Source: Hylemonella sp. (GTDB lineage: Bacteria; Pseudomonadota; Gammaproteobacteria; Burkholderiales; Burkholderiaceae_C). From it: a stretch of DNA of 64,000 nt. A program made the translations under genes and the position numbers. Under the pieces are notes generated by a model. The model was not told the origin of the DNA, did not search any database, and saw nothing but the letters and a program-made list of their open reading frames with translations. Where the stretch lies: the NCBI GenBank assembly GCA_030695415.1, contig JAUYQZ010000049.1, positions 62,001 through 126,000 on the forward strand, read 5' to 3'. Below, piece by piece: positions 1 through 64,000 of this stretch. The stretch's first letter is position 1; each line of letters opens with the position of its first letter.

Positions 1-677
1 GTGCGACCCGACGCGGTGTGGGCATGGAGGCCGGCTTGAAGATCCTGGACGAAGTGCGCCGTCAAACCGGCCTGCCCGTCCTCACCGACGTGCACGACGA
101 ATCGCAGGTGGCCGAGGTCGCCAGCGTGGCCGACGTGCTCCAGACCCCGGCATTTTTGTGCCGTCAGACGGACTTCATCCACGCCGTGGCCAGGTCGGGC
201 AAGCCGGTCAACATCAAGAAGGGCCAGTTTCTCGCGCCCTGGGACATGAAGAACGTGATCGACAAGGCCCGTGCGGCCGCCGTGGAGGCGGGCCTGGACC
301 CCGATCGCTTTCTGGCCTGCGAACGCGGTGTCAGCTTTGGCTACAACAACCTCGTGGCCGACATGACCAGCCTGGCCGAAATGCGCAAGTCAGGCGCGCC
401 CGTGGTGTTTGACGTGACCCACTCCGTGCAAAAGCCCGGCGGCCAGGGCACCACCAGCGGCGGTGCACGCGAGATGGTGCCCGTGCTGGCCCGCGCCGGA
501 GCGGCCGTGGGCGTCGCGGGCTTCTTCATGGAAACCCACCCCAACCCCGACCAGGCCTGGTCCGACGGCCCCAACGCCGTGCCGCTGAAGCACATGAAGG
601 CCCTGCTGGAAACGCTGGTGGCGCTGGACGACGTGACCAAGCGCAACGGTTTCCTGGAAAACAACTTCGCTGCCTGA
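1..677 (+). CDS. kdsA: 3-deoxy-8-phosphooctulonate synthase (KdsA), 5' end outside window
   Basis: KdsA condenses phosphoenolpyruvate with arabinose 5-phosphate to give KDO 8-phosphate, the cytoplasmic first step toward the KDO of lipopolysaccharide. About 224 C-terminal residues are visible. The frame is open to the window edge, so roughly 60 residues (family about 285) lie upstream. Diagnostic blocks are [40 protein letters not shown] and [19 protein letters not shown], which line the substrate pocket in this aldolase-like TIM barrel. The internal ATG at 18 is not the real start. A DUF1330 gene follows after 4 bp and then eno, so these are probably one transcript. The cysteine that separates metal-dependent from metal-independent KdsA lies outside the window. 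Confidence 0.96.
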
Positions 678-681
678 ACGC

Positions 682-2308
<1,627 letters not shown>

Positions 2309-2317
2309 TCCAGCTGC

Positions 2318-2593
2318 ATGGGCGCACGTTTCGTCCCGGCCATCCTGATCACCCTGCTCGTGGTACTCCACGCGCAGTTGTGGTTTGGCCGGGGTAGCGT
2401 TCCCAATGTGAGCCGCATGGTCGGCGAGCTCGAAGCGCAGAAGCAGAAGAACGCGCAGGCCCAGCTGGTCAACGACCGGCTGGCCGCCGACGTGCAGGAC
2501 CTGCGCGAGGGCCTGGAAATGGTGGAAGAGAAGGCCCGGCTCGAACTGGGCATGGTCAAGCCCAACGAGATCTACGTCCAGATCGCCAAGTAA
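2318..2593 (+). CDS. ftsB: Cell division protein FtsB
   Basis: FtsB is a small bitopic membrane protein that forms the FtsQBL complex and helps activate septal peptidoglycan synthesis. This 91-residue protein has one N-terminal membrane segment (about residues 4-22, AILITLLVVLHAQLWFG). A periplasmic coiled coil follows (about 28-75, rich in Glu, Gln, Lys and Leu), then the septum-formation-initiator tail KARLELGMVKPNEIYVQI. It follows eno by 9 bp and is probably in the same transcript. The next gene is convergent. Confidence 0.93.
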   Translation: MGARFVPAILITLLVVLHAQLWFGRGSVPNVSRMVGELEAQKQKNAQAQLVNDRLAADVQDLREGLEMVEEKARLELGMVKPNEIYVQIAK

Positions 2594-2617
2594 GCCTGCC
2601 TGTACGGCGGCATGCCT

Positions 2618-3475
2618 TCAGTTCTTGCCGGCCGCCGGTTCGGTCGCGGCCATCGGCGCGGCAGCGGCCGCGTTCGCCCCCACCGCCAAATCGATCTCTC
2701 TCAGGCCCGGGTTCTGGTTCCTGAGAAAAGCCAGCACCGAATCCACGCTCACCACCGCGTAGCGTCCGGCACTGAACTCTTCACTGCTGTGGTCCGAGAA
2801 ACGCACATGTGGACTGAACAGGCGTGCCCCGGCGCGGCGCGGCAAGGAAATGGGGATCACACTGGGTGTGTAGCCCTTGTCGCGCAGCCAGTCCTGTGCG
2901 GTCTGCCGCGAACTGATGGTCCCGGCGGGCGCCAGCGCGCTGGCCATCACCTCCAGCACCCACTGGTTCGAGTTCTGGAATTTCGTCGAGAACGGATGCG
3001 AGATCATGTTGTATTCGATCTCATGCAACTGGCGCGCCTGCGGGCCGAAGAACGCCCGCTGCAGCTTCAACTGCGTCGGGAAGGTAGGCGCTGCGACCAG
3101 TGCCCGGTAGCTGTGCAGCTCAACATTGAAGAAGTCCGCCAGCGATTGCTCCACCAGTTCCGACTGCCCGGTCCCGCAGCGATTGAGCAGGTGAAATGTG
3201 TACCATTGCCCCTTCGGATGGTCACGCCAGGCCACGCCGACATGGCTGTAGTGCAAGCCGAACTCCGACAGGTCCACCCCCACCCGTGCAATCAGCGCAA
3301 ACGACAGTTGCTGCCGCTCCAGCTCGTCCAGCACCTGCGCCGACAAGCTGGCGGACTTTGCACTGCCTTCAACCGTCGGCGGCTTTTCGCCGCAAGTCTG
3401 GCCTGCCAACGCGAGGCTTCCAGCGATGGCCAGACACAGCACCAGTACCCCGCGGACAAGACTGAATGCACCCAT
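2618..3475 (-). CDS. DUF2145 family secreted protein
   Basis: A 285-residue protein of the DUF2145 family, biochemical function unknown. It has a signal peptide (MGAFSLVRGVLVLCLAIAGS..ALAG). Conserved blocks are ALIARVGVDLSEFGLHYSHV, VAWRDHPKGQWYTFHLLNRC and FQNSNQWVLEVMA. The SHVG and N..QWVLE elements faintly recall permuted papain-like folds, but no catalytic cysteine is evident; this is inference only. I chose the ATG at 3475 because CAGGAG sits 5 nt upstream. A GTG two codons earlier is possible. The Shine-Dalgarno lies in the last codons of the caspase-like gene, so the two are translationally coupled. It converges on ftsB. Confidence 0.82.
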   Translation of the reverse strand: MGAFSLVRGVLVLCLAIAGSLALAGQTCGEKPPTVEGSAKSASLSAQVLDELERQQLSFALIARVGVDLSEFGLHYSHVGVAWRDHPKGQWYTFHLLNRCGTGQSELVEQSLADFFNVELHSYRALVAAPTFPTQLKLQRAFFGPQARQLHEIEYNMISHPFSTKFQNSNQWVLEVMASALAPAGTISSRQTAQDWLRDKGYTPSVIPISLPRRAGARLFSPHVRFSDHSSEEFSAGRYAVVSVDSVLAFLRNQNPGLREIDLAVGANAAAAAPMAATEPAAGKN

Positions 3476-3477
3476 GA

Positions 3478-5397
3478 TCACTCCTGGAAACGATAAACCG
3501 CCACGCGCCCCTGCTCGTCGATCAGGGCGTAGCGACTGACATCCGTACTGAAGGCTGCAGCCCGCGGCCGCACCGGCGCCCCGCGCACTGCTGCCACCGG
3601 CTGGCCACTGCGCGTATCGAGCCTGAGCCCGTGGCCCTCCGCATCAACGGTGGCAACGTAGTCACCGCTCTCGGCATAGGCACCGGCTACGATCTGCAAG
3701 GGATAGCGCGTAAAACGCTGCATCTCACGGCCACTGGCAACGTCGAACAGCGTCGGCGTATGCCCGCCCGCGGCCACCAGCAGGTGGCGCCCATTGACCG
3801 AGAAGCTCGCTGCGGCAGCCGCCACCGTCAACATCTCACGACCGCTGCCGACCTCGACCACCTTGACGACATGGCTCCTTCCTTCGCCCAGCACCACGGC
3901 GACATAGCGGCCATCCGGTGAGTACTGGGCATCGGCCAGCGGCATGCCATCGTTGCGCAGACTCTGCACGGATTTGCCATTGGCCACGCTGGTCAGCTCG
4001 ACTTCGCCATTGGCGGCAGCCGAGAGCAGATAGCGCCCGTCCGGCGAGAAGACGAGGCTGAGCACCTTGCCCGAGTGCGGCAGCCGGCGCCAGAGCTCCC
4101 TGCCGCTGACACGGTCGATCAGGCGCATCTCGCCCGTCTCCGTGCCCACGGCGATCGTGGCCGAATCCGGTGCGAAGCGCACCGACGACAAGGTCCCCTC
4201 AAGCTTGTAGTCCGCGGTGGGCTTGCCGCTCGCCACCTCGCGCAGCAACAGCCAGCCATCGCGTCGCACGATGGCCAGCCACTGGTCATTGCCGGAAAAC
4301 GCCAGTGCGGTGTGATCCGTGCCCGCCACGAGGAAGGCCGCTTGAGCCCCAGCCGCAGCCTGCTGCGGAGCCACAGCGGCGGGTGCCGGCACCGCGGCTA
4401 CCTGCTGCGTGGCGGGCAGGGGCCTCACGTCGGCCACGGGCTGGAAGTCGCGCATCCGGTTGCGGGCCAGGGCCACAAAACGACCCTTGGGAAACTGCTC
4501 CAGATAGGCTGCATAGTCGTCAGCGCGCTTGCTGCTCTTGATCGCATCCCAGAAAGCCAGCTCCAGCGCCACCTCATTCACGGGCACCGGCGGTCTGGCC
4601 GTCATGACCGCTTCCTGGCGAAACTGGAACTCCTCGCGCAGCGATGAACTCTCCCATGGAATCTGGCGCTCACCCGTCTCCGCCGACACACCGACACGCA
4701 CGCGCTTGAAAACCTGCTCGACCGGCAGACCCCGTTCGGACATCTGCTTGAGCAGGTGCTGTGTATAGACGCCATGGCTGCCCTCTCCGTCCAGCGCTAC
4801 TGCGCCGGGTGCCGTGGCGAAGCCGATCAGCGTGCCCGCCGGCGCCTCCATCTCGGCCAGGCCCTGCCGGCGCGCCCGGAAGTTGCGGTGAAAGGGGTTG
4901 TTGCGACAGGCGTCCAGGATGACGAGGTTGACGCGGGTCTTGGCGCTGTCCATCTTGTCCAGCACCTGACCGGCGTCCATACTGCGGTAGGGCACCTCAT
5001 CTTCATGCTGGAAATCCGCCCCGACCGGGATCAGGAAGTTGCGTCCCTTGATCTGGATGCCATGCCCGGCAAAGTAGAAAAGCCCCACATGGGCCTGCTC
5101 CAGCCGCCGCCCGAATTCGCGCACCGCATTGTCCATCTGCTGCAGATTGGCGTTCTCGCGGGTGATGACTTCAAACCCCATCTCGCGCAGCGATTTCGCC
5201 ATGGCGCGTGCGTCGTTGACCGGGTTCTTGAGCGGTGAATCGGCATAGCTAGCGTTGCCGATCACCAGCGCCACACGCCCGCTCTTGGCATTGGCCGGGG
5301 ACGCTGTGACGGAAAGATTGCGCTCCTGGGCGCTGAGGTGCAAGGCCGACAGGAGCAGCAGTGCGGCCAGGCCTTGAAGGAAACGGGATCGACTCAG
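3478..5397 (-). CDS. Caspase-like (peptidase C14) protein with WD40-type repeats
   Basis: A predicted exported orthocaspase of 639 residues from the start proposed here. A signal peptide (FLQGLAALLLLSALHLSAQ) is followed by a C14 caspase domain (about 35-270). This carries the catalytic histidine in LFYFAGHGI and cysteine in LVILDACRNNPF, so it looks active, probably cutting after basic residues as in metacaspases. From about residue 350, WD40-like blades appear (repeated FSPDGRYL or YSPDGRYV with GEV/GEM turns), a likely protein-binding propeller. An in-frame ATG at 5511 would put a 38-residue non-secretory extension before the signal peptide. A CTG at 5397 with GGAGG 5 nt upstream starts exactly at it. 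The DUF2145 gene overlaps the end. Confidence 0.82.
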   Translation of the reverse strand: MSRSRFLQGLAALLLLSALHLSAQERNLSVTASPANAKSGRVALVIGNASYADSPLKNPVNDARAMAKSLREMGFEVITRENANLQQMDNAVREFGRRLEQAHVGLFYFAGHGIQIKGRNFLIPVGADFQHEDEVPYRSMDAGQVLDKMDSAKTRVNLVILDACRNNPFHRNFRARRQGLAEMEAPAGTLIGFATAPGAVALDGEGSHGVYTQHLLKQMSERGLPVEQVFKRVRVGVSAETGERQIPWESSSLREEFQFRQEAVMTARPPVPVNEVALELAFWDAIKSSKRADDYAAYLEQFPKGRFVALARNRMRDFQPVADVRPLPATQQVAAVPAPAAVAPQQAAAGAQAAFLVAGTDHTALAFSGNDQWLAIVRRDGWLLLREVASGKPTADYKLEGTLSSVRFAPDSATIAVGTETGEMRLIDRVSGRELWRRLPHSGKVLSLVFSPDGRYLLSAAANGEVELTSVANGKSVQSLRNDGMPLADAQYSPDGRYVAVVLGEGRSHVVKVVEVGSGREMLTVAAAAASFSVNGRHLLVAAGGHTPTLFDVASGREMQRFTRYPLQIVAGAYAESGDYVATVDAEGHGLRLDTRSGQPVAAVRGAPVRPRAAAFSTDVSRYALIDEQGRVAVYRFQE

Positions 5398-5402
5398 AAG
5401 TG

Positions 5403-5407
5403 CCTCC
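5403..5407 (-). promoter_or_regulatory. Ribosome binding site supporting a CTG start
   Basis: On the minus strand GGAGG is followed after 5 nt by CTG (5397-5395). Initiation there gives a protein opening directly with a canonical signal peptide. No ATG, GTG or TTG with comparable spacing is in frame nearby. CTG initiation is rare in bacteria, so this is an inference. Confidence 0.5.
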
Positions 5408-5570
5408 GTGTAATCAGCCCATGTGACCAGGCCGTCTGTTCCGCGGCATTCTATCCCGGCTCCCCTCCTGAACGGAAAACGCGTCACACCGTTGACACCG
5501 ACCCGTCGCATTCATGTCACGCCGGAACGCGGCAGCCGTCAGTACTGGCAAGCGCTAACATCAGCACAGC

Positions 5571-5984
5571 ATGAAGATTGCCCTCATTGGTGCCCCTGCC
5601 AGCGGCAGGACCCGCCTGGCACAGGAACTGACACTGCACCTGCCCGAGTTGCAGGTGCACGACGCCCCAGCCCCCGAACAGTTGCAGCGCGAAGCCTTCG
5701 ATCGCATCCTTCTGATGGGGCTGGACCTGCCCGACATCACTGCAGCGCAACAGCAGGCCGATGAGCACCTGCGCACGCGGCTGACCGAGGTCGGGCTGGG
5801 CTATGGCGTGGTGTACGGACTCGGCCCGCAACGCCTGCGCGCCGCGCTGCGACTGATCTACCCGCAGGACGGCCCGCCCCCGCGCTGGACCGGACCCTGC
5901 GAACGCTGCGCAGACCCGGATTGCGAATTCCAGCTCTTTACTGGATTGCTGAAGTCGAAGGCGGCTGGGCGCCCGGGATCGTGA
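5571..5984 (+). CDS. Small P-loop-like protein of unknown function
   Basis: A 137-residue protein starting MKIALIGAPASGRTRLAQEL. This resembles a Walker A loop (GxxxxGK[ST]) with arginine in place of the invariant lysine. A helix and hydrophobic strand (FDRILLMGLDLPD) and a cysteine-bearing tail (CERCADPDCEFQLFTGLL) follow. The closely spaced CxxC and CxxxC might bind metal. I do not recognise the family; a degenerate nucleotide-binding protein is a guess. Its 3' end overlaps the 3' end of the convergent hslO by 47 bp. It lies 173 bp from the caspase-like gene start and is divergent from it. Confidence 0.6.
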   Translation: MKIALIGAPASGRTRLAQELTLHLPELQVHDAPAPEQLQREAFDRILLMGLDLPDITAAQQQADEHLRTRLTEVGLGYGVVYGLGPQRLRAALRLIYPQDGPPPRWTGPCERCADPDCEFQLFTGLLKSKAAGRPGS

Positions 5985-6924
5985 AAAGCTGTGCCGCATC
6001 TATCGCATCAAAGCGGTAGTTGGCCCCGCAGAACTCGCAGTCCACCATGATCACGCCGCGCTCGGCCAGGATCTCGCGGGCCTCGATTTCGCCCAGTCCC
6101 TGGATCATGCGGCCCACGCGCTCGCGGCTGCAGGTGCAGGCAAAACGCGGGCCGGTCTCGCCGGCATGCGGCATGAAGCGCTGCAGCTTTTCCTCCCAGA
6201 ACAGGCGGCGCAGGATGGTCTCCACGTCCAGCGTCAGCAGCTCTTCGCGCTTGAGGCTGGACGCCAGGGTGGCGATGCGGTTGTAGTGCTCCAGCATCTC
6301 GGCCTCGTAGAGCTCGGCCTCGGCCGGCTGCTGGCCAGCCAGGTTGCCCATGCCCTCGATGGGCAGGCGCTGGATCAGCAATCCCGCGGCCACCTTGTCG
6401 TCGGCAGCCAGCACCAGCACCGTCTCCAGCTGCTCGCTCTGGCGCATGTAGAGCTGCAGTGCCTGGGACAGGCTCTGCACCGAATGCCCATCGGCATCAG
6501 ACAGCGGCACCACGCCCTGGTAAGGCTGCTGCCCCGGCTGGCGCCCCTGCGGGTCCAGGGTGACGGCGCAGCGCCCCAGGCCCCGCACATTGAGCATGGC
6601 CGGCAGGCCGGCATCGTCAGGCACGGCGCCCTGCACCGTGGCCGTGGCGCGCAGGCTCAGGTCGGATTGCACCTCGACCACGGTCAACTTGACCGGCCCG
6701 TCGCCGAAGACCTGCAGGATCAGCGCGCCGTCGAACTTGATGTTGGACTGCATCAGCACACCCGCCGCAGCCATCTCGCCCAGCAGGGCCTGCACCGGCG
6801 GCGCATACGCCCCGGTGCTGCTCTGCGCACGGCGCTTCAGGATCTCGGTCCAGGCATCGGTCAGGCGCACGACCATGCCGCGCACGGGCAGGCCTTCGAA
6901 GAGGAATTTGTGGAGTTCGGACAC
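5938..6924 (-). CDS. hslO: Redox-regulated chaperone Hsp33
   Basis: Hsp33 is a cytoplasmic holdase switched on by oxidation, when its C-terminal zinc centre releases zinc and forms disulfides. The 328-residue protein carries the N-terminal chaperone domain (about 1-260) and the redox switch: CTC (in RFACTCSRERV), then about 30 residues, then CEFC (in VDCEFCGANY), the four zinc-binding cysteines. The start is GTG at 6924. It lies 17 bp downstream of the carbonic anhydrase-like gene's reading direction start region and shares strand with it; the two may be co-transcribed. Confidence 0.95.
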   Translation of the reverse strand: MSELHKFLFEGLPVRGMVVRLTDAWTEILKRRAQSSTGAYAPPVQALLGEMAAAGVLMQSNIKFDGALILQVFGDGPVKLTVVEVQSDLSLRATATVQGAVPDDAGLPAMLNVRGLGRCAVTLDPQGRQPGQQPYQGVVPLSDADGHSVQSLSQALQLYMRQSEQLETVLVLAADDKVAAGLLIQRLPIEGMGNLAGQQPAEAELYEAEMLEHYNRIATLASSLKREELLTLDVETILRRLFWEEKLQRFMPHAGETGPRFACTCSRERVGRMIQGLGEIEAREILAERGVIMVDCEFCGANYRFDAIDAAQLFTIPGAQPPSTSAIQ

Positions 6925-6941
6925 GTGTGATGAAGCTGTGG

Positions 6942-7466
6942 TCAGCCGATTTTCTTCAGGCCCTTGCGGAAACGCTCGGCATTGTCGATGTAGTGCTGGG
7001 CAATACGCTGCAGGCCGGCCATCTGCTCGGGGCTGAGCTGCTTCACCGCCTTGGCCGGGCTGCCCAGGATCATGGAGCCATCGGGAAACTCCTTGCCCTC
7101 GGTCACCAGCGCGCCCGCGCCCACCAGGCAGTTCTTGCCGATCTTCGCGTTGTTGAGCACGATGGCCCCGATGCCGATCAGCGTACCGTCGCCCACGGTG
7201 CAGCCATGCAGCATGACCTGGTGACCCACCGACACGTTCTCACCCAGGGTCAGCGGCACGCCTTCGTCGGCGTGCAGCACGCTGGCGTCCTGGATGTTGG
7301 AGTTGCGGCCGATGTGGATGTGGTCGCTGTCACCGCGGATGACGGTACCGAACCAGACACTGACGTTGTCTTCCAGGGTGACCTGGCCGATGACCTGGGC
7401 GCTGTCGGCGACGTATACGTTCTTGCCCAACGTGGGGGCTTTGCCGTCGAGTTCGTAGATTGCCAT
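6942..7466 (-). CDS. Gamma-carbonic anhydrase family protein
   Basis: A 174-residue left-handed beta-helix protein made of hexapeptide repeats (GKNVYV, DSAQVIG, GRNSNIQ, GENVSVG, GIGAIVL), the fold of gamma-carbonic anhydrases. Three candidate metal-binding histidines are visible, in VLHADEG, VGHQVML and MLHGCTV. Relatives of this length (YrdA/PaaY-like) are hexapeptide proteins of variable or unproven anhydrase activity. The start was set at the ATG at 7466, giving MAIYELDGKAPTLG. The frame upstream runs into a non-coding palindromic repeat and is not credible protein. hslO lies downstream after 17 bp. Confidence 0.9.
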   Translation of the reverse strand: MAIYELDGKAPTLGKNVYVADSAQVIGQVTLEDNVSVWFGTVIRGDSDHIHIGRNSNIQDASVLHADEGVPLTLGENVSVGHQVMLHGCTVGDGTLIGIGAIVLNNAKIGKNCLVGAGALVTEGKEFPDGSMILGSPAKAVKQLSPEQMAGLQRIAQHYIDNAERFRKGLKKIG

Positions 7467-7544
7467 TTGCTTGTCTCTTTTGGTGGTGGGGTTGATTGTA
7501 AGGAGGCTTGGTTTTCCTTCGTTGGCTGCTGGCTTGTAGTCGTA

Positions 7545-8061
7545 GCTTTGCCGGGTCTCGCCCCGGCGGGCGAGGTACTTTTCTTTGCTTCGCCAAAGCA
7601 AAGTACCCAAAAGAAAGGCGAGCCGAAGTCAGGGCCCCTGTGGGGTACCTTGCGCTGCTCGCATCGGTCGGGGTCGGGCTAAACTCGCTGCGCTCAGACA
7701 ACGCCCGCCCTGATCCGCCCGCTGCTGCGCTGCTCAGCCCTGCCACACGGCATAGAGAACCGGACAGCCCAAGACAGAACAGCCGAACAAGGACGCGCCA
7801 TGGCGCGTCCTTGTGGGGTTCGGTATTGGTATTTGGTTCCCACCGCCGTAATGAGGAGGCGAGTAGCGCAGGGGCAGACGGATCAGGGCTGGCGTTGTTC
7901 GAGCGAAGCGAGTTTAGCCAGACCCCGGCTGGACCGAGCAACGCAGCGTGCCCGTAGCGCAGCGGAGGGTCGACGAATCCGGCTCGCCTTTTCTTTGGTG
8001 ACTTTCTTTTGGCGAAGCAAAAGAAAGTTACTGCCCTGCCGGGGGCACATCCCGGCAAAGC
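7545..8061. repeat. Large nested palindromic intergenic element (about 517 bp)
   Basis: The 626-bp gap between the carbonic anhydrase-like and DUF455 genes is filled by one imperfect inverted repeat. Left-arm blocks recur inverted on the right at mirror distances: GCTTTGCCGGG (7545) with its complement near 8051-8061; a CTTTTCTTTGCTTCGCC tract (about 7575) with its counterpart near 8010-8035; GGCTAAACTCGCTGCGCTC (about 7677) with its counterpart near 7901-7919; and GCCCTGATCCG near 7708 with its counterpart near 7880. The axis, 7800.5, is also the centre of a perfect 26-bp palindrome (7788-7813). Short open frames on both strands here (with RALSERSEFS-like peptides) are repeat translations, not genes. 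From memory, the CTTTTCTTTGCTTCGCC tract recurs between genes in Comamonadaceae. No transposase is present. Confidence 0.8.
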
Positions 8062-8093
8062 CACGCCAGCAAGGCGATCAACTCAACAGAAAT

Positions 8094-8873
8094 TCAGTCC
8101 GCCTGCAGAGCAGACAACTCAGCATCCGAAAAACCCGCAGCCCGCCGAGCATCCAGATTAAACGGCCTCTTCAACTTAGGCGCCTCGTACTTCACCGTCA
8201 GCTCCGCATAGGTACGCACCGGGTCAAGACCACGTTGATCACAAGCCCACGCATACCACCGATTCCCCGTAGAAACATGCCCAATCTCATCCCGCAAGAT
8301 GATGTCCAGAATCTCCCCGGCACGATGATCCCCAATCGACACGAGCTTGGTCTTCACCGCCGGTGAAGCGTCCAGCCCCCGCGCTTCCAGCGTGCGCGGC
8401 ACCAGGGCCACGCGGGCCAGCAAATCACCGCGCGTGCGCTCCGCCATGGACCACAGGCCGTCGTGGGCCGGGAAGTCGCCGTAATCGAAGCCCAGCGTCA
8501 GCAGGTGATGGCGCAAGAGCGTGAAGTGGTAGGCCTCTTCAAACGCCACCTGCAGCCAGTCGCGATAGAAGGCCTCGGGCAGGCCGGGAAAGCGCCAGCA
8601 GATATCCAGCGCCAGGTCGACGGCGTTGCGCTCGATGTGCACGATGGAGTGCACCAGGGCCGCGTGGCCGCGCGGAGTGGCGAGCGAGCCGAGCTTGATC
8701 TGGGTGTGGGGCAGCAGCGGCGGGCGTTCGCTGCGGCCGGGCACGCCGGGCGGCTCGGCAAACACTCTGGCGCAGTCGATGGGGCCGCTGCGGTCCAGCG
8801 CAGTGACGCCAGCGGCCTTGGCCACGGGGTCGGCCAGGGCCAGCAGCTCGAGGCAGCGTGCGCGCAGTTCCAT
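8094..8873 (-). CDS. DUF455 family ferritin-like protein
   Basis: A 259-residue protein of the DUF455 group, a ferritin-like four-helix bundle related to di-iron proteins such as MiaE. Possible metal ligands occur in helices with HIERNAVDLALD, FEEAYHFTLLRHHL and LRDEIGHVSTGNRWY, the paired E..H pattern expected of a di-iron site. Substrate and reaction are unknown. The ATG at 8873 leaves 48 bp to the divergently transcribed EAL-HDOD gene, so promoters must be packed in that gap. The palindromic repeat element lies just past its stop codon. Confidence 0.88.
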   Translation of the reverse strand: MELRARCLELLALADPVAKAAGVTALDRSGPIDCARVFAEPPGVPGRSERPPLLPHTQIKLGSLATPRGHAALVHSIVHIERNAVDLALDICWRFPGLPEAFYRDWLQVAFEEAYHFTLLRHHLLTLGFDYGDFPAHDGLWSMAERTRGDLLARVALVPRTLEARGLDASPAVKTKLVSIGDHRAGEILDIILRDEIGHVSTGNRWYAWACDQRGLDPVRTYAELTVKYEAPKLKRPFNLDARRAAGFSDAELSALQAD

Positions 8874-8921
8874 GATGCTGAAATTATCGCCCTAGAATCA
8901 GTCCAAACATCCTGAGCAACC

Positions 8922-10181
8922 ATGTCCAACCCCTCTGAAGCCCCAGCCACGCCAGCCACCGGCGACCAGACCGCCATCGCGCGCCAGGCCATCCTGGACG
9001 AGGGGCGCAACGTCATCGGCTACGAGCTGTACGACCGCTCGCTGACCGCCAGCGCGCACACCGCCGCCAGCGATGCCGAGTTGCTGTTCAACGTGCTCTC
9101 GCACGCCGAGCACCAGGCGCTCATGGGGCGCAAGACCATGTTCATCAACTGCACGCACGCCAGCCTGGTCGGGCGGCATCTGGAACTGATCCACCCCGAT
9201 CGTGTGGTGCTCGAGATTCCGCCGCTCGCAGACCAGAGCCCGGCCGAGATCGAAGGCCGCCTGCCCATGCTGATGGAGGTGCGCCGCAAGGGCTTCAAGC
9301 TGGCTTTCAGCCAGGTCATGCTCACGCGCCCCTACGCCGCCTGGCTACCGCTGGCCAGCTACATCAAGCTGGACATGTCGCAGCTCAAGCCCGAGCTGAT
9401 CGAGCCGCTGGTGAAGTTCGCGCAGAAGCACAGCACGGCCAGGCTGATTGCCGAGAAGGTGGAGACGGCCGCACAGCATGAGCTCGCCATGCAACACGGC
9501 ATCAAGCTCTTCCAGGGCTACTGGTTCGCCACGCCGGTGCTGGTGACGGGGCAGACCCTGCGCCCCGCGCAGGCGAACATCATCCAGCTCATCAACCTGG
9601 TGCGGCGCCAGGCCGATGTGGGCGAGATCGAGGAGTTGCTCAAGCGCGACCCCACGCTGTCCTTCAACCTGCTGCGTTTCATCAACTCGGCCGGCTTCGG
9701 CCTGAGCTGCGAGATCACCTCATTCCGCCACGCGGTGATGATCCTGGGCATGCAGAAGCTGTTCCGCTGGGCCGCCCTGTTGATGACCACCTCGCGCGTG
9801 GGCGGCACGTCGCCAGCCGTGGGCCATATGGCCGTGGTGCGCGGCCGGCTCATGGAGCTGCTGGCGGCCGAGCTGCTGCCGCCCGATGAGCGCGACGACG
9901 CCTTTGTGGTGGGCGTGTTCTCGCTGCTGGACACCATGCTGGGCCTGCCCATGGCGCAGGCGCTGGAATCGATCTCGCTCTCGGCCCATGTGACGGATGC
10001 GCTGCTGCAGCGCAAGGGCATGTTCGCGCCCTTCCTGGAACTCACCCTGGCCTGCGAGTCGGGTGACGATGCGGCCTTCGCACGCGCCGCCACCAACCTG
10101 CACCTCACCAACCACCAGGTCAACTGGGCCCATCTGCAGGCCCTGAGCTGGGCCGAGAACCTGGACCCGGCGAACGGGTGA
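8922..10181 (+). CDS. EAL-HDOD domain signalling protein (degenerate EAL)
   Basis: A 419-residue protein with an N-terminal EAL-like domain (about 20-215) and a C-terminal HDOD domain (about 220-410), the YuxH-like architecture. The EAL motif itself and the DDFG metal-binding loop are missing: the corresponding stretch reads KGFKLAFSQVMLTRPYAAWL. RLIAEKVET and GYWFATP keep the shape of the standard IAEGVET and GYLFGRP motifs. It is therefore probably not a c-di-GMP phosphodiesterase but a binding or scaffold protein. The HDOD part (LINLVRRQADVGEIEELLKR, FINSAGFG) is the helical signalling fold. It is divergent from DUF455. Confidence 0.88.
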   Translation: MSNPSEAPATPATGDQTAIARQAILDEGRNVIGYELYDRSLTASAHTAASDAELLFNVLSHAEHQALMGRKTMFINCTHASLVGRHLELIHPDRVVLEIPPLADQSPAEIEGRLPMLMEVRRKGFKLAFSQVMLTRPYAAWLPLASYIKLDMSQLKPELIEPLVKFAQKHSTARLIAEKVETAAQHELAMQHGIKLFQGYWFATPVLVTGQTLRPAQANIIQLINLVRRQADVGEIEELLKRDPTLSFNLLRFINSAGFGLSCEITSFRHAVMILGMQKLFRWAALLMTTSRVGGTSPAVGHMAVVRGRLMELLAAELLPPDERDDAFVVGVFSLLDTMLGLPMAQALESISLSAHVTDALLQRKGMFAPFLELTLACESGDDAAFARAATNLHLTNHQVNWAHLQALSWAENLDPANG

Positions 10182-10193
10182 GGCCAGAGACCC

Positions 10194-11102
10194 TCAGCCG
10201 CGCGGATGATGCTGCGCGTGCAGTGACTTGAGGCGCTCGCGCGCCACATGGGTGTAGATGGTCGTGGTCGAGATGTCGGCATGGCCCAGCAGCATCTGCA
10301 CGGCGCGCAGATCGGCGCCGTGGTTGAGCAGATGGGTGGCGAAAGCGTGGCGCAGGGTATGGGGCGACAGCGGCGCCGTGATGCCGGCGGCCAGCGCATG
10401 CTTTTTCACGATCATCCAGAACATCACACGACTCATGGCCTCGCCCGCGCGCGTGCCGCGCAAGGTGACGAAGAGGTCGTCGGTCTGCTTGCCCGCCAGC
10501 AGCGCGGGGCGCGCCTCGCGCAGGTAGCGCTGCAGCCAGTGGGCCGCCTCCTCGCCGAAGGGCACCAGGCGCTCCTTGTTGCCCTTGCCGAAGACGCGCA
10601 GCACGTGCTCGGACAGACTGACGTTCAAGGTCTTGAGCCCCACCAGTTCGCTCACGCGCAGGCCACTGGCGTACATCAGCTCCAGCATGGTCCGGTCGCG
10701 TACGGCCAGCGGCGTGTCCTCGCCGGGCGCGGCCAGCAGGGCTTCGACCTGGGCTTCGCTCAGGGTTTTGGGAACGCGCAGGGGCTGCTTGGCCGCCTGC
10801 AGGCGCAGCGTGGGGTCGGCCATGATGCGGCGCTCGCGCAGGGCCCAGCGGAAATAGCGCTTGAAGACGGTGAGGCGGCGGTTGGCCGTGGTGGCACGCG
10901 TGGCCGCGTGCCGCTCGGAAAAATAGCCGTTGATGTCGTGTTCCGTGGTCTCCAAAAGCGTACGCCCGCGGGCGGTGAGCCAGCGGGCGTAGAGCGTGAG
11001 GTCGCGGCGGTAGGCCGTCAGGGTGTTGCGCGACAGGCCTTCCTCCAGCCACAGGGCATCGACGAAGGCGTCGATCGACGCGTCATGCGTGCCCTGTGCC
11101 AC
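10194..11102 (-). CDS. xerD: Tyrosine recombinase XerD
   Basis: XerD acts with XerC at dif to resolve chromosome dimers at the septum, usually under FtsK control. The 302-residue protein has the N-terminal SAM-like core-binding domain (DAFVDALWLEEGLSRNTLTA to about residue 90). The catalytic domain shows the active-site set: arginine in ASGLRVSELVGL, lysine in VFGKGNKERLVPF, HTLRHAFATHLL (His and Arg), LGHADISTTTIYTH (His and the nucleophilic Tyr). The start is GTG. Its length and placement among housekeeping genes argue for the chromosomal XerD rather than an element integrase. A Bug-type gene lies 7 bp upstream on the same strand. Confidence 0.93.
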   Translation of the reverse strand: MAQGTHDASIDAFVDALWLEEGLSRNTLTAYRRDLTLYARWLTARGRTLLETTEHDINGYFSERHAATRATTANRRLTVFKRYFRWALRERRIMADPTLRLQAAKQPLRVPKTLSEAQVEALLAAPGEDTPLAVRDRTMLELMYASGLRVSELVGLKTLNVSLSEHVLRVFGKGNKERLVPFGEEAAHWLQRYLREARPALLAGKQTDDLFVTLRGTRAGEAMSRVMFWMIVKKHALAAGITAPLSPHTLRHAFATHLLNHGADLRAVQMLLGHADISTTTIYTHVARERLKSLHAQHHPRG

Positions 11103-11109
11103 GAGGGGC

Positions 11110-12072
11110 TCAGTCGAGCTTGAGCCCGGCGGTGTCGACGACCTTCTTGTAGACCTCGTACTCGGCCTTGATCTGGGCCGCGAACTGCTCGGGGGTGTTG
11201 CCGATGATCAGCGAGCCCGTGTCCTCAATGCGCTTGCGCACGGCCGGGTCCTGCAGCACCTGGCGCACGGCGGCGTTGATCTTGTCCACCACATCCCTGG
11301 GCATGCCCTTGGGGCCGAGGATGCCGTAGTAGGCCATGCGATTGACGGGCTCCAGGCCCACTTCCTTGAAGGTCGGCACATTGGGCAGAACCGCCAGGCG
11401 CTGCGGCGCTGCGACAACGATAGGCACCAGGCGACCGGCCTGGATGAAGGGCAGGGCCGAGGGCAGGTTGTCAAAGATGATCGGCACCTGGCCGGCCACC
11501 GTGTCGTTCAGGGCCGGGCCCGCACCGCGGTAGGGGATGTGGGTGATGAAGGTGCGCGTCTGGCTCTTGTAGAGCTCGGTCTGCAGATGGCCGATGCCGC
11601 CCGTGCCCGAGGTGGCGTAGGAGTACTTGCCGGGCGACTTCTTGAGCTCGGCCAGGAAAGCCTGGTGGTCCTTGGCCGGGAAGCTGGGGTGCACGGCGAT
11701 CACATTGGGCGTGGCCGCAATGTTGACGATGGGCGTGAAGTCCGTGAGCGGGTTGTAGGGGATCTTCGCGTTGATGGCCGGGTTGGCCGCCGTGGTGGAC
11801 ACGGTGGCCATGCCCAGCGAGTAACCGTCCGGCGTGGCGCGCACGGTTTCGGTCGCGCCCACGACGCCACCGCCGCCGGCCTTGTTCTCCACCACCACCG
11901 GCTGGCCCAGGGCCTTGCTCAAGGGTTCGGAGATGACACGGGCAATGATGTCGGTCGTGCCGCCCGGTGCGAAAGGCACCTGCAGCTTGATCGGCTTGTT
12001 GGGATAGCCCTGGGCAAAGGCGGTGCCGGCGGCAGCCAGCAGGCTGAGGGCGAAGAGAGCGCGTCGCTGCAT
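11110..12072 (-). CDS. Bug-family tripartite tricarboxylate transporter solute-binding protein
   Basis: A 320-residue periplasmic binding protein of the Bug (TctC-like) family. It has a signal peptide ([20 protein letters not shown]) followed by the family start [20 protein letters not shown]. Later come the ligand-loop [17 protein letters not shown] and the tail segment LKLD. Such proteins bind carboxylated or aromatic anions for TctAB permeases. No permease gene is next to it, which is usual for the expanded Bug families of Burkholderiales. A GGAG sits about 9 nt before the ATG. The ligand is unknown. Confidence 0.93.
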
Positions 12073-12196
12073 GGTAAGAGTCTCCTGGGTTCAATGAAGG
12101 ATGGCCGATTCTAGGGCCACCGCAGGCGCGTGATTAGTCGGGTATCCACGTACCTGAAGCCGTCGCACCACCGGGGTTCACTGGTATTCTCGCCCG

Positions 12197-13105
12197 GTGA
12201 ACTACGCCGAGCTGCTCTTCCCCGACTTCTCCCTGATCCTGTGTGGCTATCTGGTCTGTCGCTACACGGCCCTGAACCGCCCGGTGTGGGACCAGGTCGA
12301 GCTCCTGGTCTACTACTTCCTGTTTCCGGTGCTGCTGTTCCACAGCATCGTCAAGAGCCCGCTGGACCTGTCGGCAGCCTCCAGCCTGATCGGCGCAGGC
12401 CTGAGCATGGGCCTCATCGGCATCGCCCTGTCCTACGTGCTGCCCCATCTGCCCTTCATCGGCCGCCACGTCGATACGCGGCTGCACGCCGCCAGCGCCC
12501 AGGTGGCCTTTCGCTTCAACTCCTTCATCGGCCTGGCCCTGGCCGACCGGCTGGCCGGCCCGGAAGGCCTGCTGCTGCTGGCCGTGCTGATCGGTTTTTG
12601 CGTGCCGCTGTTCAACGTGGGCGCGGTCTGGCCCATGGCGCGCCATGCCCGGCGCAGCGTGGGGGGCGAGCTGCTGCGCAACCCGCTGATCATTGCCACG
12701 GTCTCGGGGCTGGTGGCCAATGTGCTGGGCTTGCGCATCCCCAACTGGGCCGACCCCACGCTCAGCCGCATCGGCGCCGCTTCGCTGGCGCTCGGGCTCA
12801 TGGCGGCGGGTGCCGGCCTGCGCTTCTCCAGCCTGGGCCAGGGCAAGGTGCTGGCGGTCGCCGTGCTGTCCATCAAGCACCTGCTGCTGCCGCTGATCGC
12901 GCTGGGCCTGTCGCTGGCCTTCGGCCTGACGCCGGTGCAGACGACCATCCTGCTGGCCTTCTCGGCGCTGCCGACGGCGTCCAGCTGCTATGTGCTGGCC
13001 GCGCGCATGGGCTACGACGGGGCGTATGTGGCGGGCCTGGTCACGCTGTCCACCCTGTTGGGGGTGCTCAGCCTGTCGTTTGCGCTGGGTGTGCTCAGGC
13101 CTTGA
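12197..13105 (+). CDS. AEC family transporter
   Basis: A 302-residue inner-membrane protein of the auxin efflux carrier (AEC) family, with about ten hydrophobic helices split into two halves. Typical features are FPDFSLILCGYLVCRY at the start, the family block QVAFRFNSFIGLALADRL in the middle, and FSALPTASSCYVLAARMGYD near the end (the A..T..S.Y.LA motif). Bacterial relatives include malonate/malate carriers, but the substrate here cannot be read. The start is a GTG at 12197. The 3' end overlaps the convergent AAA-ATPase gene by 11 bp. Confidence 0.9.
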   Translation: MNYAELLFPDFSLILCGYLVCRYTALNRPVWDQVELLVYYFLFPVLLFHSIVKSPLDLSAASSLIGAGLSMGLIGIALSYVLPHLPFIGRHVDTRLHAASAQVAFRFNSFIGLALADRLAGPEGLLLLAVLIGFCVPLFNVGAVWPMARHARRSVGGELLRNPLIIATVSGLVANVLGLRIPNWADPTLSRIGAASLALGLMAAGAGLRFSSLGQGKVLAVAVLSIKHLLLPLIALGLSLAFGLTPVQTTILLAFSALPTASSCYVLAARMGYDGAYVAGLVTLSTLLGVLSLSFALGVLRP

Positions 13106-13688
13106 TCTGTTCGGCCATGAAGGCGTTGATGGCCTCCAGGTCGGGCTTGAGCGCGGTGTAGGGGATGCTCTCGCGGCGCAGCAGGGCGCGCATGCCGCGG
13201 TCCACTTCCTTGGCCTGCTCCTCGTCCTGGAAACGCCCGGTATGGTTGTACTTGCGCACGCCGCGCTCGACCATGACGTTGATGTTGGTGTGCTGCTTGT
13301 ACCAGTCGAGGATCTGCTTGCGGGTCTTGCCCGTGTCGCAGATGTTGTCGGGGTAGAACTCGTTGTAGTAGAGAACCTGCGGCAGCGAGGCTTCGGTCAC
13401 CAGGAACTGCACCTGACCGTCGAGCAGCTCCAGCATGTGGAACTGCTGCTGCGCGATCTTGTACTGGTTGCGCAGGGCCTCGTAGTCTTTTTGCCACACC
13501 AGCGACTTCGCGTAATCCGGGATCTGCTCCACGGTCTTGTGGTGCAGGTGCAGGTACAGGATGATGGCGGAAGTGAACAGCGACTTTTCGCAGCCTGGCC
13601 CGCCGATGATGTTGATCACCTTCGTCGGGTACAGGCGCATCTTGTTTTCAGGCAAGTGGGGCGAGACGTAGGTGTATTGCATGGTCAT
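13095..13688 (-). CDS. Phage-type AAA (AAA_28-like) protein with altered Walker A
   Basis: A 197-residue P-loop protein resembling the AAA_28/NadR-kinase-like ATPases common in large phages. It shows the sequence-order pattern of that group: P-loop (INIIGGPGCEKSLFTSAI), EQIPDYAKSLVW, LRNQYKIAQQQFHML, then a VQFLVTEASL strand. The P-loop has Glu where GxxxxGK[ST] has its last glycine (codon GAA). That would be expected to disturb phosphate binding, so activity is doubtful unless this subfamily tolerates it. Either ATG at 13688 or 13682 could be the start. It may be a domesticated phage gene, but no other phage gene is nearby. Confidence 0.72.
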   Translation of the reverse strand: MTMQYTYVSPHLPENKMRLYPTKVINIIGGPGCEKSLFTSAIILYLHLHHKTVEQIPDYAKSLVWQKDYEALRNQYKIAQQQFHMLELLDGQVQFLVTEASLPQVLYYNEFYPDNICDTGKTRKQILDWYKQHTNINVMVERGVRKYNHTGRFQDEEQAKEVDRGMRALLRRESIPYTALKPDLEAINAFMAEQIKA

Positions 13689-13704
13689 GTTCCGACTCCG
13701 TCAT

Positions 13705-14796
13705 TCACGCGAGGGCCTGCGGGTCCACCGTCTGGGCCAGTGCCCAGGCTGCGTGCTCACGCACCAGCGCACTCCCCTGCTCCAGTTGCACCTGCAGTGC
13801 TCCGACTATCGCAGGGTCGTGCGCCCCGCGCAAGGCATTTCCCAGGGCCACCACGATGTTGCGCTGCCAGCGCTCGTGGCCAATGCGCCGGATCGGGCTG
13901 CCCTCGGTCCGTTGCAGGAACTCGGCCTCGCTCCAGGCCAGCAGGTCCAGCAAGGCGCTGCCGCTCATGCCGGGACGCGGCGTGAAATCCGGCAGCGGGC
14001 TGCGCTGCGCGTACTTGTTCCAGGGGCAGACGAGCTGGCAGTCGTCGCAGCCGTAGATGCGGTTGCCCATCAACGGGCGCAGCTCCAGGGGGATCGGCCC
14101 CGCGTGCTCGATGGTCAGGTAGGAGATGCAGCGCCGCGCATCCAGCAAGCCCGGGCCCAGGATGGCCTGCGTGGGGCAAACCGTGATACAGGCCTCGCAA
14201 CTGCCGCAATGGTTGCTGACGGGCTCGCTGGCCGGCAGGGCCAGGTCCACGTAGATCTCGCCCAGGAAGAACATGGAGCCGGCCTCGCGGTTGAGCACCA
14301 GGGTGTGCTTGCCGCGCCAGCCCTGCCCGCTGCGCACGGCGAGTTCGGCCTCCAGCACCGGCGCAGAGTCGGTGAAGACGCGGTGCCCGAAGGGGCCCAC
14401 CTCGGCCGCCATGCGCTCGGCCAGCTGCTGCAGACGCGCGCGCAGCACCTTGTGGTAATCGCGGCCCCGGGCGTAGAGCGAGACGATGCCCTCCTCGGGC
14501 CGCTGCAGGCGCTCGAACTCGATGGCCTGCCAGCCCTCGGGCATACTCGCGCCCAGGTAGTCCATGCGCGCGGTGATCACGCTCACCGTGCCCGGCAACA
14601 GCTCGGCCGGGCGGGCTCGTTTCATGCCGTGTGCGGCCATATAGGCCATCTCGCCGTGGAAACCACGCGACAGCCAGTCGCGCAATCCCCCTTCAGCGGA
14701 CGACAAATCGACACCGCTCACGCCGATTTGGGAAAATCCGAGTTCGCGGGCCCAGGCCCGTATGTGGGAAATGAATTGACTGCTGCTGAACGTCAC
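13705..14796 (-). CDS. queG: Epoxyqueuosine reductase QueG
   Basis: QueG reduces epoxyqueuosine to queuosine at the tRNA wobble base using cobalamin and two [4Fe-4S] clusters. From the GTG at 14796 the protein is 363 residues. It has the N-terminal cobalamin-binding reductase domain (starting MTFSSSQFISHIRAWARELG), then ferredoxin-like motifs CGSCEACITVCPTQAI and CDDCQLVCPWNKY, then a HEAT-like tail. The frame is open to 15036, but that extension is read antisense to tsaE and is unlikely to be coded. The start overlaps the divergent tsaE start by about 33 bp. Confidence 0.93.
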   Translation of the reverse strand: MTFSSSQFISHIRAWARELGFSQIGVSGVDLSSAEGGLRDWLSRGFHGEMAYMAAHGMKRARPAELLPGTVSVITARMDYLGASMPEGWQAIEFERLQRPEEGIVSLYARGRDYHKVLRARLQQLAERMAAEVGPFGHRVFTDSAPVLEAELAVRSGQGWRGKHTLVLNREAGSMFFLGEIYVDLALPASEPVSNHCGSCEACITVCPTQAILGPGLLDARRCISYLTIEHAGPIPLELRPLMGNRIYGCDDCQLVCPWNKYAQRSPLPDFTPRPGMSGSALLDLLAWSEAEFLQRTEGSPIRRIGHERWQRNIVVALGNALRGAHDPAIVGALQVQLEQGSALVREHAAWALAQTVDPQALA

Positions 14797-15279
14797 GAAG
14801 CCATTGTAGAAACCCGCGTCCTGCCTGACGAATCCGCCACGCAGGCCCTGGCCGCCGCGCTGGCGGCGCAGCCGTCCCTGCGCAATGCCTTCATCACGCT
14901 GCACGGCAATCTGGGCGCCGGCAAAACCACCCTGGTGCGCCACCTGCTGCAGGCCCTGGGCGTGAGCGGGCGCATCAAGAGCCCCACCTACGCCGTGGTC
15001 GAGCCGCATGAGGTGCCCGGGCTCAACATCTGGCACTTCGACTTCTACCGCTTCAGCGACCCGCGCGAATGGGAAGACGCCGGCTTTCGCGACCTGTTCG
15101 CCAGCCCCGGCCTCAAGCTGGCCGAATGGCCCGAGAAGGCCGCCGGCCTGCTGCCCGTGGCCGACCTCGCCATCGAACTGCAGGTGCAGGGTGACGAGTC
15201 ACGCCTGGTCACACTGACGGCGCACACACCCACCGGTTCCGCGCTGCTGCAGGGCCTGCGGGAGGCGCACGCAGGATGA
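14764..15279 (+). CDS. tsaE: tRNA threonylcarbamoyladenosine biosynthesis ATPase TsaE
   Basis: TsaE is the ATPase that drives the TsaBDE complex making t6A37 in tRNA. The 171-residue protein contains the P-loop HGNLGAGKTTLVRHLLQ, the conserved KSPTYAVVEPHE and the HFDFYRF segment ending in a WPEKA motif. The start is uncertain: a GTG at 14764 is used here, but a TTG at 14776 with GGGAA upstream fits equally well. Both lie inside the divergent queG 5' end. The stop overlaps the amiC start (ATGA), giving translational coupling, a common TsaE-AmiC arrangement. Confidence 0.9.
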   Translation: MGNELTAAERHEAIVETRVLPDESATQALAAALAAQPSLRNAFITLHGNLGAGKTTLVRHLLQALGVSGRIKSPTYAVVEPHEVPGLNIWHFDFYRFSDPREWEDAGFRDLFASPGLKLAEWPEKAAGLLPVADLAIELQVQGDESRLVTLTAHTPTGSALLQGLREAHAG

Positions 15280-16607
15280 TGAACCGACGTGATCTGCTGC
15301 AAACCGGCACCCTGGTGCTGCTGCTGGGCCGCGCCCATATCGCGCGGGGTGCCGCCATCGTGGCCGTGCGCGTCTGGCCGGCCGAAGACTACTCACGCGT
15401 CACGCTCGAATCGGACACCGAACTCAAGGCCAAACAGACCTTCATCGGCCAGCCCCCGCGCCTGGCCGTGGATATCGAAGGCATCGAGCTCAACCCCGCC
15501 CTGCGCGAGCTGGTGGCCAAGGTGCTGCCCGAAGACCCCAACATCGCCGGCATCCGCGTGGGCCAGTACGCGCCGGGCGTGGTGCGTCTGGTGATCGACC
15601 TCAAGCAGGCCATCAAGCCCCAGGTCTTCACGCTGGCTCCCATCGAGCCCTACCAGCACCGCCTGGTGTTCGACCTGTACCCGACCCAGCCGCCCGACCC
15701 GCTGGCCGCGCTGATCGCCGAGCGCCTCAAGCTCAAGGAGGGTGCGCCTGCGCCGGCCCCGGCGGCCTCTGCGGCCAGGCCCCCTGTCGACCCGCTGGGT
15801 GACCTCATCGCGCGCCATGCCGACAAGGCACCGGCGACGGGCCAGCCGGCCGTGCCCGCGCTGCCGCCCCGTGGCAACGGGACCGACCGCCTCATCATCA
15901 TCGCGCTGGACCCGGGCCATGGCGGCGAGGACCCGGGCGCCATCGGCCGCAACGGCACGCGCGAGAAGGACGTGGTGCTGCGCATTGCGCGCCGCCTGCG
16001 CGACCGCATCAACGCCAGCCGTGTCAACGGCCACACCCTCTTCGCCTACCTCACGCGCGACGGCGACTTCTTCGTGCCCCTGCACGTGCGCGTGCAGAAG
16101 GCGCGCCAGGTGCAGGCCGACCTCTTCGTCAGCATCCACGCCGATGCCTTCTACACGCCGCGCCCCCAGGGCGCCAGCGTGTTCGCGCTCAGCCACGGCG
16201 GCGCCTCCAGCAGCGCCGCGCGCTGGATGGCAGCCAAGGAAAACAAGGCCGACCAGATCGGCGGCATCAACGTCAAGACCAAGGATGCGCAGGTGCAGCG
16301 CGCGATGCTGGACATGAGCACCAGCGCGCAGATCAAGGACAGCCTCAAGCTCGGCGGCACCATGCTGCAGGAGATCGGCCGCGTGGGCAAGCTGCACAAG
16401 CCGCGCGTGGAACAGGCCGGCTTTGCCGTGCTGAAAGCGCCCGACATCCCCAGCGTGCTGGTGGAAGCGGCCTTCATCAGCAATCCGGAAGAAGAGGCCA
16501 AGCTCAACAGCGAGGCCTACCAGGAGCAGCTGGCCCAGGCGCTGCTGCGCGGCATCGAGGGCTATTTCGCCAAGAATCCGCCGCTGGCGCGCAACCGCAG
16601 CGTCTGA
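15276..16607 (+). CDS. amiC: N-acetylmuramoyl-L-alanine amidase AmiC-type
   Basis: A periplasmic zinc amidase that cleaves the peptide stem from septal peptidoglycan during daughter-cell separation. The 443-residue protein begins with a twin-arginine signal (MNRRDLLQTGTLVLLLG), as in E. coli AmiC. An AMIN domain follows (about 30-125), a proline/alanine linker (about 145-200), then the Amidase_3 domain with zinc-site motifs LDPGHGGEDPGAIG, the glutamate in GTREKDVVL, FVSIHADAF, and the catalytic glutamate in VLVEAAFISNP. It overlaps tsaE. The second ATG (15279) is an alternative start. Confidence 0.95.
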   Translation: MMNRRDLLQTGTLVLLLGRAHIARGAAIVAVRVWPAEDYSRVTLESDTELKAKQTFIGQPPRLAVDIEGIELNPALRELVAKVLPEDPNIAGIRVGQYAPGVVRLVIDLKQAIKPQVFTLAPIEPYQHRLVFDLYPTQPPDPLAALIAERLKLKEGAPAPAPAASAARPPVDPLGDLIARHADKAPATGQPAVPALPPRGNGTDRLIIIALDPGHGGEDPGAIGRNGTREKDVVLRIARRLRDRINASRVNGHTLFAYLTRDGDFFVPLHVRVQKARQVQADLFVSIHADAFYTPRPQGASVFALSHGGASSSAARWMAAKENKADQIGGINVKTKDAQVQRAMLDMSTSAQIKDSLKLGGTMLQEIGRVGKLHKPRVEQAGFAVLKAPDIPSVLVEAAFISNPEEEAKLNSEAYQEQLAQALLRGIEGYFAKNPPLARNRSV

Positions 16608-16634
16608 ATCCCGCAGGCACGCACTCAAGCATCA

Positions 16635-16661
16635 CCGTTCGGGCTGAGCCTGTCGAAGCCC
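16635..16661. repeat. Dispersed 27-bp intergenic repeat, copy A
   Basis: An imperfect palindrome around TTCGGGCTGAGCCTGTCGAA between amiC and the SirB2-like gene. A near-identical sequence occurs in inverse orientation at 50142-50169. I recall the same motif scattered between genes in many Burkholderiales and other proteobacteria; its function is unknown to me. Confidence 0.65.
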
Positions 16662-16681
16662 TCGCGCGGAATGACCTACCC

Positions 16682-17083
16682 ATGGACCTGATCGTTCACA
16701 CCCCGGCCCTGCGCCATCTGCACATGGGCCTGGCCGTCACCAGCGGCGCGCTGTTCGCGCTGCGCGGCGCGGCCGTATTGGCCCGCCATCGCTGGCCCCT
16801 GCACCCCCATCTGGGTCGCCTCAGCATCATCATCGACACTGGCCTGCTGGCCGCGGCCCTGCGCTTGCTGTGGGAGCTGCGCCTCAACCCCCTGATCACG
16901 CCCTGGCTGCAGGTCAAGCTGGCCGTGCTGCCGCTCTACATCGTGATGGGCATGCTCGCGCTCAAGTACGTCCGCCAGCGGGAAGCCAAGGCCCTGTGCT
17001 ACATCGGCGCGCTCGCCTGCTACGGCTTCATGGTCTCGGTGGCACTGACCCGCTCGCCCTGGGGACTGTTCGGCGGCTTTTAA
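16682..17083 (+). CDS. SirB2 family membrane protein
   Basis: A 133-residue protein with four predicted membrane helices, including LHMGLAVTSGALFALRGAAV, LSIIIDTGLLAAALRLLW and LCYIGALACYGFMVSVALTR. It matches the SirB2/invasion-gene-expression-up-regulator family in length and in the H..MG and LK..RVLPHI-like pattern (here HPHLGRLSIIIDT). The function is not established. It follows amiC by 74 bp, a gap that holds a dispersed repeat, and it converges on the nitroreductase gene. Confidence 0.85.
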   Translation: MDLIVHTPALRHLHMGLAVTSGALFALRGAAVLARHRWPLHPHLGRLSIIIDTGLLAAALRLLWELRLNPLITPWLQVKLAVLPLYIVMGMLALKYVRQREAKALCYIGALACYGFMVSVALTRSPWGLFGGF

Positions 17084-17094
17084 GCCGCCTCTGC

Positions 17095-17760
17095 TCAAGC
17101 CCCCGGGGGCCGCGCAGCGGGCGGCCACCCCACCGTCTGCGTCAGCAGGATCTGCTGGTCAGCACTCAGGCCCATGGCCTGCGCCAGGGCCTGGCGGTCG
17201 AACCAGGCGCGCACCACCGTGGCCAGGCCCGCCGAGCTGCAGTACAGGTAGATGTTCTGCGCCATGGCACCGGCCGCGACCGAAGCGTAGGACTCGCGCA
17301 TGGCCGCCGGCACCATCTTCATGCGGCCGTGGTCGGCCACGAAGACCAGGTCCAGCGGCGCGTGGTCCACGAAGTCCTGGTAGCCGGTGACACGCCGCAC
17401 GTCCTCGGCCTTCATCAACAGAAGCACATGACGCTGCGGCTCGTAGCGGTACAGGCCCTGGGGCAGCGCGACGTAGAGGTCCACCTCTTGGGCGTTCAGT
17501 GCCGAAGGCGCCGTGCGCCCGCCGTGTTCGGCGCGGTTGATCCCCGTTGCGGCCCACAGCAGGTCGGACAGTTGCTGCGGCATCAAAGAGTCGGAACGGA
17601 ATTCACGCTCCGAGTGCCGGCGCTGCAGCGCATCCATCAGCGGCAGGCCGCCCGTGGTCTGTGCCGGCGGCAGCGCCATCTCGCCCAGTGTCTCGCCCGT
17701 GGCGGGCTGGCCGTGCAGCTGGCCCAGCAGCCCCAGCGCCATCTTGGTCAAGGTGTTCAT
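17095..17760 (-). CDS. SagB/ThcOx-type nitroreductase family protein
   Basis: A 221-residue FMN-dependent nitroreductase-like protein. Family features are the R.S.R.F-type opening (LQRRHSEREFRSDSL), LLWAATGINR, the small APSALNAQEVDLYV block and the C-terminal GLATVVRAWFDRQALAQAMG. The reaction could be nitro/quinone reduction or a SagB-like dehydrogenation. Residues 1-30 (MNTLTKMALGLLGQLHG) form a hydrophobic start that may act as an export signal or anchor. The ATG at 17760 was chosen for its GGAGG 6 nt upstream; the upstream frame is too proline- and arginine-rich to be credible. Confidence 0.83.
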   Translation of the reverse strand: MNTLTKMALGLLGQLHGQPATGETLGEMALPPAQTTGGLPLMDALQRRHSEREFRSDSLMPQQLSDLLWAATGINRAEHGGRTAPSALNAQEVDLYVALPQGLYRYEPQRHVLLLMKAEDVRRVTGYQDFVDHAPLDLVFVADHGRMKMVPAAMRESYASVAAGAMAQNIYLYCSSAGLATVVRAWFDRQALAQAMGLSADQQILLTQTVGWPPAARPPGA

Positions 17761-17798
17761 CGGGTCCCTCCTTTCAGGGCGCGGGCGAGGCCGCCGGC

Positions 17799-18125
17799 TC
17801 ACTCCCCGTCGAGATGCGGCGGCGAAAGCCCCTCGGCGAGTTCGCCGGTTGAGGGGTCGATCCAGTCGGCAATGCCCAGTTCGCTTTCGGCCTCCTGCAG
17901 GCTCTCCCCGGGCTCGGGGGCCTCCAGGTCCGCCGCGGCCTCCATGTCGGCCTGGGCTTCATCAAAACTGTCGTAAGGGCCGAATTCCCGCCCGCCGTCC
18001 GTCAGGCTCCAGTAGTAGCCGCCGGGGCGCTTGAGCACCTGCCCCACCAGGATTTCCCCGGCCTCGGGCACCGCCTTCATGCTGGGCGTCTCGTGGCTGC
18101 TGGCGTCGGCTTTCTTGCGTGGCAT
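17799..18125 (-). CDS. Conserved small acidic protein, unknown function
   Basis: A 108-residue acidic protein. A lysine-rich start (MPRKKADASSHE) leads to a compact central segment (GQVLKRPGGYYWSLTDGGRE, then FGPYDSFDEAQADME) and an acidic tail. The YYWSL...FGPYDS..EA pattern suggests a small beta-rich domain of the kind that marks DUF-type proteins, but I do not recognise it. The ATG at 18125 has GGAAGG 7 nt upstream. It lies 38 bp before the nitroreductase gene on the same strand, so they may be co-transcribed. Confidence 0.65.
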   Translation of the reverse strand: MPRKKADASSHETPSMKAVPEAGEILVGQVLKRPGGYYWSLTDGGREFGPYDSFDEAQADMEAAADLEAPEPGESLQEAESELGIADWIDPSTGELAEGLSPPHLDGE

Positions 18126-18245
18126 GGCTGCACCTTCCTGCTGACAGTGGGCCGACATGGTGGTGGCCGACCCGGACACGCCTAATGATGCACACAGCCG
18201 GAGGCAACCGGCAAGCTGGTCATTCATCCACCTGTGGGCGCCCGC

Positions 18246-18893
18246 TCAGCTGGCGCGCGAATGCCGGTGCGCCTTCCAGGCGCCGAAGATCACGATCAGG
18301 CCGGGAACCAGGATCATGGCCCAGATGATCTTGTCCAGATTGGCCTTCACCCAGGGCAGGCTGCCCAGGAAGTAACCGGCGGTGCAGATGCCCAGCACCC
18401 AGATCAAGGCGCCCACGATGTTGTAGAGCGTGAACTTCACGCGGCTCATCTCGGCCACACCGGCCACGAAGGGCACGAAGGTGCGCAGGAAGGGCATGAA
18501 GCGCGCCAGGATGATGGTGATACCGCCGTAGGTCTCGTAGAAGTCGTGGGCGCGCTGGAAGGCCCGCTTGTTGAAGAAGCGCGAGTTCTCCCACTGGAAG
18601 ACCTTGGGGCCGAAGTAGCGCCCGATAGAGTAGTTGGTCTGGTCGCCCAGGATGGCCGCGGCCAGCAGCACCGTCACCGCCACCGGGTAGCTCAGCAAGC
18701 CGGCGCCGGCCAGGGCCCCCACCACGAACAGCAGCGAATCACCCGGCAGGAAGGGCATGACCACCACACCGGTCTCGACAAAGACGATGAGAAACAGCAG
18801 CGCGTAGACCCAGACGCCGTAGGCCTGCACGAAGGCCTCCAGGTGCTTGTCCACGTTCAGGATGAAGTCGATGAGAAAGTTAATCAGTTCCAT
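18246..18893 (-). CDS. DedA family membrane protein
   Basis: A 215-residue inner-membrane protein of the DedA family, some members of which flip undecaprenyl phosphate or other lipids. Diagnostic segments are the reentrant-like ETGVVVMPFLPGDSLLFVVG, LGDQTNYSIGRYFGP, and the RFMPFLRTFVPFVAGVAEM block with its conserved arginines. C-terminal helices follow (GALIWVLGICTAGYFLG, IIWAMILVPGLIVIFGAW). The start is ATG at 18893. A PAP2-type phosphatase gene is divergent after 72 bp; both families handle lipid phosphates, so a functional link is possible but unproven. Confidence 0.93.
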   Translation of the reverse strand: MELINFLIDFILNVDKHLEAFVQAYGVWVYALLFLIVFVETGVVVMPFLPGDSLLFVVGALAGAGLLSYPVAVTVLLAAAILGDQTNYSIGRYFGPKVFQWENSRFFNKRAFQRAHDFYETYGGITIILARFMPFLRTFVPFVAGVAEMSRVKFTLYNIVGALIWVLGICTAGYFLGSLPWVKANLDKIIWAMILVPGLIVIFGAWKAHRHSRAS

Positions 18894-18965
18894 GCTTGGG
18901 GATTATCCTCGCGCCGCGGCCCGGCCAGGGGTAGACTGCGCCGACCCTGTTTTTTGGGAGCGAGC

Positions 18966-19778
18966 ATGCGGCCCGTGCGCCATCGACCACACCTTGTCGT
19001 GCTGCTGGTGTTCAGCATTCTGCTGGTTGCGCCCACGAGCCCGGCCCGAGCCGCAGGCGCGGCGCCGGATTCGACGACTGCCTGGGGCGAGCGCCTCGGC
19101 CGTGCCATGCGAAACGCCGCGCTGTCCCCGCGAACCTGGGCACCCCTGCTGGGCGCACTGGCCCTGCAAGCCGGTGACGCGGACCGGCGGCTGCAGGCAT
19201 GGGCGGCCGAACACACACCCGTCTTCGGCTCCCGAAGCCAGGCCGACAGCATGAGCGACGATTTCAAGCTGGCCGCCAACGGCGCCTGGCTGGCCACCGC
19301 ACTGGCGCCCTGGCGTGAGCAGAGCGAAGGCAGCTGGCTCGCCGACAAGACGCAGGTGCTGGCCGTGCAGGTGGGCGCCCACATGGTGACCAGCACCGTG
19401 GTGGGCGAGCTGAAAGACCGAACCGCCCGCATGCGGCCCAACGGCGAGGGCGCCACCAGCTTTCCTTCGGACCATGCGTCGCGCGTGGCGCTGCACGGCA
19501 CGTTGGCCAAGAGCAATCTGCGCCAGTTGGGCTGGTCCGAGCGCAGCGTGGCCGCGGCCGACCTGGGACTCGACACCCTGAGCGTGGCCACGGCCTGGGC
19601 GCGCGTGGAAGCCAACCAGCACTACCCGTCAGACGTGCTCGCCGGCCTGGCGCTGGGGCACTTCATCGGCACCTTTGCCACCGAGGCCTTTCTGGGCGGC
19701 AACGCGGCCCAAGCACCGCAGCTGAACGTTCAAGCTGCGCGGGACCGCTTCGTGGTCGCGCTGCAGCTGCCCTTCTGA
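18966..19778 (+). CDS. PAP2 superfamily phosphatase
   Basis: A 270-residue exported acid phosphatase of the PAP2 superfamily, acting on lipid or sugar phosphates. A signal peptide (LVVLLVFSILLVAPTSPARA) precedes the domain. All three phosphatase motifs are visible: KDRTARMRP (KX6RP), SFPSDHAS, and ARVEANQHYPSD (RX5HX3D). The open frame runs far upstream, but the ATG at 18966 has GGGAG nearby and begins the signal peptide. It is divergent from DedA. The AT-richer cassette region begins 70 bp past its stop. Confidence 0.85.
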   Translation: MRPVRHRPHLVVLLVFSILLVAPTSPARAAGAAPDSTTAWGERLGRAMRNAALSPRTWAPLLGALALQAGDADRRLQAWAAEHTPVFGSRSQADSMSDDFKLAANGAWLATALAPWREQSEGSWLADKTQVLAVQVGAHMVTSTVVGELKDRTARMRPNGEGATSFPSDHASRVALHGTLAKSNLRQLGWSERSVAAADLGLDTLSVATAWARVEANQHYPSDVLAGLALGHFIGTFATEAFLGGNAAQAPQLNVQAARDRFVVALQLPF

Positions 19779-19848
19779 ATCGCGTGCCCGCCGCAGGCCC
19801 GGCAACTACGAGCAACCAGACAGTGGGCCACAACAAGCGTTTCAGGCC

Positions 19849-19907
19849 AGTTAACGTTTGAATTCACCGGCCGCCGGAGGCGGGCAGGTGGAATGATGGG
19901 TTAGCCT
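19849..19907 (-). other. attC-like recombination site 1
   Basis: A site of about 58 bp directly after the stop codon of the 183-residue gene. On the minus strand it opens with GGCTAAC, has a central CCGCCTCCGGCGG hairpin, and closes with AATTCAAACGTTAACT. The outer GGCTAAC/GTTAACT pair and the imperfect stem with an unpaired base resemble a classic 59-base element. GTTAACT departs from the GTTRRRY consensus. Confidence 0.6.
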
Positions 19908-20459
19908 TCAATGGTCTAGCTCCTCGAGCATTCCGCCGAATGACGTGCGCCTACGTTTGCCGGTCAAAGTATCACCAAGGGTAACGCCCTGCCAAAATTC
20001 CTTGCTAAGGCAGACCTTTGTTTGCCATAAAGAGGTGCTTTCTTGAACCTTTATTGAGTAGTCGCACTCACGTCTTTTCCAGCCCCCATCGCTTTTCCAT
20101 ATGACCGAAAATTTATCAACTTGATCTTGGCCAAAAAAGTGAGTTATCAGCGATGGCGCACCTTTGGCCAAACTAAACCAAGAGAACACGTAGAGAAAAA
20201 TTAGGATAAATATATACAAGAGCCAGCGCTTCAGAAATCCCAGTGATGCCATTTTGTTCGACGGATGGCGATCGAAGGCCAATGGTAGAAAGAGTGCAAT
20301 CGCTAAGGGGAAGGCTAGATAGCCTGAGACTGATTTGACTTCTGGGTTGGGGACGAAACGGCTAGTCATTCCATAAATCGCCAATCCCAGCAAACTAAGG
20401 AATCCCAGCGTATAGATCTTTTCGCGTCGAGAGGCATTGGCGCGGAACAGCAATGGCAT
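19908..20459 (-). CDS. Cassette-borne predicted membrane protein, unknown
   Basis: A 183-residue protein with three hydrophobic segments (IYTLGFLSLLGLAIYGM, YLAFPLAIALFLPLAF, LLYIFILIFLYVFSWF). A soluble C-terminal part has cysteines at RRECDYS and TKVCLSKEF, possibly disulfide-linked and periplasmic. I do not recognise the family. It is AT-richer than the surrounding chromosome, starts 6 nt after a GTTAGCC core, and ends 1 nt before a GGCTAAC core, as expected of an integron cassette gene. No clear Shine-Dalgarno is present apart from the cassette end. Confidence 0.6.
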   Translation of the reverse strand: MPLLFRANASRREKIYTLGFLSLLGLAIYGMTSRFVPNPEVKSVSGYLAFPLAIALFLPLAFDRHPSNKMASLGFLKRWLLYIFILIFLYVFSWFSLAKGAPSLITHFFGQDQVDKFSVIWKSDGGWKRRECDYSIKVQESTSLWQTKVCLSKEFWQGVTLGDTLTGKRRRTSFGGMLEELDH

Positions 20460-20465
20460 GATGAA

Positions 20466-20542
20466 GGCTAACGAAGAGGTAAGCGGCGAGCGCAGCGAGT
20501 CCGCTTGCCTGCCGGGTAGGGAGTAATTGTCAAATGTTACTT
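20466..20542 (-). other. attC-like recombination site 2
   Basis: A site of about 77 bp between the two cassette genes, starting within the last codons of the upstream gene. Minus-strand features are TAACATTTGACAATTAC (left arm), GGCAAGCGG paired with CCGCTTACC around a loop, and CTTACCTCTTCGTTAGCC (right arm and core). The CAAGCGG...CCGCTTA stem reproduces the attC centre. The left core AAGTAAC is a poor match to RYYYAAC. Confidence 0.58.
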
Positions 20543-20943
20543 TGGCAATCTATTACGTACTGCTTTGCCTTTTCATCGTAGTCAGCCGCTGCGACACATT
20601 CCTGTCCGCAGAACTCTCTCAGTTTCTCAAGATTAGAAAATCTGGCAATGTGGAAATCGACCCTGTGCGAAGCCTTTACATGCAGCAAACGAAGTGAAAA
20701 CCCATCGAATACAAGAGTCCGTAGATCGCATCGACTGAGGTTGTCGCTGCAGTAATCGAGATCGGGAGCCGTAACTTCTTTTAGCAAAGGCGCCAATTTT
20801 CTTGCCTGCGATAACTTTTTAGGAACTTTTTTGATCAACTTTTCGCAAGCGATTTCTTCCTTCGTAAGCGCAGTGACTTCCTTTGCGTTTGCAAAACCAA
20901 ACGAGGTTGCCAATAGCAACGAAATCCAGAGGGGAGTTGGCAT
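20530..20943 (-). CDS. Cassette-borne small secreted protein, unknown
   Basis: A 137-residue protein with a signal peptide (MPTPLWISLLLATSFGFANA). The mature part is lysine-rich (LTKEEIACEKLIKKVPKKLS) and has five or more cysteines in pairs (DYCSDNLSRCDL, REFCGQECVAA, VIDCQSN), consistent with a disulfide-stabilised periplasmic protein. The family is unrecognised. The ATG at 20943 lies 3 nt after a GTTAGCC core; a TTG at 20958 is in frame but falls before the core. Base composition is AT-richer than neighbouring genes. Confidence 0.6.
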   Translation of the reverse strand: MPTPLWISLLLATSFGFANAKEVTALTKEEIACEKLIKKVPKKLSQARKLAPLLKEVTAPDLDYCSDNLSRCDLRTLVFDGFSLRLLHVKASHRVDFHIARFSNLEKLREFCGQECVAAADYDEKAKQYVIDCQSNI

Positions 20944-20953
20944 GATGGCTAAC

Positions 20954-21410
20954 CCCAACTTGATATAGACGTCAAACCTGACTGACTAACAAGGTCGTTG
21001 CTCATCAAGTTTCCTCCCGTGATTGGTTCTAAGTGACTGATTTATATCAGCCTTTCCCGTCTTGGCCCACCTCGCCGGACTATTAACAAAGTCCACAAAC
21101 CCGGCAAACCTCTCTTACTAACAAAGCGGCTGACGATTAACAAAGTCGAGGACGCGGGCTGAAACTCTTTCCAAATCAAAGGCTTAGCCTGAATCTCAGG
21201 CAATCCGAAGTTGATAACAAACCAGAGAAACCCGTCAGCACGCGGTGTCCGCCTTGTACCTTCCAGGCCACCGCCCGCTGCGGGTAACAGCAGGCATTGG
21301 CTCTCCGAAATCTACTGACGGCACCCAGCCTGAAGCCGTCAATTGCCCGGGAATTCCGAGCGCCAGCTCCTGGCCGCAAGGGGGCGCACCGCGCAGCCTA
21401 AAATGCCCCG
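20954..21410. other. Gene-free stretch with repeated TAACAAAG boxes (possible attI remnant)
   Basis: 457 bp between the cassette array and mutL without a convincing gene. The motif (A/T)(C/T)TAACAA(A/G)G occurs four times, near 20985, 21081, 21116 and 21135. The 60 bp next to the first cassette (minus strand: CTTGATGAGCAACGACCTTG, then GTTAGTCAG, ending CAAGTTGGGGTTAGCC) loosely resembles an integron attI site, where GAGCAGCAACGATGTTAC repeats precede a GTTAGGC core. An AACTTGAT/ATCAAGTT inverted pair encloses part of it. From about 21250 the DNA regains chromosomal GC content; I see nothing there apart from the mutL leader. Confidence 0.4.
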
Positions 21411-23339
21411 GTGAACGCCCCCCTCTCCCCCGCCCCCCGCCGCCCCATCCGTGAACTGCCGGATGAGCTGATCAGCCAGATCGCCGCTGGCGAAGTGGTG
21501 GAGCGCCCCGCCTCGGTGGTGCGCGAGCTGGTGGACAACGCGCTGGACGCGGGCGCCACCCAGATCACCGTGCGCCTGCTGGCCGGCGGGGTGCGCCTGA
21601 TCGCGGTGGAAGACAACGGCATGGGCATCCCGCGCGACGAGCTGCCGATTGCCCTGAAACGCCACGCCACCAGCAAGATCGGCAGCCTGCACGACCTGGA
21701 GTCCGTGGGCACCATGGGTTTCCGTGGCGAGGCGTTGGCAGCTATCAATTCAATAGCAGATTGCGCCATCCTCTCGCGCGTGGCCGAGCAGTCCGGCGCC
21801 TTTTTGCTGGACGGCCGCACCGGCGAGATCCGGCCCGTGGCGCGCAGCGCCGGCACCACGGTGGAAGTGAAGGAGCTGTTCTTCAGCACGCCGGCACGCC
21901 GCAAGTTCCTCAAGACTGACGCCACCGAACTGGCGCACTGCATCGAGTCGGTGCGCCGCCACGCCCTGGCCCGGCCCGACGTGGGCTTTGCCATCTGGCA
22001 TGAAGGCAAGCTGGTGGAGCAGTGGCGCGTGTGCCTTGGCGCCGAGGCCATGGACCAGCGCCTGGCCGATGTGCTGGGCGAGGATTTCATCACCGAGTCG
22101 GTGACCGTGGATTACCAGGGCAGCAGCCACGGCATCCGCCGAGACGGAACACCCGGTATCCGGGTGTGGGGCCGCGCCGGCATCCCGGACGCCGCGCGCT
22201 CGCGCGCCGACCACCAGTTCTGCTATGTGAACGGCCGCTTCGTGCGCGACAAGGTGCTCACGCACGCCGCGCGCAGCGCCTACGAAGACGTGCTGCACGG
22301 CCACCGCCAGCCGGTCTACGCGCTCTACGTGGAGATCGACCCGGCGCGCGTGGACGTGAACGTGCACCCCACCAAGATCGAGGTGCGCTTCCGCGACGGC
22401 CGCGAAGTGCACCAGGCCGTGCGCCACGCCGTGGAAAACGCCCTGGCCGCGCCGCGCGCGCAGGCGGCCGTCGATGGCGGCTCCGCGGTGCCGGCCCATC
22501 TGGCAGACATTGCGCGCCCCATCGCGCCGGCGCCCTGGGCGCAGCCCGCTATCAATTTCGGAGCAAACGACCCGTCGGCGCGCGGCCATGCCGTGCATGA
22601 CCTGGCCGCGCTGTGGCAGCCCACGTCCACGGCATCTGCCGCGCCCGCCTGGGCGGTGCGCGAGCCCGGCTCGGCGACTCTGGCAGAGGCGACACCGCGC
22701 CCCGCGCAGGACGCCGGCAACACCTGGCCGCTGGGCCGCGAAACACCGGAAAGCACGTGGCCTCTGGGCCGCGCGGTGGCGCAGCTGCACGGCGTTTACA
22801 TCCTGGCCGAGAACGCCCAGGGCCTGGTGGTGGTGGATATGCACGCTGCGCACGAGCGCATCGTCTACGAACGGCTCAAGAACCAGCTCGATGTGCAGTC
22901 CATCAGCAGCCAGCCCCTGCTGATCCCCGCCACCTTCGCCGCCACGCCGCAGGAAGTGGCCACGGCCGAGGCGCATGCCGCCACGCTGGCCACCCTGGGC
23001 CTGGAAATCACGTCCTTCTCGCCCAAGACGCTGGCCGTGCGCGCCGTGCCGTCCACCCTGGCGCAGGGCGACGCGGTGGAACTGGCGCGCAGCGTGCTGG
23101 CCGAGCTGGGACAGCACGAGGCCAGCACCGTGATCCAGCGCGCCCGCAACGAGCTGCTGGGCACCATGGCCTGCCACGGCGCCGTGCGCGCCAACCGAAA
23201 ACTCACGCTGGAAGAGATGAACGCCCTGCTGCGCGACATGGAGCAGACCGAACGCTCCGACCAGTGCAACCACGGCCGCCCGACCTGGCGGCAGGTGACG
23301 CTGAAGGACCTGGACGCGCTGTTCCTACGCGGGCGCTGA
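21411..23339 (+). CDS. mutL: DNA mismatch repair protein MutL
   Basis: MutL couples mismatch recognition by MutS to strand incision. The 642-residue protein has the N-terminal GHKL ATPase (ELVDNALDAGATQITV, VEDNGMGIP, GTMGFRGEALAAI), a transducer domain with NVHPTKIEVRF, and a variable linker (about 340-440). The C-terminal dimerisation domain retains VVDMHAAHERIVYE (the D-x-HA-xx-E-xxxx-E endonuclease motif), ACHGAVRAN and CNHGRPT. It is therefore probably a nicking MutL of the MutH-independent type. The start is GTG at 21411. Confidence 0.95.
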   Translation: MNAPLSPAPRRPIRELPDELISQIAAGEVVERPASVVRELVDNALDAGATQITVRLLAGGVRLIAVEDNGMGIPRDELPIALKRHATSKIGSLHDLESVGTMGFRGEALAAINSIADCAILSRVAEQSGAFLLDGRTGEIRPVARSAGTTVEVKELFFSTPARRKFLKTDATELAHCIESVRRHALARPDVGFAIWHEGKLVEQWRVCLGAEAMDQRLADVLGEDFITESVTVDYQGSSHGIRRDGTPGIRVWGRAGIPDAARSRADHQFCYVNGRFVRDKVLTHAARSAYEDVLHGHRQPVYALYVEIDPARVDVNVHPTKIEVRFRDGREVHQAVRHAVENALAAPRAQAAVDGGSAVPAHLADIARPIAPAPWAQPAINFGANDPSARGHAVHDLAALWQPTSTASAAPAWAVREPGSATLAEATPRPAQDAGNTWPLGRETPESTWPLGRAVAQLHGVYILAENAQGLVVVDMHAAHERIVYERLKNQLDVQSISSQPLLIPATFAATPQEVATAEAHAATLATLGLEITSFSPKTLAVRAVPSTLAQGDAVELARSVLAELGQHEASTVIQRARNELLGTMACHGAVRANRKLTLEEMNALLRDMEQTERSDQCNHGRPTWRQVTLKDLDALFLRGR

Positions 23340-23358
23340 GGTCCGCACCGCCGGCCCC

Positions 23359-23823
23359 TCAGGCCGGCCGCCGCTGCTCGGGCCGCACGCGGCTGGCCAG
23401 CAGGGCATCGGCCGCATCGATGTCCACCGCCTGGCCGCTACGGTCCACCAGCGGCTGCTCGAAATCGTTCCAGCCGCGCACGCCGGTCTTGAGCGAGGCC
23501 ACCTTGCGAAAGCCCATGCGCTGCAGCGTGTGCGCGGCCAGTACGCTGCGGTTGCCGGAGCGGCAGATCACCACGATCTCGCGTTCGCGCCCGCCAGCCA
23601 GCGCGGGCACGGTGTCGTCGTAGTCCCAGTCGGCGGCCGATTCCAGGATGCCGCGCGGCACGTGGATGGAACCGGCAATGTGCACCGCGTCGAACTCCGC
23701 CGGTTCCCGGATGTCGAGCAGCAGCGGCGCATCGGGCTGGCCCAGCCGGCTCGCCAGGTCCCAGGGCATGATTTCCTTCACCTCGGCCAGGCAGTCGGCC
23801 ACCAGATCGGTGTATTTCTTCAT
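23359..23823 (-). CDS. Rhodanese-like domain protein
   Basis: A 154-residue single-domain rhodanese-like protein, expected to carry a persulfide on the cysteine in VVICRSGNRSVLAAHTL. Other family features are LLLDIREPAEFDAVHIAGSI at the N-terminal half and GVRGWNDFEQP near the end. The tail (VDIDAADALLASRVRPEQRR) is extra. The ATG at 23823 has GGAAAG 6 nt upstream; the longer open frame lacks this. It is divergent from gdhA (113 bp between starts). The physiological sulfur acceptor is unknown. Confidence 0.9.
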   Translation of the reverse strand: MKKYTDLVADCLAEVKEIMPWDLASRLGQPDAPLLLDIREPAEFDAVHIAGSIHVPRGILESAADWDYDDTVPALAGGREREIVVICRSGNRSVLAAHTLQRMGFRKVASLKTGVRGWNDFEQPLVDRSGQAVDIDAADALLASRVRPEQRRPA

Positions 23824-23936
23824 TGAAAACTTTCCGCAAGGCAATGACGAAGTCCCGCGGTGATTGTGCGCGAATACCGGGCTGAAGCGTCGCAAGGCAC
23901 AATGCCCGCAGGTTCAACGCTCAGGAGTCTGCCCGC

Positions 23937-25280
23937 ATGAAATACGCCTCGCATCTGGATTTTCTGCACGTGCTTGCACAGAACAACCCGGGCCAGCCCG
24001 AGTACCTGCAGGCCGTGGGCGAGGTGATGGAAAGCCTCTGGCCCTTCCTGCAGCGCAATCCGCAGTACGCCACACACAGCCTGCTGGAGCGGCTGGTGGA
24101 GCCCGACCGCGCGCTGATCTTTCGCGTGACCTGGGTGGACGACAGCGGCGCGGTGCAGGTCCACCGCGGGTTCCGCGTGCAGCACAGCCTGGCCATCGGC
24201 CCCTACAAGGGCGGCCTGCGCTTCCACCCCACGGTCAACCTGTCGATCATGAAGTTCCTGGCCTTCGAGCAGACCTTCAAGAACGCCCTCACCACCCTGC
24301 CCCTGGGCGGGGCCAAGGGCGGTGCGGACTTCGACCCCAAGGGCCGCAGCGAGGGCGAGGTGATGCGTTTCTGCCAGGCCTATATGAGCGAGCTGTTCCG
24401 CCATATCGGCGCCGACACCGACGTGCCCGCCGGTGACATCGGCGTGGGCGCGCGCGAGGTCGGCTTTCTCACCGGCATGATGAAGAAGCTGAGCAACCGC
24501 GCCGACGGCGTCTTCACCGGCAAGGGCCTGGCCTATGGCGGCTCGCTGGTGCGCACCGAGGCCACCGGCTACGGACTGGTCTATTTCACCGAGGAGATGC
24601 TCAAGCAGCGAGGCTTGCGCCTGGACGGCCTGCGCGTGAGCGTGTCGGGGGCGGGCAATGTGGCGCAGCACACGGTGGAAAAGGCCATGGACCTGGGCGC
24701 ACGGGTGATCACGGTGTCCGACTCCAGCGGCATGGTGCTCGACGAGGCCGGCTTCAACCCCGAGAAGCTCGCCCTGCTCAAGGCGATCAAGAACCAGCAG
24801 CGCGGCCGCGTGAGCGACTACGCGCAGCGCGTGGGCGCCAGCTTCCATGCCGGCCAGCGCCCCTGGAGCGTGCCGGTGGACGTGGCCCTGCCCTGCGCCA
24901 CCCAGAACGAGCTCAACGGCGAGGACGCGGCGACGCTGGTGAAGAACGGCGTGAAATGCGTGGCCGAAGGCGCCAACATGCCCTGCACGCTGGAGGCGGT
25001 GAAAGTGTTCGAGGAGGCCCGTGTGCTCTACGCCCCGGGCAAGGCCAGCAACGCCGGCGGCGTGGCCACCTCGGGCCTGGAGATGAGCCAGAACGCCATG
25101 CGCCTGTCCTGGACCCGCGAGGAGGTGGACGCCCGCCTGCACGAGATCATGCGCAACATCCACGCGGCCTGTCTGCGCCACGGCCAGCGCGCCGACGGCC
25201 GCGTGAGCTACGTGGACGGCGCCAACGTGGCGGGCTTCGTCAAGGTGGCCGACGCCATGCTGGCCCAGGGTGTGATCTGA
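23937..25280 (+). CDS. gdhA: NADP-type glutamate dehydrogenase
   Basis: Glutamate dehydrogenase reversibly aminates 2-oxoglutarate. The 447-residue length, hexameric type I pattern and PYKGGLRFHPTVN, KNALTTLPLGGAKGGADFDP (catalytic lysines) and PAGDIGVGAREVGFL blocks identify the small GDH normally specific for NADPH. The Rossmann domain starts near VSVSGAGNVAQHTVEKA. A CAGGAG Shine-Dalgarno precedes the ATG by 9 nt. It probably serves ammonium assimilation. It is divergent from the rhodanese gene. Confidence 0.97.
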   Translation: MKYASHLDFLHVLAQNNPGQPEYLQAVGEVMESLWPFLQRNPQYATHSLLERLVEPDRALIFRVTWVDDSGAVQVHRGFRVQHSLAIGPYKGGLRFHPTVNLSIMKFLAFEQTFKNALTTLPLGGAKGGADFDPKGRSEGEVMRFCQAYMSELFRHIGADTDVPAGDIGVGAREVGFLTGMMKKLSNRADGVFTGKGLAYGGSLVRTEATGYGLVYFTEEMLKQRGLRLDGLRVSVSGAGNVAQHTVEKAMDLGARVITVSDSSGMVLDEAGFNPEKLALLKAIKNQQRGRVSDYAQRVGASFHAGQRPWSVPVDVALPCATQNELNGEDAATLVKNGVKCVAEGANMPCTLEAVKVFEEARVLYAPGKASNAGGVATSGLEMSQNAMRLSWTREEVDARLHEIMRNIHAACLRHGQRADGRVSYVDGANVAGFVKVADAMLAQGVI

Positions 25281-25343
25281 GCGTACGCCTTCTCCCATGA
25301 CAAGCCCTGAACTTTTGCGGCTCACGAGGCATCCTACGTTCCC

Positions 25344-26195
25344 ATGAAACGCTGGTTCCTCCTGCTCCTGGCCCTGCTGACGGCCTTTGCCCTGGTGACG
25401 GGCTGCGCCACCCTCGACGAAAAACAGCGCGGCTGGATCTTCCAGCCCTCGGACCGCAGCTGGTGGCGCGGTGACGAAGCCGCCCAGGGCATGAGCGATG
25501 TCTGGATCGACTTCCAATCGCAGGAAACCCGCCAGGCCGTGAAGCTGCACGGCCTGTGGCTGGCGCACCCGAACCTGGCCCGCAATTCCAAGGCCCCCGT
25601 TCTGCTTTACCTGCACGGCGCACGCTTCAACGTGGTGGGCTCGGCCTTCCGCGCGCGCCGCATGCAGGAGCTGGGTTTCTCGGTGCTGGCGGTGGACTAC
25701 CGGGGCTTTGGCAAGAGCACGCAGGAACTGCCCTCGGAGACCATGGCCTACGAGGACGCGCGCGCCGCCTGGGACTGGCTGGGCCAGCAATACCCCGGCC
25801 GGCCCCGCTACATCTTCGGCCACTCGCTGGGCGGGGCGATTGCCATCGAGCTGGCGGCGCAGGTGGACGACGAAGTCGGCACCCTGGTCGAAGGCGCTTT
25901 CACCTCGATCCCCGACGTCGTGAGTACGTTCAAATGGGGCTGGCTGCCCGTGGGCCCGCTGATCACCCAGCGCTTCGAGGCCGTCAAACGCGTGCCCGAC
26001 ATCGGCGCGCCCCTGCTGGTGGTGCACGGCGCCAACGACCGGCTCATCCCGCCCGAGCTGGGCCGCAAGCTCTTCGATGCCGCCACCGGCCGCAAGGCCT
26101 TCGTGCTGGTGGAGGGGGGCTCGCACCACAACACCAACTCGGTGGGGCAATCGCAGTACCGGGTAGCGATCAACGAGCTGTTCGGGCTGCGCTGA
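25344..26195 (+). CDS. Alpha/beta hydrolase lipoprotein
   Basis: A 283-residue predicted lipoprotein: signal MKRWFLLLLALLTAFALVTG with the lipobox cysteine at about residue 21 (VTGCATL). The alpha/beta hydrolase fold shows the oxyanion region LYLHGARFN, nucleophile serine in FGHSLGGAIA, acid in VVHGANDRLIP and histidine in VEGGSHHNTN, so the triad is complete. It resembles BAAT/BEM46-type serine hydrolases; the substrate is unknown. It lies 63 bp after gdhA and converges on the chemoreceptor gene with a strong hairpin between. Confidence 0.88.
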   Translation: MKRWFLLLLALLTAFALVTGCATLDEKQRGWIFQPSDRSWWRGDEAAQGMSDVWIDFQSQETRQAVKLHGLWLAHPNLARNSKAPVLLYLHGARFNVVGSAFRARRMQELGFSVLAVDYRGFGKSTQELPSETMAYEDARAAWDWLGQQYPGRPRYIFGHSLGGAIAIELAAQVDDEVGTLVEGAFTSIPDVVSTFKWGWLPVGPLITQRFEAVKRVPDIGAPLLVVHGANDRLIPPELGRKLFDAATGRKAFVLVEGGSHHNTNSVGQSQYRVAINELFGLR

Positions 26196-26218
26196 GCACA
26201 GCGGGGGGGCCGCTGTGC
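26196..26218. terminator. Perfect 9-bp hairpin between convergent genes
   Basis: GCACAGCGG and CCGCTGTGC flank a 5-base G loop between the hydrolase stop (26195) and the chemoreceptor stop (26231). There is no T-tract on either side, so it may be a bidirectional terminator or just an mRNA 3'-end stabiliser. Confidence 0.45.
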
Positions 26219-26230
26219 CGCGGCGGCGGC

Positions 26231-27844
26231 TCAGCCCTGGGCCAGCAGGCGCGCCTTGCCCGTCTGCCCCTGACCCGGGTCCAGCTTGAAGGAGGATGAC
26301 AACTGCGCCAGCTGGCGCGCCTGTTCCTGCAGCGCGCTGGAGGCGGCCGAGGTTTCCTCGACCAGGGCGGCATTCTGCTGCGTCACTTCGTCGAGCTTGG
26401 TCACCGCAGCGTTGATCTGTCCGATGCCGGCCGATTGCTCTCGGCTGGCAGAAGCGATCTCACCCACGATGTCGGCCACGCGCTTGATGCCGGTCACGAT
26501 TTCCTGCATGGTGGCTCCGGCCTGCGCTACCTGCGTGGAGCCCACGCCCACCTTGGAGACCGAGTCATCGATCAGGGCCTTGATCTCGCGCGCCGCTTCG
26601 GCACTGCGACCCGCCAGGGCGCGCACTTCACCGGCCACCACCGCAAAACCGCGCCCCTGCTCGCCAGCACGCGCGGCTTCCACCGCGGCATTGAGCGCCA
26701 GGATGTTGGTCTGGAAGGCAATGCCGTCGATGACGCTGATGATGTCCGCAATCTTGCGCGAGGACGTGTTGATGTCGTCCATGGTCTGCACCACCTGCGT
26801 CATCACCGCGCCACCGCGACTGGCCACTTGCGAGGCGGATGCCGCCAACTGGTTGGCCTGGCCGGCATTCTCGGCGTTGTGCTGGACCGTGCTGGACAGT
26901 TGCTCGGAAGCGGAGGCCGTCTGCTCCAGCGAACCGGCCTGCTGCTCGGTGCGGTTGGACAGATCCAGCGTGCCGGCGGCCACCTCGGTCGCGGCGCTGG
27001 CAATGGCATCCGAGTTGTGCTGCACCTCGCTGACGACCCGATGCAGGTTCTGTCGCATCTCCTCCATCAGTTGCAGCAGACGCCCGATTTCATCGCTACC
27101 ACTGAACGGCACGCGCTGCGACAGGTCGCCCTTGGCAATGGCCGTGGCGGTGTTATCGGCCAGTTCGAAGCCGACGCGGATGCGCCGCAGCAACCAGACG
27201 GTCAGAAGGGTACCTGGCACCCCTCCCAGCAGCAGGGTCAGGATGACCACCACCCACGCCAGCTGGTAGCGCTGCTGCGCAGTCTTGGCGGCTTCGTCGG
27301 CCAGCTGTTCCTGGAAGCCGCGGAACGCGACCAGCGCCTTGACGGCAGCCTCGCCTTCTTCGCGGCCGGCCTTGAGGAAAGCCGCCATGGTGGGCGGGCT
27401 GAAGTCACCCACCTGGATGGCCTTCACAACGGCATCGAGCTTGAAACGCCAAGGCTCCCGCGCAACACGGGCCGCGTCTAGCAGCGCCTTTTCCCCCGGA
27501 CTGTCCACCCTGCTCTCCATCTGCGCGAATATCTCGTTCGCCTTGGCGCGGTTGGCGGCGATGGCATCGGTGTGCAGACTGGTGGGGTGGTCGTGAATGC
27601 TCGCCAGTGCACCCTCGGGGGCATGCTGAAAGGCCAGTAGAACCTGCATGCGGTTCTGCAGAATGGCACTGATCGAGGCCTCGGCCAGCAAGGCCGATTT
27701 CATGGCATGAAGGTGCACCATTTCAAGACTGTTCCTGGCCGAGCGCAGCCCCCAGATGCTGACGGCCAGCACCAGCGCAAACGACAGCCAGTAGAGCCCC
27801 ACCACGACCACGAAGCGATGCGAAATCTTGAATTTATCCAGCAT
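26231..27844 (-). CDS. Methyl-accepting chemotaxis protein
   Basis: A 537-residue transmembrane chemoreceptor. TM1 is near residues 11-32 ([20 protein letters not shown]). A periplasmic four-helix-bundle sensor (about 35-190) follows, then TM2 (about 190-212), a HAMP domain (to about 265) and the cytoplasmic signalling coiled coil. The hairpin tip [20 protein letters not shown], which binds CheA/CheW, is intact. There is no C-terminal CheR-tethering pentapeptide; the tail ends GKARLLAQG. The ligand is unknown. The ATG at 27844 was chosen because TM1 follows; the longer frame is antisense-like. Confidence 0.93.
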
Positions 27845-28052
27845 GACCTGCTTTTCCTCAACGGTTTCTTGAACGAGGCCGGGCTCACGACGATCACCAG
27901 GCCCTGGCTTCTCTCGCTGCCCTGCATTGCAATTATGCTCAATCCCCCTTCTGGCATCCCGGGAAATAGCGGGAGAAATCCTTGCCGGTTGATCCTTGTC
28001 AACACGCAGACGCCGGATCGCGGGTTTCCCCCAATCTGATAGGCTCGACTGG

Positions 28053-29294
28053 ATGTCTGCGTCAGCCTCTGCTCCTCCCGTACCCGCGGCCCCGGAGCCC
28101 GGCATGTCCCCCGCCCTGATCGTGCTCATCCTCTCGCTGCTGCTGGGGCTGCAGCCGGTCACCACCGACCTGTATCTCCCGGCCCTGCCCGCGCTGACCG
28201 AGGGCTTTGGCGCCACGCTGCCGCAGGCGCAGCTCACGCTCACCGCCCTGCTGCTGGCCTTCGGTATCTCGCAGCTGGTCTGGGGCCCGCTGTCGGACCG
28301 CTTTGGCCGCCGGCCCGTGCTGCTCTGGGGCCTGGGGGCCTATGTGCTGGCCTCGGTGCTCAGCACGCTGGCGCCGACCATGGAGTGGCTGATCGTCGGG
28401 CGCGTGCTGCAGGGTGCGGCCATGGGCGCAGCCGTGATGTGTGCGCGCGCCATCGTGCGCGACCTGTACAAGCCCGTGGACGGGGCACGCATCATGTCCA
28501 AGGGACTGACCGGCCTGGGCATCATCGCCTGCACGAGCGGGCCGCTGGGCGGCCTGCTCTCGGGCTGGGCCGGCTGGCGCATGGCCCTGCTGGCCCTGTC
28601 GGTCTTTGGCGCGGCCGCGCTGGCGCTGGTCCTGTGGCGCTTCCAGGAAACCGTGAAGCAGAAGAACCCGCAGGCGCTGCAGCCGGCGACGCTGCTGCGC
28701 ACCTGGCGCGAGATCCTGCGCCACCCGACCTTCTGGGCTTACTCGGCGCTGTCGGCCGCCTCCTACGGCGGGCTGTTCACGGTGCTGGCCTCCTCGTCCT
28801 TCATCTTCATCGACGTGCTGGGCGTTTCGCGACCGTCCTACGGCCTGATCATGTCCACGGTGTCCCTGACCTACATCGCCGGCACCATCGCGTGCCGGCG
28901 CCTGCTGCCGCGCCTGGGCGTGCGACGCTCAGTGGCTCTGGCCGCCGGCTTCACGCTGACGGGTGGCACGCTCATGGGCGTGTTCGCGCTGGCCGGTCTG
29001 CACAATGGCTGGGCCATCATGCTGCCCTTCTACCTCTTCATGCTCGCCCACGGCGTACACCAGCCCTGCAGCCAGAGCGGCGCCGTGGGGCCCTTCCCCT
29101 ACGCGGCGGGCGCGGCCTCGGCGCTCAACGGCTTCCTCATGGCCCTGGTGTCCTTCGGCGTGGGCGCCTGGCTGGGCGCCGCCATGGACGGCACGGTGCG
29201 CCCCCTGATGTACGGCGTGTGGTTCTGGAGCGTGATGATCGCGCTGTCGGCCTGGACCGTGGTGCAAAAGCATGGCAAGAGCAGTGAGCACTGA
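28053..29294 (+). CDS. Bcr/CflA family multidrug efflux MFS transporter
   Basis: A 413-residue 12-helix major facilitator of the DHA1 Bcr/CflA group, which exports drugs such as bicyclomycin or chloramphenicol by proton antiport. Visible features are [16 protein letters not shown] in the first helix, the loop 2-3 motif [17 protein letters not shown], and [21 protein letters not shown]. The ATG at 28053 is preferred; ATG at 28104 is an alternative. The frame upstream is not MFS-like. The end overlaps miaA by 23 bp, so the two are coupled. Divergent from the chemoreceptor (208 bp between starts). Confidence 0.92.
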
Positions 29295-30234
29295 TCTGCC
29301 AAGATGCCTGGCAATTGCCGGGCCGACGGCCAGCGGCAAGACGGCAGCCGCGCTAGCGATCGCCGCCGAGCTGCCGGTGGAGATCATCAGCGTCGATTCG
29401 GCCCTGGTCTACCGCGGCATGGATGTCGGCACCGCCAAGCCCAGCGCGGCCGAACTGGCCGCCGTGCCGCACCATCTGATCGACATCCGCGACCCGCTGC
29501 AGGCCTACAGCGCGGCCGAGTTCGTGCAGGACGCCACCGCACTAATGCACTCCATCCACGCACGCGGCAAGCACCCGCTGCTGGTGGGCGGCACCATGCT
29601 CTACTTCAAGGCCCTGTTGGAGGGCATCGACGACATGCCCAAGGCGGACGCTGGGCTACGCGCGCAGATCGAGGCCGAAGCCGCTGCACAAGGCTGGCCC
29701 GCGCTGCACGCCGAGCTGATGACGGTGGACCCGGTGACGGCCGCGCGCCTGGCCCCCGGCGACTCGCAGCGCATCCAGCGCGCGCTGGAGGTCTACCGCG
29801 TCTCCGGGCTTCCCCTGTCCTCCTTCCACAAACGCAAAGACGATGCACAGCCTTCGGCCCTGCAACAGGCCACGACCCTGATCTCGCTGGAGCCGCAGGA
29901 CCGCGCCTGGCTGCACGCGCGCATCGCGCAGCGCTTCGACGCCATGCTGGCCGGCGGCCTGCTGGACGAGGTGCGACGCCTGCGCGCACGCGGCGACCTG
30001 CATGCCGAACTGCCGTCGATGCGCTGTGTGGGCTACCGCCAGGCCTGGGAGGCCATGGATGGCGTCTTCCCGATGAGCGAGCTGCGCGAACGCGGCATCT
30101 ACGCCACGCGCCAGCTGGCCAAGCGCCAGATCACCTGGCTGCGCTCCATGCCGCAGCGCCGCGTGGTGGCCTGTGACGCACCCGATGCGCTGCAACAAGT
30201 GTTGCAAATCGCGCGGGCCTGGCACCAGGCTTAG
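29272..30234 (+). CDS. miaA: tRNA dimethylallyltransferase MiaA
   Basis: MiaA prenylates A37 of tRNAs reading UNN codons, the first step to ms2i6A. The 320-residue protein has the P-loop [16 protein letters not shown], the substrate loop [33 protein letters not shown] and the C-terminal [15 protein letters not shown] segment. The ATG at 29272 lies inside the MFS gene; a GTG at 29284 is also possible. Its stop overlaps the convergent LysR gene by 4 bp. Confidence 0.97.
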
Positions 30235-31127
30235 GATGCTTCTGCGGGTGCGGCCAGGTGCTGCACCAGCAGACGCGCCGCCGGCGACAGCGCCGCCAGG
30301 TCGCGCACGCACAGCACCAGCTTGCGCGCCGCCCAGGGCTCGTCCAGCGACACGCAACGGATCTTGAGCGAGGGCAGGAAAAGCTGGGCGCTCTTGCGCG
30401 GCATCACGCCCAGCCCCATGCCTGCCGCCACCATGAGGCACAGCGCGTCGTAGCTGCTGACCTGGATGCGCAGGCGCAGGGGCCGGCCGAGTTCGGCGGC
30501 GACCTTGGTCAGCAGGTTGATCATGGCGCTGCCGGGGTGCGCCCCCACCATCTCGTACTCCAGCACCTGCGCCAGCTTCACCGATTTGCGGCGGGTCAGC
30601 GCGTGCCCCACCGGGGCGATCACCACCAGCTCGTCGTCGTGGTAGGGCAGCAGGCTGAACTGCTCGCCGTAGCTGCCGTCGTTGAGGATCCCGATGTCGG
30701 CGGCGTTGTCAGCCACCGCCTTGGCGATCACCGAGCTGATGCGCTCCTGCAGGTAGATCTGCACCTGCGGGTAACGCTCCATGAAGGACTTGAGCTCTAC
30801 GGGCAGGAACTGCGTGATGGCCGAGATGTTGGCGTAGACCCGCACCTGGCCCCGCACGCCACTGGCGTACTCGCTCATCTGGCTGAAGATGCCGTCCAGG
30901 TCGTTGAGCACACCACGCGCCAGGTTGAGCAGGGCGAAGGCCGCGGCGGTGGGCTCGGTGCCCTTGTTGCTGCGCACGAAGAGTTCGGTCTGCAGCGTCT
31001 GCTCCAGCTCGCTCAGGCGCTTGCTCACGGCCGAGGCGGCGATGTGCTCGCGCGTGGCGGCCTCGGCAATGGTGCCCTCTTCCATCACGGCGACGAACAG
31101 GCGCAGGGAGACCGGATCGAGCTTCAT
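30231..31127 (-). CDS. LysR-type regulator (divergent from acyl-CoA operon)
   Basis: A 298-residue LysR-type regulator with an N-terminal winged helix-turn-helix (about 1-62, [20 protein letters not shown], then [15 protein letters not shown]) and a C-terminal effector-binding domain. The gene is divergent from the CoA transferase operon (120 bp apart). An ATC-N9-GAT sequence lies between, so it very probably controls that operon and itself. The inducer is unknown; a dicarboxylate or its CoA thioester is a reasonable guess from the operon. Confidence 0.93.
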
Positions 31128-31154
31128 GGGGCCCGATTAGACCACGCCCGGCGG

Positions 31155-31189
31155 TTTGCCATCTCCATTTGCGATGGCAGCATGGCAAA
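31155..31189. promoter_or_regulatory. LysR-type operator, nested inverted repeat
   Basis: TTTGCCAT (31155-31162) pairs with ATGGCAAA (31182-31189). Inside, ATC-N9-GAT (31161-31175), also a T-N11-A site within GCCATC...GATGGC, fits the classic LysR box. It lies in the 120-bp gap between the LysR gene and the CoA transferase gene. Confidence 0.65.
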
Positions 31190-31247
31190 ACGTTGATTTA
31201 CCCTATAAGCGTCTTTCACCATCATCTCGCTTCGAGAAGGAGAAAGC

Positions 31248-32462
31248 ATGACCACCACCCCACCCGCGCTCACGCCGGCCGCCCTGCAGGGCGTGCGCGT
31301 CATCGAGATGGGCCAGCTGATCGCCGGGCCGTTTACGGGCAAGACCCTGGGTGAATTCGGCGCCGACGTGATCAAGATCGAAGCGCCCGGCGCGGGCGAT
31401 CCGCTGCGCAACTGGCGCATGATCAAGAGCGGCACCTCGGTCTGGTGGCAGGTGCAGTCGCGCAACAAGCGCTCCATTGCGCTGGACCTGCGTGACCCGC
31501 AGGGGCAGGACCTCGCGCGCCAGTTGATCGCCGAGGCCGATGTGCTGATCGAGAATTTCCGCCCCGGCACGCTGGAGGGCTGGGGCATGAGCTGGGACGA
31601 TCTGAAAAAGATCAACCCCGGCCTGGTGATGCTGCGCATCAGCGGCTACGGCCAGACCGGCCCCTACCGCGACATGCCGGGCTTCGGCGTCATCGGTGAG
31701 GCCATGGGCGGCCTGCGCCACCTCACCGCCGAGCCGGGCCGCGTGCCGGTACGTGTGGGCGTGTCCATCGGCGACACGCTGGCCGCACTGCACGGCACCA
31801 TCGGCGTGCTGATGGCCCTGTACCACCGCAAGGTCAACGGCGGCGCCGGCCAGGTGATCGACGTGGCCCTGCACGAAGCCGTGTTCAACGTGATGGAAAG
31901 CCTGATCCCCGAATACAGCGCCTTCGGCGCGGTGCGCGAAGCCGCGGGCAGCGCGCTGCCGGGCATCGCCCCTTCCAACGCCTACCCCTGCCGCGACGGC
32001 TACGTGCTGGTGGCCGGCAACGGCGACAGCATCTTCAAGCGGCTGATGGACAGCATCGGCCGCCCGGACCTGGGGCAGGCCCCGGACCTGGCTGACAACG
32101 CGGGGCGTGTGAAGCGTGTGGCCGAGATCGACGCGGCCATTGGCGCCTGGACGCAGACGCGCAGCATCGTCGAGGTGCTGGACACCCTGGGCCAGGCGCG
32201 CGTGCCGGCCGGGCGCGTGTACACCGCCAAGGACATTTTTGAGGACCCGCACTACCGCGCGCGCGACATGATCCTGAACCAGCACACGCGCGACGGCGAC
32301 GACATCGCTGTGCCGGGCATCGTCCCCAAGCTCTCGGGCACACCCGGCACCATCCGCAGCAGTGCACCCCACCTGGGCGACGACACCGACAGCGTGTTGC
32401 AGCAGATGGGCCTGTCCCCGGACAACATCCGCGCACTGCGCGAGAAAGGCATCGTGGCATGA
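31248..32462 (+). CDS. CaiB/BaiF family (class III) CoA transferase
   Basis: A 404-residue class III CoA transferase, which moves CoA between organic acids through an aspartyl-CoA intermediate. Family blocks include GVRVIEMGQLIAGPFTGKTL, GADVIKIEAPGAGDPLR, NKRSIALDLRDPQG, VLIENFRPGTLE and the region IDVALHEAVFNVME. The start has AAGGAGAAAGC upstream. The stop overlaps the downstream lyase by 4 bp. With an HMG-CoA lyase next door, activation of 3-hydroxy-3-methylglutarate, citramalate or a similar acid is plausible but unproven. Confidence 0.93.
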   Translation: MTTTPPALTPAALQGVRVIEMGQLIAGPFTGKTLGEFGADVIKIEAPGAGDPLRNWRMIKSGTSVWWQVQSRNKRSIALDLRDPQGQDLARQLIAEADVLIENFRPGTLEGWGMSWDDLKKINPGLVMLRISGYGQTGPYRDMPGFGVIGEAMGGLRHLTAEPGRVPVRVGVSIGDTLAALHGTIGVLMALYHRKVNGGAGQVIDVALHEAVFNVMESLIPEYSAFGAVREAAGSALPGIAPSNAYPCRDGYVLVAGNGDSIFKRLMDSIGRPDLGQAPDLADNAGRVKRVAEIDAAIGAWTQTRSIVEVLDTLGQARVPAGRVYTAKDIFEDPHYRARDMILNQHTRDGDDIAVPGIVPKLSGTPGTIRSSAPHLGDDTDSVLQQMGLSPDNIRALREKGIVA

Positions 32463-33457
32463 ACATCACCCCCTCCCTCTGGCATGGCGCCGGCCGTCGC
32501 ATCCACCTGCAGGAAGTCGGCACGCGCGACGGCCTGCAGGCCGAGTGCACCTTCGTGCCCACCGAAGACAAGATCGCCCTGGTCAACGCCCTCTCGGCCA
32601 CCGGCCTGTCCAAGATCGAGGTCACATCATTCACCTCGCCCACGGCCATCCCGGCGCTGCGCGACGCGGAGGTCGTGCTGCGCGAGATCGCGCGCCGCCC
32701 CGGTGTGGTCTACAGCGCGCTGGTGCCCAATCTGCGTGGTGCCGAACGCGCCATCGAAGCGCGCGCCGATGAGTTCAACCTGGTGATGTCGGCCAGCGAA
32801 ACCCACAACCTGGCCAACCTGCGCATGACACGCGAGCAGTCGTTTGCGGCGCTGGCGCAAGTGGCGCAGCTGGCGCGGGCGCAGCAGGTACCCGTGAACA
32901 TCTCGCTCTCCTGCGCTTTCGGCTGCCCGATGGAAGGCGATGTGCCGGAGTCCACGGTGCTGGCCTGGGCCCAGCGCTTCGTCGACCTGGGCGTGCACGG
33001 CCTCACGCTGTGCGACACCACGGGCATGGCCTACCCTGGCCAGGTGGCGCAACTCACGCGCGCAGCCCGCCAGCGCTGGCCGGGTACCGAGCTCACCCTG
33101 CACTTCCACAACACGCGCGGCATGGGCCTGGCCAATGTGCTGGCCGGCATCGACGCCGGAGCCGACCGCTTCGACGCCTCGCTGGGCGGCATCGGCGGCT
33201 GCCCCTATGCGCCGGGCGCTACCGGCAATGTCTGCACCGAGGAAGTCGCGCATGCGCTGCAACTCATGGACTACGACACGGGCGTGGACCTGGAAGGCCT
33301 GATCGCCGCCTCGCGACGCCTGCCGGGCCTGATCGGCCACGAGACACCCAGCCAGATCACCAAGGCCGGCCGCCGCCTGGACCTGCACCCGGTCCCCGCC
33401 GATTTCGACGCCATCCGCACCCGCGCCCTGGCGCGCGATACGGCTCCCTCTGTCTGA
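32459..33457 (+). CDS. Hydroxymethylglutaryl-CoA lyase family protein
   Basis: A 332-residue TIM-barrel lyase of the HMG-CoA lyase group, which splits HMG-CoA into acetoacetate and acetyl-CoA. Diagnostic motifs are QEVGTRDGLQAE (metal and catalytic Asp/Arg), CDTTGMAYPG, LHFHNTRGMG and the active-site cysteine loop GGIGGCPYAPGATGNVCTEE. It could instead act on citramalyl-CoA or a related substrate. It is translationally coupled to the CoA transferase and 25 bp upstream of a Bug-type binding protein. Confidence 0.93.
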   Translation: MNITPSLWHGAGRRIHLQEVGTRDGLQAECTFVPTEDKIALVNALSATGLSKIEVTSFTSPTAIPALRDAEVVLREIARRPGVVYSALVPNLRGAERAIEARADEFNLVMSASETHNLANLRMTREQSFAALAQVAQLARAQQVPVNISLSCAFGCPMEGDVPESTVLAWAQRFVDLGVHGLTLCDTTGMAYPGQVAQLTRAARQRWPGTELTLHFHNTRGMGLANVLAGIDAGADRFDASLGGIGGCPYAPGATGNVCTEEVAHALQLMDYDTGVDLEGLIAASRRLPGLIGHETPSQITKAGRRLDLHPVPADFDAIRTRALARDTAPSV

Positions 33458-33482
33458 CATTCCACAACACCAGGAGACTTCG

Positions 33483-34463
33483 ATGATGAACCCGCGTAAC
33501 CGCCTGCGCCTCGCGCTCGCCACCCTGGCCGCTGCCGCGGCCTTCAGCGCCATGGCCCAGGGCAGCTACCCGAACCGCCCGGTCACCCTGGTGGTTCCCA
33601 GCGCCACCGGCGGCACCACGGACCTGGCCGCCCGCATGCTGGCGCAGCCGCTGGGGACCGCGCTGGGCCAGTCGGTGATCGTGGACAACAAGGGCGGAGC
33701 CAACGGCTCCATCGGCGCCATGATCGTCAAGCGCGCCGAAGCCGATGGCCACACGCTGCTGATGCAGTACTCGGGTTATCACGTCATCACACCCGCAGTG
33801 AGCAAGACCCCGCTGCAGTGGGATGTCAGCGACTTCCAGCCCGTGGCCAATGTGTTGTCGGCGCCGCAGGTTGTGGTGGTGCGCGCCAGCCTGCCGGTGA
33901 AGACACTGGCCGAACTGATCGCCTACGCCAAGGCCAACCCGGGCAAGCTCAATTACGCCTCGTCGGGCAACGGTTCGCTGCAGCACGTCACGGGCGCCAT
34001 GCTGGAGCAGCAGGCTGGCATCCAGATGGTCCACGTCCCCTACAAGGGAACGGGCCCCGCGCTGCAGGACCTGCTGGGCGGCCAGGTCGACCTGACCTTC
34101 GGCACCCCCCCGCCCTTCGTGCCCCACATCCAGAGCGGCAAGCTGCGGGCGCTGGCCGTCACCGGCAAGGCTCGCCTGCCCAGCCTGCCCGATGTGCCCA
34201 CCACGGCCGAAGCCGGCCTGCCCAAGCTGGACGCCACCTCCTGGTTCGCCGTCTTCGCACCCGCCAAGACGCCCAAGCCCGTGGTGGACAAGCTCACCGC
34301 CGAGATCGCGAAGATCATGGCCACGCCCGCCTTCAGGCAGAGGGCCCTGGACCTGGGTGCCGAGGCCGACTACATGGACCCGCAGCAGCTGGGCCAGTTC
34401 ACCCAGGCCGAGCTGGCGCGCTGGGCGCAAGTGGTGAAAGCCTCGAAGATCGAAGCCGACTGA
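33483..34463 (+). CDS. Bug-family solute-binding protein (third gene of CoA operon)
   Basis: A 326-residue periplasmic binding protein. The signal peptide (RLRLALATLAAAAAFSAMA) is followed by the family blocks YPNRPVTLVVPSATGGTTD and GQSVIVDNKGGANGSIGA and the central YAKANPGKLNYASSGNGSLQ. Its operon position after a CoA transferase and an HMG-CoA-lyase-like enzyme suggests it captures the acid that these enzymes degrade. No TctA/TctB permease gene is adjacent. A strong rho-independent terminator follows. Confidence 0.93.
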   Translation: MMNPRNRLRLALATLAAAAAFSAMAQGSYPNRPVTLVVPSATGGTTDLAARMLAQPLGTALGQSVIVDNKGGANGSIGAMIVKRAEADGHTLLMQYSGYHVITPAVSKTPLQWDVSDFQPVANVLSAPQVVVVRASLPVKTLAELIAYAKANPGKLNYASSGNGSLQHVTGAMLEQQAGIQMVHVPYKGTGPALQDLLGGQVDLTFGTPPPFVPHIQSGKLRALAVTGKARLPSLPDVPTTAEAGLPKLDATSWFAVFAPAKTPKPVVDKLTAEIAKIMATPAFRQRALDLGAEADYMDPQQLGQFTQAELARWAQVVKASKIEAD

Positions 34464-34488
34464 CCCTATTTTCTTCACCCAGCCCCCA

Positions 34489-34516
34489 GGCCCGGCGCGA
34501 AACGCCGGGCCTTTTT
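34489..34516 (+). terminator. Rho-independent terminator of the CoA operon
   Basis: A 9-bp GGCCCGGCG/CGCCGGGCC stem with a CGAAA loop followed by TTTTT, 26 bp after the Bug gene stop. A textbook intrinsic terminator. Confidence 0.9.
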
Positions 34517-34640
34517 CATGGCGTGCCAAGGATGTAGCAGCTTGTATCGAACGTCCGATCAGGCCTGTCGGGCGTGCAGAATTCGCTACCATGGCCCAAG
34601 CTCCCGGGCTAACGCGCCGGGCCACTCAAGGGGAAAGCAC

Positions 34641-35843
34641 ATGGACATGAACAGACGCATGCTGCTGGGCACCGCCGGCGCCCTGACCTTGTCGGCCTGC
34701 AGCACGCAGCAGATGGTCAACGTCGCCACGGCCAGGAGCCCGGAGGCGGCCCTGCGCAATATGGCGCAGAGCCGGGTCAACGCCTACACCTACAACCCCC
34801 AGCTTGCAGTGGCCGATCTGCGCCGCATCAAGAACGAGTACGACAAGCTCATGGGCAACCTGCAGAAGGAAAGCGGCGAGAAGTGGGGCCAGCGCGAAGC
34901 GGGCACCCTGCCCAGCCGCACGCGCTACGTGAAGTACACGGAGAACTACAAGAACCGGGTGGTGGTCGACTACGACGCCGGCACCATCCTGATCGAGCAC
35001 CTGGAAGACGAGGCCGTGCGGGACAAGCTGCGCCGTGCCACCGTCGTGGCCCTGCTCACACCGGGCGACCCGGCCGCCGTGGACCTGTTCTCCGACCAGG
35101 AAATCTCGCTGAGCGGCCAACCTTATCTGCAGGACCTGGTGGTGGACCAGAACAACGTTGTCCTGAAGAACCGGGACGACGTGGAGCGCTACGCCGAGCA
35201 CCTGGTCAACAACCGCCTGCAACAGCGCAGCATCGACGTCAAGGGCCAGCCCAAGACCGTGTACTACGTGCAGATGAGCATGGTCAACGCCGCCATCGAC
35301 AAGCGGGCCTTGCAGTACGCCAGCCTGGTGCGCCAGAACTCGGAGAAGACCCGGGTCAGCCGCAGCCTGATCTACGCCATCATCCGCATCGAGAGCGCCT
35401 TCAACCCCTACGCCGTGTCCAGCGCCCCGGCCTACGGCCTGATGCAGCTCGTGCCCACCAGCGGCGGGCGCGAGGCCTATCGCAAGTCGCGCGGCGAGGA
35501 CGTGATTCCGACCAAGGAATTCCTGTTCACGCCCGAGAACAACATCGAGTTCGGAACGGCCTACCTGGGCGTGCTGCTTTTTGACAGCCCGCTGCGCGAG
35601 ATCCGCGATCCGGTCTCGCGCGAGTACTGCGCCATCGCCGCCTACAACACCGGCCCGAGCAATGTGTACCGCGCCTTCAGCCAGAAGAATGGGCGGGCCC
35701 GCCAGGACGAGGCGCTGGACGCCGTCAACGCGCTGCGGCCCGACGATGTCTACAACGCCCTGCGCAGCAAGCTGCCCTTTGCCGAGACCCGCGGCTACAT
35801 CGCCAATGCGGTGCAGGCCAAGAAACGCTACGCGATGATGTAG
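34641..35843 (+). CDS. MltC-like membrane-bound lytic murein transglycosylase
   Basis: A 400-residue lipoprotein: signal MNRRMLLGTAGALTLSAC with lipobox cysteine near residue 20. An N-terminal DUF3393-type domain (about 45-230) is followed by a goose-lysozyme-like SLT domain. The catalytic glutamate is in IRIESAFNPYAVSSAPAYGL, followed by MQLVPTSGG and AIAAYNTGPSNVYRAF. It cleaves the MurNAc-GlcNAc bond to make 1,6-anhydro ends. ATG at 34641 has AAGGGGAAAG upstream. The upstream in-frame extension is not credible. The terminator at 35871 is shared with hsp20. Confidence 0.9.
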   Translation: MDMNRRMLLGTAGALTLSACSTQQMVNVATARSPEAALRNMAQSRVNAYTYNPQLAVADLRRIKNEYDKLMGNLQKESGEKWGQREAGTLPSRTRYVKYTENYKNRVVVDYDAGTILIEHLEDEAVRDKLRRATVVALLTPGDPAAVDLFSDQEISLSGQPYLQDLVVDQNNVVLKNRDDVERYAEHLVNNRLQQRSIDVKGQPKTVYYVQMSMVNAAIDKRALQYASLVRQNSEKTRVSRSLIYAIIRIESAFNPYAVSSAPAYGLMQLVPTSGGREAYRKSRGEDVIPTKEFLFTPENNIEFGTAYLGVLLFDSPLREIRDPVSREYCAIAAYNTGPSNVYRAFSQKNGRARQDEALDAVNALRPDDVYNALRSKLPFAETRGYIANAVQAKKRYAMM

Positions 35844-35870
35844 CCCCGCGGCACGCGAGGCACCAGCACC

Positions 35871-35900
35871 ACAAAGGGGGCCGCAGCCCCCCTTTGTGTT
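35871..35900. terminator. Bidirectional terminator between MltC-like gene and hsp20
   Basis: ACAAAGGGGG pairs with CCCCCCTTTGT around a short loop between the two convergent genes. The A/T-containing stem ends serve as partial T-tracts in either direction. It ends next to the hsp20 stop. Confidence 0.7.
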
Positions 35901-36326
35901 TCACTCGATACGCAGCTTCTGCGAAGCGTTGCCCTGCTTCTTGGGCAGCGTCAGCGTGAGCACGCCGTTGTCGTACTTCGCCTTGGCCTGGCCCTGGTCC
36001 ACGTCCTGCGGCAACTGGACGCCGCGCGAAACGGAGCCGAAGTAGCGTTCGCTGCGCAACTGTTTGTCGTCCTTGTGCGAGTCTTCCTGCTTCACATCGG
36101 CCCGCACCATGACCATGCCACCTTCGATGGTGACGTGGATGTCCTCCTTGCGCACGCCGGGGATCTCGGCCGAGACGGTGTAGGCATTACCGCTCTCCTT
36201 CACGTCCATCCTGATCTGCCCCGGGCTGGGCAAGGGGTCGCCATGCAAGGGCTTGACGTAGAAGCCGGGCGAGACGTCGCGGAAGAAGTCGTCAAACAGG
36301 CTGCCGCGCGAGATGAGAGAACTCAT
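35901..36326 (-). CDS. Hsp20/alpha-crystallin family small heat-shock protein
   Basis: A 141-residue small heat-shock protein that holds unfolding proteins in the cytoplasm. The alpha-crystallin domain (about 38-130) shows MDVKESGNAYTVSAEIPGVR, VTIEGGMVMVRADVKQED, RYFGSVSRGVQLPQDVD and the A...NGVLTLTLPK signature. The ATG at 36326 has GGAGG 6 nt upstream; the longer frame lacks family similarity. No obvious sigma-32 promoter was read with confidence upstream (36327-36586). Confidence 0.95.
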   Translation of the reverse strand: MSSLISRGSLFDDFFRDVSPGFYVKPLHGDPLPSPGQIRMDVKESGNAYTVSAEIPGVRKEDIHVTIEGGMVMVRADVKQEDSHKDDKQLRSERYFGSVSRGVQLPQDVDQGQAKAKYDNGVLTLTLPKKQGNASQKLRIE

Positions 36327-36586
36327 GTGATCCTCCATATGGCAAGGTTGGCCGGCGATCCCTCGAATCGGCAACGACCACGCTTGAAAATATAGGGAGG
36401 CCGCGAGCAATCTCAAGACCCCGGCACCTCATCGTTGATGCAGATCAAACCCTGCCCAAGGGGGCCACCCCCCCCGGGGGCATCCAGATTTACCCTAGGA
36501 GATGCACCAAACCGGTTCTCAAGCGATGCCTCCCCCAGTATCATGACAAGGGTACCCACTCACCCCATTCACGAGGAGCCAGCCGA

Positions 36587-36886
36587 ATGACACCCACCCT
36601 GATCATGGTCATCAACATCGCGGCCATCGTGGTCATGCTGGTCTGCCTGGCAACCGTTTACAAGCTGCGCGCCAACATCCCGGGCGGCGTCGTCGGCAAG
36701 CAATGGGGCTACCTGACTTCGCTGGTCACCCTGTTCACGCTGGGTTACTTCGTCACGCCGTTCTTCACCATGCTCCCCGCCCAGATCATCAACCTCGTGG
36801 TGGCCCTGATCTTCCTGTTCGGGGCGGTGTATGTGCTGATCACGGTGCGCCTGATCTACCGCATCATCGAGGAAATGACCAGCTGA
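36587..36886 (+). CDS. Small three-helix membrane protein, unknown
   Basis: A 99-residue protein with three predicted membrane helices: LIMVINIAAIVVMLVCLATV, YLTSLVTLFTLGYFVTPFF and IINLVVALIFLFGAVYVLIT. A short polar tail (RLIYRIIEEMTS) follows. AGGAG lies 9 nt before the ATG. It is 11 bp upstream of a soluble winged-helix-like protein and probably co-transcribed with it, suggesting a membrane partner for that protein. I do not recognise the family. Confidence 0.72.
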   Translation: MTPTLIMVINIAAIVVMLVCLATVYKLRANIPGGVVGKQWGYLTSLVTLFTLGYFVTPFFTMLPAQIINLVVALIFLFGAVYVLITVRLIYRIIEEMTS

Positions 36887-36897
36887 GTTGAATCGCC

Positions 36898-37395
36898 ATG
36901 GACTCCACCCTGATACTCGTCAAGACGGACAAGGGCATTGATGAGGTCAAGCACCGTTCCTTCGGCCTGCCGCAGACCCTGCGCGCCCTGCTCATCATGG
37001 CCGACGGATCGATCAGCATGGCGGGTCTGCTCACCCGCACAGCCCAGATCCCCAAGGTGGAGGAAAGCATCGAGTGGCTGGTGCGCGAGGGCTTCATCGA
37101 GTCGGTGTCGCCGTCCGGTCGCCGAACCGCGCCGTCGGCAAGCCCTGCCGTCGTGTCCGGTGGCGCCAACGGGCAAGCCCTGGCCCCCAAGCAGGCGCTG
37201 ATCGCCATCAGCCGTGAACTGCTGGGCGCTGACGCTCCCAAGGTGCTTCAGCGCCTGACGGAGGCCGGCGAATCGCTCTCCGAACTGAACGCGGCGGTGG
37301 AACGCTGCCACAAGTTCATCAAGCTGACGATCGACGAGAAGAAGGCCGAGCAGTTCCTCAAAGCCTGCCAGTCCCTGCTGGCCGAGGCGCGCTAA
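36898..37395 (+). CDS. Two-domain protein with winged-helix-like N terminus, unknown
   Basis: A 165-residue soluble protein. Residues about 18-70 (FGLPQTLRALLIMADGSISM, then VEESIEWLVREGFIES) look like a winged helix. A Ser/Ala/Pro linker (about 75-95) follows, then a helical domain (ALIAISRELLGADAPKVLQR to LKACQSLLAEAR). This arrangement suggests a regulator or adaptor, but no named family is recognised. It follows the small membrane protein by 11 bp. It converges on the old-yellow-enzyme gene (22 bp apart). Confidence 0.7.
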   Translation: MDSTLILVKTDKGIDEVKHRSFGLPQTLRALLIMADGSISMAGLLTRTAQIPKVEESIEWLVREGFIESVSPSGRRTAPSASPAVVSGGANGQALAPKQALIAISRELLGADAPKVLQRLTEAGESLSELNAAVERCHKFIKLTIDEKKAEQFLKACQSLLAEAR

Positions 37396-37417
37396 GCCCC
37401 GGGTTTATTCCCGTCGT

Positions 37418-38509
37418 TCAATCCGCCTGCGCAGCGGCCGGCGGCTGCCAGCGCGGGTAATCGGTGTAGCCCACCGGACCCTCGGTATAGAACGTGGCCG
37501 GGTTGGCGGGGTTCAGCGGCGCACCAGCCTGCAGCCGGGCCGGCAGATCGGGGTTGGCCAGGAAGGGCACGCCGAAGGCCACCGCATCCACCTTGCCCGC
37601 GGCCACGGCCTGTGCCGCCTCTTCGCCGCTGTAGCCCATATTGCCGATCAGCACGCCCTGGTAGGCGGCGCGCACCGGCGTCATGAGGTCGCCCTTCTGC
37701 AGGCCCTTGAAATCCCCGCGCATCAGGTGCAGGTAGGCCAGCTTGAAGCGGTTGAGTTCGCCGGCCAGCCAGGCCGACAGGCCCACCGGGTCGCTGTCGA
37801 TCATGCTGTTGAAGCTGTTGAGGGGCGAGAGGCGCAGGCCCACGCGCCCGCTACCCCAGACGCTGCACGCGGCCTCGATCACCTCGAACAACAGGCGGGC
37901 GCGGTTCGCGCGCGAACCGCCGTAGGGGCCGCTGCGCTGGTTGGAGCCATCGCGCAGGAATTCGTCGAGCAGGTAGCCATTGGCGCCGTGCACTTCCACG
38001 CCGTCGAAGCCCGCTGCCTTGGCGTTCTCGGCCGCCTGCCTGAAACCGGCCACGATGCCGGGCAACTCGTCGTCGCGCAGCGCGCGCGGCACGGCATAGG
38101 CCTGCTTGCCTTTCGGCGTGTGCACCATGTCGCTGGTGATGGCGATGGCGCTGGGCGCCACGGGCTGCACACCACCGTTGAGGTCCGGATGACAGGCGCG
38201 CCCGCCGTGCCAGATCTGCAGGAAGATGCGGCCACCGGCGGCGTGCACGGCTTGCGTCACCAGGCGCCAGCCCTCGACCTGGGCCTGCGAGTGGATGCCC
38301 GGCTCCTTCCAGAAGGCCGAGTTGCCTTCCATGGCCATGGTGGCCTCGGCGATCAGCAGGCCGGCGCTGGCGCGCTGGGCATAGTGCTCGGCCATCATGG
38401 CATTGGGCAGGTGGGCCTCGCCGGCGCGCATGCGGGTGAGCGGCGCCATGAAGACACGGTTGGGAACGGTGAGAGCACCGAGCTGGAGCGGATCGAAAAG
38501 AGTGGTCAT
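37418..38509 (-). CDS. Old yellow enzyme family alkene reductase
   Basis: A 363-residue FMN-dependent NADPH reductase of the classical OYE group (NemA-like), reducing activated alkenes, nitrate esters or N-ethylmaleimide. Seen: LFDPLQLGALTVPNRVFMAP with FMN-binding residues, LQIWHGGRACHPD, the H.AN.YL signature HGANGYLLDEFLRDGSNQRS, PYGGS, and GNMGYSGEEAAQAV. The ATG at 38509 gives the standard N terminus. Confidence 0.93.
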   Translation of the reverse strand: MTTLFDPLQLGALTVPNRVFMAPLTRMRAGEAHLPNAMMAEHYAQRASAGLLIAEATMAMEGNSAFWKEPGIHSQAQVEGWRLVTQAVHAAGGRIFLQIWHGGRACHPDLNGGVQPVAPSAIAITSDMVHTPKGKQAYAVPRALRDDELPGIVAGFRQAAENAKAAGFDGVEVHGANGYLLDEFLRDGSNQRSGPYGGSRANRARLLFEVIEAACSVWGSGRVGLRLSPLNSFNSMIDSDPVGLSAWLAGELNRFKLAYLHLMRGDFKGLQKGDLMTPVRAAYQGVLIGNMGYSGEEAAQAVAAGKVDAVAFGVPFLANPDLPARLQAGAPLNPANPATFYTEGPVGYTDYPRWQPPAAAQAD

Positions 38510-38591
38510 ACGGGGCAATGGCAAGCAGGAGGAAGGCACCCATCATGCCCCAGCGGCGCCTGATGCGCAGTCAGGCGCGCGACCCACCCTC

Positions 38592-39446
38592 TCAGGCGTG
38601 CGGGGCCTGCCCCGCCTCCCAGGCCAGCATCGCGGCCTTGCGCTCACTTCCCCAGCGGTACTGCCCGCTGTCGCCGCTCTCGCGGATCACGCGATGGCAA
38701 GGGATGAGGTAGGCGATGGAGTTGGCGGCCAGCGCGCTGCCCACGGCACGCTGGGCCTTCGGCGCACCGGCCATCGCAGCCACTTGCGTGTAGGAAGCCC
38801 GCTGCCCCGGCGGCAGGCGCAGCAGCGCCTCCCACACCTTGAGCTGGAAGTTGGTGCCGCGCAGCAGCAGGTGCAGACGGCCAGGCTGTGGCGTGTCGGG
38901 GAAGACCTGGTCGAGCAGGCGCTGGGCCTGCCGGTCGTCGCTGTCCAGCTGCGCCGCCGGCCAGGCCGCGCACAACTCCTGGCGCCGCCGGGCCGCGTCG
39001 CCGTCGAGGAAAGCCAGGTAACACAGCCCACGCGGCGTCCAGCCCGCCAGCGCCGTGCCAAAGGGCGTGTCGGCCTGCCCCCAGCCCAGCGTCACACCGG
39101 CACCGCCGCTCTTGATCTCGCCGGGGGTCATGGCCTCGCAGCTGACCATGAGGTCGTGCAGTCGGCTGGCGCTGGACAGGCCGCTGGCCTGCGTGACGCT
39201 GAGTACGTCCTGCGCCCCGCGCAGCGCCTCGCGGGCGTACTCCTTGGTCAGGTACTGCAGGAAACGCTTGGGTGAAATGCCGGCCCAGGCGGCAAACACG
39301 CGCTGCAGGTGGGTTTCGCTCAGGTGCACGGCCTGCGCCAGCTCGGCCAGGCTGGGCTGCTGCCGGGCCTGCGCACGCAGGTAGCGGATGGCCCGGGCCA
39401 CCACCTCGTACTGGCGCTGCGGCTGGTCGAGCTCCAGCTCATCCAT
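38592..39446 (-). CDS. Ada-like methylated-DNA-cysteine methyltransferase with AraC domain
   Basis: A 284-residue protein joining an AraC-type helix-turn-helix domain (about 20-115, ARQQPSLAELAQAVHLSETH) to an O6-alkylguanine-DNA methyltransferase domain. The suicide cysteine is in IPCHRVI, preceded by FQLKVWEALLRLPPGQRASY. It lacks the N-terminal zinc Ada domain that repairs phosphotriesters and triggers induction, so it may not autoregulate like E. coli Ada. The start overlaps the 3' end of the EamA gene by 8 bp. Confidence 0.93.
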   Translation of the reverse strand: MDELELDQPQRQYEVVARAIRYLRAQARQQPSLAELAQAVHLSETHLQRVFAAWAGISPKRFLQYLTKEYAREALRGAQDVLSVTQASGLSSASRLHDLMVSCEAMTPGEIKSGGAGVTLGWGQADTPFGTALAGWTPRGLCYLAFLDGDAARRRQELCAAWPAAQLDSDDRQAQRLLDQVFPDTPQPGRLHLLLRGTNFQLKVWEALLRLPPGQRASYTQVAAMAGAPKAQRAVGSALAANSIAYLIPCHRVIRESGDSGQYRWGSERKAAMLAWEAGQAPHA

Positions 39447-40341
39447 GGCCGCCCCCCTTGGCGCGCCACAGCGCGCGCGGATCAAAGCCCGTCACCAGCG
39501 CGGTGCCGCTCAGCACCACCAGGGCACCGACCCCGGTGTGCCAGCCTACGGCTTCGCCGAGGAACAGGTGCCCCCAGAGGATGCCGAAGACCGGGATCAG
39601 GAAGGTCACCGTGAGGGCCGACGCGGCCCCCAGGTCCGCCACCAGACGGAAGTACAGCAGGTAGGCCAGGCCGGTGCACAGCAGACCCAAGGCGGCCACG
39701 GCGCCCCAGACCGTGGGAGTGGCCCCCAGGGGCAGCGGCGTGAAGGGGGTGAACAGGAGCGCGGGTGCCAGCAGCAGCACGCCAGCCCACATGCTGCCGT
39801 GCGCATTGGCGTAGGGTTCGATGCCGGCAAATGCCTTCGCGTAGTGGCTGGCCAGGCCGTAGCACAGCGGCGCCAGCAGCGCAGCGCCGATGGCCAGGCC
39901 GGAGCCCGCTTGCAGCGTGGACGCATCCAGCCCGACCAGCAGTGCCACGCCGGCCACCCCCAGCGCCAGGCCCAGCAGCACCCGCGGGGCCGGCGCCGTG
40001 CGCCCCCAGAGCAGGGTGATGACGGCACCCCAGATCGGCGCAGTGGCGTTCAGGATGGACAGCAGCGAGGCGGTGAGCGTCTGCGCCGCCCAGGCGAAGA
40101 GCACGAAGGGCAGCGCCGTGTTGAACAGGCCCAGCACCAGGTAGTAGCGCCAGTGCGTGCGCAGTCGCAGCGTGTGCCGGAACCAGCGGCCAGCCAGCAG
40201 GAGCAGCAGCGCCGCGAGCAGCACGCGCCATTCGATCAGCCAGACCGGCCCCAGCACGGGCACCGCGACCCGCATGAAAAGGAAGGAGGCGCCCCAGATG
40301 GCCGAGAGGGTCAGGAGCTGGATGAGGCTGGCGGTGGTCAT
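39439..40341 (-). CDS. EamA/DMT family transporter
   Basis: A 300-residue inner-membrane protein with ten helices and two EamA repeats (drug/metabolite transporter superfamily). It starts SLIQLLTLSAIWGASFLFMR. The second repeat has GLLCTGLAYLLYFRLV and the terminal LGEAVGWHTGVGALVVLSG. Substrates vary (amino acids, nucleotide precursors, drugs) and are not readable here. The ATG at 40341 was chosen; the longer frame is antisense to cheV. It is co-oriented with the Ada-like gene and overlaps it. Confidence 0.9.
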   Translation of the reverse strand: MTTASLIQLLTLSAIWGASFLFMRVAVPVLGPVWLIEWRVLLAALLLLLAGRWFRHTLRLRTHWRYYLVLGLFNTALPFVLFAWAAQTLTASLLSILNATAPIWGAVITLLWGRTAPAPRVLLGLALGVAGVALLVGLDASTLQAGSGLAIGAALLAPLCYGLASHYAKAFAGIEPYANAHGSMWAGVLLLAPALLFTPFTPLPLGATPTVWGAVAALGLLCTGLAYLLYFRLVADLGAASALTVTFLIPVFGILWGHLFLGEAVGWHTGVGALVVLSGTALVTGFDPRALWRAKGGGHG

Positions 40342-40497
40342 GCGAGGGGCACTTGAGGGGCAGGCAGGCATTTTGACGACATCCGCGACCAAAAATCCAC
40401 CCGATTCTTGCGGAAGTGTGACTTTCGCCAGCAGCAAGGCTTGCTGCGCGCCGTGGAACCGGATACGCTGGGTACTGCCTTTCCAAGGAATATCTGC

Positions 40498-41460
40498 ATG
40501 AGCTCCAGCCAACACAGCTTCCGCGAAATCGACGAACGCACCAACCTCACCGGCAGCAACAAGTTCGAGTTGCTGCTGTTCCATCTCGGCCAGGCAGCCG
40601 GCGCCGAGCGCCGCGAGTTGTTCGGCATCAATGTGTTCAAGGTCCGCGAAATCCTGGTGATGCCGTCCATCACCAAGATGGCCAATTCGCCCCAGCACGT
40701 GCTCGGCGTGGCCAACATCCGCGGCCAGATCATCACGGTGATCGACCTGCCGGCGGTGGTGGGCTGCACGCCCACCACGGGCACGGGCATCCTGCTGGTG
40801 ACCGAATTTGCGCGTACCACCCAGGCCTTTGCCGTCGAGGAAGTCACGGAGATCGTGCGCCTGGACTGGAAGCAGGTGCTGTCGGCCGAAGGCCGCGGCG
40901 GCGGTCTGGTCACCAGCATCGCGCGGATCGACGGCGATGTCGAGAACACCCGCCTGGCCCAGGTGCTCGACGTCGAGCAGATCCTCCAGAACGTGATGCC
41001 CGACCAGGTCAAGTTCGAGAAGGAAGACGACCAGGACAAGCTCAGGTTGCCGCCCGGCACCGTGCTGCTGGCCGCCGATGACTCGGCCATGGCGCGCGCC
41101 CTGATCGAAAAGGGCCTGACCTCCCTGGGCCTGCCTTTCATCATGGCCAAGACCGGCAAGGAAGCCTGGGAACGCCTGCAGGGCATGGCCGCGCAGGCGA
41201 AGACCGAGGGCAAGCAGGTGAAGGACAAGGTGGCACTGGTGCTCACCGACCTCGAAATGCCCGAGATGGACGGCTTCACCCTGACGCGCAACGTGAAGGC
41301 CGACACGCAATACAACGGCATTCCGGTGGTGATCCACTCCTCGCTCACGGGCACCACCAACGAGAGCCTGGTCCGCGGGGCCGGGGCCGACGCCTACATC
41401 GCCAAGTTCGCCATCGACGAAATGGCCGCCACGCTGCGCAGGGTGCTGGCCAAAAGCTGA
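40498..41460 (+). CDS. cheV: Chemotaxis coupling protein CheV
   Basis: CheV links receptors to CheA. The 320-residue protein has an N-terminal CheW-like domain (about 20-175, FGINVFKVREILVMPSITKM, VLGVANIRGQIITVIDL) and a C-terminal receiver domain (about 190-320). In the receiver, the phosphoacceptor aspartate is in LVLTDLEMPEMDGFTL, with the acidic pair in LAADDSAMA and the lysine in DAYIAKF. AAGGA lies 9 nt upstream of the ATG. It may serve the chemoreceptor at 26-28 kb. An intrinsic terminator follows. Confidence 0.95.
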   Translation: MSSSQHSFREIDERTNLTGSNKFELLLFHLGQAAGAERRELFGINVFKVREILVMPSITKMANSPQHVLGVANIRGQIITVIDLPAVVGCTPTTGTGILLVTEFARTTQAFAVEEVTEIVRLDWKQVLSAEGRGGGLVTSIARIDGDVENTRLAQVLDVEQILQNVMPDQVKFEKEDDQDKLRLPPGTVLLAADDSAMARALIEKGLTSLGLPFIMAKTGKEAWERLQGMAAQAKTEGKQVKDKVALVLTDLEMPEMDGFTLTRNVKADTQYNGIPVVIHSSLTGTTNESLVRGAGADAYIAKFAIDEMAATLRRVLAKS

Positions 41461-41552
41461 GCCCCGAGCCGGCAAGGGCGACGTCTGGGTGCCGCTGAAC
41501 TGCAGCACCTGAAGTCAACGGCCTGCCGGCGTACGCTGGCCAGCGAACCCCA

Positions 41553-41577
41553 AGCCCGGCATGCCGGACTTTTCTTT
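41553..41577 (+). terminator. Intrinsic terminator after cheV
   Basis: AGCCCGGCATGCCGGACT hairpin followed by TTTTCTTTT. A similar hairpin follows the sulfatase (49624-49641), next to the intact DUF1178 gene, so it may belong to the duplicated segment. Confidence 0.7.
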
Positions 41578-41592
41578 TGGGTCAGCGTGCGT

Positions 41593-41745
41593 CTACTGCA
41601 GCGGCCCCTTGAGCCCCTCGGGCAAAGGCAGCGGCATCACCGCGATGCCCTCCTCCACCAGCGCCTCGGTTTCCTCACGCAGGCCTGCCCGCGGATACCG
41701 CGCTCTTCGGTCTCGCCGTAGTGGATCGTGCATGCCTCCTCCGCG
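41593..41745 (-). pseudogene. Decayed 3'-end fragment of a DUF1178 gene
   Basis: About 150 bp match the 3' end of the intact DUF1178 gene (49666 onward) at roughly 93% identity by eye, in the same orientation and ending at the matching TAG. The encoded peptide (IHYGETEERGIRGQA, then EETEALVEEGIAVMPLPLPE) has a 1-bp deletion relative to the intact copy, and everything 5' is missing. It marks the left edge of the tsa-like island. 41746-41908 shows no recognisable gene. Confidence 0.88.
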
Positions 41746-41908
41746 GCTGGTCATCGCGCATCGAAGGATCAGGGTTTAGCAGGCCGACCGTTTCGTGGCC
41801 TTCGCCCAGGGCCGACTGGTGAAACGGGAGACGCTCAAGCAGCTGTTGGCGGCCAGTGCTCGTATGCGCGGCTGGCGGCCTGGCAGGTGCACCTCAGCCA
41901 CCGCCCCC

Positions 41909-42826
41909 TCAAGGTTGTGCGCTTTTCTGCATCCGTTTCAGAGCGTAATGCTGCACCCAACCCACCAGCTGCAGCGCAGCGGGTGTAAGCGGCAGATCGT
42001 GGCGACGCACGGTGCAAATCAGAGGCCTAGGCAATTCGTCGTTGATCGGCACCACACACAGCCGGTCTTGCATGGCGCAGTTTTCATACAAGATCTGCGG
42101 CATGGTCGTGACCCATTGATCTGACGCCGCCACCACCGCTGGCAAAGCCAGAAACGATTCGCACAGCATTTTTACTCTGGGCGCTCCCAAACCAACTTTG
42201 CGAAAAGCTTCCTCGATCACGGCACCTGGACCTCGGGATGGGCTCGATAAGACCCAATCGCAGTCCTGCAATTGCTCTAGCCGGGTGGCCTGGGCGCAGG
42301 GATTTCTCACCGAGCACACAATGACCACTTGACTGGCATACAAAGGCTCAGCCACCAGGTCATTTTCAAGATCCACCCTATGCACCGGGGTCAGCGCGAA
42401 ATCGAGTGTCCCGTCACGAAGTGCTGGAGTGATGCCAGGGTAGAGGCCGTCACGGCAATGCACCTTAACGTTCGGGTACTGTGAAGTGAATTGCTGCAAA
42501 GCCTGCGGCAGCAAGCCCAGACTGATCGCGGGCGATACGGCCATCTTTACCGTTCCCTCCCAATGGCCTCGTAACTGAGAAATCTCGTCTTGCGCCCGGC
42601 GGCTTTGCGCGACCATCAGCTTCGCATGTTTCAGAAAGGCCTGCCCGAAATGGGTAAAGGTCACCCCCTGGCGACTGCGCACCAGCAAAGGCGCCTGTAG
42701 CTCACTCTCCAACTGCTGGATGGCTGCCGTCAAGGCGGGCTGGGTCAGGTTCATCGAGCTGGCTGCAGCGCGGATGCTGCCCAGTTCCTCAATGAATACC
42801 AGCGCCTGCAAAGTCGGAAGTCTCAC
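41909..42826 (-). CDS. tsaR: LysR-type regulator of the tsa-like operon
   Basis: A 305-residue LysR-type regulator. The winged helix (LQALVFIEELGSIRAAASSM, NLTQPALTAAIQQLESEL) is followed by an effector domain starting near GTVKMAVSPAISLGLLPQAL. It is divergent from tsaM with an AT-rich palindrome between, the position TsaR holds in Comamonas testosteroni. The symbol rests on context rather than sequence and the effector may differ. The start is GTG at 42826. 81 bp of its 3' side follow the DUF1178 fragment region. Confidence 0.72.
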   Translation of the reverse strand: MRLPTLQALVFIEELGSIRAAASSMNLTQPALTAAIQQLESELQAPLLVRSRQGVTFTHFGQAFLKHAKLMVAQSRRAQDEISQLRGHWEGTVKMAVSPAISLGLLPQALQQFTSQYPNVKVHCRDGLYPGITPALRDGTLDFALTPVHRVDLENDLVAEPLYASQVVIVCSVRNPCAQATRLEQLQDCDWVLSSPSRGPGAVIEEAFRKVGLGAPRVKMLCESFLALPAVVAASDQWVTTMPQILYENCAMQDRLCVVPINDELPRPLICTVRRHDLPLTPAALQLVGWVQHYALKRMQKSAQP

Positions 42827-42839
42827 ACCCGCACCATAT

Positions 42840-42867
42840 AAAAATAGTTGATCACATCAATATTTTT
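42840..42867. promoter_or_regulatory. AT-rich palindromic operator between tsaR and tsaM
   Basis: AAAAATA (42840-42846) pairs with TATTTTT (42861-42867) around TTGAT-CAC-ATCAA (42848-42860), giving a nearly continuous 28-bp dyad 14 bp from the LysR start. It contains T-N11-A spacing, so it is the likely regulator site for both directions. Confidence 0.65.
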
Positions 42868-42959
42868 CTGAATTTTCATTATTAGAGCTTCTTTCTACGA
42901 TTCACTCAAGTCGAAAAGCTCCGGGTAATGCGAGTCCGACTTGAAACAAGGAGACTGCT

Positions 42960-44003
42960 GTGTTCATCAGAAATTGTTGGTATGTCGCCGCCTGGGACAT
43001 CGAAGTTCCTCAGGAGGGCCTGCTCGCCAGAACCCTGCTCAACGAACCCGTTCTGCTTTACCGCGATAGTCAGGGGCGTGCCGTGGCACTGGAAAACCGT
43101 TGCTGCCACCGCGCGGCGCCATTGCATCTGGGCCGCAAGGAAGGCGACTGCGTGCGCTGCATGTACCACGGTCTCAAGTTTGATCCGACCGGTGCCTGCG
43201 TCGAAATTCCCGGTCAAGACAAGATCCCGCCCAAGACCTGCATCAAGAGCTATCCGGTCGTCGAACGCGACCGGCTGATCTGGATCTGGATGGGTGAGGC
43301 CCAGCTGGCGAACCCGGACGACATCGTCGACTACCACTGGCATGACTCGCCCGATTGGCGCATGAAGCCCGGCTACATCCATTACAAGGCCAACTACAAG
43401 CTCATCGTGGATAACTTGCTGGACTTCACCCACCTCGCCTGGGTGCACCCGACCACCTTAGGCACCGACAGTGCCGCCGCTTTGAAGCCGGTGATCGATC
43501 GCAACAACGATGGCAACGGAACGCTGAGCATCACACGCTGGTACTTCAACGACGATATGCCCAGCCTGCACAAAAAAGTCGCGAAGTTCGAGGGCAAAGT
43601 CGACCGCTGGCAGATCTACCAGTGGTCCCCGCCGGCCTTGTTGCGCATGGACGCCGGGTCAGCTCCGGTGGGCACCGGTGCCCCGGAGGGCAAGCGCGTA
43701 CCCGAGGCGCTCCAATTTCGCCACACCTCCATCCAAACACCGGAGACTGAAAACACCAGCCACTACTGGTTTTGTCAGGCGCGCAACTTTGAGCTTGGCA
43801 ACGAAGCCATGACGGAATCGATCTTCCAGAGCGTGGTGGTGGCTTTCGAAGAGGACCGCACCATGATCGAAGCACAGCAGAAGATCCTGGACCAGGTGCC
43901 AGACCGGCCGATGATCCCGATTGCCGCCGACAGCGGCCTGAACCAGGCGCGTTGGCTGATCGATCGCCTGATCAAGGCCGAATCCTCGCAGGATCGCACA
44001 TGA
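42960..44003 (+). CDS. tsaM: Rieske oxygenase, toluenesulfonate methyl-monooxygenase (TsaM)-like
   Basis: A 347-residue Rieske non-heme iron oxygenase. The Rieske site is CCHRAAPLHLGR followed by CVRCMYHGLKF (C-x-H ... C-xx-H). The mononuclear iron site is NLLDFTHLAWVHPTTLGT with a later aspartate in FEEDRTMIEAQ. Length and gene order (tsaMBCD with divergent tsaR) match the p-toluenesulfonate/p-toluate methyl-hydroxylase of Comamonas testosteroni, so methyl hydroxylation of an anionic arene is likely. Vanillate O-demethylase is the main alternative. The start is GTG with AAGGAG 6 nt upstream. Confidence 0.82.
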   Translation: MFIRNCWYVAAWDIEVPQEGLLARTLLNEPVLLYRDSQGRAVALENRCCHRAAPLHLGRKEGDCVRCMYHGLKFDPTGACVEIPGQDKIPPKTCIKSYPVVERDRLIWIWMGEAQLANPDDIVDYHWHDSPDWRMKPGYIHYKANYKLIVDNLLDFTHLAWVHPTTLGTDSAAALKPVIDRNNDGNGTLSITRWYFNDDMPSLHKKVAKFEGKVDRWQIYQWSPPALLRMDAGSAPVGTGAPEGKRVPEALQFRHTSIQTPETENTSHYWFCQARNFELGNEAMTESIFQSVVVAFEEDRTMIEAQQKILDQVPDRPMIPIAADSGLNQARWLIDRLIKAESSQDRT

Positions 44004-44947
44004 GGCAAGTCAACGTCAGCCGAGTGCAGGCCATCGCGCGTGATGTGCTGCTGGTCGAACTGCGAGCCGAGGCGGGGCAAGTGCTACCGGGCGCCACACC
44101 GGGCGCACACATTGATCTGCATCTGCCCAATGGACTGGTTCGTCAATACTCACTGACCAACGCGCGAGGCCAGACCAGCCAGGACTGCTATCAAATTGCG
44201 ATTGGCCGCGACGCACACAGCCGGGGTGGGTCCGCCTGGGTGCACGACAAACTGCGCGTGGGCAGCAGCCTGACCATCAGCGAACCACGCAATCTTTTCG
44301 AACTCGACACGGTAGCGCACCGCAAAGTGCTCTTCATCGGTGCAGGAATCGGTATCACCCCGATCTACGCCATGGCCGCTGCCGCAGCCCGCGCTGACAT
44401 CGACTGGGCGCTGGTGGCCTGTGCCCGCTCAGCCAGCCGGATGGCGTTTGCAGAGGAACTCCAGGCTCTGGATAGACAGCGGGTGCGCTTCCACTTCGAC
44501 CTCGAGCAGGGCGGACCGCTTGATCTGCCGGCGCTGGTCAAAGCCGATGCCTGGGATTCGATCTACGCCTGCGGTCCTGCTGGCCTGCTCGACGCGATCG
44601 AAGTACAGACCGCCGATTGGCCGGCCGGTACGGTGCGGATGGAGCGCTTCAAGGCGCCCGAGCAAGACGTCAGCGCCAACACGGTCTTTGAGCTGGTCTT
44701 GTCCAAAAGCGGTCGATCGATTCAAGTCAGCGCCACCGAGAGTCCGCTGGAGGCGCTAGAGCGCTGCGGTGTCGAACACCCCTACGCCTGTCGGGAGGGA
44801 CTGTGTGGCACCTGCGAGGTCCAACTGGTGGAAGGCCAAGCCCAGCACCGCGATAACGTACTGGACGCCCAAGACAAGGCCGCAGGACATCGCTTTATTC
44901 CCTGCGTCTCGCGTTGCGGCGGCGACAGGCTCGTCATTAACCTTTAG
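44000..44947 (+). CDS. tsaB: Oxygenase reductase (TsaB/VanB-like)
   Basis: A 315-residue electron-transfer partner for the Rieske oxygenase. It has an FMN-binding domain (RQYSLTN), an NAD-binding domain (VLFIGAGIGITPIYAMA, YACGPAGLLDAIE) and a C-terminal plant-type [2Fe-2S] ferredoxin domain (ACREGLCGTCEVQLVEGQ, with the fourth cysteine in FIPCVSR). It shuttles electrons from NADH to the Rieske cluster. The ATG at 44000 overlaps the tsaM stop by 4 bp, so they are translationally coupled. Confidence 0.85.
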   Translation: MRQVNVSRVQAIARDVLLVELRAEAGQVLPGATPGAHIDLHLPNGLVRQYSLTNARGQTSQDCYQIAIGRDAHSRGGSAWVHDKLRVGSSLTISEPRNLFELDTVAHRKVLFIGAGIGITPIYAMAAAAARADIDWALVACARSASRMAFAEELQALDRQRVRFHFDLEQGGPLDLPALVKADAWDSIYACGPAGLLDAIEVQTADWPAGTVRMERFKAPEQDVSANTVFELVLSKSGRSIQVSATESPLEALERCGVEHPYACREGLCGTCEVQLVEGQAQHRDNVLDAQDKAAGHRFIPCVSRCGGDRLVINL

Positions 44948-44954
44948 GGTAACC

Positions 44955-45713
44955 ATGAACCTCCAACAAAAAACTGCCATCGTGACCGGCGGAGCCTCCG
45001 GATTTGGTGCAGCCACCGCCATGAGGCTGGCCCAAGCCGGCGCCCGCATCATGGTGGCCGACCTCAACGCCGCAGGAGCAAAAAAGGTCGCCAACGAGAT
45101 CGTGACCGCCGGCGGTCAGGCCAGCAGCGTCGTTGTTGACATTGCCGATCGGGGATCGTTTGAGCAGATGGTCGCAACAACCCATAAGACCTTCGGTGGC
45201 CTGGACATCCTGGTCAACAATGCAGGCACGACCCATCGCAACAAACCCGCGCTGGAAGTCACTGAAGAAGAATTCGACCGCGTCTTTCGCGTGAACGTGA
45301 AGAGCCTGTTCTGGGCAGCCCAGGCTGTGCTGCCTGGATTTGCCCAGCAAGGCCATGGTTGCATCGTGAACGTGGCCTCCACCACCGGCGTGCGTCCCGG
45401 CCCGGGCTTGGTTTGGTACAGCGGGAGCAAGGCCGCCATGATCAACCTGACCAAGGGCCTGGCGCTCGAATTCGCGCGCTCAGGCGTGCGCATCAATGCG
45501 GTCAACCCGATGATCGGCGAAACCCCCATGCTGGGTGATTTCATGGGTATGGAAGACACGCCGGACAATCGGGCGCGCTTCTTGATGCGCATCCCGTTGG
45601 GCCGTTTCACGCGACCGGACGACGTCGCATCGGCGGTGGCTTTCTTGGCCAGTGATGACGCTTCCTACCTCACCGGTGTTTGCCTCGACGTCGATGGGGG
45701 CCGCAACATATGA
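44955..45713 (+). CDS. tsaC: SDR alcohol dehydrogenase (TsaC-like)
   Basis: A 252-residue short-chain dehydrogenase. It has the NAD-binding TGGASGFGAATAM motif, an NNAG motif (in ILVNNAGTTH) and the catalytic Ser/Tyr/Lys (NVASTTGVRPG, YSGSKAAMI). TsaC oxidises 4-sulfobenzyl alcohol and is, as I recall, also 252 residues. Here it would oxidise the benzyl alcohol made by TsaMB. It starts 7 bp after tsaB and overlaps tsaD. Confidence 0.8.
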   Translation: MNLQQKTAIVTGGASGFGAATAMRLAQAGARIMVADLNAAGAKKVANEIVTAGGQASSVVVDIADRGSFEQMVATTHKTFGGLDILVNNAGTTHRNKPALEVTEEEFDRVFRVNVKSLFWAAQAVLPGFAQQGHGCIVNVASTTGVRPGPGLVWYSGSKAAMINLTKGLALEFARSGVRINAVNPMIGETPMLGDFMGMEDTPDNRARFLMRIPLGRFTRPDDVASAVAFLASDDASYLTGVCLDVDGGRNI

Positions 45714-47140
45714 GTACCGCTTACCGCGCCCCGGACTTGCTGATCAACGGGCAATGGTGTGCTGGCAAACACGCCATGACCATGCCAATTGTCAATCCAG
45801 CCAACGCACAGACTCTGGATCACCTGCATTTGGCCAGCTCCGATCAAATCGAGCAGGCGCTGCAAGCAGCGCATCGGGGTTTCGTAATCTGGCAGAAAGT
45901 GCCGGCCCACGAGCGTTGTGCGAGGCTGGAAAGAGGCGTCGCCAAGATGCGCCAGAATCTGGAGCACATCGCCACCCTGCTTACCCTGGAACAGGGAAAA
46001 CCCCTCGCTGAGTCGCGTGCTGAATGCGCCATGGCGGCCGACTTGATCAAGTGGTATGCGGAAGAAGCCCGTCGTACCTACGGACGCATCGTGCCGGCGC
46101 GTCTGCCCAACAGCAGCATGCAGGTGCACAAGCTACCCATTGGACCCGTCGCTGCCTTTTCACCCTGGAACTTCCCACTGGTGCTCTCGTCCCGCAAGAT
46201 CGGCGGAGCCTTGGCGGCAGGCTGTTCGATCATCCTCAAAGCCGCGGAAGAAACCCCGGCGAGCGTGGCTGCCATGGTGGCATGCTTTCACGAGGAGTTG
46301 CCGGAAGGCGCCCTGCAACTGCTCTATGGGGTGCCCTCCGAAGTCTCCGAGCAACTGATCACCTCGCCGTTGATACGCAAGGTCAGCTTTACCGGCTCTG
46401 TACCCGTCGGTCGCCAGCTGGCGCAGTTGTCTGCTCGTCATCTCAAGCGCGTCACTCTGGAACTGGGCGGTCACGCGCCGGTCATCGTCTGCGCCGATGC
46501 CGACATCGACAAGACCGTGACCATGATGGTCACGCACAAGTTCCGTAACGCAGGTCAAGCATGCCTGGCGCCGACACGTTTTTATGTGGATCGACAGATC
46601 GAGGGTCCCTTCCTAGAAGCCTTCGTCGCCGCGAGTCATCGGCTCGTACTCGGTGACGGCATGCAAAGCACCACCCAGATGGGCCCGCTTGCCAACGCCC
46701 GCCGTGCGGCGGCTGTGCGAGACCTTATTGGACGTTCCGTGGAAGCCGGCGCCAAAGCCTACCAGGCACCCGTTCCGTCGGCAGGCTTCTTCGCACCCGT
46801 GACCGTCTTGACTGAAGTGACCCCGGATACGCCGGTCATGCAGGAAGAGCCATTCGGACCGGTCGTCACCATCGCGCCGTTTGACACCTTGGACCATGCC
46901 CTGCAGTTGGCCAATAACTCCCCCTATGGGCTGGCTGGCTACCTCTTCACTGACTCGGCCCGTAGCATCCACCAGGTGACCCAAGGCCTCGAAGTGGGAA
47001 GCCTGGCGATCAATGGCATCGGTGTGTCGGTACCTGAGGCACCCTTCGGTGGCGTCAAGGACAGCGGCCACGGCAGCGAGTCCGGCACGGAAGGCATGGA
47101 AGCATTCCTCGAAACCAAGTTCGTTCATTTGTGCGTGTAA
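45710..47140 (+). CDS. tsaD: Aldehyde dehydrogenase (TsaD-like)
   Basis: A 476-residue NAD(P)-dependent aldehyde dehydrogenase. It has the cofactor site AFSPWNFPLVLSSRKIGGAL and FTGSVPVGRQLAQ, catalytic glutamate in TLELGGHAPVIV and nucleophilic cysteine in RNAGQACLAPTRF. In the tsa pathway TsaD oxidises 4-sulfobenzaldehyde to the benzoate. The ATG at 45710 overlaps the tsaC stop by 4 bp. A succinate-semialdehyde-type enzyme cannot be ruled out from sequence alone. Confidence 0.8.
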   Translation: MSTAYRAPDLLINGQWCAGKHAMTMPIVNPANAQTLDHLHLASSDQIEQALQAAHRGFVIWQKVPAHERCARLERGVAKMRQNLEHIATLLTLEQGKPLAESRAECAMAADLIKWYAEEARRTYGRIVPARLPNSSMQVHKLPIGPVAAFSPWNFPLVLSSRKIGGALAAGCSIILKAAEETPASVAAMVACFHEELPEGALQLLYGVPSEVSEQLITSPLIRKVSFTGSVPVGRQLAQLSARHLKRVTLELGGHAPVIVCADADIDKTVTMMVTHKFRNAGQACLAPTRFYVDRQIEGPFLEAFVAASHRLVLGDGMQSTTQMGPLANARRAAAVRDLIGRSVEAGAKAYQAPVPSAGFFAPVTVLTEVTPDTPVMQEEPFGPVVTIAPFDTLDHALQLANNSPYGLAGYLFTDSARSIHQVTQGLEVGSLAINGIGVSVPEAPFGGVKDSGHGSESGTEGMEAFLETKFVHLCV

Positions 47141-47165
47141 CGCGCTAACCTCAGGAGACCTCATC

Positions 47166-48134
47166 ATGGTACGTCGCAAACTACTCACTGTCCTAGCTCT
47201 GGCCTGCTCGCTGCTCGCTGGCACTTCAGTCTTCGCCCAAACCGATAAGACACTGCGCATCCTGGTTGGCTTTCCGGCCGGCGTGTCCATCGACGTAGTG
47301 ACCCGCATCCTGACGGAAAAGATGAAGGATGAGCTCAAGCGCCCGATAGTCGTGGACAACCGTCCCGGTGCCGGCGGCCGTCTTGCGGCTGATCTGTTGA
47401 AGTCTGCTGTACCAGACGGCAATACTGTCATGATCACGCCGATCGTCGTGCCGGTGCTCGCCCCCATGGTGTTCAGCAAATTGAACTACAACCCCGAAGC
47501 GGACTTCGCCCCGGTGGGCAAAATTTGTGATTTTTCATTTGCGCTGGCTGTTCCCGCCAACTCTCCGGTCAAGACCTTCAAAGAGTACGCGGCCTGGCTC
47601 AAAGCCAACCCGCAACAAGCCAATTTCGGCTCGCCAGCAGCGGGCAGCCTGCCGCACTTCTTCGGCGTGATGATTGGCTCGGCCCTCAATGTTGAGATGG
47701 TGCACGTTCCTTTCAACGGTGGCGCGGCGCTGCAGAGTGCGGTTTTGGGTGGTCACGCCCCTGCGGGTATCGACGTGGTGATGGAGTGGCAACAGAACGC
47801 CAAAGCCGGCAAGGTGACGGTTCTCGCGACATCCGGCGCGCAACGCAGCAAGGTCATGCCCGATGTGCCCACCTTTAAAGAGCAGGGCTTCCCGGACGCG
47901 GTGGGTCAGGGGTGGTTTGCCATGTATGCGCCGGCCAAAACACCCGCTGCTGCGATTGATGAGATCAACAAGGCGCTCAACAAAGCCCTGGCCAATCCCG
48001 AGGTGCGCGAGCGTTTTGCGGCACTGGGCTTGGAGCCGGCCGGTGGAACTCCCGCTGATCTGCAAAGGACCATGCAGGAAGATGCCAAGCGCTGGACACC
48101 GATTGTGAAGAAGTCGGGCTTCAGAGCTGACTGA
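47166..48134 (+). CDS. Bug-family solute-binding protein in the tsa-like operon
   Basis: A 322-residue periplasmic protein with signal peptide (RKLLTVLALACSLLAGTSVFA). The Bug blocks are TLRILVGFPAGVSIDVVTRI, RPIVVDNRPGAGGRLAADLL and VEMVHVPFNGGAALQS. It probably binds the anionic substrate of the operon for a permease encoded elsewhere. CAGGAG precedes the ATG, which lies 25 bp after tsaD. The original tsa cluster instead carries an outer-membrane/permease pair (tsaST), so this uptake arrangement differs. Confidence 0.9.
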   Translation: MVRRKLLTVLALACSLLAGTSVFAQTDKTLRILVGFPAGVSIDVVTRILTEKMKDELKRPIVVDNRPGAGGRLAADLLKSAVPDGNTVMITPIVVPVLAPMVFSKLNYNPEADFAPVGKICDFSFALAVPANSPVKTFKEYAAWLKANPQQANFGSPAAGSLPHFFGVMIGSALNVEMVHVPFNGGAALQSAVLGGHAPAGIDVVMEWQQNAKAGKVTVLATSGAQRSKVMPDVPTFKEQGFPDAVGQGWFAMYAPAKTPAAAIDEINKALNKALANPEVRERFAALGLEPAGGTPADLQRTMQEDAKRWTPIVKKSGFRAD

Positions 48135-48193
48135 GTCAAACTCAAGATCAGTCCGTTGACAGCACTACATAGGGAGTGCCTTTGGAGCCGCTT

Positions 48194-49516
48194 ATGAACC
48201 GTCCCAATATCGTTTTTATCGTCGCTGACGATCTGGGCTTTGCTGATCTAGGCTGTTACGGCGGGCGTGACGCCGAATTCGGACCTGTGTCACCGTGCAT
48301 CGACCAGCTCGCCGCAAACGGCTTGCGCCTGACCGAAGGTTATGCCAATTCACCTGTGTGTTCGCCCACACGTTTTGCGCTGATGACGGCCCGTTACCAG
48401 TACCGCCTGCGGGGTGGCGCGGATGAGCCTATTAGTAGCAAAAGCAAAGGCAGCACGATTCTGGGCCTGCCCCCTGAGCACCCCACCTTGCCATCGCTGC
48501 TCAAAGATGCGGGCTACCACACGGCGCTCATCGGCAAATGGCATTTGGGCTACCCGCCCAGCTTCGGTCCGTTGCGCTCGGGTTACGAGGAGTTTTTCGG
48601 CCCGATGTCGGGGGGGGTGGACTACTTCACCCACTGCAGCAACAATGGTTCGCACGACTTGTACCTGGGGGAGGCGGAGCACAGGGAAGAAGGCTACCTC
48701 ACCGACTTGCTGTCAAAACGGGCGGTCGACTATGTGCGCCGCATGGGCAAGCCCGGCCAATCACAGCCTTTCTTCCTGAGCCTGCACTACACCGCACCGC
48801 ATTGGCCCTGGGAGACCCGTGACGACTCTGAGGTGGCAGAGGCGACCAAGAGCAACATATTTCATCTGGATGGCGGCAACATCCACACCTACCAGAGGAT
48901 GATCCATCACATGGATGAGGGCATCGGTTGGGTGGTCGAGGCCTTGCGCGAGACCGGGCAACTCGACAACACCCTGATTGTCTTCACCAGTGACAACGGT
49001 GGCGAGCGCTTCTCCGACAACTGGCCGCTGGTGGGCGGAAAAATGGACCTCACTGAGGGTGGCATCCGCGTGCCCTGGATCGCCCACTGGCCTGCCGTCA
49101 TTCCGCCGGATTCGGTGAGTGCGCAGCACTGCATGACCATGGATTGGTCGGCTACCATGCTCGAGCTCGGGCAGGCGCAAGTCGCATCGACTCATCCTTT
49201 GGACGGCATTTCGATCAGCGCCGTATTGCGCAATCCCTCGCTCATCTTTCATCGTCCGATGTACTGGCGCATGAACCACCGCAGTCAGCGGGCCATGCGT
49301 GAAGGGCCATGGAAGTACCTGCGCGTCGATGGCAACGATTACTTGTTCAATGTCGTCAGCGATGCGCGTGAACGAGCCAACTTAGCCCAGAGACAACCCG
49401 AACGGCTCGCCGCCATGCGACGGGCCTGGGAAGAGTGGGAGGCCTCGATCCCTCCCATTCCGGTCGATGCTGCCATCAGCCTGGGCTACTCTTACAAGGA
49501 CATGCCACAGCGTTGA
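48194..49516 (+). CDS. Cytoplasmic formylglycine-type sulfatase
   Basis: A 440-residue sulfatase of the alkaline phosphatase superfamily that hydrolyses sulfate esters. Seen: NIVFIVADDLGFADLGCYGG with metal-binding Asp 12/13, the signature C56-S-P-T-R (VCSPTRFALMTARYQYRL) whose Cys must be converted to formylglycine, IGKWHLGYPP, and FTSDNGGERFSDNWPLVGGK. The usual TG(R) after the signature is TA(R). There is no signal peptide, so it acts in the cytoplasm, unlike many arylsulfatases. It follows the Bug gene by 59 bp. A GTG at 48176 is a weaker alternative start. Confidence 0.9.
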   Translation: MNRPNIVFIVADDLGFADLGCYGGRDAEFGPVSPCIDQLAANGLRLTEGYANSPVCSPTRFALMTARYQYRLRGGADEPISSKSKGSTILGLPPEHPTLPSLLKDAGYHTALIGKWHLGYPPSFGPLRSGYEEFFGPMSGGVDYFTHCSNNGSHDLYLGEAEHREEGYLTDLLSKRAVDYVRRMGKPGQSQPFFLSLHYTAPHWPWETRDDSEVAEATKSNIFHLDGGNIHTYQRMIHHMDEGIGWVVEALRETGQLDNTLIVFTSDNGGERFSDNWPLVGGKMDLTEGGIRVPWIAHWPAVIPPDSVSAQHCMTMDWSATMLELGQAQVASTHPLDGISISAVLRNPSLIFHRPMYWRMNHRSQRAMREGPWKYLRVDGNDYLFNVVSDARERANLAQRQPERLAAMRRAWEEWEASIPPIPVDAAISLGYSYKDMPQR

Positions 49517-49623
49517 GCATGACACAAAGCAACCCAGGCCGGTGATTTTGAACCTGGAACTTCCGCACGCCTAATGTACGACTGTCGGCAACGGGTCGAG
49601 AGCGGCCTCCCCGGCAATTTGAA

Positions 49624-49641
49624 AGCCCGGCACTCCGGGCT
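49624..49641 (+). terminator. Hairpin after the sulfatase gene
   Basis: AGCCCGG and CCGGGCT with a CACT loop, then CTCCTGTTT. A weak intrinsic terminator resembling the one after cheV. The rest of 49517-49665 holds no gene. Confidence 0.5.
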
Positions 49642-49665
49642 CTCCTGTTTACAAGAGCCTGTTGA

Positions 49666-50124
49666 CTACTGCAACGGCCCCTTGAGCCCTTCCGGCAAAG
49701 GCAGAGGCATCACGGCAATGCCCTCCTCCACCAGCGCCTCGGTTTCCTCACGCGAGGCCTGGCCGCGGATACCGCGCTCTTCGGTCTCGCCGTAGTGGAT
49801 CTTGCGCGCCTCTTCGGCGAAGCGCTCCCCCACGTCTTCCGTTTCGGACACGATACGGCGCGCGAGCTGCAGGTAGGCCGCCTGCAGGGCCTGGGCCGGG
49901 TCGCCGGCCACCACGGGCTGTTTCTCTTGGGTCGCCGTGGCTTGCGCTGCCTCGACGGCGCCGAAGTTCAGGCGCGGGGCGCTGGGCAGCTTCTGGATGG
50001 CCTTGTCGCTGCACATCGGGCATTCCAGCAGGCCACGCTCGACCTGGCTGGTGTAGTCCTCGTCGGACGCGAACCAGCCTTCGAACAGATGGTGTGCACT
50101 GCACTGGAGGTTGAAGACTTTCAT
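49666..50124 (-). CDS. DUF1178 family zinc-ribbon-like protein
   Basis: A 152-residue protein of the DUF1178 family, function unknown. Cysteines at 8, 35 and 38 (MKVFNLQCSAHHLFEG, ECPMCSDKAIQKL) resemble a zinc ribbon. A linker, a helical segment and the acidic tail (EALVEEGIAVMPLPLPEGLK) follow. It is the last gene of a nuoN-DUF2818-Nudix-DUF1178 run on the same strand. Its 3' end is duplicated at 41593, marking the island border; the distal part of this copy may have come with the island. Confidence 0.9.
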   Translation of the reverse strand: MKVFNLQCSAHHLFEGWFASDEDYTSQVERGLLECPMCSDKAIQKLPSAPRLNFGAVEAAQATATQEKQPVVAGDPAQALQAAYLQLARRIVSETEDVGERFAEEARKIHYGETEERGIRGQASREETEALVEEGIAVMPLPLPEGLKGPLQ

Positions 50125-50141
50125 GGACGGCAGTATTTTTG

Positions 50142-50169
50142 CGGGGCCTTCGAAAGGCTCAGGCCGAAC
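50142..50169. repeat. Dispersed 27-bp intergenic repeat, copy B
   Basis: Near-identical in inverse orientation to 16635-16661 (here GGCCTTCGAAAGGCTCAGGC, then CGAACGG). It lies between the Nudix and DUF1178 genes, where it would be transcribed. Confidence 0.65.
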
Positions 50170-50201
50170 GGCTAGTGTGTCTGATTATCCAGGGCTGGCC
50201 G

Positions 50202-50801
50202 TCAGGCGACAGACTGCCAGTCCAATGTCCACGCACCCGAGAGGACGTTCTGCAGCCAGAGCATGCCGGTGAGCGTTTTGGCGTCGGTCACCTGGCCGGT
50301 GCGGCACCACTGCAGCAGCTCGGCCGGCGTGGCGGTGCTGACATCGAGGAACTCGCCTTCATCCAGCTGGCGCTCGCCCAGCGTGAGTCCACGCGCGAAC
50401 CAGACTTCGATGAATTCGGTGGAATAGGAGATGACGGGGTGAAGCACGCCGGCGCGTGCCCATTCGGTGGCGCGGTAACCGGTTTCTTCCAGCAGCTCGC
50501 GCCGCGCACAGGCCAGCACGCCTTCGCCCGGGTCCAGCTTGCCCGCAGGAAACTCGATCATGACCTGCTGCACAGGGTAACGATACTGGCGCTCGAGCAC
50601 CACGCGCAGGCCGCCCGGTGCGTCGGGCAGCAGCGGGATGATCATGACGGCGCCGGGGTGCTTGACGTATTCACGCACGGCGCTGCTGCCGTCGGGCAGG
50701 CGCACGGTGTCGCGGAAGGCGTGCAGGAAGCGGCCCTTGAGCAGTTCCTCGCTGCTCTGCTGCGTCTCGATCAGGTGGCGGTCATCGGACGGCACCGGCA
50801 C
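50202..50801 (-). CDS. Nudix hydrolase, ADP-ribose pyrophosphatase-like
   Basis: A 199-residue Nudix hydrolase. The Nudix box GKLDPGEGVLACARRELLEE (then TGY) supplies the metal-binding glutamates, and the IEFPAG upstream together with RQYRYPVQQVMIE is typical of ADP-ribose pyrophosphatases. It would split ADP-ribose to AMP and ribose 5-phosphate. The start is GTG at 50801. It lies 3 bp after DUF2818 and is co-oriented with the nuo operon. Confidence 0.9.
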   Translation of the reverse strand: MPVPSDDRHLIETQQSSEELLKGRFLHAFRDTVRLPDGSSAVREYVKHPGAVMIIPLLPDAPGGLRVVLERQYRYPVQQVMIEFPAGKLDPGEGVLACARRELLEETGYRATEWARAGVLHPVISYSTEFIEVWFARGLTLGERQLDEGEFLDVSTATPAELLQWCRTGQVTDAKTLTGMLWLQNVLSGAWTLDWQSVA

Positions 50802-50804
50802 ACC

Positions 50805-51107
50805 TCAACCGTGACGCTTGTAGAGGTAGCGGTAGACGAAGCCGGGGAAGGCCAGGGTCAGGAAGAGCGTGGCCGTGATGGCGTAGAACTCCCAGGTCTG
50901 CGGGGCGATGCGCCCGGCGCGCTGCTCCAGCAGCAGGGCCATGCCGCCCACGATGAAGTAGAACACCACCAGCTCCAGCAGACGCACACCGAGGTTCTTG
51001 TCGAACTTGAGCGGCACGACGGCCAGCAGGCGGTCGTTGATGAAAGGCAGGTTGGCGCCGACCACGGCGGCCAACACCACGAACCAGACGGCGGCGGATT
51101 GGGTCAT
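50805..51107 (-). CDS. DUF2818 family membrane protein
   Basis: A 100-residue protein of the DUF2818 family with three hydrophobic segments ([56 protein letters not shown]). It overlaps the nuoN stop by 4 bp (ATGA), so it is translated with complex I. Its consistent placement after nuoN in Burkholderiales suggests an accessory role in complex I assembly or function, which is unproven. The start was moved to the ATG at 51107. Confidence 0.88.
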
Positions 51108-52591
51108 GTTCCGAGCATTTGGATGACGGCCTGCGCGCACAGCGCCATCAGGCCGCCGGGCACGATACCGAGCACCAGCACCAGCAGGCCATTCACGGAC
51201 AGCACAGCGCGCACGTCCAGCGGGGCCGACACAGTGGTGGCAGTGATGGGCTCGTCGAAGTACATGACCTTGACGACCCGCAGGTAGTAGAAGGCGCCGA
51301 TCAGCGACATGATGACGGCGAACACAGCCAGCACGATGTGCAGGGTCTGGCCCGAGGCGATCAGGGCCTGCAGCACCGAGAGCTTGGCGTAGAAGCCGAC
51401 CATGGGCGGGATGCCAGCCAGCGAGAACAGGCAGATGGCCATGATGGCGGCGTACAGCGGGCTGCGTTGGTTCAGGCCGGCGAAGTCGGCGATCTCCTCG
51501 CTCTCGAAGCCTTCACGCGCCAGCAGCAGGATGACACCGAAGGAGGCCAGCGTGGTCAGCACATAGGTGACCACGTAGAACATGGCCGAGCTGTAGGCGT
51601 TGGCGGCGGAGTAGATGTTGCCATCGATCACCCCGGACATGAGGCCCAGCAGCACGAAACCCATCTGCGAGATGGTCGAGTAGGCCAGCATGCGCTTGAG
51701 GTTGGTCTGCATGATGGCAGCCAGGTTGCCGATCAGCAGCGAGGCGATGGCCAGCAGGCCCAGCATCTGCTGCCAGTCGAACCACAGGGGCAACATGCCC
51801 TCGACCAGCAGGCGCATGACGATGGCAAAGGCGGCCAGCTTGGGCGCCCCGCCGATCATCAGCGTGACGGCGGTGGGCGCGCCCTGGTAGACGTCGGGGA
51901 TCCACATGTGGAAGGGCACCACGCCGAGCTTGAAGGCCAGGCCGGCGACGACGAAGACCAGACCGAAGGTGAGCACGCTGGGGTTGATCAGACCGGTGTT
52001 GACGGCGCGGAAGACCTGGTTGATGTCCAGCGTCCCGGTGGCGCCGTACATCATGGACATGCCGTAGAGCAGGAAACCCGAGGCCAGCGCACCCAGCACG
52101 AAATACTTCATGGCCGCCTCGGTCGAGACAGCGTGATCGCGCCGCAGGGCCACCAGGGCGTAGCTGGACAGCGTGAGCAGCTCCAGACCCAGATAGATCA
52201 GCAGGAAGTTGTTGCCCGAGATCATGATGAACATGCCCAGCAGCGCAAACAGGCTCAGGCTGAACAGTTCACCGCCGCGCAGCATGTCGCGGTCGGCCGC
52301 GTAGGGGCGCGCATAGACCAGGGTCACCATGACGGCGATGGTGGCGAAGAACTTGAGCCAGTTGCCCATGGCGTCGCTCACCACCATATTGCCCAGGCCG
52401 TAGATCGTGCCGCCGGTATTGGCATAGAAAAGCTGCAGCAGGGCCACGACGGCCAGCGTGAGCAGGGTGGCGAGGTAGGTGGTGGTACGCAGGCGGCTCT
52501 TGACGCCGAGGTCCAGCAGCGTGATGGCACAGGCCATGACGAGCAGGATGACCTCGGGGAATACCGCGATCCAGCTGATGGTGTCGATCAT
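51104..52591 (-). CDS. nuoN: NADH-quinone oxidoreductase subunit N
   Basis: An antiporter-like proton-pumping membrane subunit of complex I, 495 residues and about 14 helices. Proton-channel residues lie in helices such as [20 protein letters not shown] (then AVTLMIGG) and in [20 protein letters not shown]. It is the last nuo gene; the stop overlaps DUF2818. A 31-bp gap separates it from nuoM. Confidence 0.97.
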
Positions 52592-52622
52592 CGTCAGTCT
52601 CTCAATTCTGTTCTTGGCCGGC

Positions 52623-54098
52623 TCAGTTCAGCTTGGACTGCGCCACGTGCTTGAGCAGTTCGGTCACTGAAGTGTCCATCACGTCGGTGAAGGGCTTGGG
52701 GTGGACGCCCATCCAAAGCACCGCGACGGCCAGCAGCGTGAGCATGAGGAACTCGCGGCTGTTGATGTCGCTCAGGCCCTTGACGTCGTCATTGGCCACG
52801 GGGCCCAGGTAGACGCGCTTGAACATCCACAGCGTGTAGGCAGCGCCGAAGATCAGCGCCGAGGCAGCAGCCAGGCCGATCCAGAAGTTGTACTTCACGG
52901 CCCCCAGGATCACCATCCACTCGCCGACAAAACCGGCCGTGGCGGGAAGACCGCTGTTGGCCATGGCAAACAGCAGGGCAAAGGCCGTGAACTTGGGCAT
53001 GGTGTTGATCACGCCGCCGTAGCTCGCGATCTCGCGCGAGTGCACCCGGTCGTAGAGCACGCCGATGCACAGGAACATGGCGCCCGAGACGAAGCCGTGG
53101 GCGATCATCTGCACCACACCGCCGGCCACGCCGAGGTCGTTGAAGATGAAGAAGCCCAGGGTGACGAAACCCATGTGCGCCACGGACGAATAGGCCACGA
53201 GCTTCTTCATGTCCTGCTGCACCATGGCCACCAGGCCCACGTAGACCACGGCGATGAGCGAGAGCGCGATCATCAGCCAGGCCCATTCACGCGCGGCATC
53301 CGGCGCGATGGGCAGGGAGAAGCGCAGGAAGCCGTAGGCGCCCAGCTTGAGCATGATGGCGGCCAGCACGGCGGAGCCGCCGGTGGGCGCCTCGACGTGG
53401 ACGTCGGGCAGCCAGGTGTGCACCGGCCACATGGGCACCTTCACGGCGAAGGCCGCGAAGAAGGCGAAGAAGATCAGGGTCTGCGTGCTGCCTTCGAGCG
53501 GCAGGGCATGCCAGGTGGCGATGTCGAAGCTGCCGCCCGACTTGGTGTACAGGAAGATCAGGGCGATCAGCAGCAGCAGCGAACCCAGCAGGGTGTAGAG
53601 AAAGAACTTGAAGGCCGCGTAGATCTTGTTGGGGCCGCCCCAGATGCCGATGATGAGGTACATCGGGATCAGCGTGGCTTCGAAGAAGACGTAGAACAGC
53701 AGGCCGTCGAGCGCGGCGAACACCCCGATCATCAGTCCGCTGAGAATCAGGAAGGCGCCCATGTACTGGTTGACGCGGCTGGTGATGGCCTCCCAGCCTG
53801 CGATCACGACGATGACGTTGATGAAGGCGGTCAGCGGCACGAACCAGAAGGAGATGCCGTCCAGGCCCAGGTGGTAGTGCACATTGAAGCGCTCCATCCA
53901 GACGAGCTTCTCCACGAACTGCATCTCGGCGGTTCCGAGCTGGAAGCCGGTGTACAGCGGGATGGTGACGAGAAAACTGGCCAGTGCGCCGATCAGCGCA
54001 ACCCAGCGCACCACGCGCGCCTGTTCATCGCGACCGAGGACGAGCAGCAGCACGCCGAAGGCGATCGGCATCCAGATGGCGAGGCTCAACAAACCCAT
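52623..54098 (-). CDS. nuoM: NADH-quinone oxidoreductase subunit M
   Basis: The second antiporter-like subunit of complex I (491 residues, about 14 helices), placed between NuoL and NuoN in the membrane arm. Family blocks are [40 protein letters not shown] and [20 protein letters not shown], which contain the proton-path lysines and histidines. The start is ATG at 54098. nuoL ends 21 bp upstream. Confidence 0.97.
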
Positions 54099-54119
54099 AT
54101 TCTTGTTCTCCTTTGGGCC

Positions 54120-56159
54120 CTAGCGGCCGAGCCACGCGGCCAGCATCGGCCAGGTCACGAAATACGACATGAGCACCACGATGCCCAGGATCATGGCGAG
54201 GGCATAGTGGTAGAGGTAGCCCGACTGGAACCAGCGCACCACGCCGGCCACCCAGCCCACCAATTTCCAGGAACCGTTGACCAGCGTGCCGTCGATCACG
54301 GCCTGGTCGCCGCCCTTCCACAGGCCGAGGCCCAGCAGGCGGGCGCCGCGCGCCAGGACGTTCTCGTTGAACCAGTCCAGGTAGTACTTGTTCTCCAGCA
54401 GGGTGTAGACCGGCTGGAAGATGCGCTTGATCGCCGCCGGCAGCGCCGGATTGACCATGTACATGTAATACGACAGCGCCACACCGGCCAGCGCCAGCCA
54501 GAACGGCAACGTGCTGAAGGCATGGCCCGCCATGGCCAGCGGGCCGTGGATGATCTCGGCCAACTTGGCCATGGCCGGGTGGGCGGCCGCGTTGACGGTG
54601 ATGGCGTCCTTGAGGAAGTCACCGAAGAGCATGGGCATGAGCGTGAGGTAGCCGATCACCACCGAGGGGATGGCCAGCAGCACCAGCGGCACCGTCACCA
54701 CCCAGGGCGACTCGTGCGGCTTGCCGTCGCCGTGGTCACCGTGGTGGTGGTCGTCATGGTGCGCGTCGGGGTTCTGGTCGTAGCGCTCCTTGCCATGGAA
54801 GACCAGGAAATACATACGGAAGGAATAGAAGGCCGTGACGAATACGCCGGCCAGCACCGCGAAGTACGCAAAGCCCGCGCCCGGCAGGGTGCTGAAGTGC
54901 ACCGCCTCGATGATGCTGTCCTTGGAATAGAAACCGGCGAACAGCGGCGTGCCGATCAGGGCCAGCGAGCCCAGCAGCGCGGTGATCCAGGTGATGGGCA
55001 TGTACTTGCGCACGCCGCCCATCCAGCGGATGTCCTGGTTGTGGTGCATGCCGATGATGACGGAACCCGCGGCGAGAAACAGCAGGGCCTTGAAGAAGGC
55101 ATGCGTCATCAAGTGGAACACGGCGACCGAATAGGCCGAAGCGCCCAGCGCCACCGTCATGTAACCCAGCTGAGACAGCGTGGAGTAGGCCACCACGCGC
55201 TTGATGTCGTTCTGAATGATGCCCAGAAAGCCCATGAACAGGGCCGTGATGGCGCCGATGATCATGATGAAGCTCAGGGCCGTGTCGGACAGCTCGAACA
55301 AGGGCGACATGCGCGCCACCATGAAGATGCCAGCCGTCACCATGGTGGCGGCGTGGATCAGCGCGGAGATGGGCGTGGGGCCTTCCATGGAATCGGGCAG
55401 CCAGACGTGCAGCGGGAACTGGGCCGACTTGCCCATGGCGCCGATGAACAGGCAGATGCAGATCACGGTGACCAGCAGCCACTCGGTGCCCGGGAAGATC
55501 AGTTTGCCCAGGTCGCCGGACTTGGCGAAGACCTCGGTGTAGTTCAGCGTACCGGCGTAGGCGGCGATCAGGCCGATGCCCAGGATGAAGCCGAAGTCAC
55601 CCACGCGGTTGACCAGGAAGGCCTTCATGTTGGCGAAGATGGCCGTGGGCTTGTTGAACCAGAAGCCGATCAGCAGGTAGGACACCAGGCCCACCGCCTC
55701 CCAGCCGAAGAAGAGCTGCAGCAGGTTGTTGCTCATGACCAGCATGAGCATGGAGAAGGTGAACAGGGAGATGTAGGCGAAGAAGCGGTTGTAGCCCTCG
55801 TCCTCTTCCATGTAGCCGATGGTGTAGATGTGCACCATGAGCGAGACGAAGGTCACCACGCACATCATCATGGCGGTGAGGCCGTCGACCATGAAGCCGA
55901 TTTCCATCTTCAGCCCGCCGATCACCATCCACTCGTAGATGGTTTCGTTGAAGCGCGCGCCGTCCATGGCCACGCTCTTGAGTGTCATGGCCGAGAGGAT
56001 GAAGGCCACCAGCACACCCAGGATGGTGAAGGTGTGCGACAGACGGCGGCCGATCCAGTTGCCACCAATCTTGGTGCCGAGGATGCCGGCCAGCAGGGCG
56101 CCGGCCAGCGGCGCCAGCGGTACAGCCAGCAGGGTGGATGCGTTCAGGGTTGCGCTCAT
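54120..56159 (-). CDS. nuoL: NADH-quinone oxidoreductase subunit L
   Basis: The distal antiporter-like subunit of complex I, 679 residues. The core channel (SAQFPLHVWLPDSMEGPTPI, SALIHAATMVTAGIFMVARM, KRVVAYSTLSQLGYMTVALG) is followed by the long lateral helix characteristic of NuoL. A His/Asp-rich loop (PDAHHDDHHHGDHGDGKPHE) lies around residue 465; it is variable and not functionally assigned. nuoK ends 13 bp upstream. Confidence 0.97.
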   Translation of the reverse strand: MSATLNASTLLAVPLAPLAGALLAGILGTKIGGNWIGRRLSHTFTILGVLVAFILSAMTLKSVAMDGARFNETIYEWMVIGGLKMEIGFMVDGLTAMMMCVVTFVSLMVHIYTIGYMEEDEGYNRFFAYISLFTFSMLMLVMSNNLLQLFFGWEAVGLVSYLLIGFWFNKPTAIFANMKAFLVNRVGDFGFILGIGLIAAYAGTLNYTEVFAKSGDLGKLIFPGTEWLLVTVICICLFIGAMGKSAQFPLHVWLPDSMEGPTPISALIHAATMVTAGIFMVARMSPLFELSDTALSFIMIIGAITALFMGFLGIIQNDIKRVVAYSTLSQLGYMTVALGASAYSVAVFHLMTHAFFKALLFLAAGSVIIGMHHNQDIRWMGGVRKYMPITWITALLGSLALIGTPLFAGFYSKDSIIEAVHFSTLPGAGFAYFAVLAGVFVTAFYSFRMYFLVFHGKERYDQNPDAHHDDHHHGDHGDGKPHESPWVVTVPLVLLAIPSVVIGYLTLMPMLFGDFLKDAITVNAAAHPAMAKLAEIIHGPLAMAGHAFSTLPFWLALAGVALSYYMYMVNPALPAAIKRIFQPVYTLLENKYYLDWFNENVLARGARLLGLGLWKGGDQAVIDGTLVNGSWKLVGWVAGVVRWFQSGYLYHYALAMILGIVVLMSYFVTWPMLAAWLGR

Positions 56160-56172
56160 CTTCTTATTACCT

Positions 56173-56481
56173 TTAACCCTTGAGCTCGTTGAGTTCGTCC
56201 ACGTTGATGCTGGACTTGTTTCGGAACAGCAGCACCAGGATGGCCAGGCCGATGGCCGACTCGGCCGCCGCGACGGTCAGGATGAAGAACACGAAGACCT
56301 GACCATGCATGTCACCCAGGTAATGCGAGAAGGCGACGAAGTTCAGGTTGACCGCCAGCAGCATCAGCTCGATGGCCATCAGCAGCACGATCAGGTTTTT
56401 CCGGTTCAGGAAGATGCCGACCACGGCGATGGCAAACAGCGCCGCGCCCAGCGTGAGGTAGTGACCCAGGGTGAGTGTCAT
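56173..56481 (-). CDS. nuoK: NADH-quinone oxidoreductase subunit K
   Basis: A 102-residue three-helix subunit of the complex I membrane arm, part of the E-channel. The key glutamates are in [19 protein letters not shown] and [17 protein letters not shown]. Its start overlaps the nuoJ stop by 4 bp (56478-56481). Confidence 0.97.
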
Positions 56482-57125
56482 GGCTTGTTCTCCTCGGGAG
56501 CGGCGGCCGGGGGCGCGACGCGGGTCGTCTCGACTTTCACGATGGACATGCGCTCGCTGGCGCGCACGCGCACCTGGAGCGACGGGTCGATGGCCTTGCT
56601 GTCCTTGCGCTCACGCAAGGTCAGCGCAATCGCGGCGATCATGGCCACCAGCAGGATCACGGCGGCCACCTGGACCGGGTAGACGTACTCGGTGTAGAGC
56701 AGGATGCCCAGCTCCTTGGCGTTGTCGACCTCGACCACCGGCTCGCCGATGACCTGGGCCACCGCCGGCCCTTCGCTGAGGCGAAAGCCCGTCAGCAAGA
56801 CGGCCGCCATCTCCAGCACCACGACGGCGCCCAGGGTGACGGCCAGGGGCAGATGCTTCCAGAAGCCCTGGCGCATCTGGTCGATCTTGACGTCCAGCAT
56901 CATGACGACGAACAAAAACAGCACCATGACAGCACCCAGGTACACCAGCACCAGGGTCACCGCCAGAAACTCCGCCTCCAGCAGCAACCAGATGGCCGAG
57001 GCCTGCGAAAAGGACAACATGAGAAAGAGCACGGCATGCACGGGGTTGCGCGCCGTGATCACCCGGAAGGCCGCGAACAGCAGCACGGCCGAGAACAGGA
57101 AGAAGAAGCCGGTTTTGACGTCCAT
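56478..57125 (-). CDS. nuoJ: NADH-quinone oxidoreductase subunit J
   Basis: A 215-residue membrane subunit with five helices, including the [20 protein letters not shown] start and [20 protein letters not shown], the helix that undergoes a pi-bulge change during turnover in complex I. The C-terminal tail ([20 protein letters not shown]) is longer and polar. nuoI ends 23 bp upstream. Confidence 0.96.
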
Positions 57126-57148
57126 GATCGGTCTTGGTGGTTGCCGCC

Positions 57149-57661
57149 TCAGCGGTACTTGGCATCGGCCGCGCGGGCGGCAGCGATCTCGGTCTCGTAG
57201 CGGTCGCCTACGGCCAGCAGCATGTCCTTGGTGAAATACAGGTCACCGCGCTTTTCGCCGTGGTACTCGAGGACGTGGGTTTCCACGATGGAGTCCACCG
57301 GGCAGCTCTCTTCGCAGAAACCGCAGAAGATGCACTTGGTCAGGTCGATGTCATAGCGCGTGGTGCGGCGGCTGCCATCCTGGCGTACTTCGGATTCGAT
57401 GGTGATGGCCATGGCCGGGCAGACGGCCTCGCACAGTTTGCAGGCGATGCAGCGCTCCTCGCCGTTCTCGTACCGGCGCAGGGCGTGCAGGCCGCGGAAA
57501 CGCGGCGACAGCGGGGTCTTCTCTTCGGGGTACTGGATCGTCACCTTGCGGGCGAAGGCGTAGCGGCCCGTCAGGGCCATGCCCTTGAAGAGCTCCACCA
57601 GCATGAAGCTCTTGAGGAAATCCCTCAAGGAGAAGGCGGTAGCGGTTGAAGCGGCGTGCAT
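57149..57661 (-). CDS. nuoI: NADH-quinone oxidoreductase subunit I
   Basis: A 170-residue peripheral subunit holding clusters N6a and N6b. Two 4Fe-4S ferredoxin motifs are visible: [17 protein letters not shown] and [17 protein letters not shown]. It carries electrons to N2 near the quinone site. nuoH ends 12 bp upstream. Confidence 0.97.
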
Positions 57662-57673
57662 GTCGTCAGCCCC

Positions 57674-58756
57674 TTAGTTCCAGATGTTCCACGACGTCTG
57701 CATCCAGATGCCGACGACGAGCAGCCACACGAGCGTGACCGGGATGAAGATCTTCCAGCCCAGACGCATGATCTGGTCGTAGCGGAAACGCGGGAAGGTG
57801 GCGCGGATCCAGATGAACATGGAGACCACCACGAAAGTCTTAAGGCCCAGCCAGATCCAGCCCGGGACCCAGTTGAACAGGGCGCTGTCGATCGGTGACA
57901 GCCAGCCGCCCAGGAACATGATGACGGCCAGGATGGACACCAGCCACATGCTGGCGTACTCGGCCAGGAAGAAGATGGCGAAGCCCATGCCCGAGTACTC
58001 GACCATGTGGCCGGCCACGATCTCGGCCTCGCCCTCGACCACGTCAAAGGGGTGGCGGTTGGTTTCGGCCACGCCGGAGATCAGGTAGACGAGGAAGATG
58101 GGCAGCAGAGGCAACCAGTTCCAGGACAGGAAACCCAGACCCATGTCGCTGAAGTAACCCTCGCCCTGCCCCAGCACGATGTTGGTCAGGTTCATGCTCC
58201 CCGAGACCATGACCACCACCAGGAAGCAGAAGCCCATGGCGATCTCGTAGCTCACCATCTGCGCCGAGGCGCGCAGCGCGCCCAGGAAGGCGTACTTGGA
58301 GTTGGAGGCCCAGCCCGCGATGATGACGCCATAGACCTCGATCGAGGTGATGGCCATGATCAGCAGCAGGCCGACGTTGACGTTGGTCAGCGCGACATCG
58401 GGGCCGAAGGGGATCGCGACCCAGGCGGCCAGCGCCGGCATGATGGCCATGATGGGGCCGAGCACGAACAGGCCCTTGGCGGCCGCGGTCGGCTGGATGA
58501 TTTCCTTGGTCAGCAGCTTGAGCGCGTCGGCAATCGGCTGCAGCAGGCCGAAAGGGCCGACGCGGTTCGGGCCGTGGCGCACCTGGATGAAGCCCAGGAA
58601 CTTGCGCTCCCACAGCGTCAGGTAGGCGACGGCGCCCATCAGCGGGGCGAGCACGCAGACGATCTTGATCAGGATCCAGAGCACCGGCCAGGCCATCGTG
58701 GCCCACCAGCTGGCGGCGATCAGGTTCAGGCCGCCGTTGTACAGCGCATCGATCAT
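57674..58756 (-). CDS. nuoH: NADH-quinone oxidoreductase subunit H
   Basis: A 360-residue membrane subunit that forms the quinone chamber with NuoB and NuoD. It has eight or nine helices with the conserved acidic loop [20 protein letters not shown] and [20 protein letters not shown]. Its start overlaps the nuoG stop by 4 bp. Confidence 0.97.
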
Positions 58757-60864
58757 GCGGTGACCCCTTCTTCACGGGCGTCGGCCGTCAGCTGCAGCGA
58801 CGGCGCGCGACGGACGAGGCCGTCGAGTTGGTAGATGGACGCCACCACCGGCTCACCGGCCGTGGCGGCGACGTTGATGCTGGCCTGCGTGGCATTGGAC
58901 AGGTTCGCAGCCTTGGCGGTGGCCACAGCCAGCACATCCTGTGAGGACTCGAACTCGAAACCGCTCAGGCCCAGCAGATTGCCCAGCACGCGCAGCACCT
59001 TCCACGCCGGACGCGTCTCGCCCAGGGGCTTGACCACGGCGTGGAAGCTCTGCAGGCGGCCTTCGGCATTGACGAAGCTGCCGGAGGTCTCGCTGAAGGG
59101 GGCGACGGGCAGCAGCACGTCGCTGAAAGCCAGGTTGGTCTTGAAGGGGCTGAGCGTGACGACCATCTCGGCAGCATCCAATGCGGCGGCGGCGGCCTGG
59201 CCGGCAGCCGTGTCGTGTTCGGGCTCGACGCCCAGCAGCACAGCGGCCTTGAGCTTGCCGCCCAGCATCTGCGCGGCGTTCAGGCCGGCCGCCTGCGGTT
59301 GCGCCTGCATCCACTGCGCGCCCACGGTGTTGGCGGCTTCGGTGAGGTAGCCGACGCTGGCGCCGGTCTGCGCACCGATCCAGTTGGCCAGGGCCAGCAG
59401 GCTCGAGGCGTTGGCGTGGTGGGCGGCCGCATTGCCCAGCAGCACGGCCTTGCGCTCGCCGCCCAGCAGGGACTTGGCGATGGCTTGCGCCTCGGGCGTG
59501 ACCTGGCCAGCGGCGGGGGCGCTCACGCCCTTCTCGGCGGCAATCGCCGCGGCCACGTTGGCCAGGGCCTGGGCCCACTGTGCAGCCGGCGTCACCTGTG
59601 CATTGGCCACCTTCATGGCCCAGGCGTCAGCGTCCTTGAACAGCGACTTCGAGGTGATGGCGCTGAGCTGCCCGCCGTGGCGCACAGCCTGGCGAATCCG
59701 CTGGGCAAACAGCGGGTGATCCTTGCGCAGGTTGGAGCCCACGACCAGCACGCGCTGCAGTTGCGTGAGCTCGGCGATGGGCAGGCCCAGCCAACGGACA
59801 CCTTCAGCCTTGCCGAACTCGGCGTGGCGCAGGCGGTGGTCGATGTTGTCGCTGCCCAGCCCACGCAGCAGGCCGGCAGCGAGGAACAGCTCTTCCAGAG
59901 TGCTGTGCGGGCTGACCAGGGCGCCGATGCTGTTGGCACCGTGGTCGTTCTTGATGTTCTTCAAGCCGTTGGCCACGTACTCGAGCGCGGTCTGCCAGTC
60001 GACCGTCTTCCACTGGCCGCCCTGCTTGATCATGGGGGCAGTCAGGCGGTCGGCGCCATTGAGGGCTTCGTAGGAATAACGATCGCGGTCGGCGATCCAG
60101 CACTCGTTGACGGCCTCGTTCTCCAGCGGCACGACGCGCAAGACCTGGTTGTTCTTGACCTGCACGATCAGGTTGGCGCCGGTGGAGTCATGCGGGCTGA
60201 CCGACTTGCGGCGACCCAGCTCCCAGGTGCGGGCCTGGTAACGGAAGGGCTTGCTGGTCAGCGCGCCCACCGGGCAAAGGTCGATCATGTTGCCCGAGAG
60301 CTCGGAGTCCACCGATTGGCCGACGAAGGTCTCGATCTCGGCATGTTCGCCGCGGTGGCTCATGCCGAGCTCCATCACGCCGGCGACTTCCTGGCCGAAG
60401 CGTACGCAGCGCGTGCAGTGGATGCAGCGGCTCATCTCTTCCATGGAAATCAGCGGGCCGACGTCCTTGTGGAAGACCACGCGCTTTTCTTCTTCGTAGC
60501 GCGAGGAGGAACCGCCGTAGCCCACGGCCAGGTCCTGCAACTGGCACTCGCCGCCCTGGTCACAGATGGGGCAGTCCAGCGGGTGGTTGATCAGCAGGAA
60601 CTCCATGACCGACTTCTGGGCCTTGAGGGCCTTGTCGGTCTTGGTGCGCACGATCATGCCCTGGGTGACGGGCGTGGCGCAGGCCGGCATGGGCTTGGGC
60701 GCCTTCTCCACGTCCACCAGGCACATGCGGCAGTTGGCCGCAATGCTGAGCTTCTTGTGATAGCAGAAATGCGGAATGTAGACGCCGGACTTCTCGGCCG
60801 CATGCATCACCATGCTGCCTTCGGCGATCTCCACCTTCTTGCCGTCGAGTTCGATTTCAACCAT
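58753..60864 (-). CDS. nuoG: NADH-quinone oxidoreductase subunit G
   Basis: The largest soluble subunit, 703 residues. The N-terminal ferredoxin-like region holds the [2Fe-2S] and [4Fe-4S] ligands ([40 protein letters not shown]), followed by a molybdopterin-oxidoreductase-like domain without the cofactor. It is shorter than the E. coli protein (about 910), as usual for betaproteobacteria. The gap to nuoF is 22 bp. Confidence 0.96.
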
Positions 60865-60886
60865 GTTCGTATGCTCGCTATGTCGC

Positions 60887-62239
60887 TCAGACGTAGGCCG
60901 GGACCAGGCAGGTCTTGTGGGCCACGTGATGTTCGAATTCGGGACGGAAGTGCTTGATCATGGCGCGCACCGGCATGGCGGCGGCGTCGCCCAGCGCGCA
61001 GATGGTGCGGCCCTGGATGTTCTCGGCCACGTTGTCCAGCAGGTCCAGGTCTTCGGGACGGCCCTGGCCGTTCTCGATGCGGTCGACCACGCGCGAGAGC
61101 CAACCCGTACCTTCGCGGCAGGGCGTGCACTGGCCACAGGATTCGTGCATGTAGAAGTAGGACAGACGCTGCAGTGCCTTGACCATGCAGCGGGTCTCGT
61201 CCATCACGATGACGGCGCCCGAGCCCAGCATGGAGCCGGCCTTGGCGATGGAGTCGTAGTCCATCGTGCACTGCATCATGATGTCGGCCGGCAGCACCGG
61301 CGAGGAAGAGCCACCGGGGATCACGGCCTTGAGTTTCTTGCCGCCGCGCACGCCACCGGCAAGCTCCAGCAGCTTGGCAAAGGGCGTGCCCATGGGAATC
61401 TCGTAATTGCCCGGCCGCTCGACGTCACCGCTGATCGAATAGATCTTGGTGCCGCCGTTGTTGGGCTTGCCGCACTCGAGGTAGGCCTGGCCGCCATTGC
61501 GGATGATCCAGGGCACAGCCGCGAAGGTCTCGGTGTTGTTGATGGTGGTGGGCTTGCCGTAGAGGCCGAAGCTGGCCGGGAACGGCGGCTTGAAGCGCGG
61601 CTGGCCCTTCTTGCCTTCAAGCGACTCCAGCAGCGCGGTTTCTTCGCCGCAGATGTAGGCGCCGAAACCGTGGAAGGCGTGCAGCTGGAAGCTGAAGTTG
61701 CTGCCTGCAATGCTGTTGCCCAGCAGGCCGGCGGCACGCGCCTCATCCAGCGCTTCTTCAAAACGGTCGTAGGCCGAGAAGATCTCGCCGTGGATGTAGT
61801 TGTAGCCCACCGTGATGCCCATGGCATAGGCCGCAATGGCCATGCCCTCGATCACGATGTGCGGGTTGTACATGAGGATGTCGCGGTCCTTGCAGGTCCC
61901 GGGCTCGCCCTCGTCGGAATTGCACACCAGGTACTTCTGGCCCGGGAACTGCCGCGGCATGAAGCTCCACTTCAGACCGGTGGGGAAACCGGCGCCGCCA
62001 CGGCCGCGCAGCGCGGATTCCTTCACGGTGGCGATCACCTGGTCTTGCGTCAAACCTTCGCCGCCATCCTTGCCCAGGATCTTGCGCAGGGCCTGGTAGC
62101 CGCCGCGCGCCTCGTAGTCCTTCAGGCGCCAGTTGCTGCCGTTGAGGCCGGCGTAGATCTGGGGGGCAATGTGACGGTCGTGGAAGCAGGTCTCGACGCC
62201 GGTGGCGGCGAACTGCGAAAGAAGTTTATCGACAGCCAT
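60887..62239 (-). CDS. nuoF: NADH-quinone oxidoreductase subunit F
   Basis: The NADH-binding flavoprotein subunit, 450 residues. The FMN/NADH site is [13 protein letters not shown] and [16 protein letters not shown]3 cluster cysteines are in [15 protein letters not shown] with a later one in [11 protein letters not shown]. The ATG at 62239 shares one base with the nuoE stop (TGATG). The longer open frame is antisense-like. Confidence 0.97.
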
Positions 62240-62727
62240 CACTTCGCCCCTCCGGCCTTCAGGCCGTCGATCAGCTGGTCCAGCTTGTCGTTGCTCATGA
62301 AGCTGCACATGGTGCGGTCGTTGACCAGCAGCACCGGCGCATCGGCGCAGGCGCCCTGGCACTCGCTCTGCTGCAGGGTGAACAGGCCGTCGGCCGTGGT
62401 CTGGCCCATGGCGATGCCCAGCTTGTGCTCGAGGTGGTGCAGCGCCTTCTGGCCGTCACGCAACTGGCAAGGCAGGTTGGTGCAGACGTTGAGCTTGTAC
62501 TTGCCCACCGGGCGCTGGTTGTACATGTTGTAGAAGGTCGTGACCTCGTGCACGGCCATCGGCGCCATGCCCAGATAGGCGGCAATCTCGGCCTCGCTGT
62601 CGGTACTCACGAAACCGGACTCCTGCTGCACGATGGACAGGCAGGCCATCACGGCCGACTGGGCCTGGTCCGACGGGTACTTGGCGACTTCCTTGGCGAA
62701 GCGCGCCTTGGTGGATTCCGAAATCAT
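62239..62727 (-). CDS. nuoE: NADH-quinone oxidoreductase subunit E
   Basis: A 162-residue thioredoxin-like subunit holding cluster N1a. Its four cysteines lie in VCTNLPCQL (with a typical change at the first spacing) and [15 protein letters not shown]. It sits between nuoF and nuoD and overlaps nuoD by 4 bp. Confidence 0.96.
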
Positions 62728-63977
62728 CGGTCAATCTCTCCAAACACGATATCCAGCGTTCCGATGATGGCCACGGCGTCGGCCAGCATGTGACCGCGCG
62801 TGAGTTCATCGAGCGTGGCCAGGTGGGCAAAGCCCGGGGCACGAATCTTGAGGCGATAGGGCTTGTTGGCGCCGTCGCTCACCATGTAGATGCCGAACTC
62901 GCCCTTGGGGTGCTCGACAGCGGCATAGGCCTCGCCGGCAGGCACACGGAATCCTTCGGTGAAGAGCTTGAAGTGGTGGATCAGCTCTTCCATATTGGAC
63001 TTCATGGCCTCGCGGGCCGGCGGCGCCACCTTGTGGTTGTCCGTGATGACCGGGCCGGGGTTGGCGCGCAGCCAGGCCGAGCACTGCTGGATGATGCGGT
63101 TGGACTCGCGCATCTCCTGCACGCGGACCAGGTAGCGGTCGTAGCTGTCGCCGGTCTTGCCCACCGGGATGTCGAAGTCGACACGGTCGTAGGCATCGTA
63201 GGGCTGGGTCTTGCGCAGGTCCCAGGCGATGCCCGAGCCACGCAGCATGGGACCGGTCATGCCCAGGTTCAGGGCACGCTCGGCCGTCACCACGCCAATA
63301 CCCACGGTGCGCTGCTTCCAGATACGGTTGTCGGTCAGCAGGGTCTCGTACTCGTCCACGCACTTGGGGAAGCGCGCGCAGAAGTCGTCGATGAAGTCCA
63401 GCAGCGAACCCTGGCGGTTGGCGTTGATCTCGGCCACGGCGCGGGCGTTGCGGATCTTGTTGACCTTGTGCTGCGCCATGCTGTCGGGCAGGTCACGGTA
63501 GACGCCGCCCGGGCGGAAGTAGGCTGCGTGCATGCGCGCGCCGGACACGGCCTCGTACATGTCGAACAGGTCTTCACGCTCGCGGAAGGTGTAGATCAGG
63601 ATGGTGGAGCTGCCGCAGTCGTTACCGTGCGAGCCCAGCCACATCAGGTGATTGAGCAGGCGCGTGATCTCGCCGAACATGGTGCGGATGTACTTGGCGC
63701 GCAGCGGCACTTCAAGGCCCAGCATCTTCTCGATGGCCAGGCAGTAGGCCTGCTCGTTGCACATCATGGACACGTAGTCGAGACGGTCCATATAGGGCAG
63801 CGACTGGATGTAGGTCTTGCTCTCGGCCAGCTTCTCGGTGGCGCGGTGCAGCAGGCCGATGTGCGGGTCGGCGCGCTGCACGACCTCGCCGTCGAGCTCG
63901 AGCACCAGACGCAGCACGCCGTGCGCGGCCGGGTGCTGGGGTCCGAAGTTCAGCGTGTAGTTCTTGATTTCGGCCAT
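62724..63977 (-). CDS. nuoD: NADH-quinone oxidoreductase subunit D
   Basis: A 417-residue soluble subunit derived from hydrogenase large subunits and lining the quinone site. Typical blocks are [60 protein letters not shown] and the C-terminal DIVFGEIDR. The start is ATG at 63977, close to nuoC at the window edge. Confidence 0.97.
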
Positions 63978-63978
63978 G

Positions 63979-64000
63979 TCAGGACTCCCGCCGGGCCGTC
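63979..64000 (-). CDS. nuoC: NADH-quinone oxidoreductase subunit C, last codons only
   Basis: On the minus strand an in-frame TGA (63981-63979) follows codons for TARRES, one base before the nuoD ATG. Gene order makes this the end of nuoC, but too little is visible to identify it from sequence. Confidence 0.5.

Follow-up and report, generated by a model that had tools for sequence, protein, structure and literature searches.

A Tsa-type operon with a linked sulfatase gene, a possible p-cresyl sulfate pathway in Hylemonella and related bacteria

We analyzed a 64,000-nucleotide stretch of contig JAUYQZ010000049.1 from Hylemonella sp., referred to below as the window, and found that it contains a Tsa-type operon that carries a sulfatase gene. 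The initial annotation of this DNA had described the order oxygenase-reductase-short-chain dehydrogenase (SDR)-aldehyde dehydrogenase (ALDH) with a divergent LysR gene, plus a Bug gene and a sulfatase gene, and the open reading frames and Pfam matches confirm that all seven genes of 41909-49516 are open, present and in that order (Table 1). The gene content, the Tsa-type SDR and LysR, the recurrent linkage of a sulfatase to such operons, and the PobA and LigA genes of the genome are all directly observed. Based on these features we propose that the operon probably serves the catabolism of an aryl sulfate ester that bears a methyl group, with p-cresyl (p-tolyl) sulfate as the likeliest candidate.

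Table 1. Genes and signals of the sulfatase-bearing operon, in window coordinates
Feature	Position	Strand	Basis of assignment
LysR-type regulator, TsaR-like	41909-42826	-	PDB 3FXQ E=8.6e-116, 59% identical
Rieske oxygenase (VanA_C), TsaM position	42960-44003	+	Pfam PF19112, PF00355; CxH-x16-CxxH and DxxHx4H motifs
Reductase with C-terminal 2Fe-2S domain, TsaB position	44000-44947	+	Pfam PF00111, PF00175
Short-chain dehydrogenase (SDR), TsaC-like	44955-45713	+	PDB 8SY8 E=4.2e-124, 75% identical
Aldehyde dehydrogenase (ALDH), TsaD position	45710-47140	+	Pfam PF00171
Bug/TctC periplasmic binding protein, Sec-type leader (by eye)	47166-48134	+	Pfam PF03401
S1 formylglycine-type sulfatase, leaderless, CSPTR at 48359-48373	48194-49516	+	Pfam PF00884
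Terminator-like stem 3' of sulfatase	49624-49641	+	consensus match only

There are 4-base overlaps between the oxygenase and reductase genes and between the SDR and ALDH genes, and a gap of 59 bp from the Bug gene to the sulfatase gene. Note that the reductase start was taken as 44000 and the Bug start as 47166. No terminator-like site was found in the intergenic gaps of the operon; such sites, some of which lie inside genes, number nine relative to a mean of 7.0 in shuffled sequence and are thus no commoner than expected. The operon does not contain TctAB, and three TctA matches are present elsewhere in the window's genome.

The sulfatase exhibits the features of an S1 formylglycine enzyme, namely a CxPxR motif and a PF00884 fold with metal residues. 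The CSPTR motif occupies residues 56-60 and, together with D12, D13, D267 and N268, is invariant across 20 aligned sulfatase rows; we take these four residues to have metal roles. The earliest start in this frame, at 48176, adds only six residues and so leaves no room for a leader, which agrees with the earlier claim that the protein has no signal peptide, and the enzyme is predicted to be cytoplasmic by its lack of a leader. Its nearest solved relatives are iota- and kappa-carrageenan sulfatases (PDB 6BIA, 6B0J and 6PRM) along with the S1-19 sulfatase 9HH3, all of which have the PF00884 fold and the formylglycine motif in common with it. However, the carrageenan enzymes work on sulfated sugars, whereas the window sulfatase is predicted to be cytoplasmic and is encoded in an aromatic operon. 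The NCBIfam arylsulfatase model PRK13759 gives 115.7 bits, which is under its cut-off of 481.

Linkage of the sulfatase to the operon was assessed across a named genome collection, which we scanned using the window oxygenase aligned with a single relative. At least 594 stretches matched, at least 549 of these encode a relative, and the best 80 of these at least 549 were kept as loci. Within these best 80 loci oxygenase identity is at least 76% in 13 (L105-L116 and L180), 61-66% in four (L117-L120) and below 57% in 63. Linkage was scored in two tblastn searches, in which a match had to span at least 40% and 45% of the query, respectively. The initial annotation had suggested a search for the same cluster in other genomes, and a window-type sulfatase is indeed present in the same stretch in nine of the 13 loci with the closest oxygenases among the best 80 of at least 549. 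The linked gene is located after the ALDH or Bug gene in L105, L106, L108, L109, L110, L112 and L180, and before the LysR gene in L113 and in L111, the latter being Hydrogenophaga borbori LA-38. No linked sulfatase was detected by tblastn in the operon stretches of L107, L114, L115 and L116. In the distant control, which is imperfect as many of its 63 stretches end early at contig ends, a sulfatase match is seen in just one of the 63 loci with oxygenases below 57% (again among the best 80 of at least 549), and this match is weak (28%, in L129) and is not obtained at the limits of the other tblastn search.

When chance linkage is computed from sulfatase copy number and genome size, a co-located sulfatase would be expected in 0.13 of the 12 loci L105-L116, relative to the eight observed (P ~4e-14 ignoring shared descent, a value that is too small given that descent; L180, a near copy of L110, was left out). 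This test and the distant-oxygenase control rule out chance or artefact as the source of the linkage. A window-type sulfatase is also present in all 12 genomes behind L105-L116, as compared with 104 of 299 genomes of the family, and in 14 of the 16 genomes behind L105-L120, including the four with unlinked operons.

The two genomes that lack a window-type sulfatase are those of L117 and L119 (Thiomonas), where a PF00884 protein nearest to PehA, with a CGPSR motif recognized by eye, is encoded by a gene that starts 10 and 34 bp, respectively, after the ALDH gene. Thus a different S1 enzyme accompanies two of the four loci with oxygenases of 61-66% identity among the best 80 of at least 549; the remaining pair, L118 and L120, come from short contigs and are of little use here. 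Since the name PehA refers to phosphoric as well as sulfuric esters, the enzyme of L117 and L119 need not be a sulfatase.

We analyzed the descent of the sulfatase with a tree of 59 sequences, nine of them linked, including that of the window, and 50 not, built by a quick method with SH-aLRT support only; the L108 sulfatase, which ends at the contig end, was dropped by the 80% length filter. Linked sulfatases are located at five places on this tree: L113; L111; L112; L106 with L110 and L180; and the window with L105 and L109. Linkage accordingly changes five times on the sulfatase tree, all five changes being forced by starred branches and each being either a gain or a loss, as opposed to two times on the oxygenase tree. 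This difference rules out that the sulfatase was simply inherited with the operon. Linkage is scattered on the SDR tree, with five changes of which two are forced. In the starred oxygenase clade that comprises the window, L105, L106, L107 and L112, the operon is followed by sulfatases of three of these lineages and, in L107, by none. This repeated recruitment is the strongest evidence that the sulfatase is a real partner of the operon.

Window-type sulfatases also occur away from the operon. We examined 18 unlinked stretches (a set that left out L066 and L084, which have other or more distant sulfatases), and a Bug gene is present in all 18, a MarR gene in 12 and a SulP gene in nine, with no close oxygenase in any of the 18, indicating that this type of sulfatase is not specific to the pathway. 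These Bug-sulfatase modules from the same bacterial family resemble the window operon in having a related sulfatase, in many cases 70-78% identical, and nearby Bug genes, and differ from the operon in lacking a close oxygenase, a TsaC-like SDR and a TsaR. The window Bug protein belongs to the operon type, being 68-88% identical to those encoded after the ALDH gene in operon loci and 25-43% identical to those of the sulfatase stretches, with the exception of a 52% match in L069 that does not adjoin the sulfatase gene. That the window Bug gene is part of a sulfatase module is ruled out by its match to the Bug genes of unlinked operons (88% in L107, 69% in L114).

The genes that neighbor the operon bear on the product. 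In L105 the operon is adjoined by pobA (673 bits, cut-off 538.7) and by a pobR-like gene near the PcaR/PobR family (266.7 bits, under the cut-off of 284.75), and L109 has homologs of both, 85% and 75% identical, in inverted order. No pobA match was found near the operon in the other 11 of the 13 close loci among the best 80 of at least 549. PobA exceeds its cut-off in all 17 operon genomes, the window's included, relative to 195 of 299 genomes in the family, a modest enrichment that is affected by shared descent. As 4-hydroxybenzoate would be the expected end of p-cresyl sulfate after methyl oxidation and desulfation, the pobA and pobR-like genes at these two loci lend support to the 4-hydroxybenzoate product proposed in the initial annotation. 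The window's genome encodes PobA on another contig and LigA twice, and its PcaH match is under the cut-off; ring cleavage would therefore follow the 4,5 route.

Additional genes were noted in two of the stretches. L105 also contains a 3-hydroxybenzoate 6-monooxygenase gene (511.8 bits, cut-off 459), accompanied by a Bug gene and a sulfatase gene (~55%) of its own and by ring-cleavage-like genes, and L070 contains a TsaD-like ALDH gene (52%) within a Bug-sulfatase stretch. This second set of L105 and the L070 arrangement suggest that the sulfatase family may act on small aromatic sulfates.

In regards to the fate of the sulfur, TauE is encoded directly 3' of the sulfatase gene in L112 and adjoins the operon in L108, L110 and L180, and SulP is encoded after the ALDH gene in L111. 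Sulfur that leaves the cell as waste would be congruent with use of the substrate for carbon. TauE, which is named for sulfite export, would also fit sulfonate use, and the TauE genes beside these four operons, as they would fit sulfite released from a sulfonate, could favor two separate functions on one transcript, in which a Tsa-type operon that acts on p-toluate or p-toluenesulfonate is joined to a sulfatase that only scavenges sulfur from other esters. Such an arrangement would also be congruent with the four of 13 close operons (best 80 of at least 549) that lack a linked sulfatase, and with the occurrence of the sulfatase in Bug/MarR/SulP modules that have no operon. We nevertheless consider it unlikely, since sulfatases from five places on the tree and one other S1 family have joined the operon, since linkage in eight of 12 loci far exceeds the 0.13 expected by chance, and since the pobA neighbors fit a hydroxybenzoate product.

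The Tsa-type identity that had been assigned to the operon holds for the SDR and the LysR when these are compared with solved TsaC and TsaR. The best solved relative of the LysR is the 'LysR type regulator of tsaMBCD', and the only other solved match below 1e-20 is a second TsaR construct. The SDR is 75% identical to TsaC over 252 aa, with the same gating residues T143 and G149 and the same D36, Y155 and K159; PMC10579966 ties the two gating residues of TsaC to substrate choice. The oxygenase, reductase and ALDH are matched to their Tsa counterparts by position. For TsaM, no plasmid match of at least 60% was obtained and none of the solved chains named among the oxygenase matches is TsaM, and a search for a plasmid copy of tsa found none. 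The same oxygenase-reductase-SDR-ALDH order with a divergent LysR is exhibited by tsaMBCD/tsaR of Comamonas testosteroni T-2, which act on p-toluenesulfonate, and by mdeABCD of Hydrogenophaga QY7-2, where genes 1/2 and 3/4 overlap as they do in the window (PMC5172442). Unlike either of these systems, the window operon adds a Bug protein and an S1 sulfatase.

These same comparisons bear on the identity of the substrate. According to PMC10579966, TsaM with VanB uses 4-methylbenzenesulfonate, which is anionic and para-substituted, more than 4-methylbenzoate. The same paper gives 3-(hydroxymethyl)benzoate as a substrate of TsaC and 3-methylbenzoate as one of TsaM. The latter two activities would be congruent with m-cresyl sulfate, a dimethylphenyl sulfate or some other methylphenyl sulfate undergoing the same chemistry, as would the location of the second L105 sulfatase beside a 3-hydroxybenzoate 6-monooxygenase. 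However, pobA, which is named for 4-hydroxybenzoate, is what adjoins the operon at L105 and L109, and a separate sulfatase belongs to the L105 3-hydroxybenzoate set, so we regard these substrates as improbable. There is similarly little likelihood of a methoxy-aryl sulfate substrate, with the oxygenase acting as a VanA- or DdmC-like O-demethylase and the sulfatase releasing a phenol. The oxygenase family does include O-demethylases, and among solved proteins DdmC is its top match (E=3.7e-51). However, oxidation of a methyl group to a carboxylate is the chemistry to which a TsaC-type SDR and an ALDH belong, the SDR retains the TsaC gating residues, and the LysR resembles TsaR.

With p-cresyl sulfate as the favored substrate, the Bug protein would help to import the aryl sulfate anion, and the Rieske oxygenase and its reductase would hydroxylate the methyl group. 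The SDR and ALDH would then convert the resulting alcohol to the carboxylate (4-sulfooxybenzoate) with the return of NADH, after which the putatively cytoplasmic sulfatase would strip the sulfate to yield 4-hydroxybenzoate. PobA, encoded elsewhere in the genome, would convert this product to protocatechuate, with 4,5-cleavage to follow. We infer the substrate, the position of the methyl group, the order of the steps and the transport role of the Bug protein from the gene content and neighborhoods described above. It is possible, though less likely than not, that desulfation occurs first, with p-cresol as the intermediate. Several observations count against the p-cresyl sulfate reading, namely that the nearest solved sulfatases are of the carrageenan type, that four of the 13 close loci (best 80 of at least 549) are unlinked, that pobA adjoins the operon in only two of the 13 with that of the window's genome on another contig, and that no canonical motif of the maturase, the formylglycine-generating enzyme (FGE), was found in the genome.

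The last point constitutes the main gap in the proposed mechanism. The canonical FGE motif is GGS..C....C. The window's genome, which is 98.67% complete, encodes two PF03781 proteins, and a scan of these did not find this motif in either one; inspected by eye, one is EgtB-like and the other is without the FGE cysteines. A strict motif scan, which covered 30 of 34 PF03781 matches (the four without a locus being left out), revealed a canonical FGE in three of 17 genomes (G306, G309 and G314), and G303, G305 and G308 encode stronger PF03781 proteins that lack the strict motif. Either a maturase was missed or another maturation route is in use.

The relationships of the known tsa genes suggest where they may have come from. 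TsaR is 82% identical to the LysRs of L110 and L180, 81% to that of L108 and 75% to that of L109, and forms with these a starred clade of five with support of 100/100, all four loci being sulfatase-linked. TsaC has the same neighbors (86, 84 and 80% identical) with weak support of 80/59. Thus, the known toluenesulfonate genes group with sulfatase-linked operons. We tentatively suggest that the sulfatase-linked chromosomal operons may represent a natural p-cresyl sulfate pathway of which tsa, which serves the synthetic compound p-toluenesulfonate, is a derivative that lost its sulfatase because p-toluenesulfonate merely resembles the natural substrate.

Animals excrete p-cresyl sulfate, which is a major form in which p-cresol leaves the body. 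It is also named as a uremic toxin in published abstracts. Among the titles and abstract openings of the open-licence papers listed, none describes a bacterial pathway in which a sulfatase is coupled to a Tsa-type oxygenase. If our reading is true, then members of the Comamonadaceae, several of which have names that point to fresh water, would have a dedicated pathway for obtaining carbon from aryl sulfates, and a textbook pollutant pathway would gain a natural origin.

We scanned the 17 genomes that carry the operon, the window's included, for a canonical formylglycine-generating enzyme (FGE), the sulfatase maturase. A motif scan of 30 of the 34 PF03781 matches revealed no canonical FGE motif in 14 of these genomes (the window's genome and 13 others). 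An FGE-like protein in which GGSWWY replaces the cysteine motif is present in at least five of the 17 (the window's genome, G299, G303, G304 and G314).

At four loci with a close relative of the window oxygenase (L108, L110, L112 and L180), the operon is adjoined by a second Rieske oxygenase, 70-100% identical to the L110 copy and about 44-48% to the window oxygenase, together with a zinc alcohol dehydrogenase. TRAP transporter genes accompany this set in L108, L110 and L180, and L106 is a partial case with the zinc alcohol dehydrogenase and a reductase. The L180 contig, from a record titled Akkermansia muciniphila, is nearly identical to Burkholderiales L110 and is probably misassigned.

Further sulfatase genes and one PF00884 protein are listed in the table. 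At L065 the sulfatase occurs with a pair of Bug genes and a LysR gene in divergent orientation, and an ShlB-type outer-membrane gene adjoins. For the additional PF00884 protein of L109 the closest model is arylsulfatase, at 278 bits, below the cut-off of 481. Finally, the gene row of L105 possibly represents a second aryl sulfate route.

Sulfatase and PF00884 features outside the operon's linked sulfatase
Feature	Coordinates	Strand	Description
L105 gene row	L105:1314-6765		3-hydroxybenzoate 6-monooxygenase, Bug, sulfatase, extradiol-dioxygenase-like gene and FAA hydrolase, consecutive
Second sulfatase of the window's genome (L065)	G000:C3:26368-27684		74% identical
Additional PF00884 protein of L109	L109:17584-19017	-	near operon, separate from linked sulfatase
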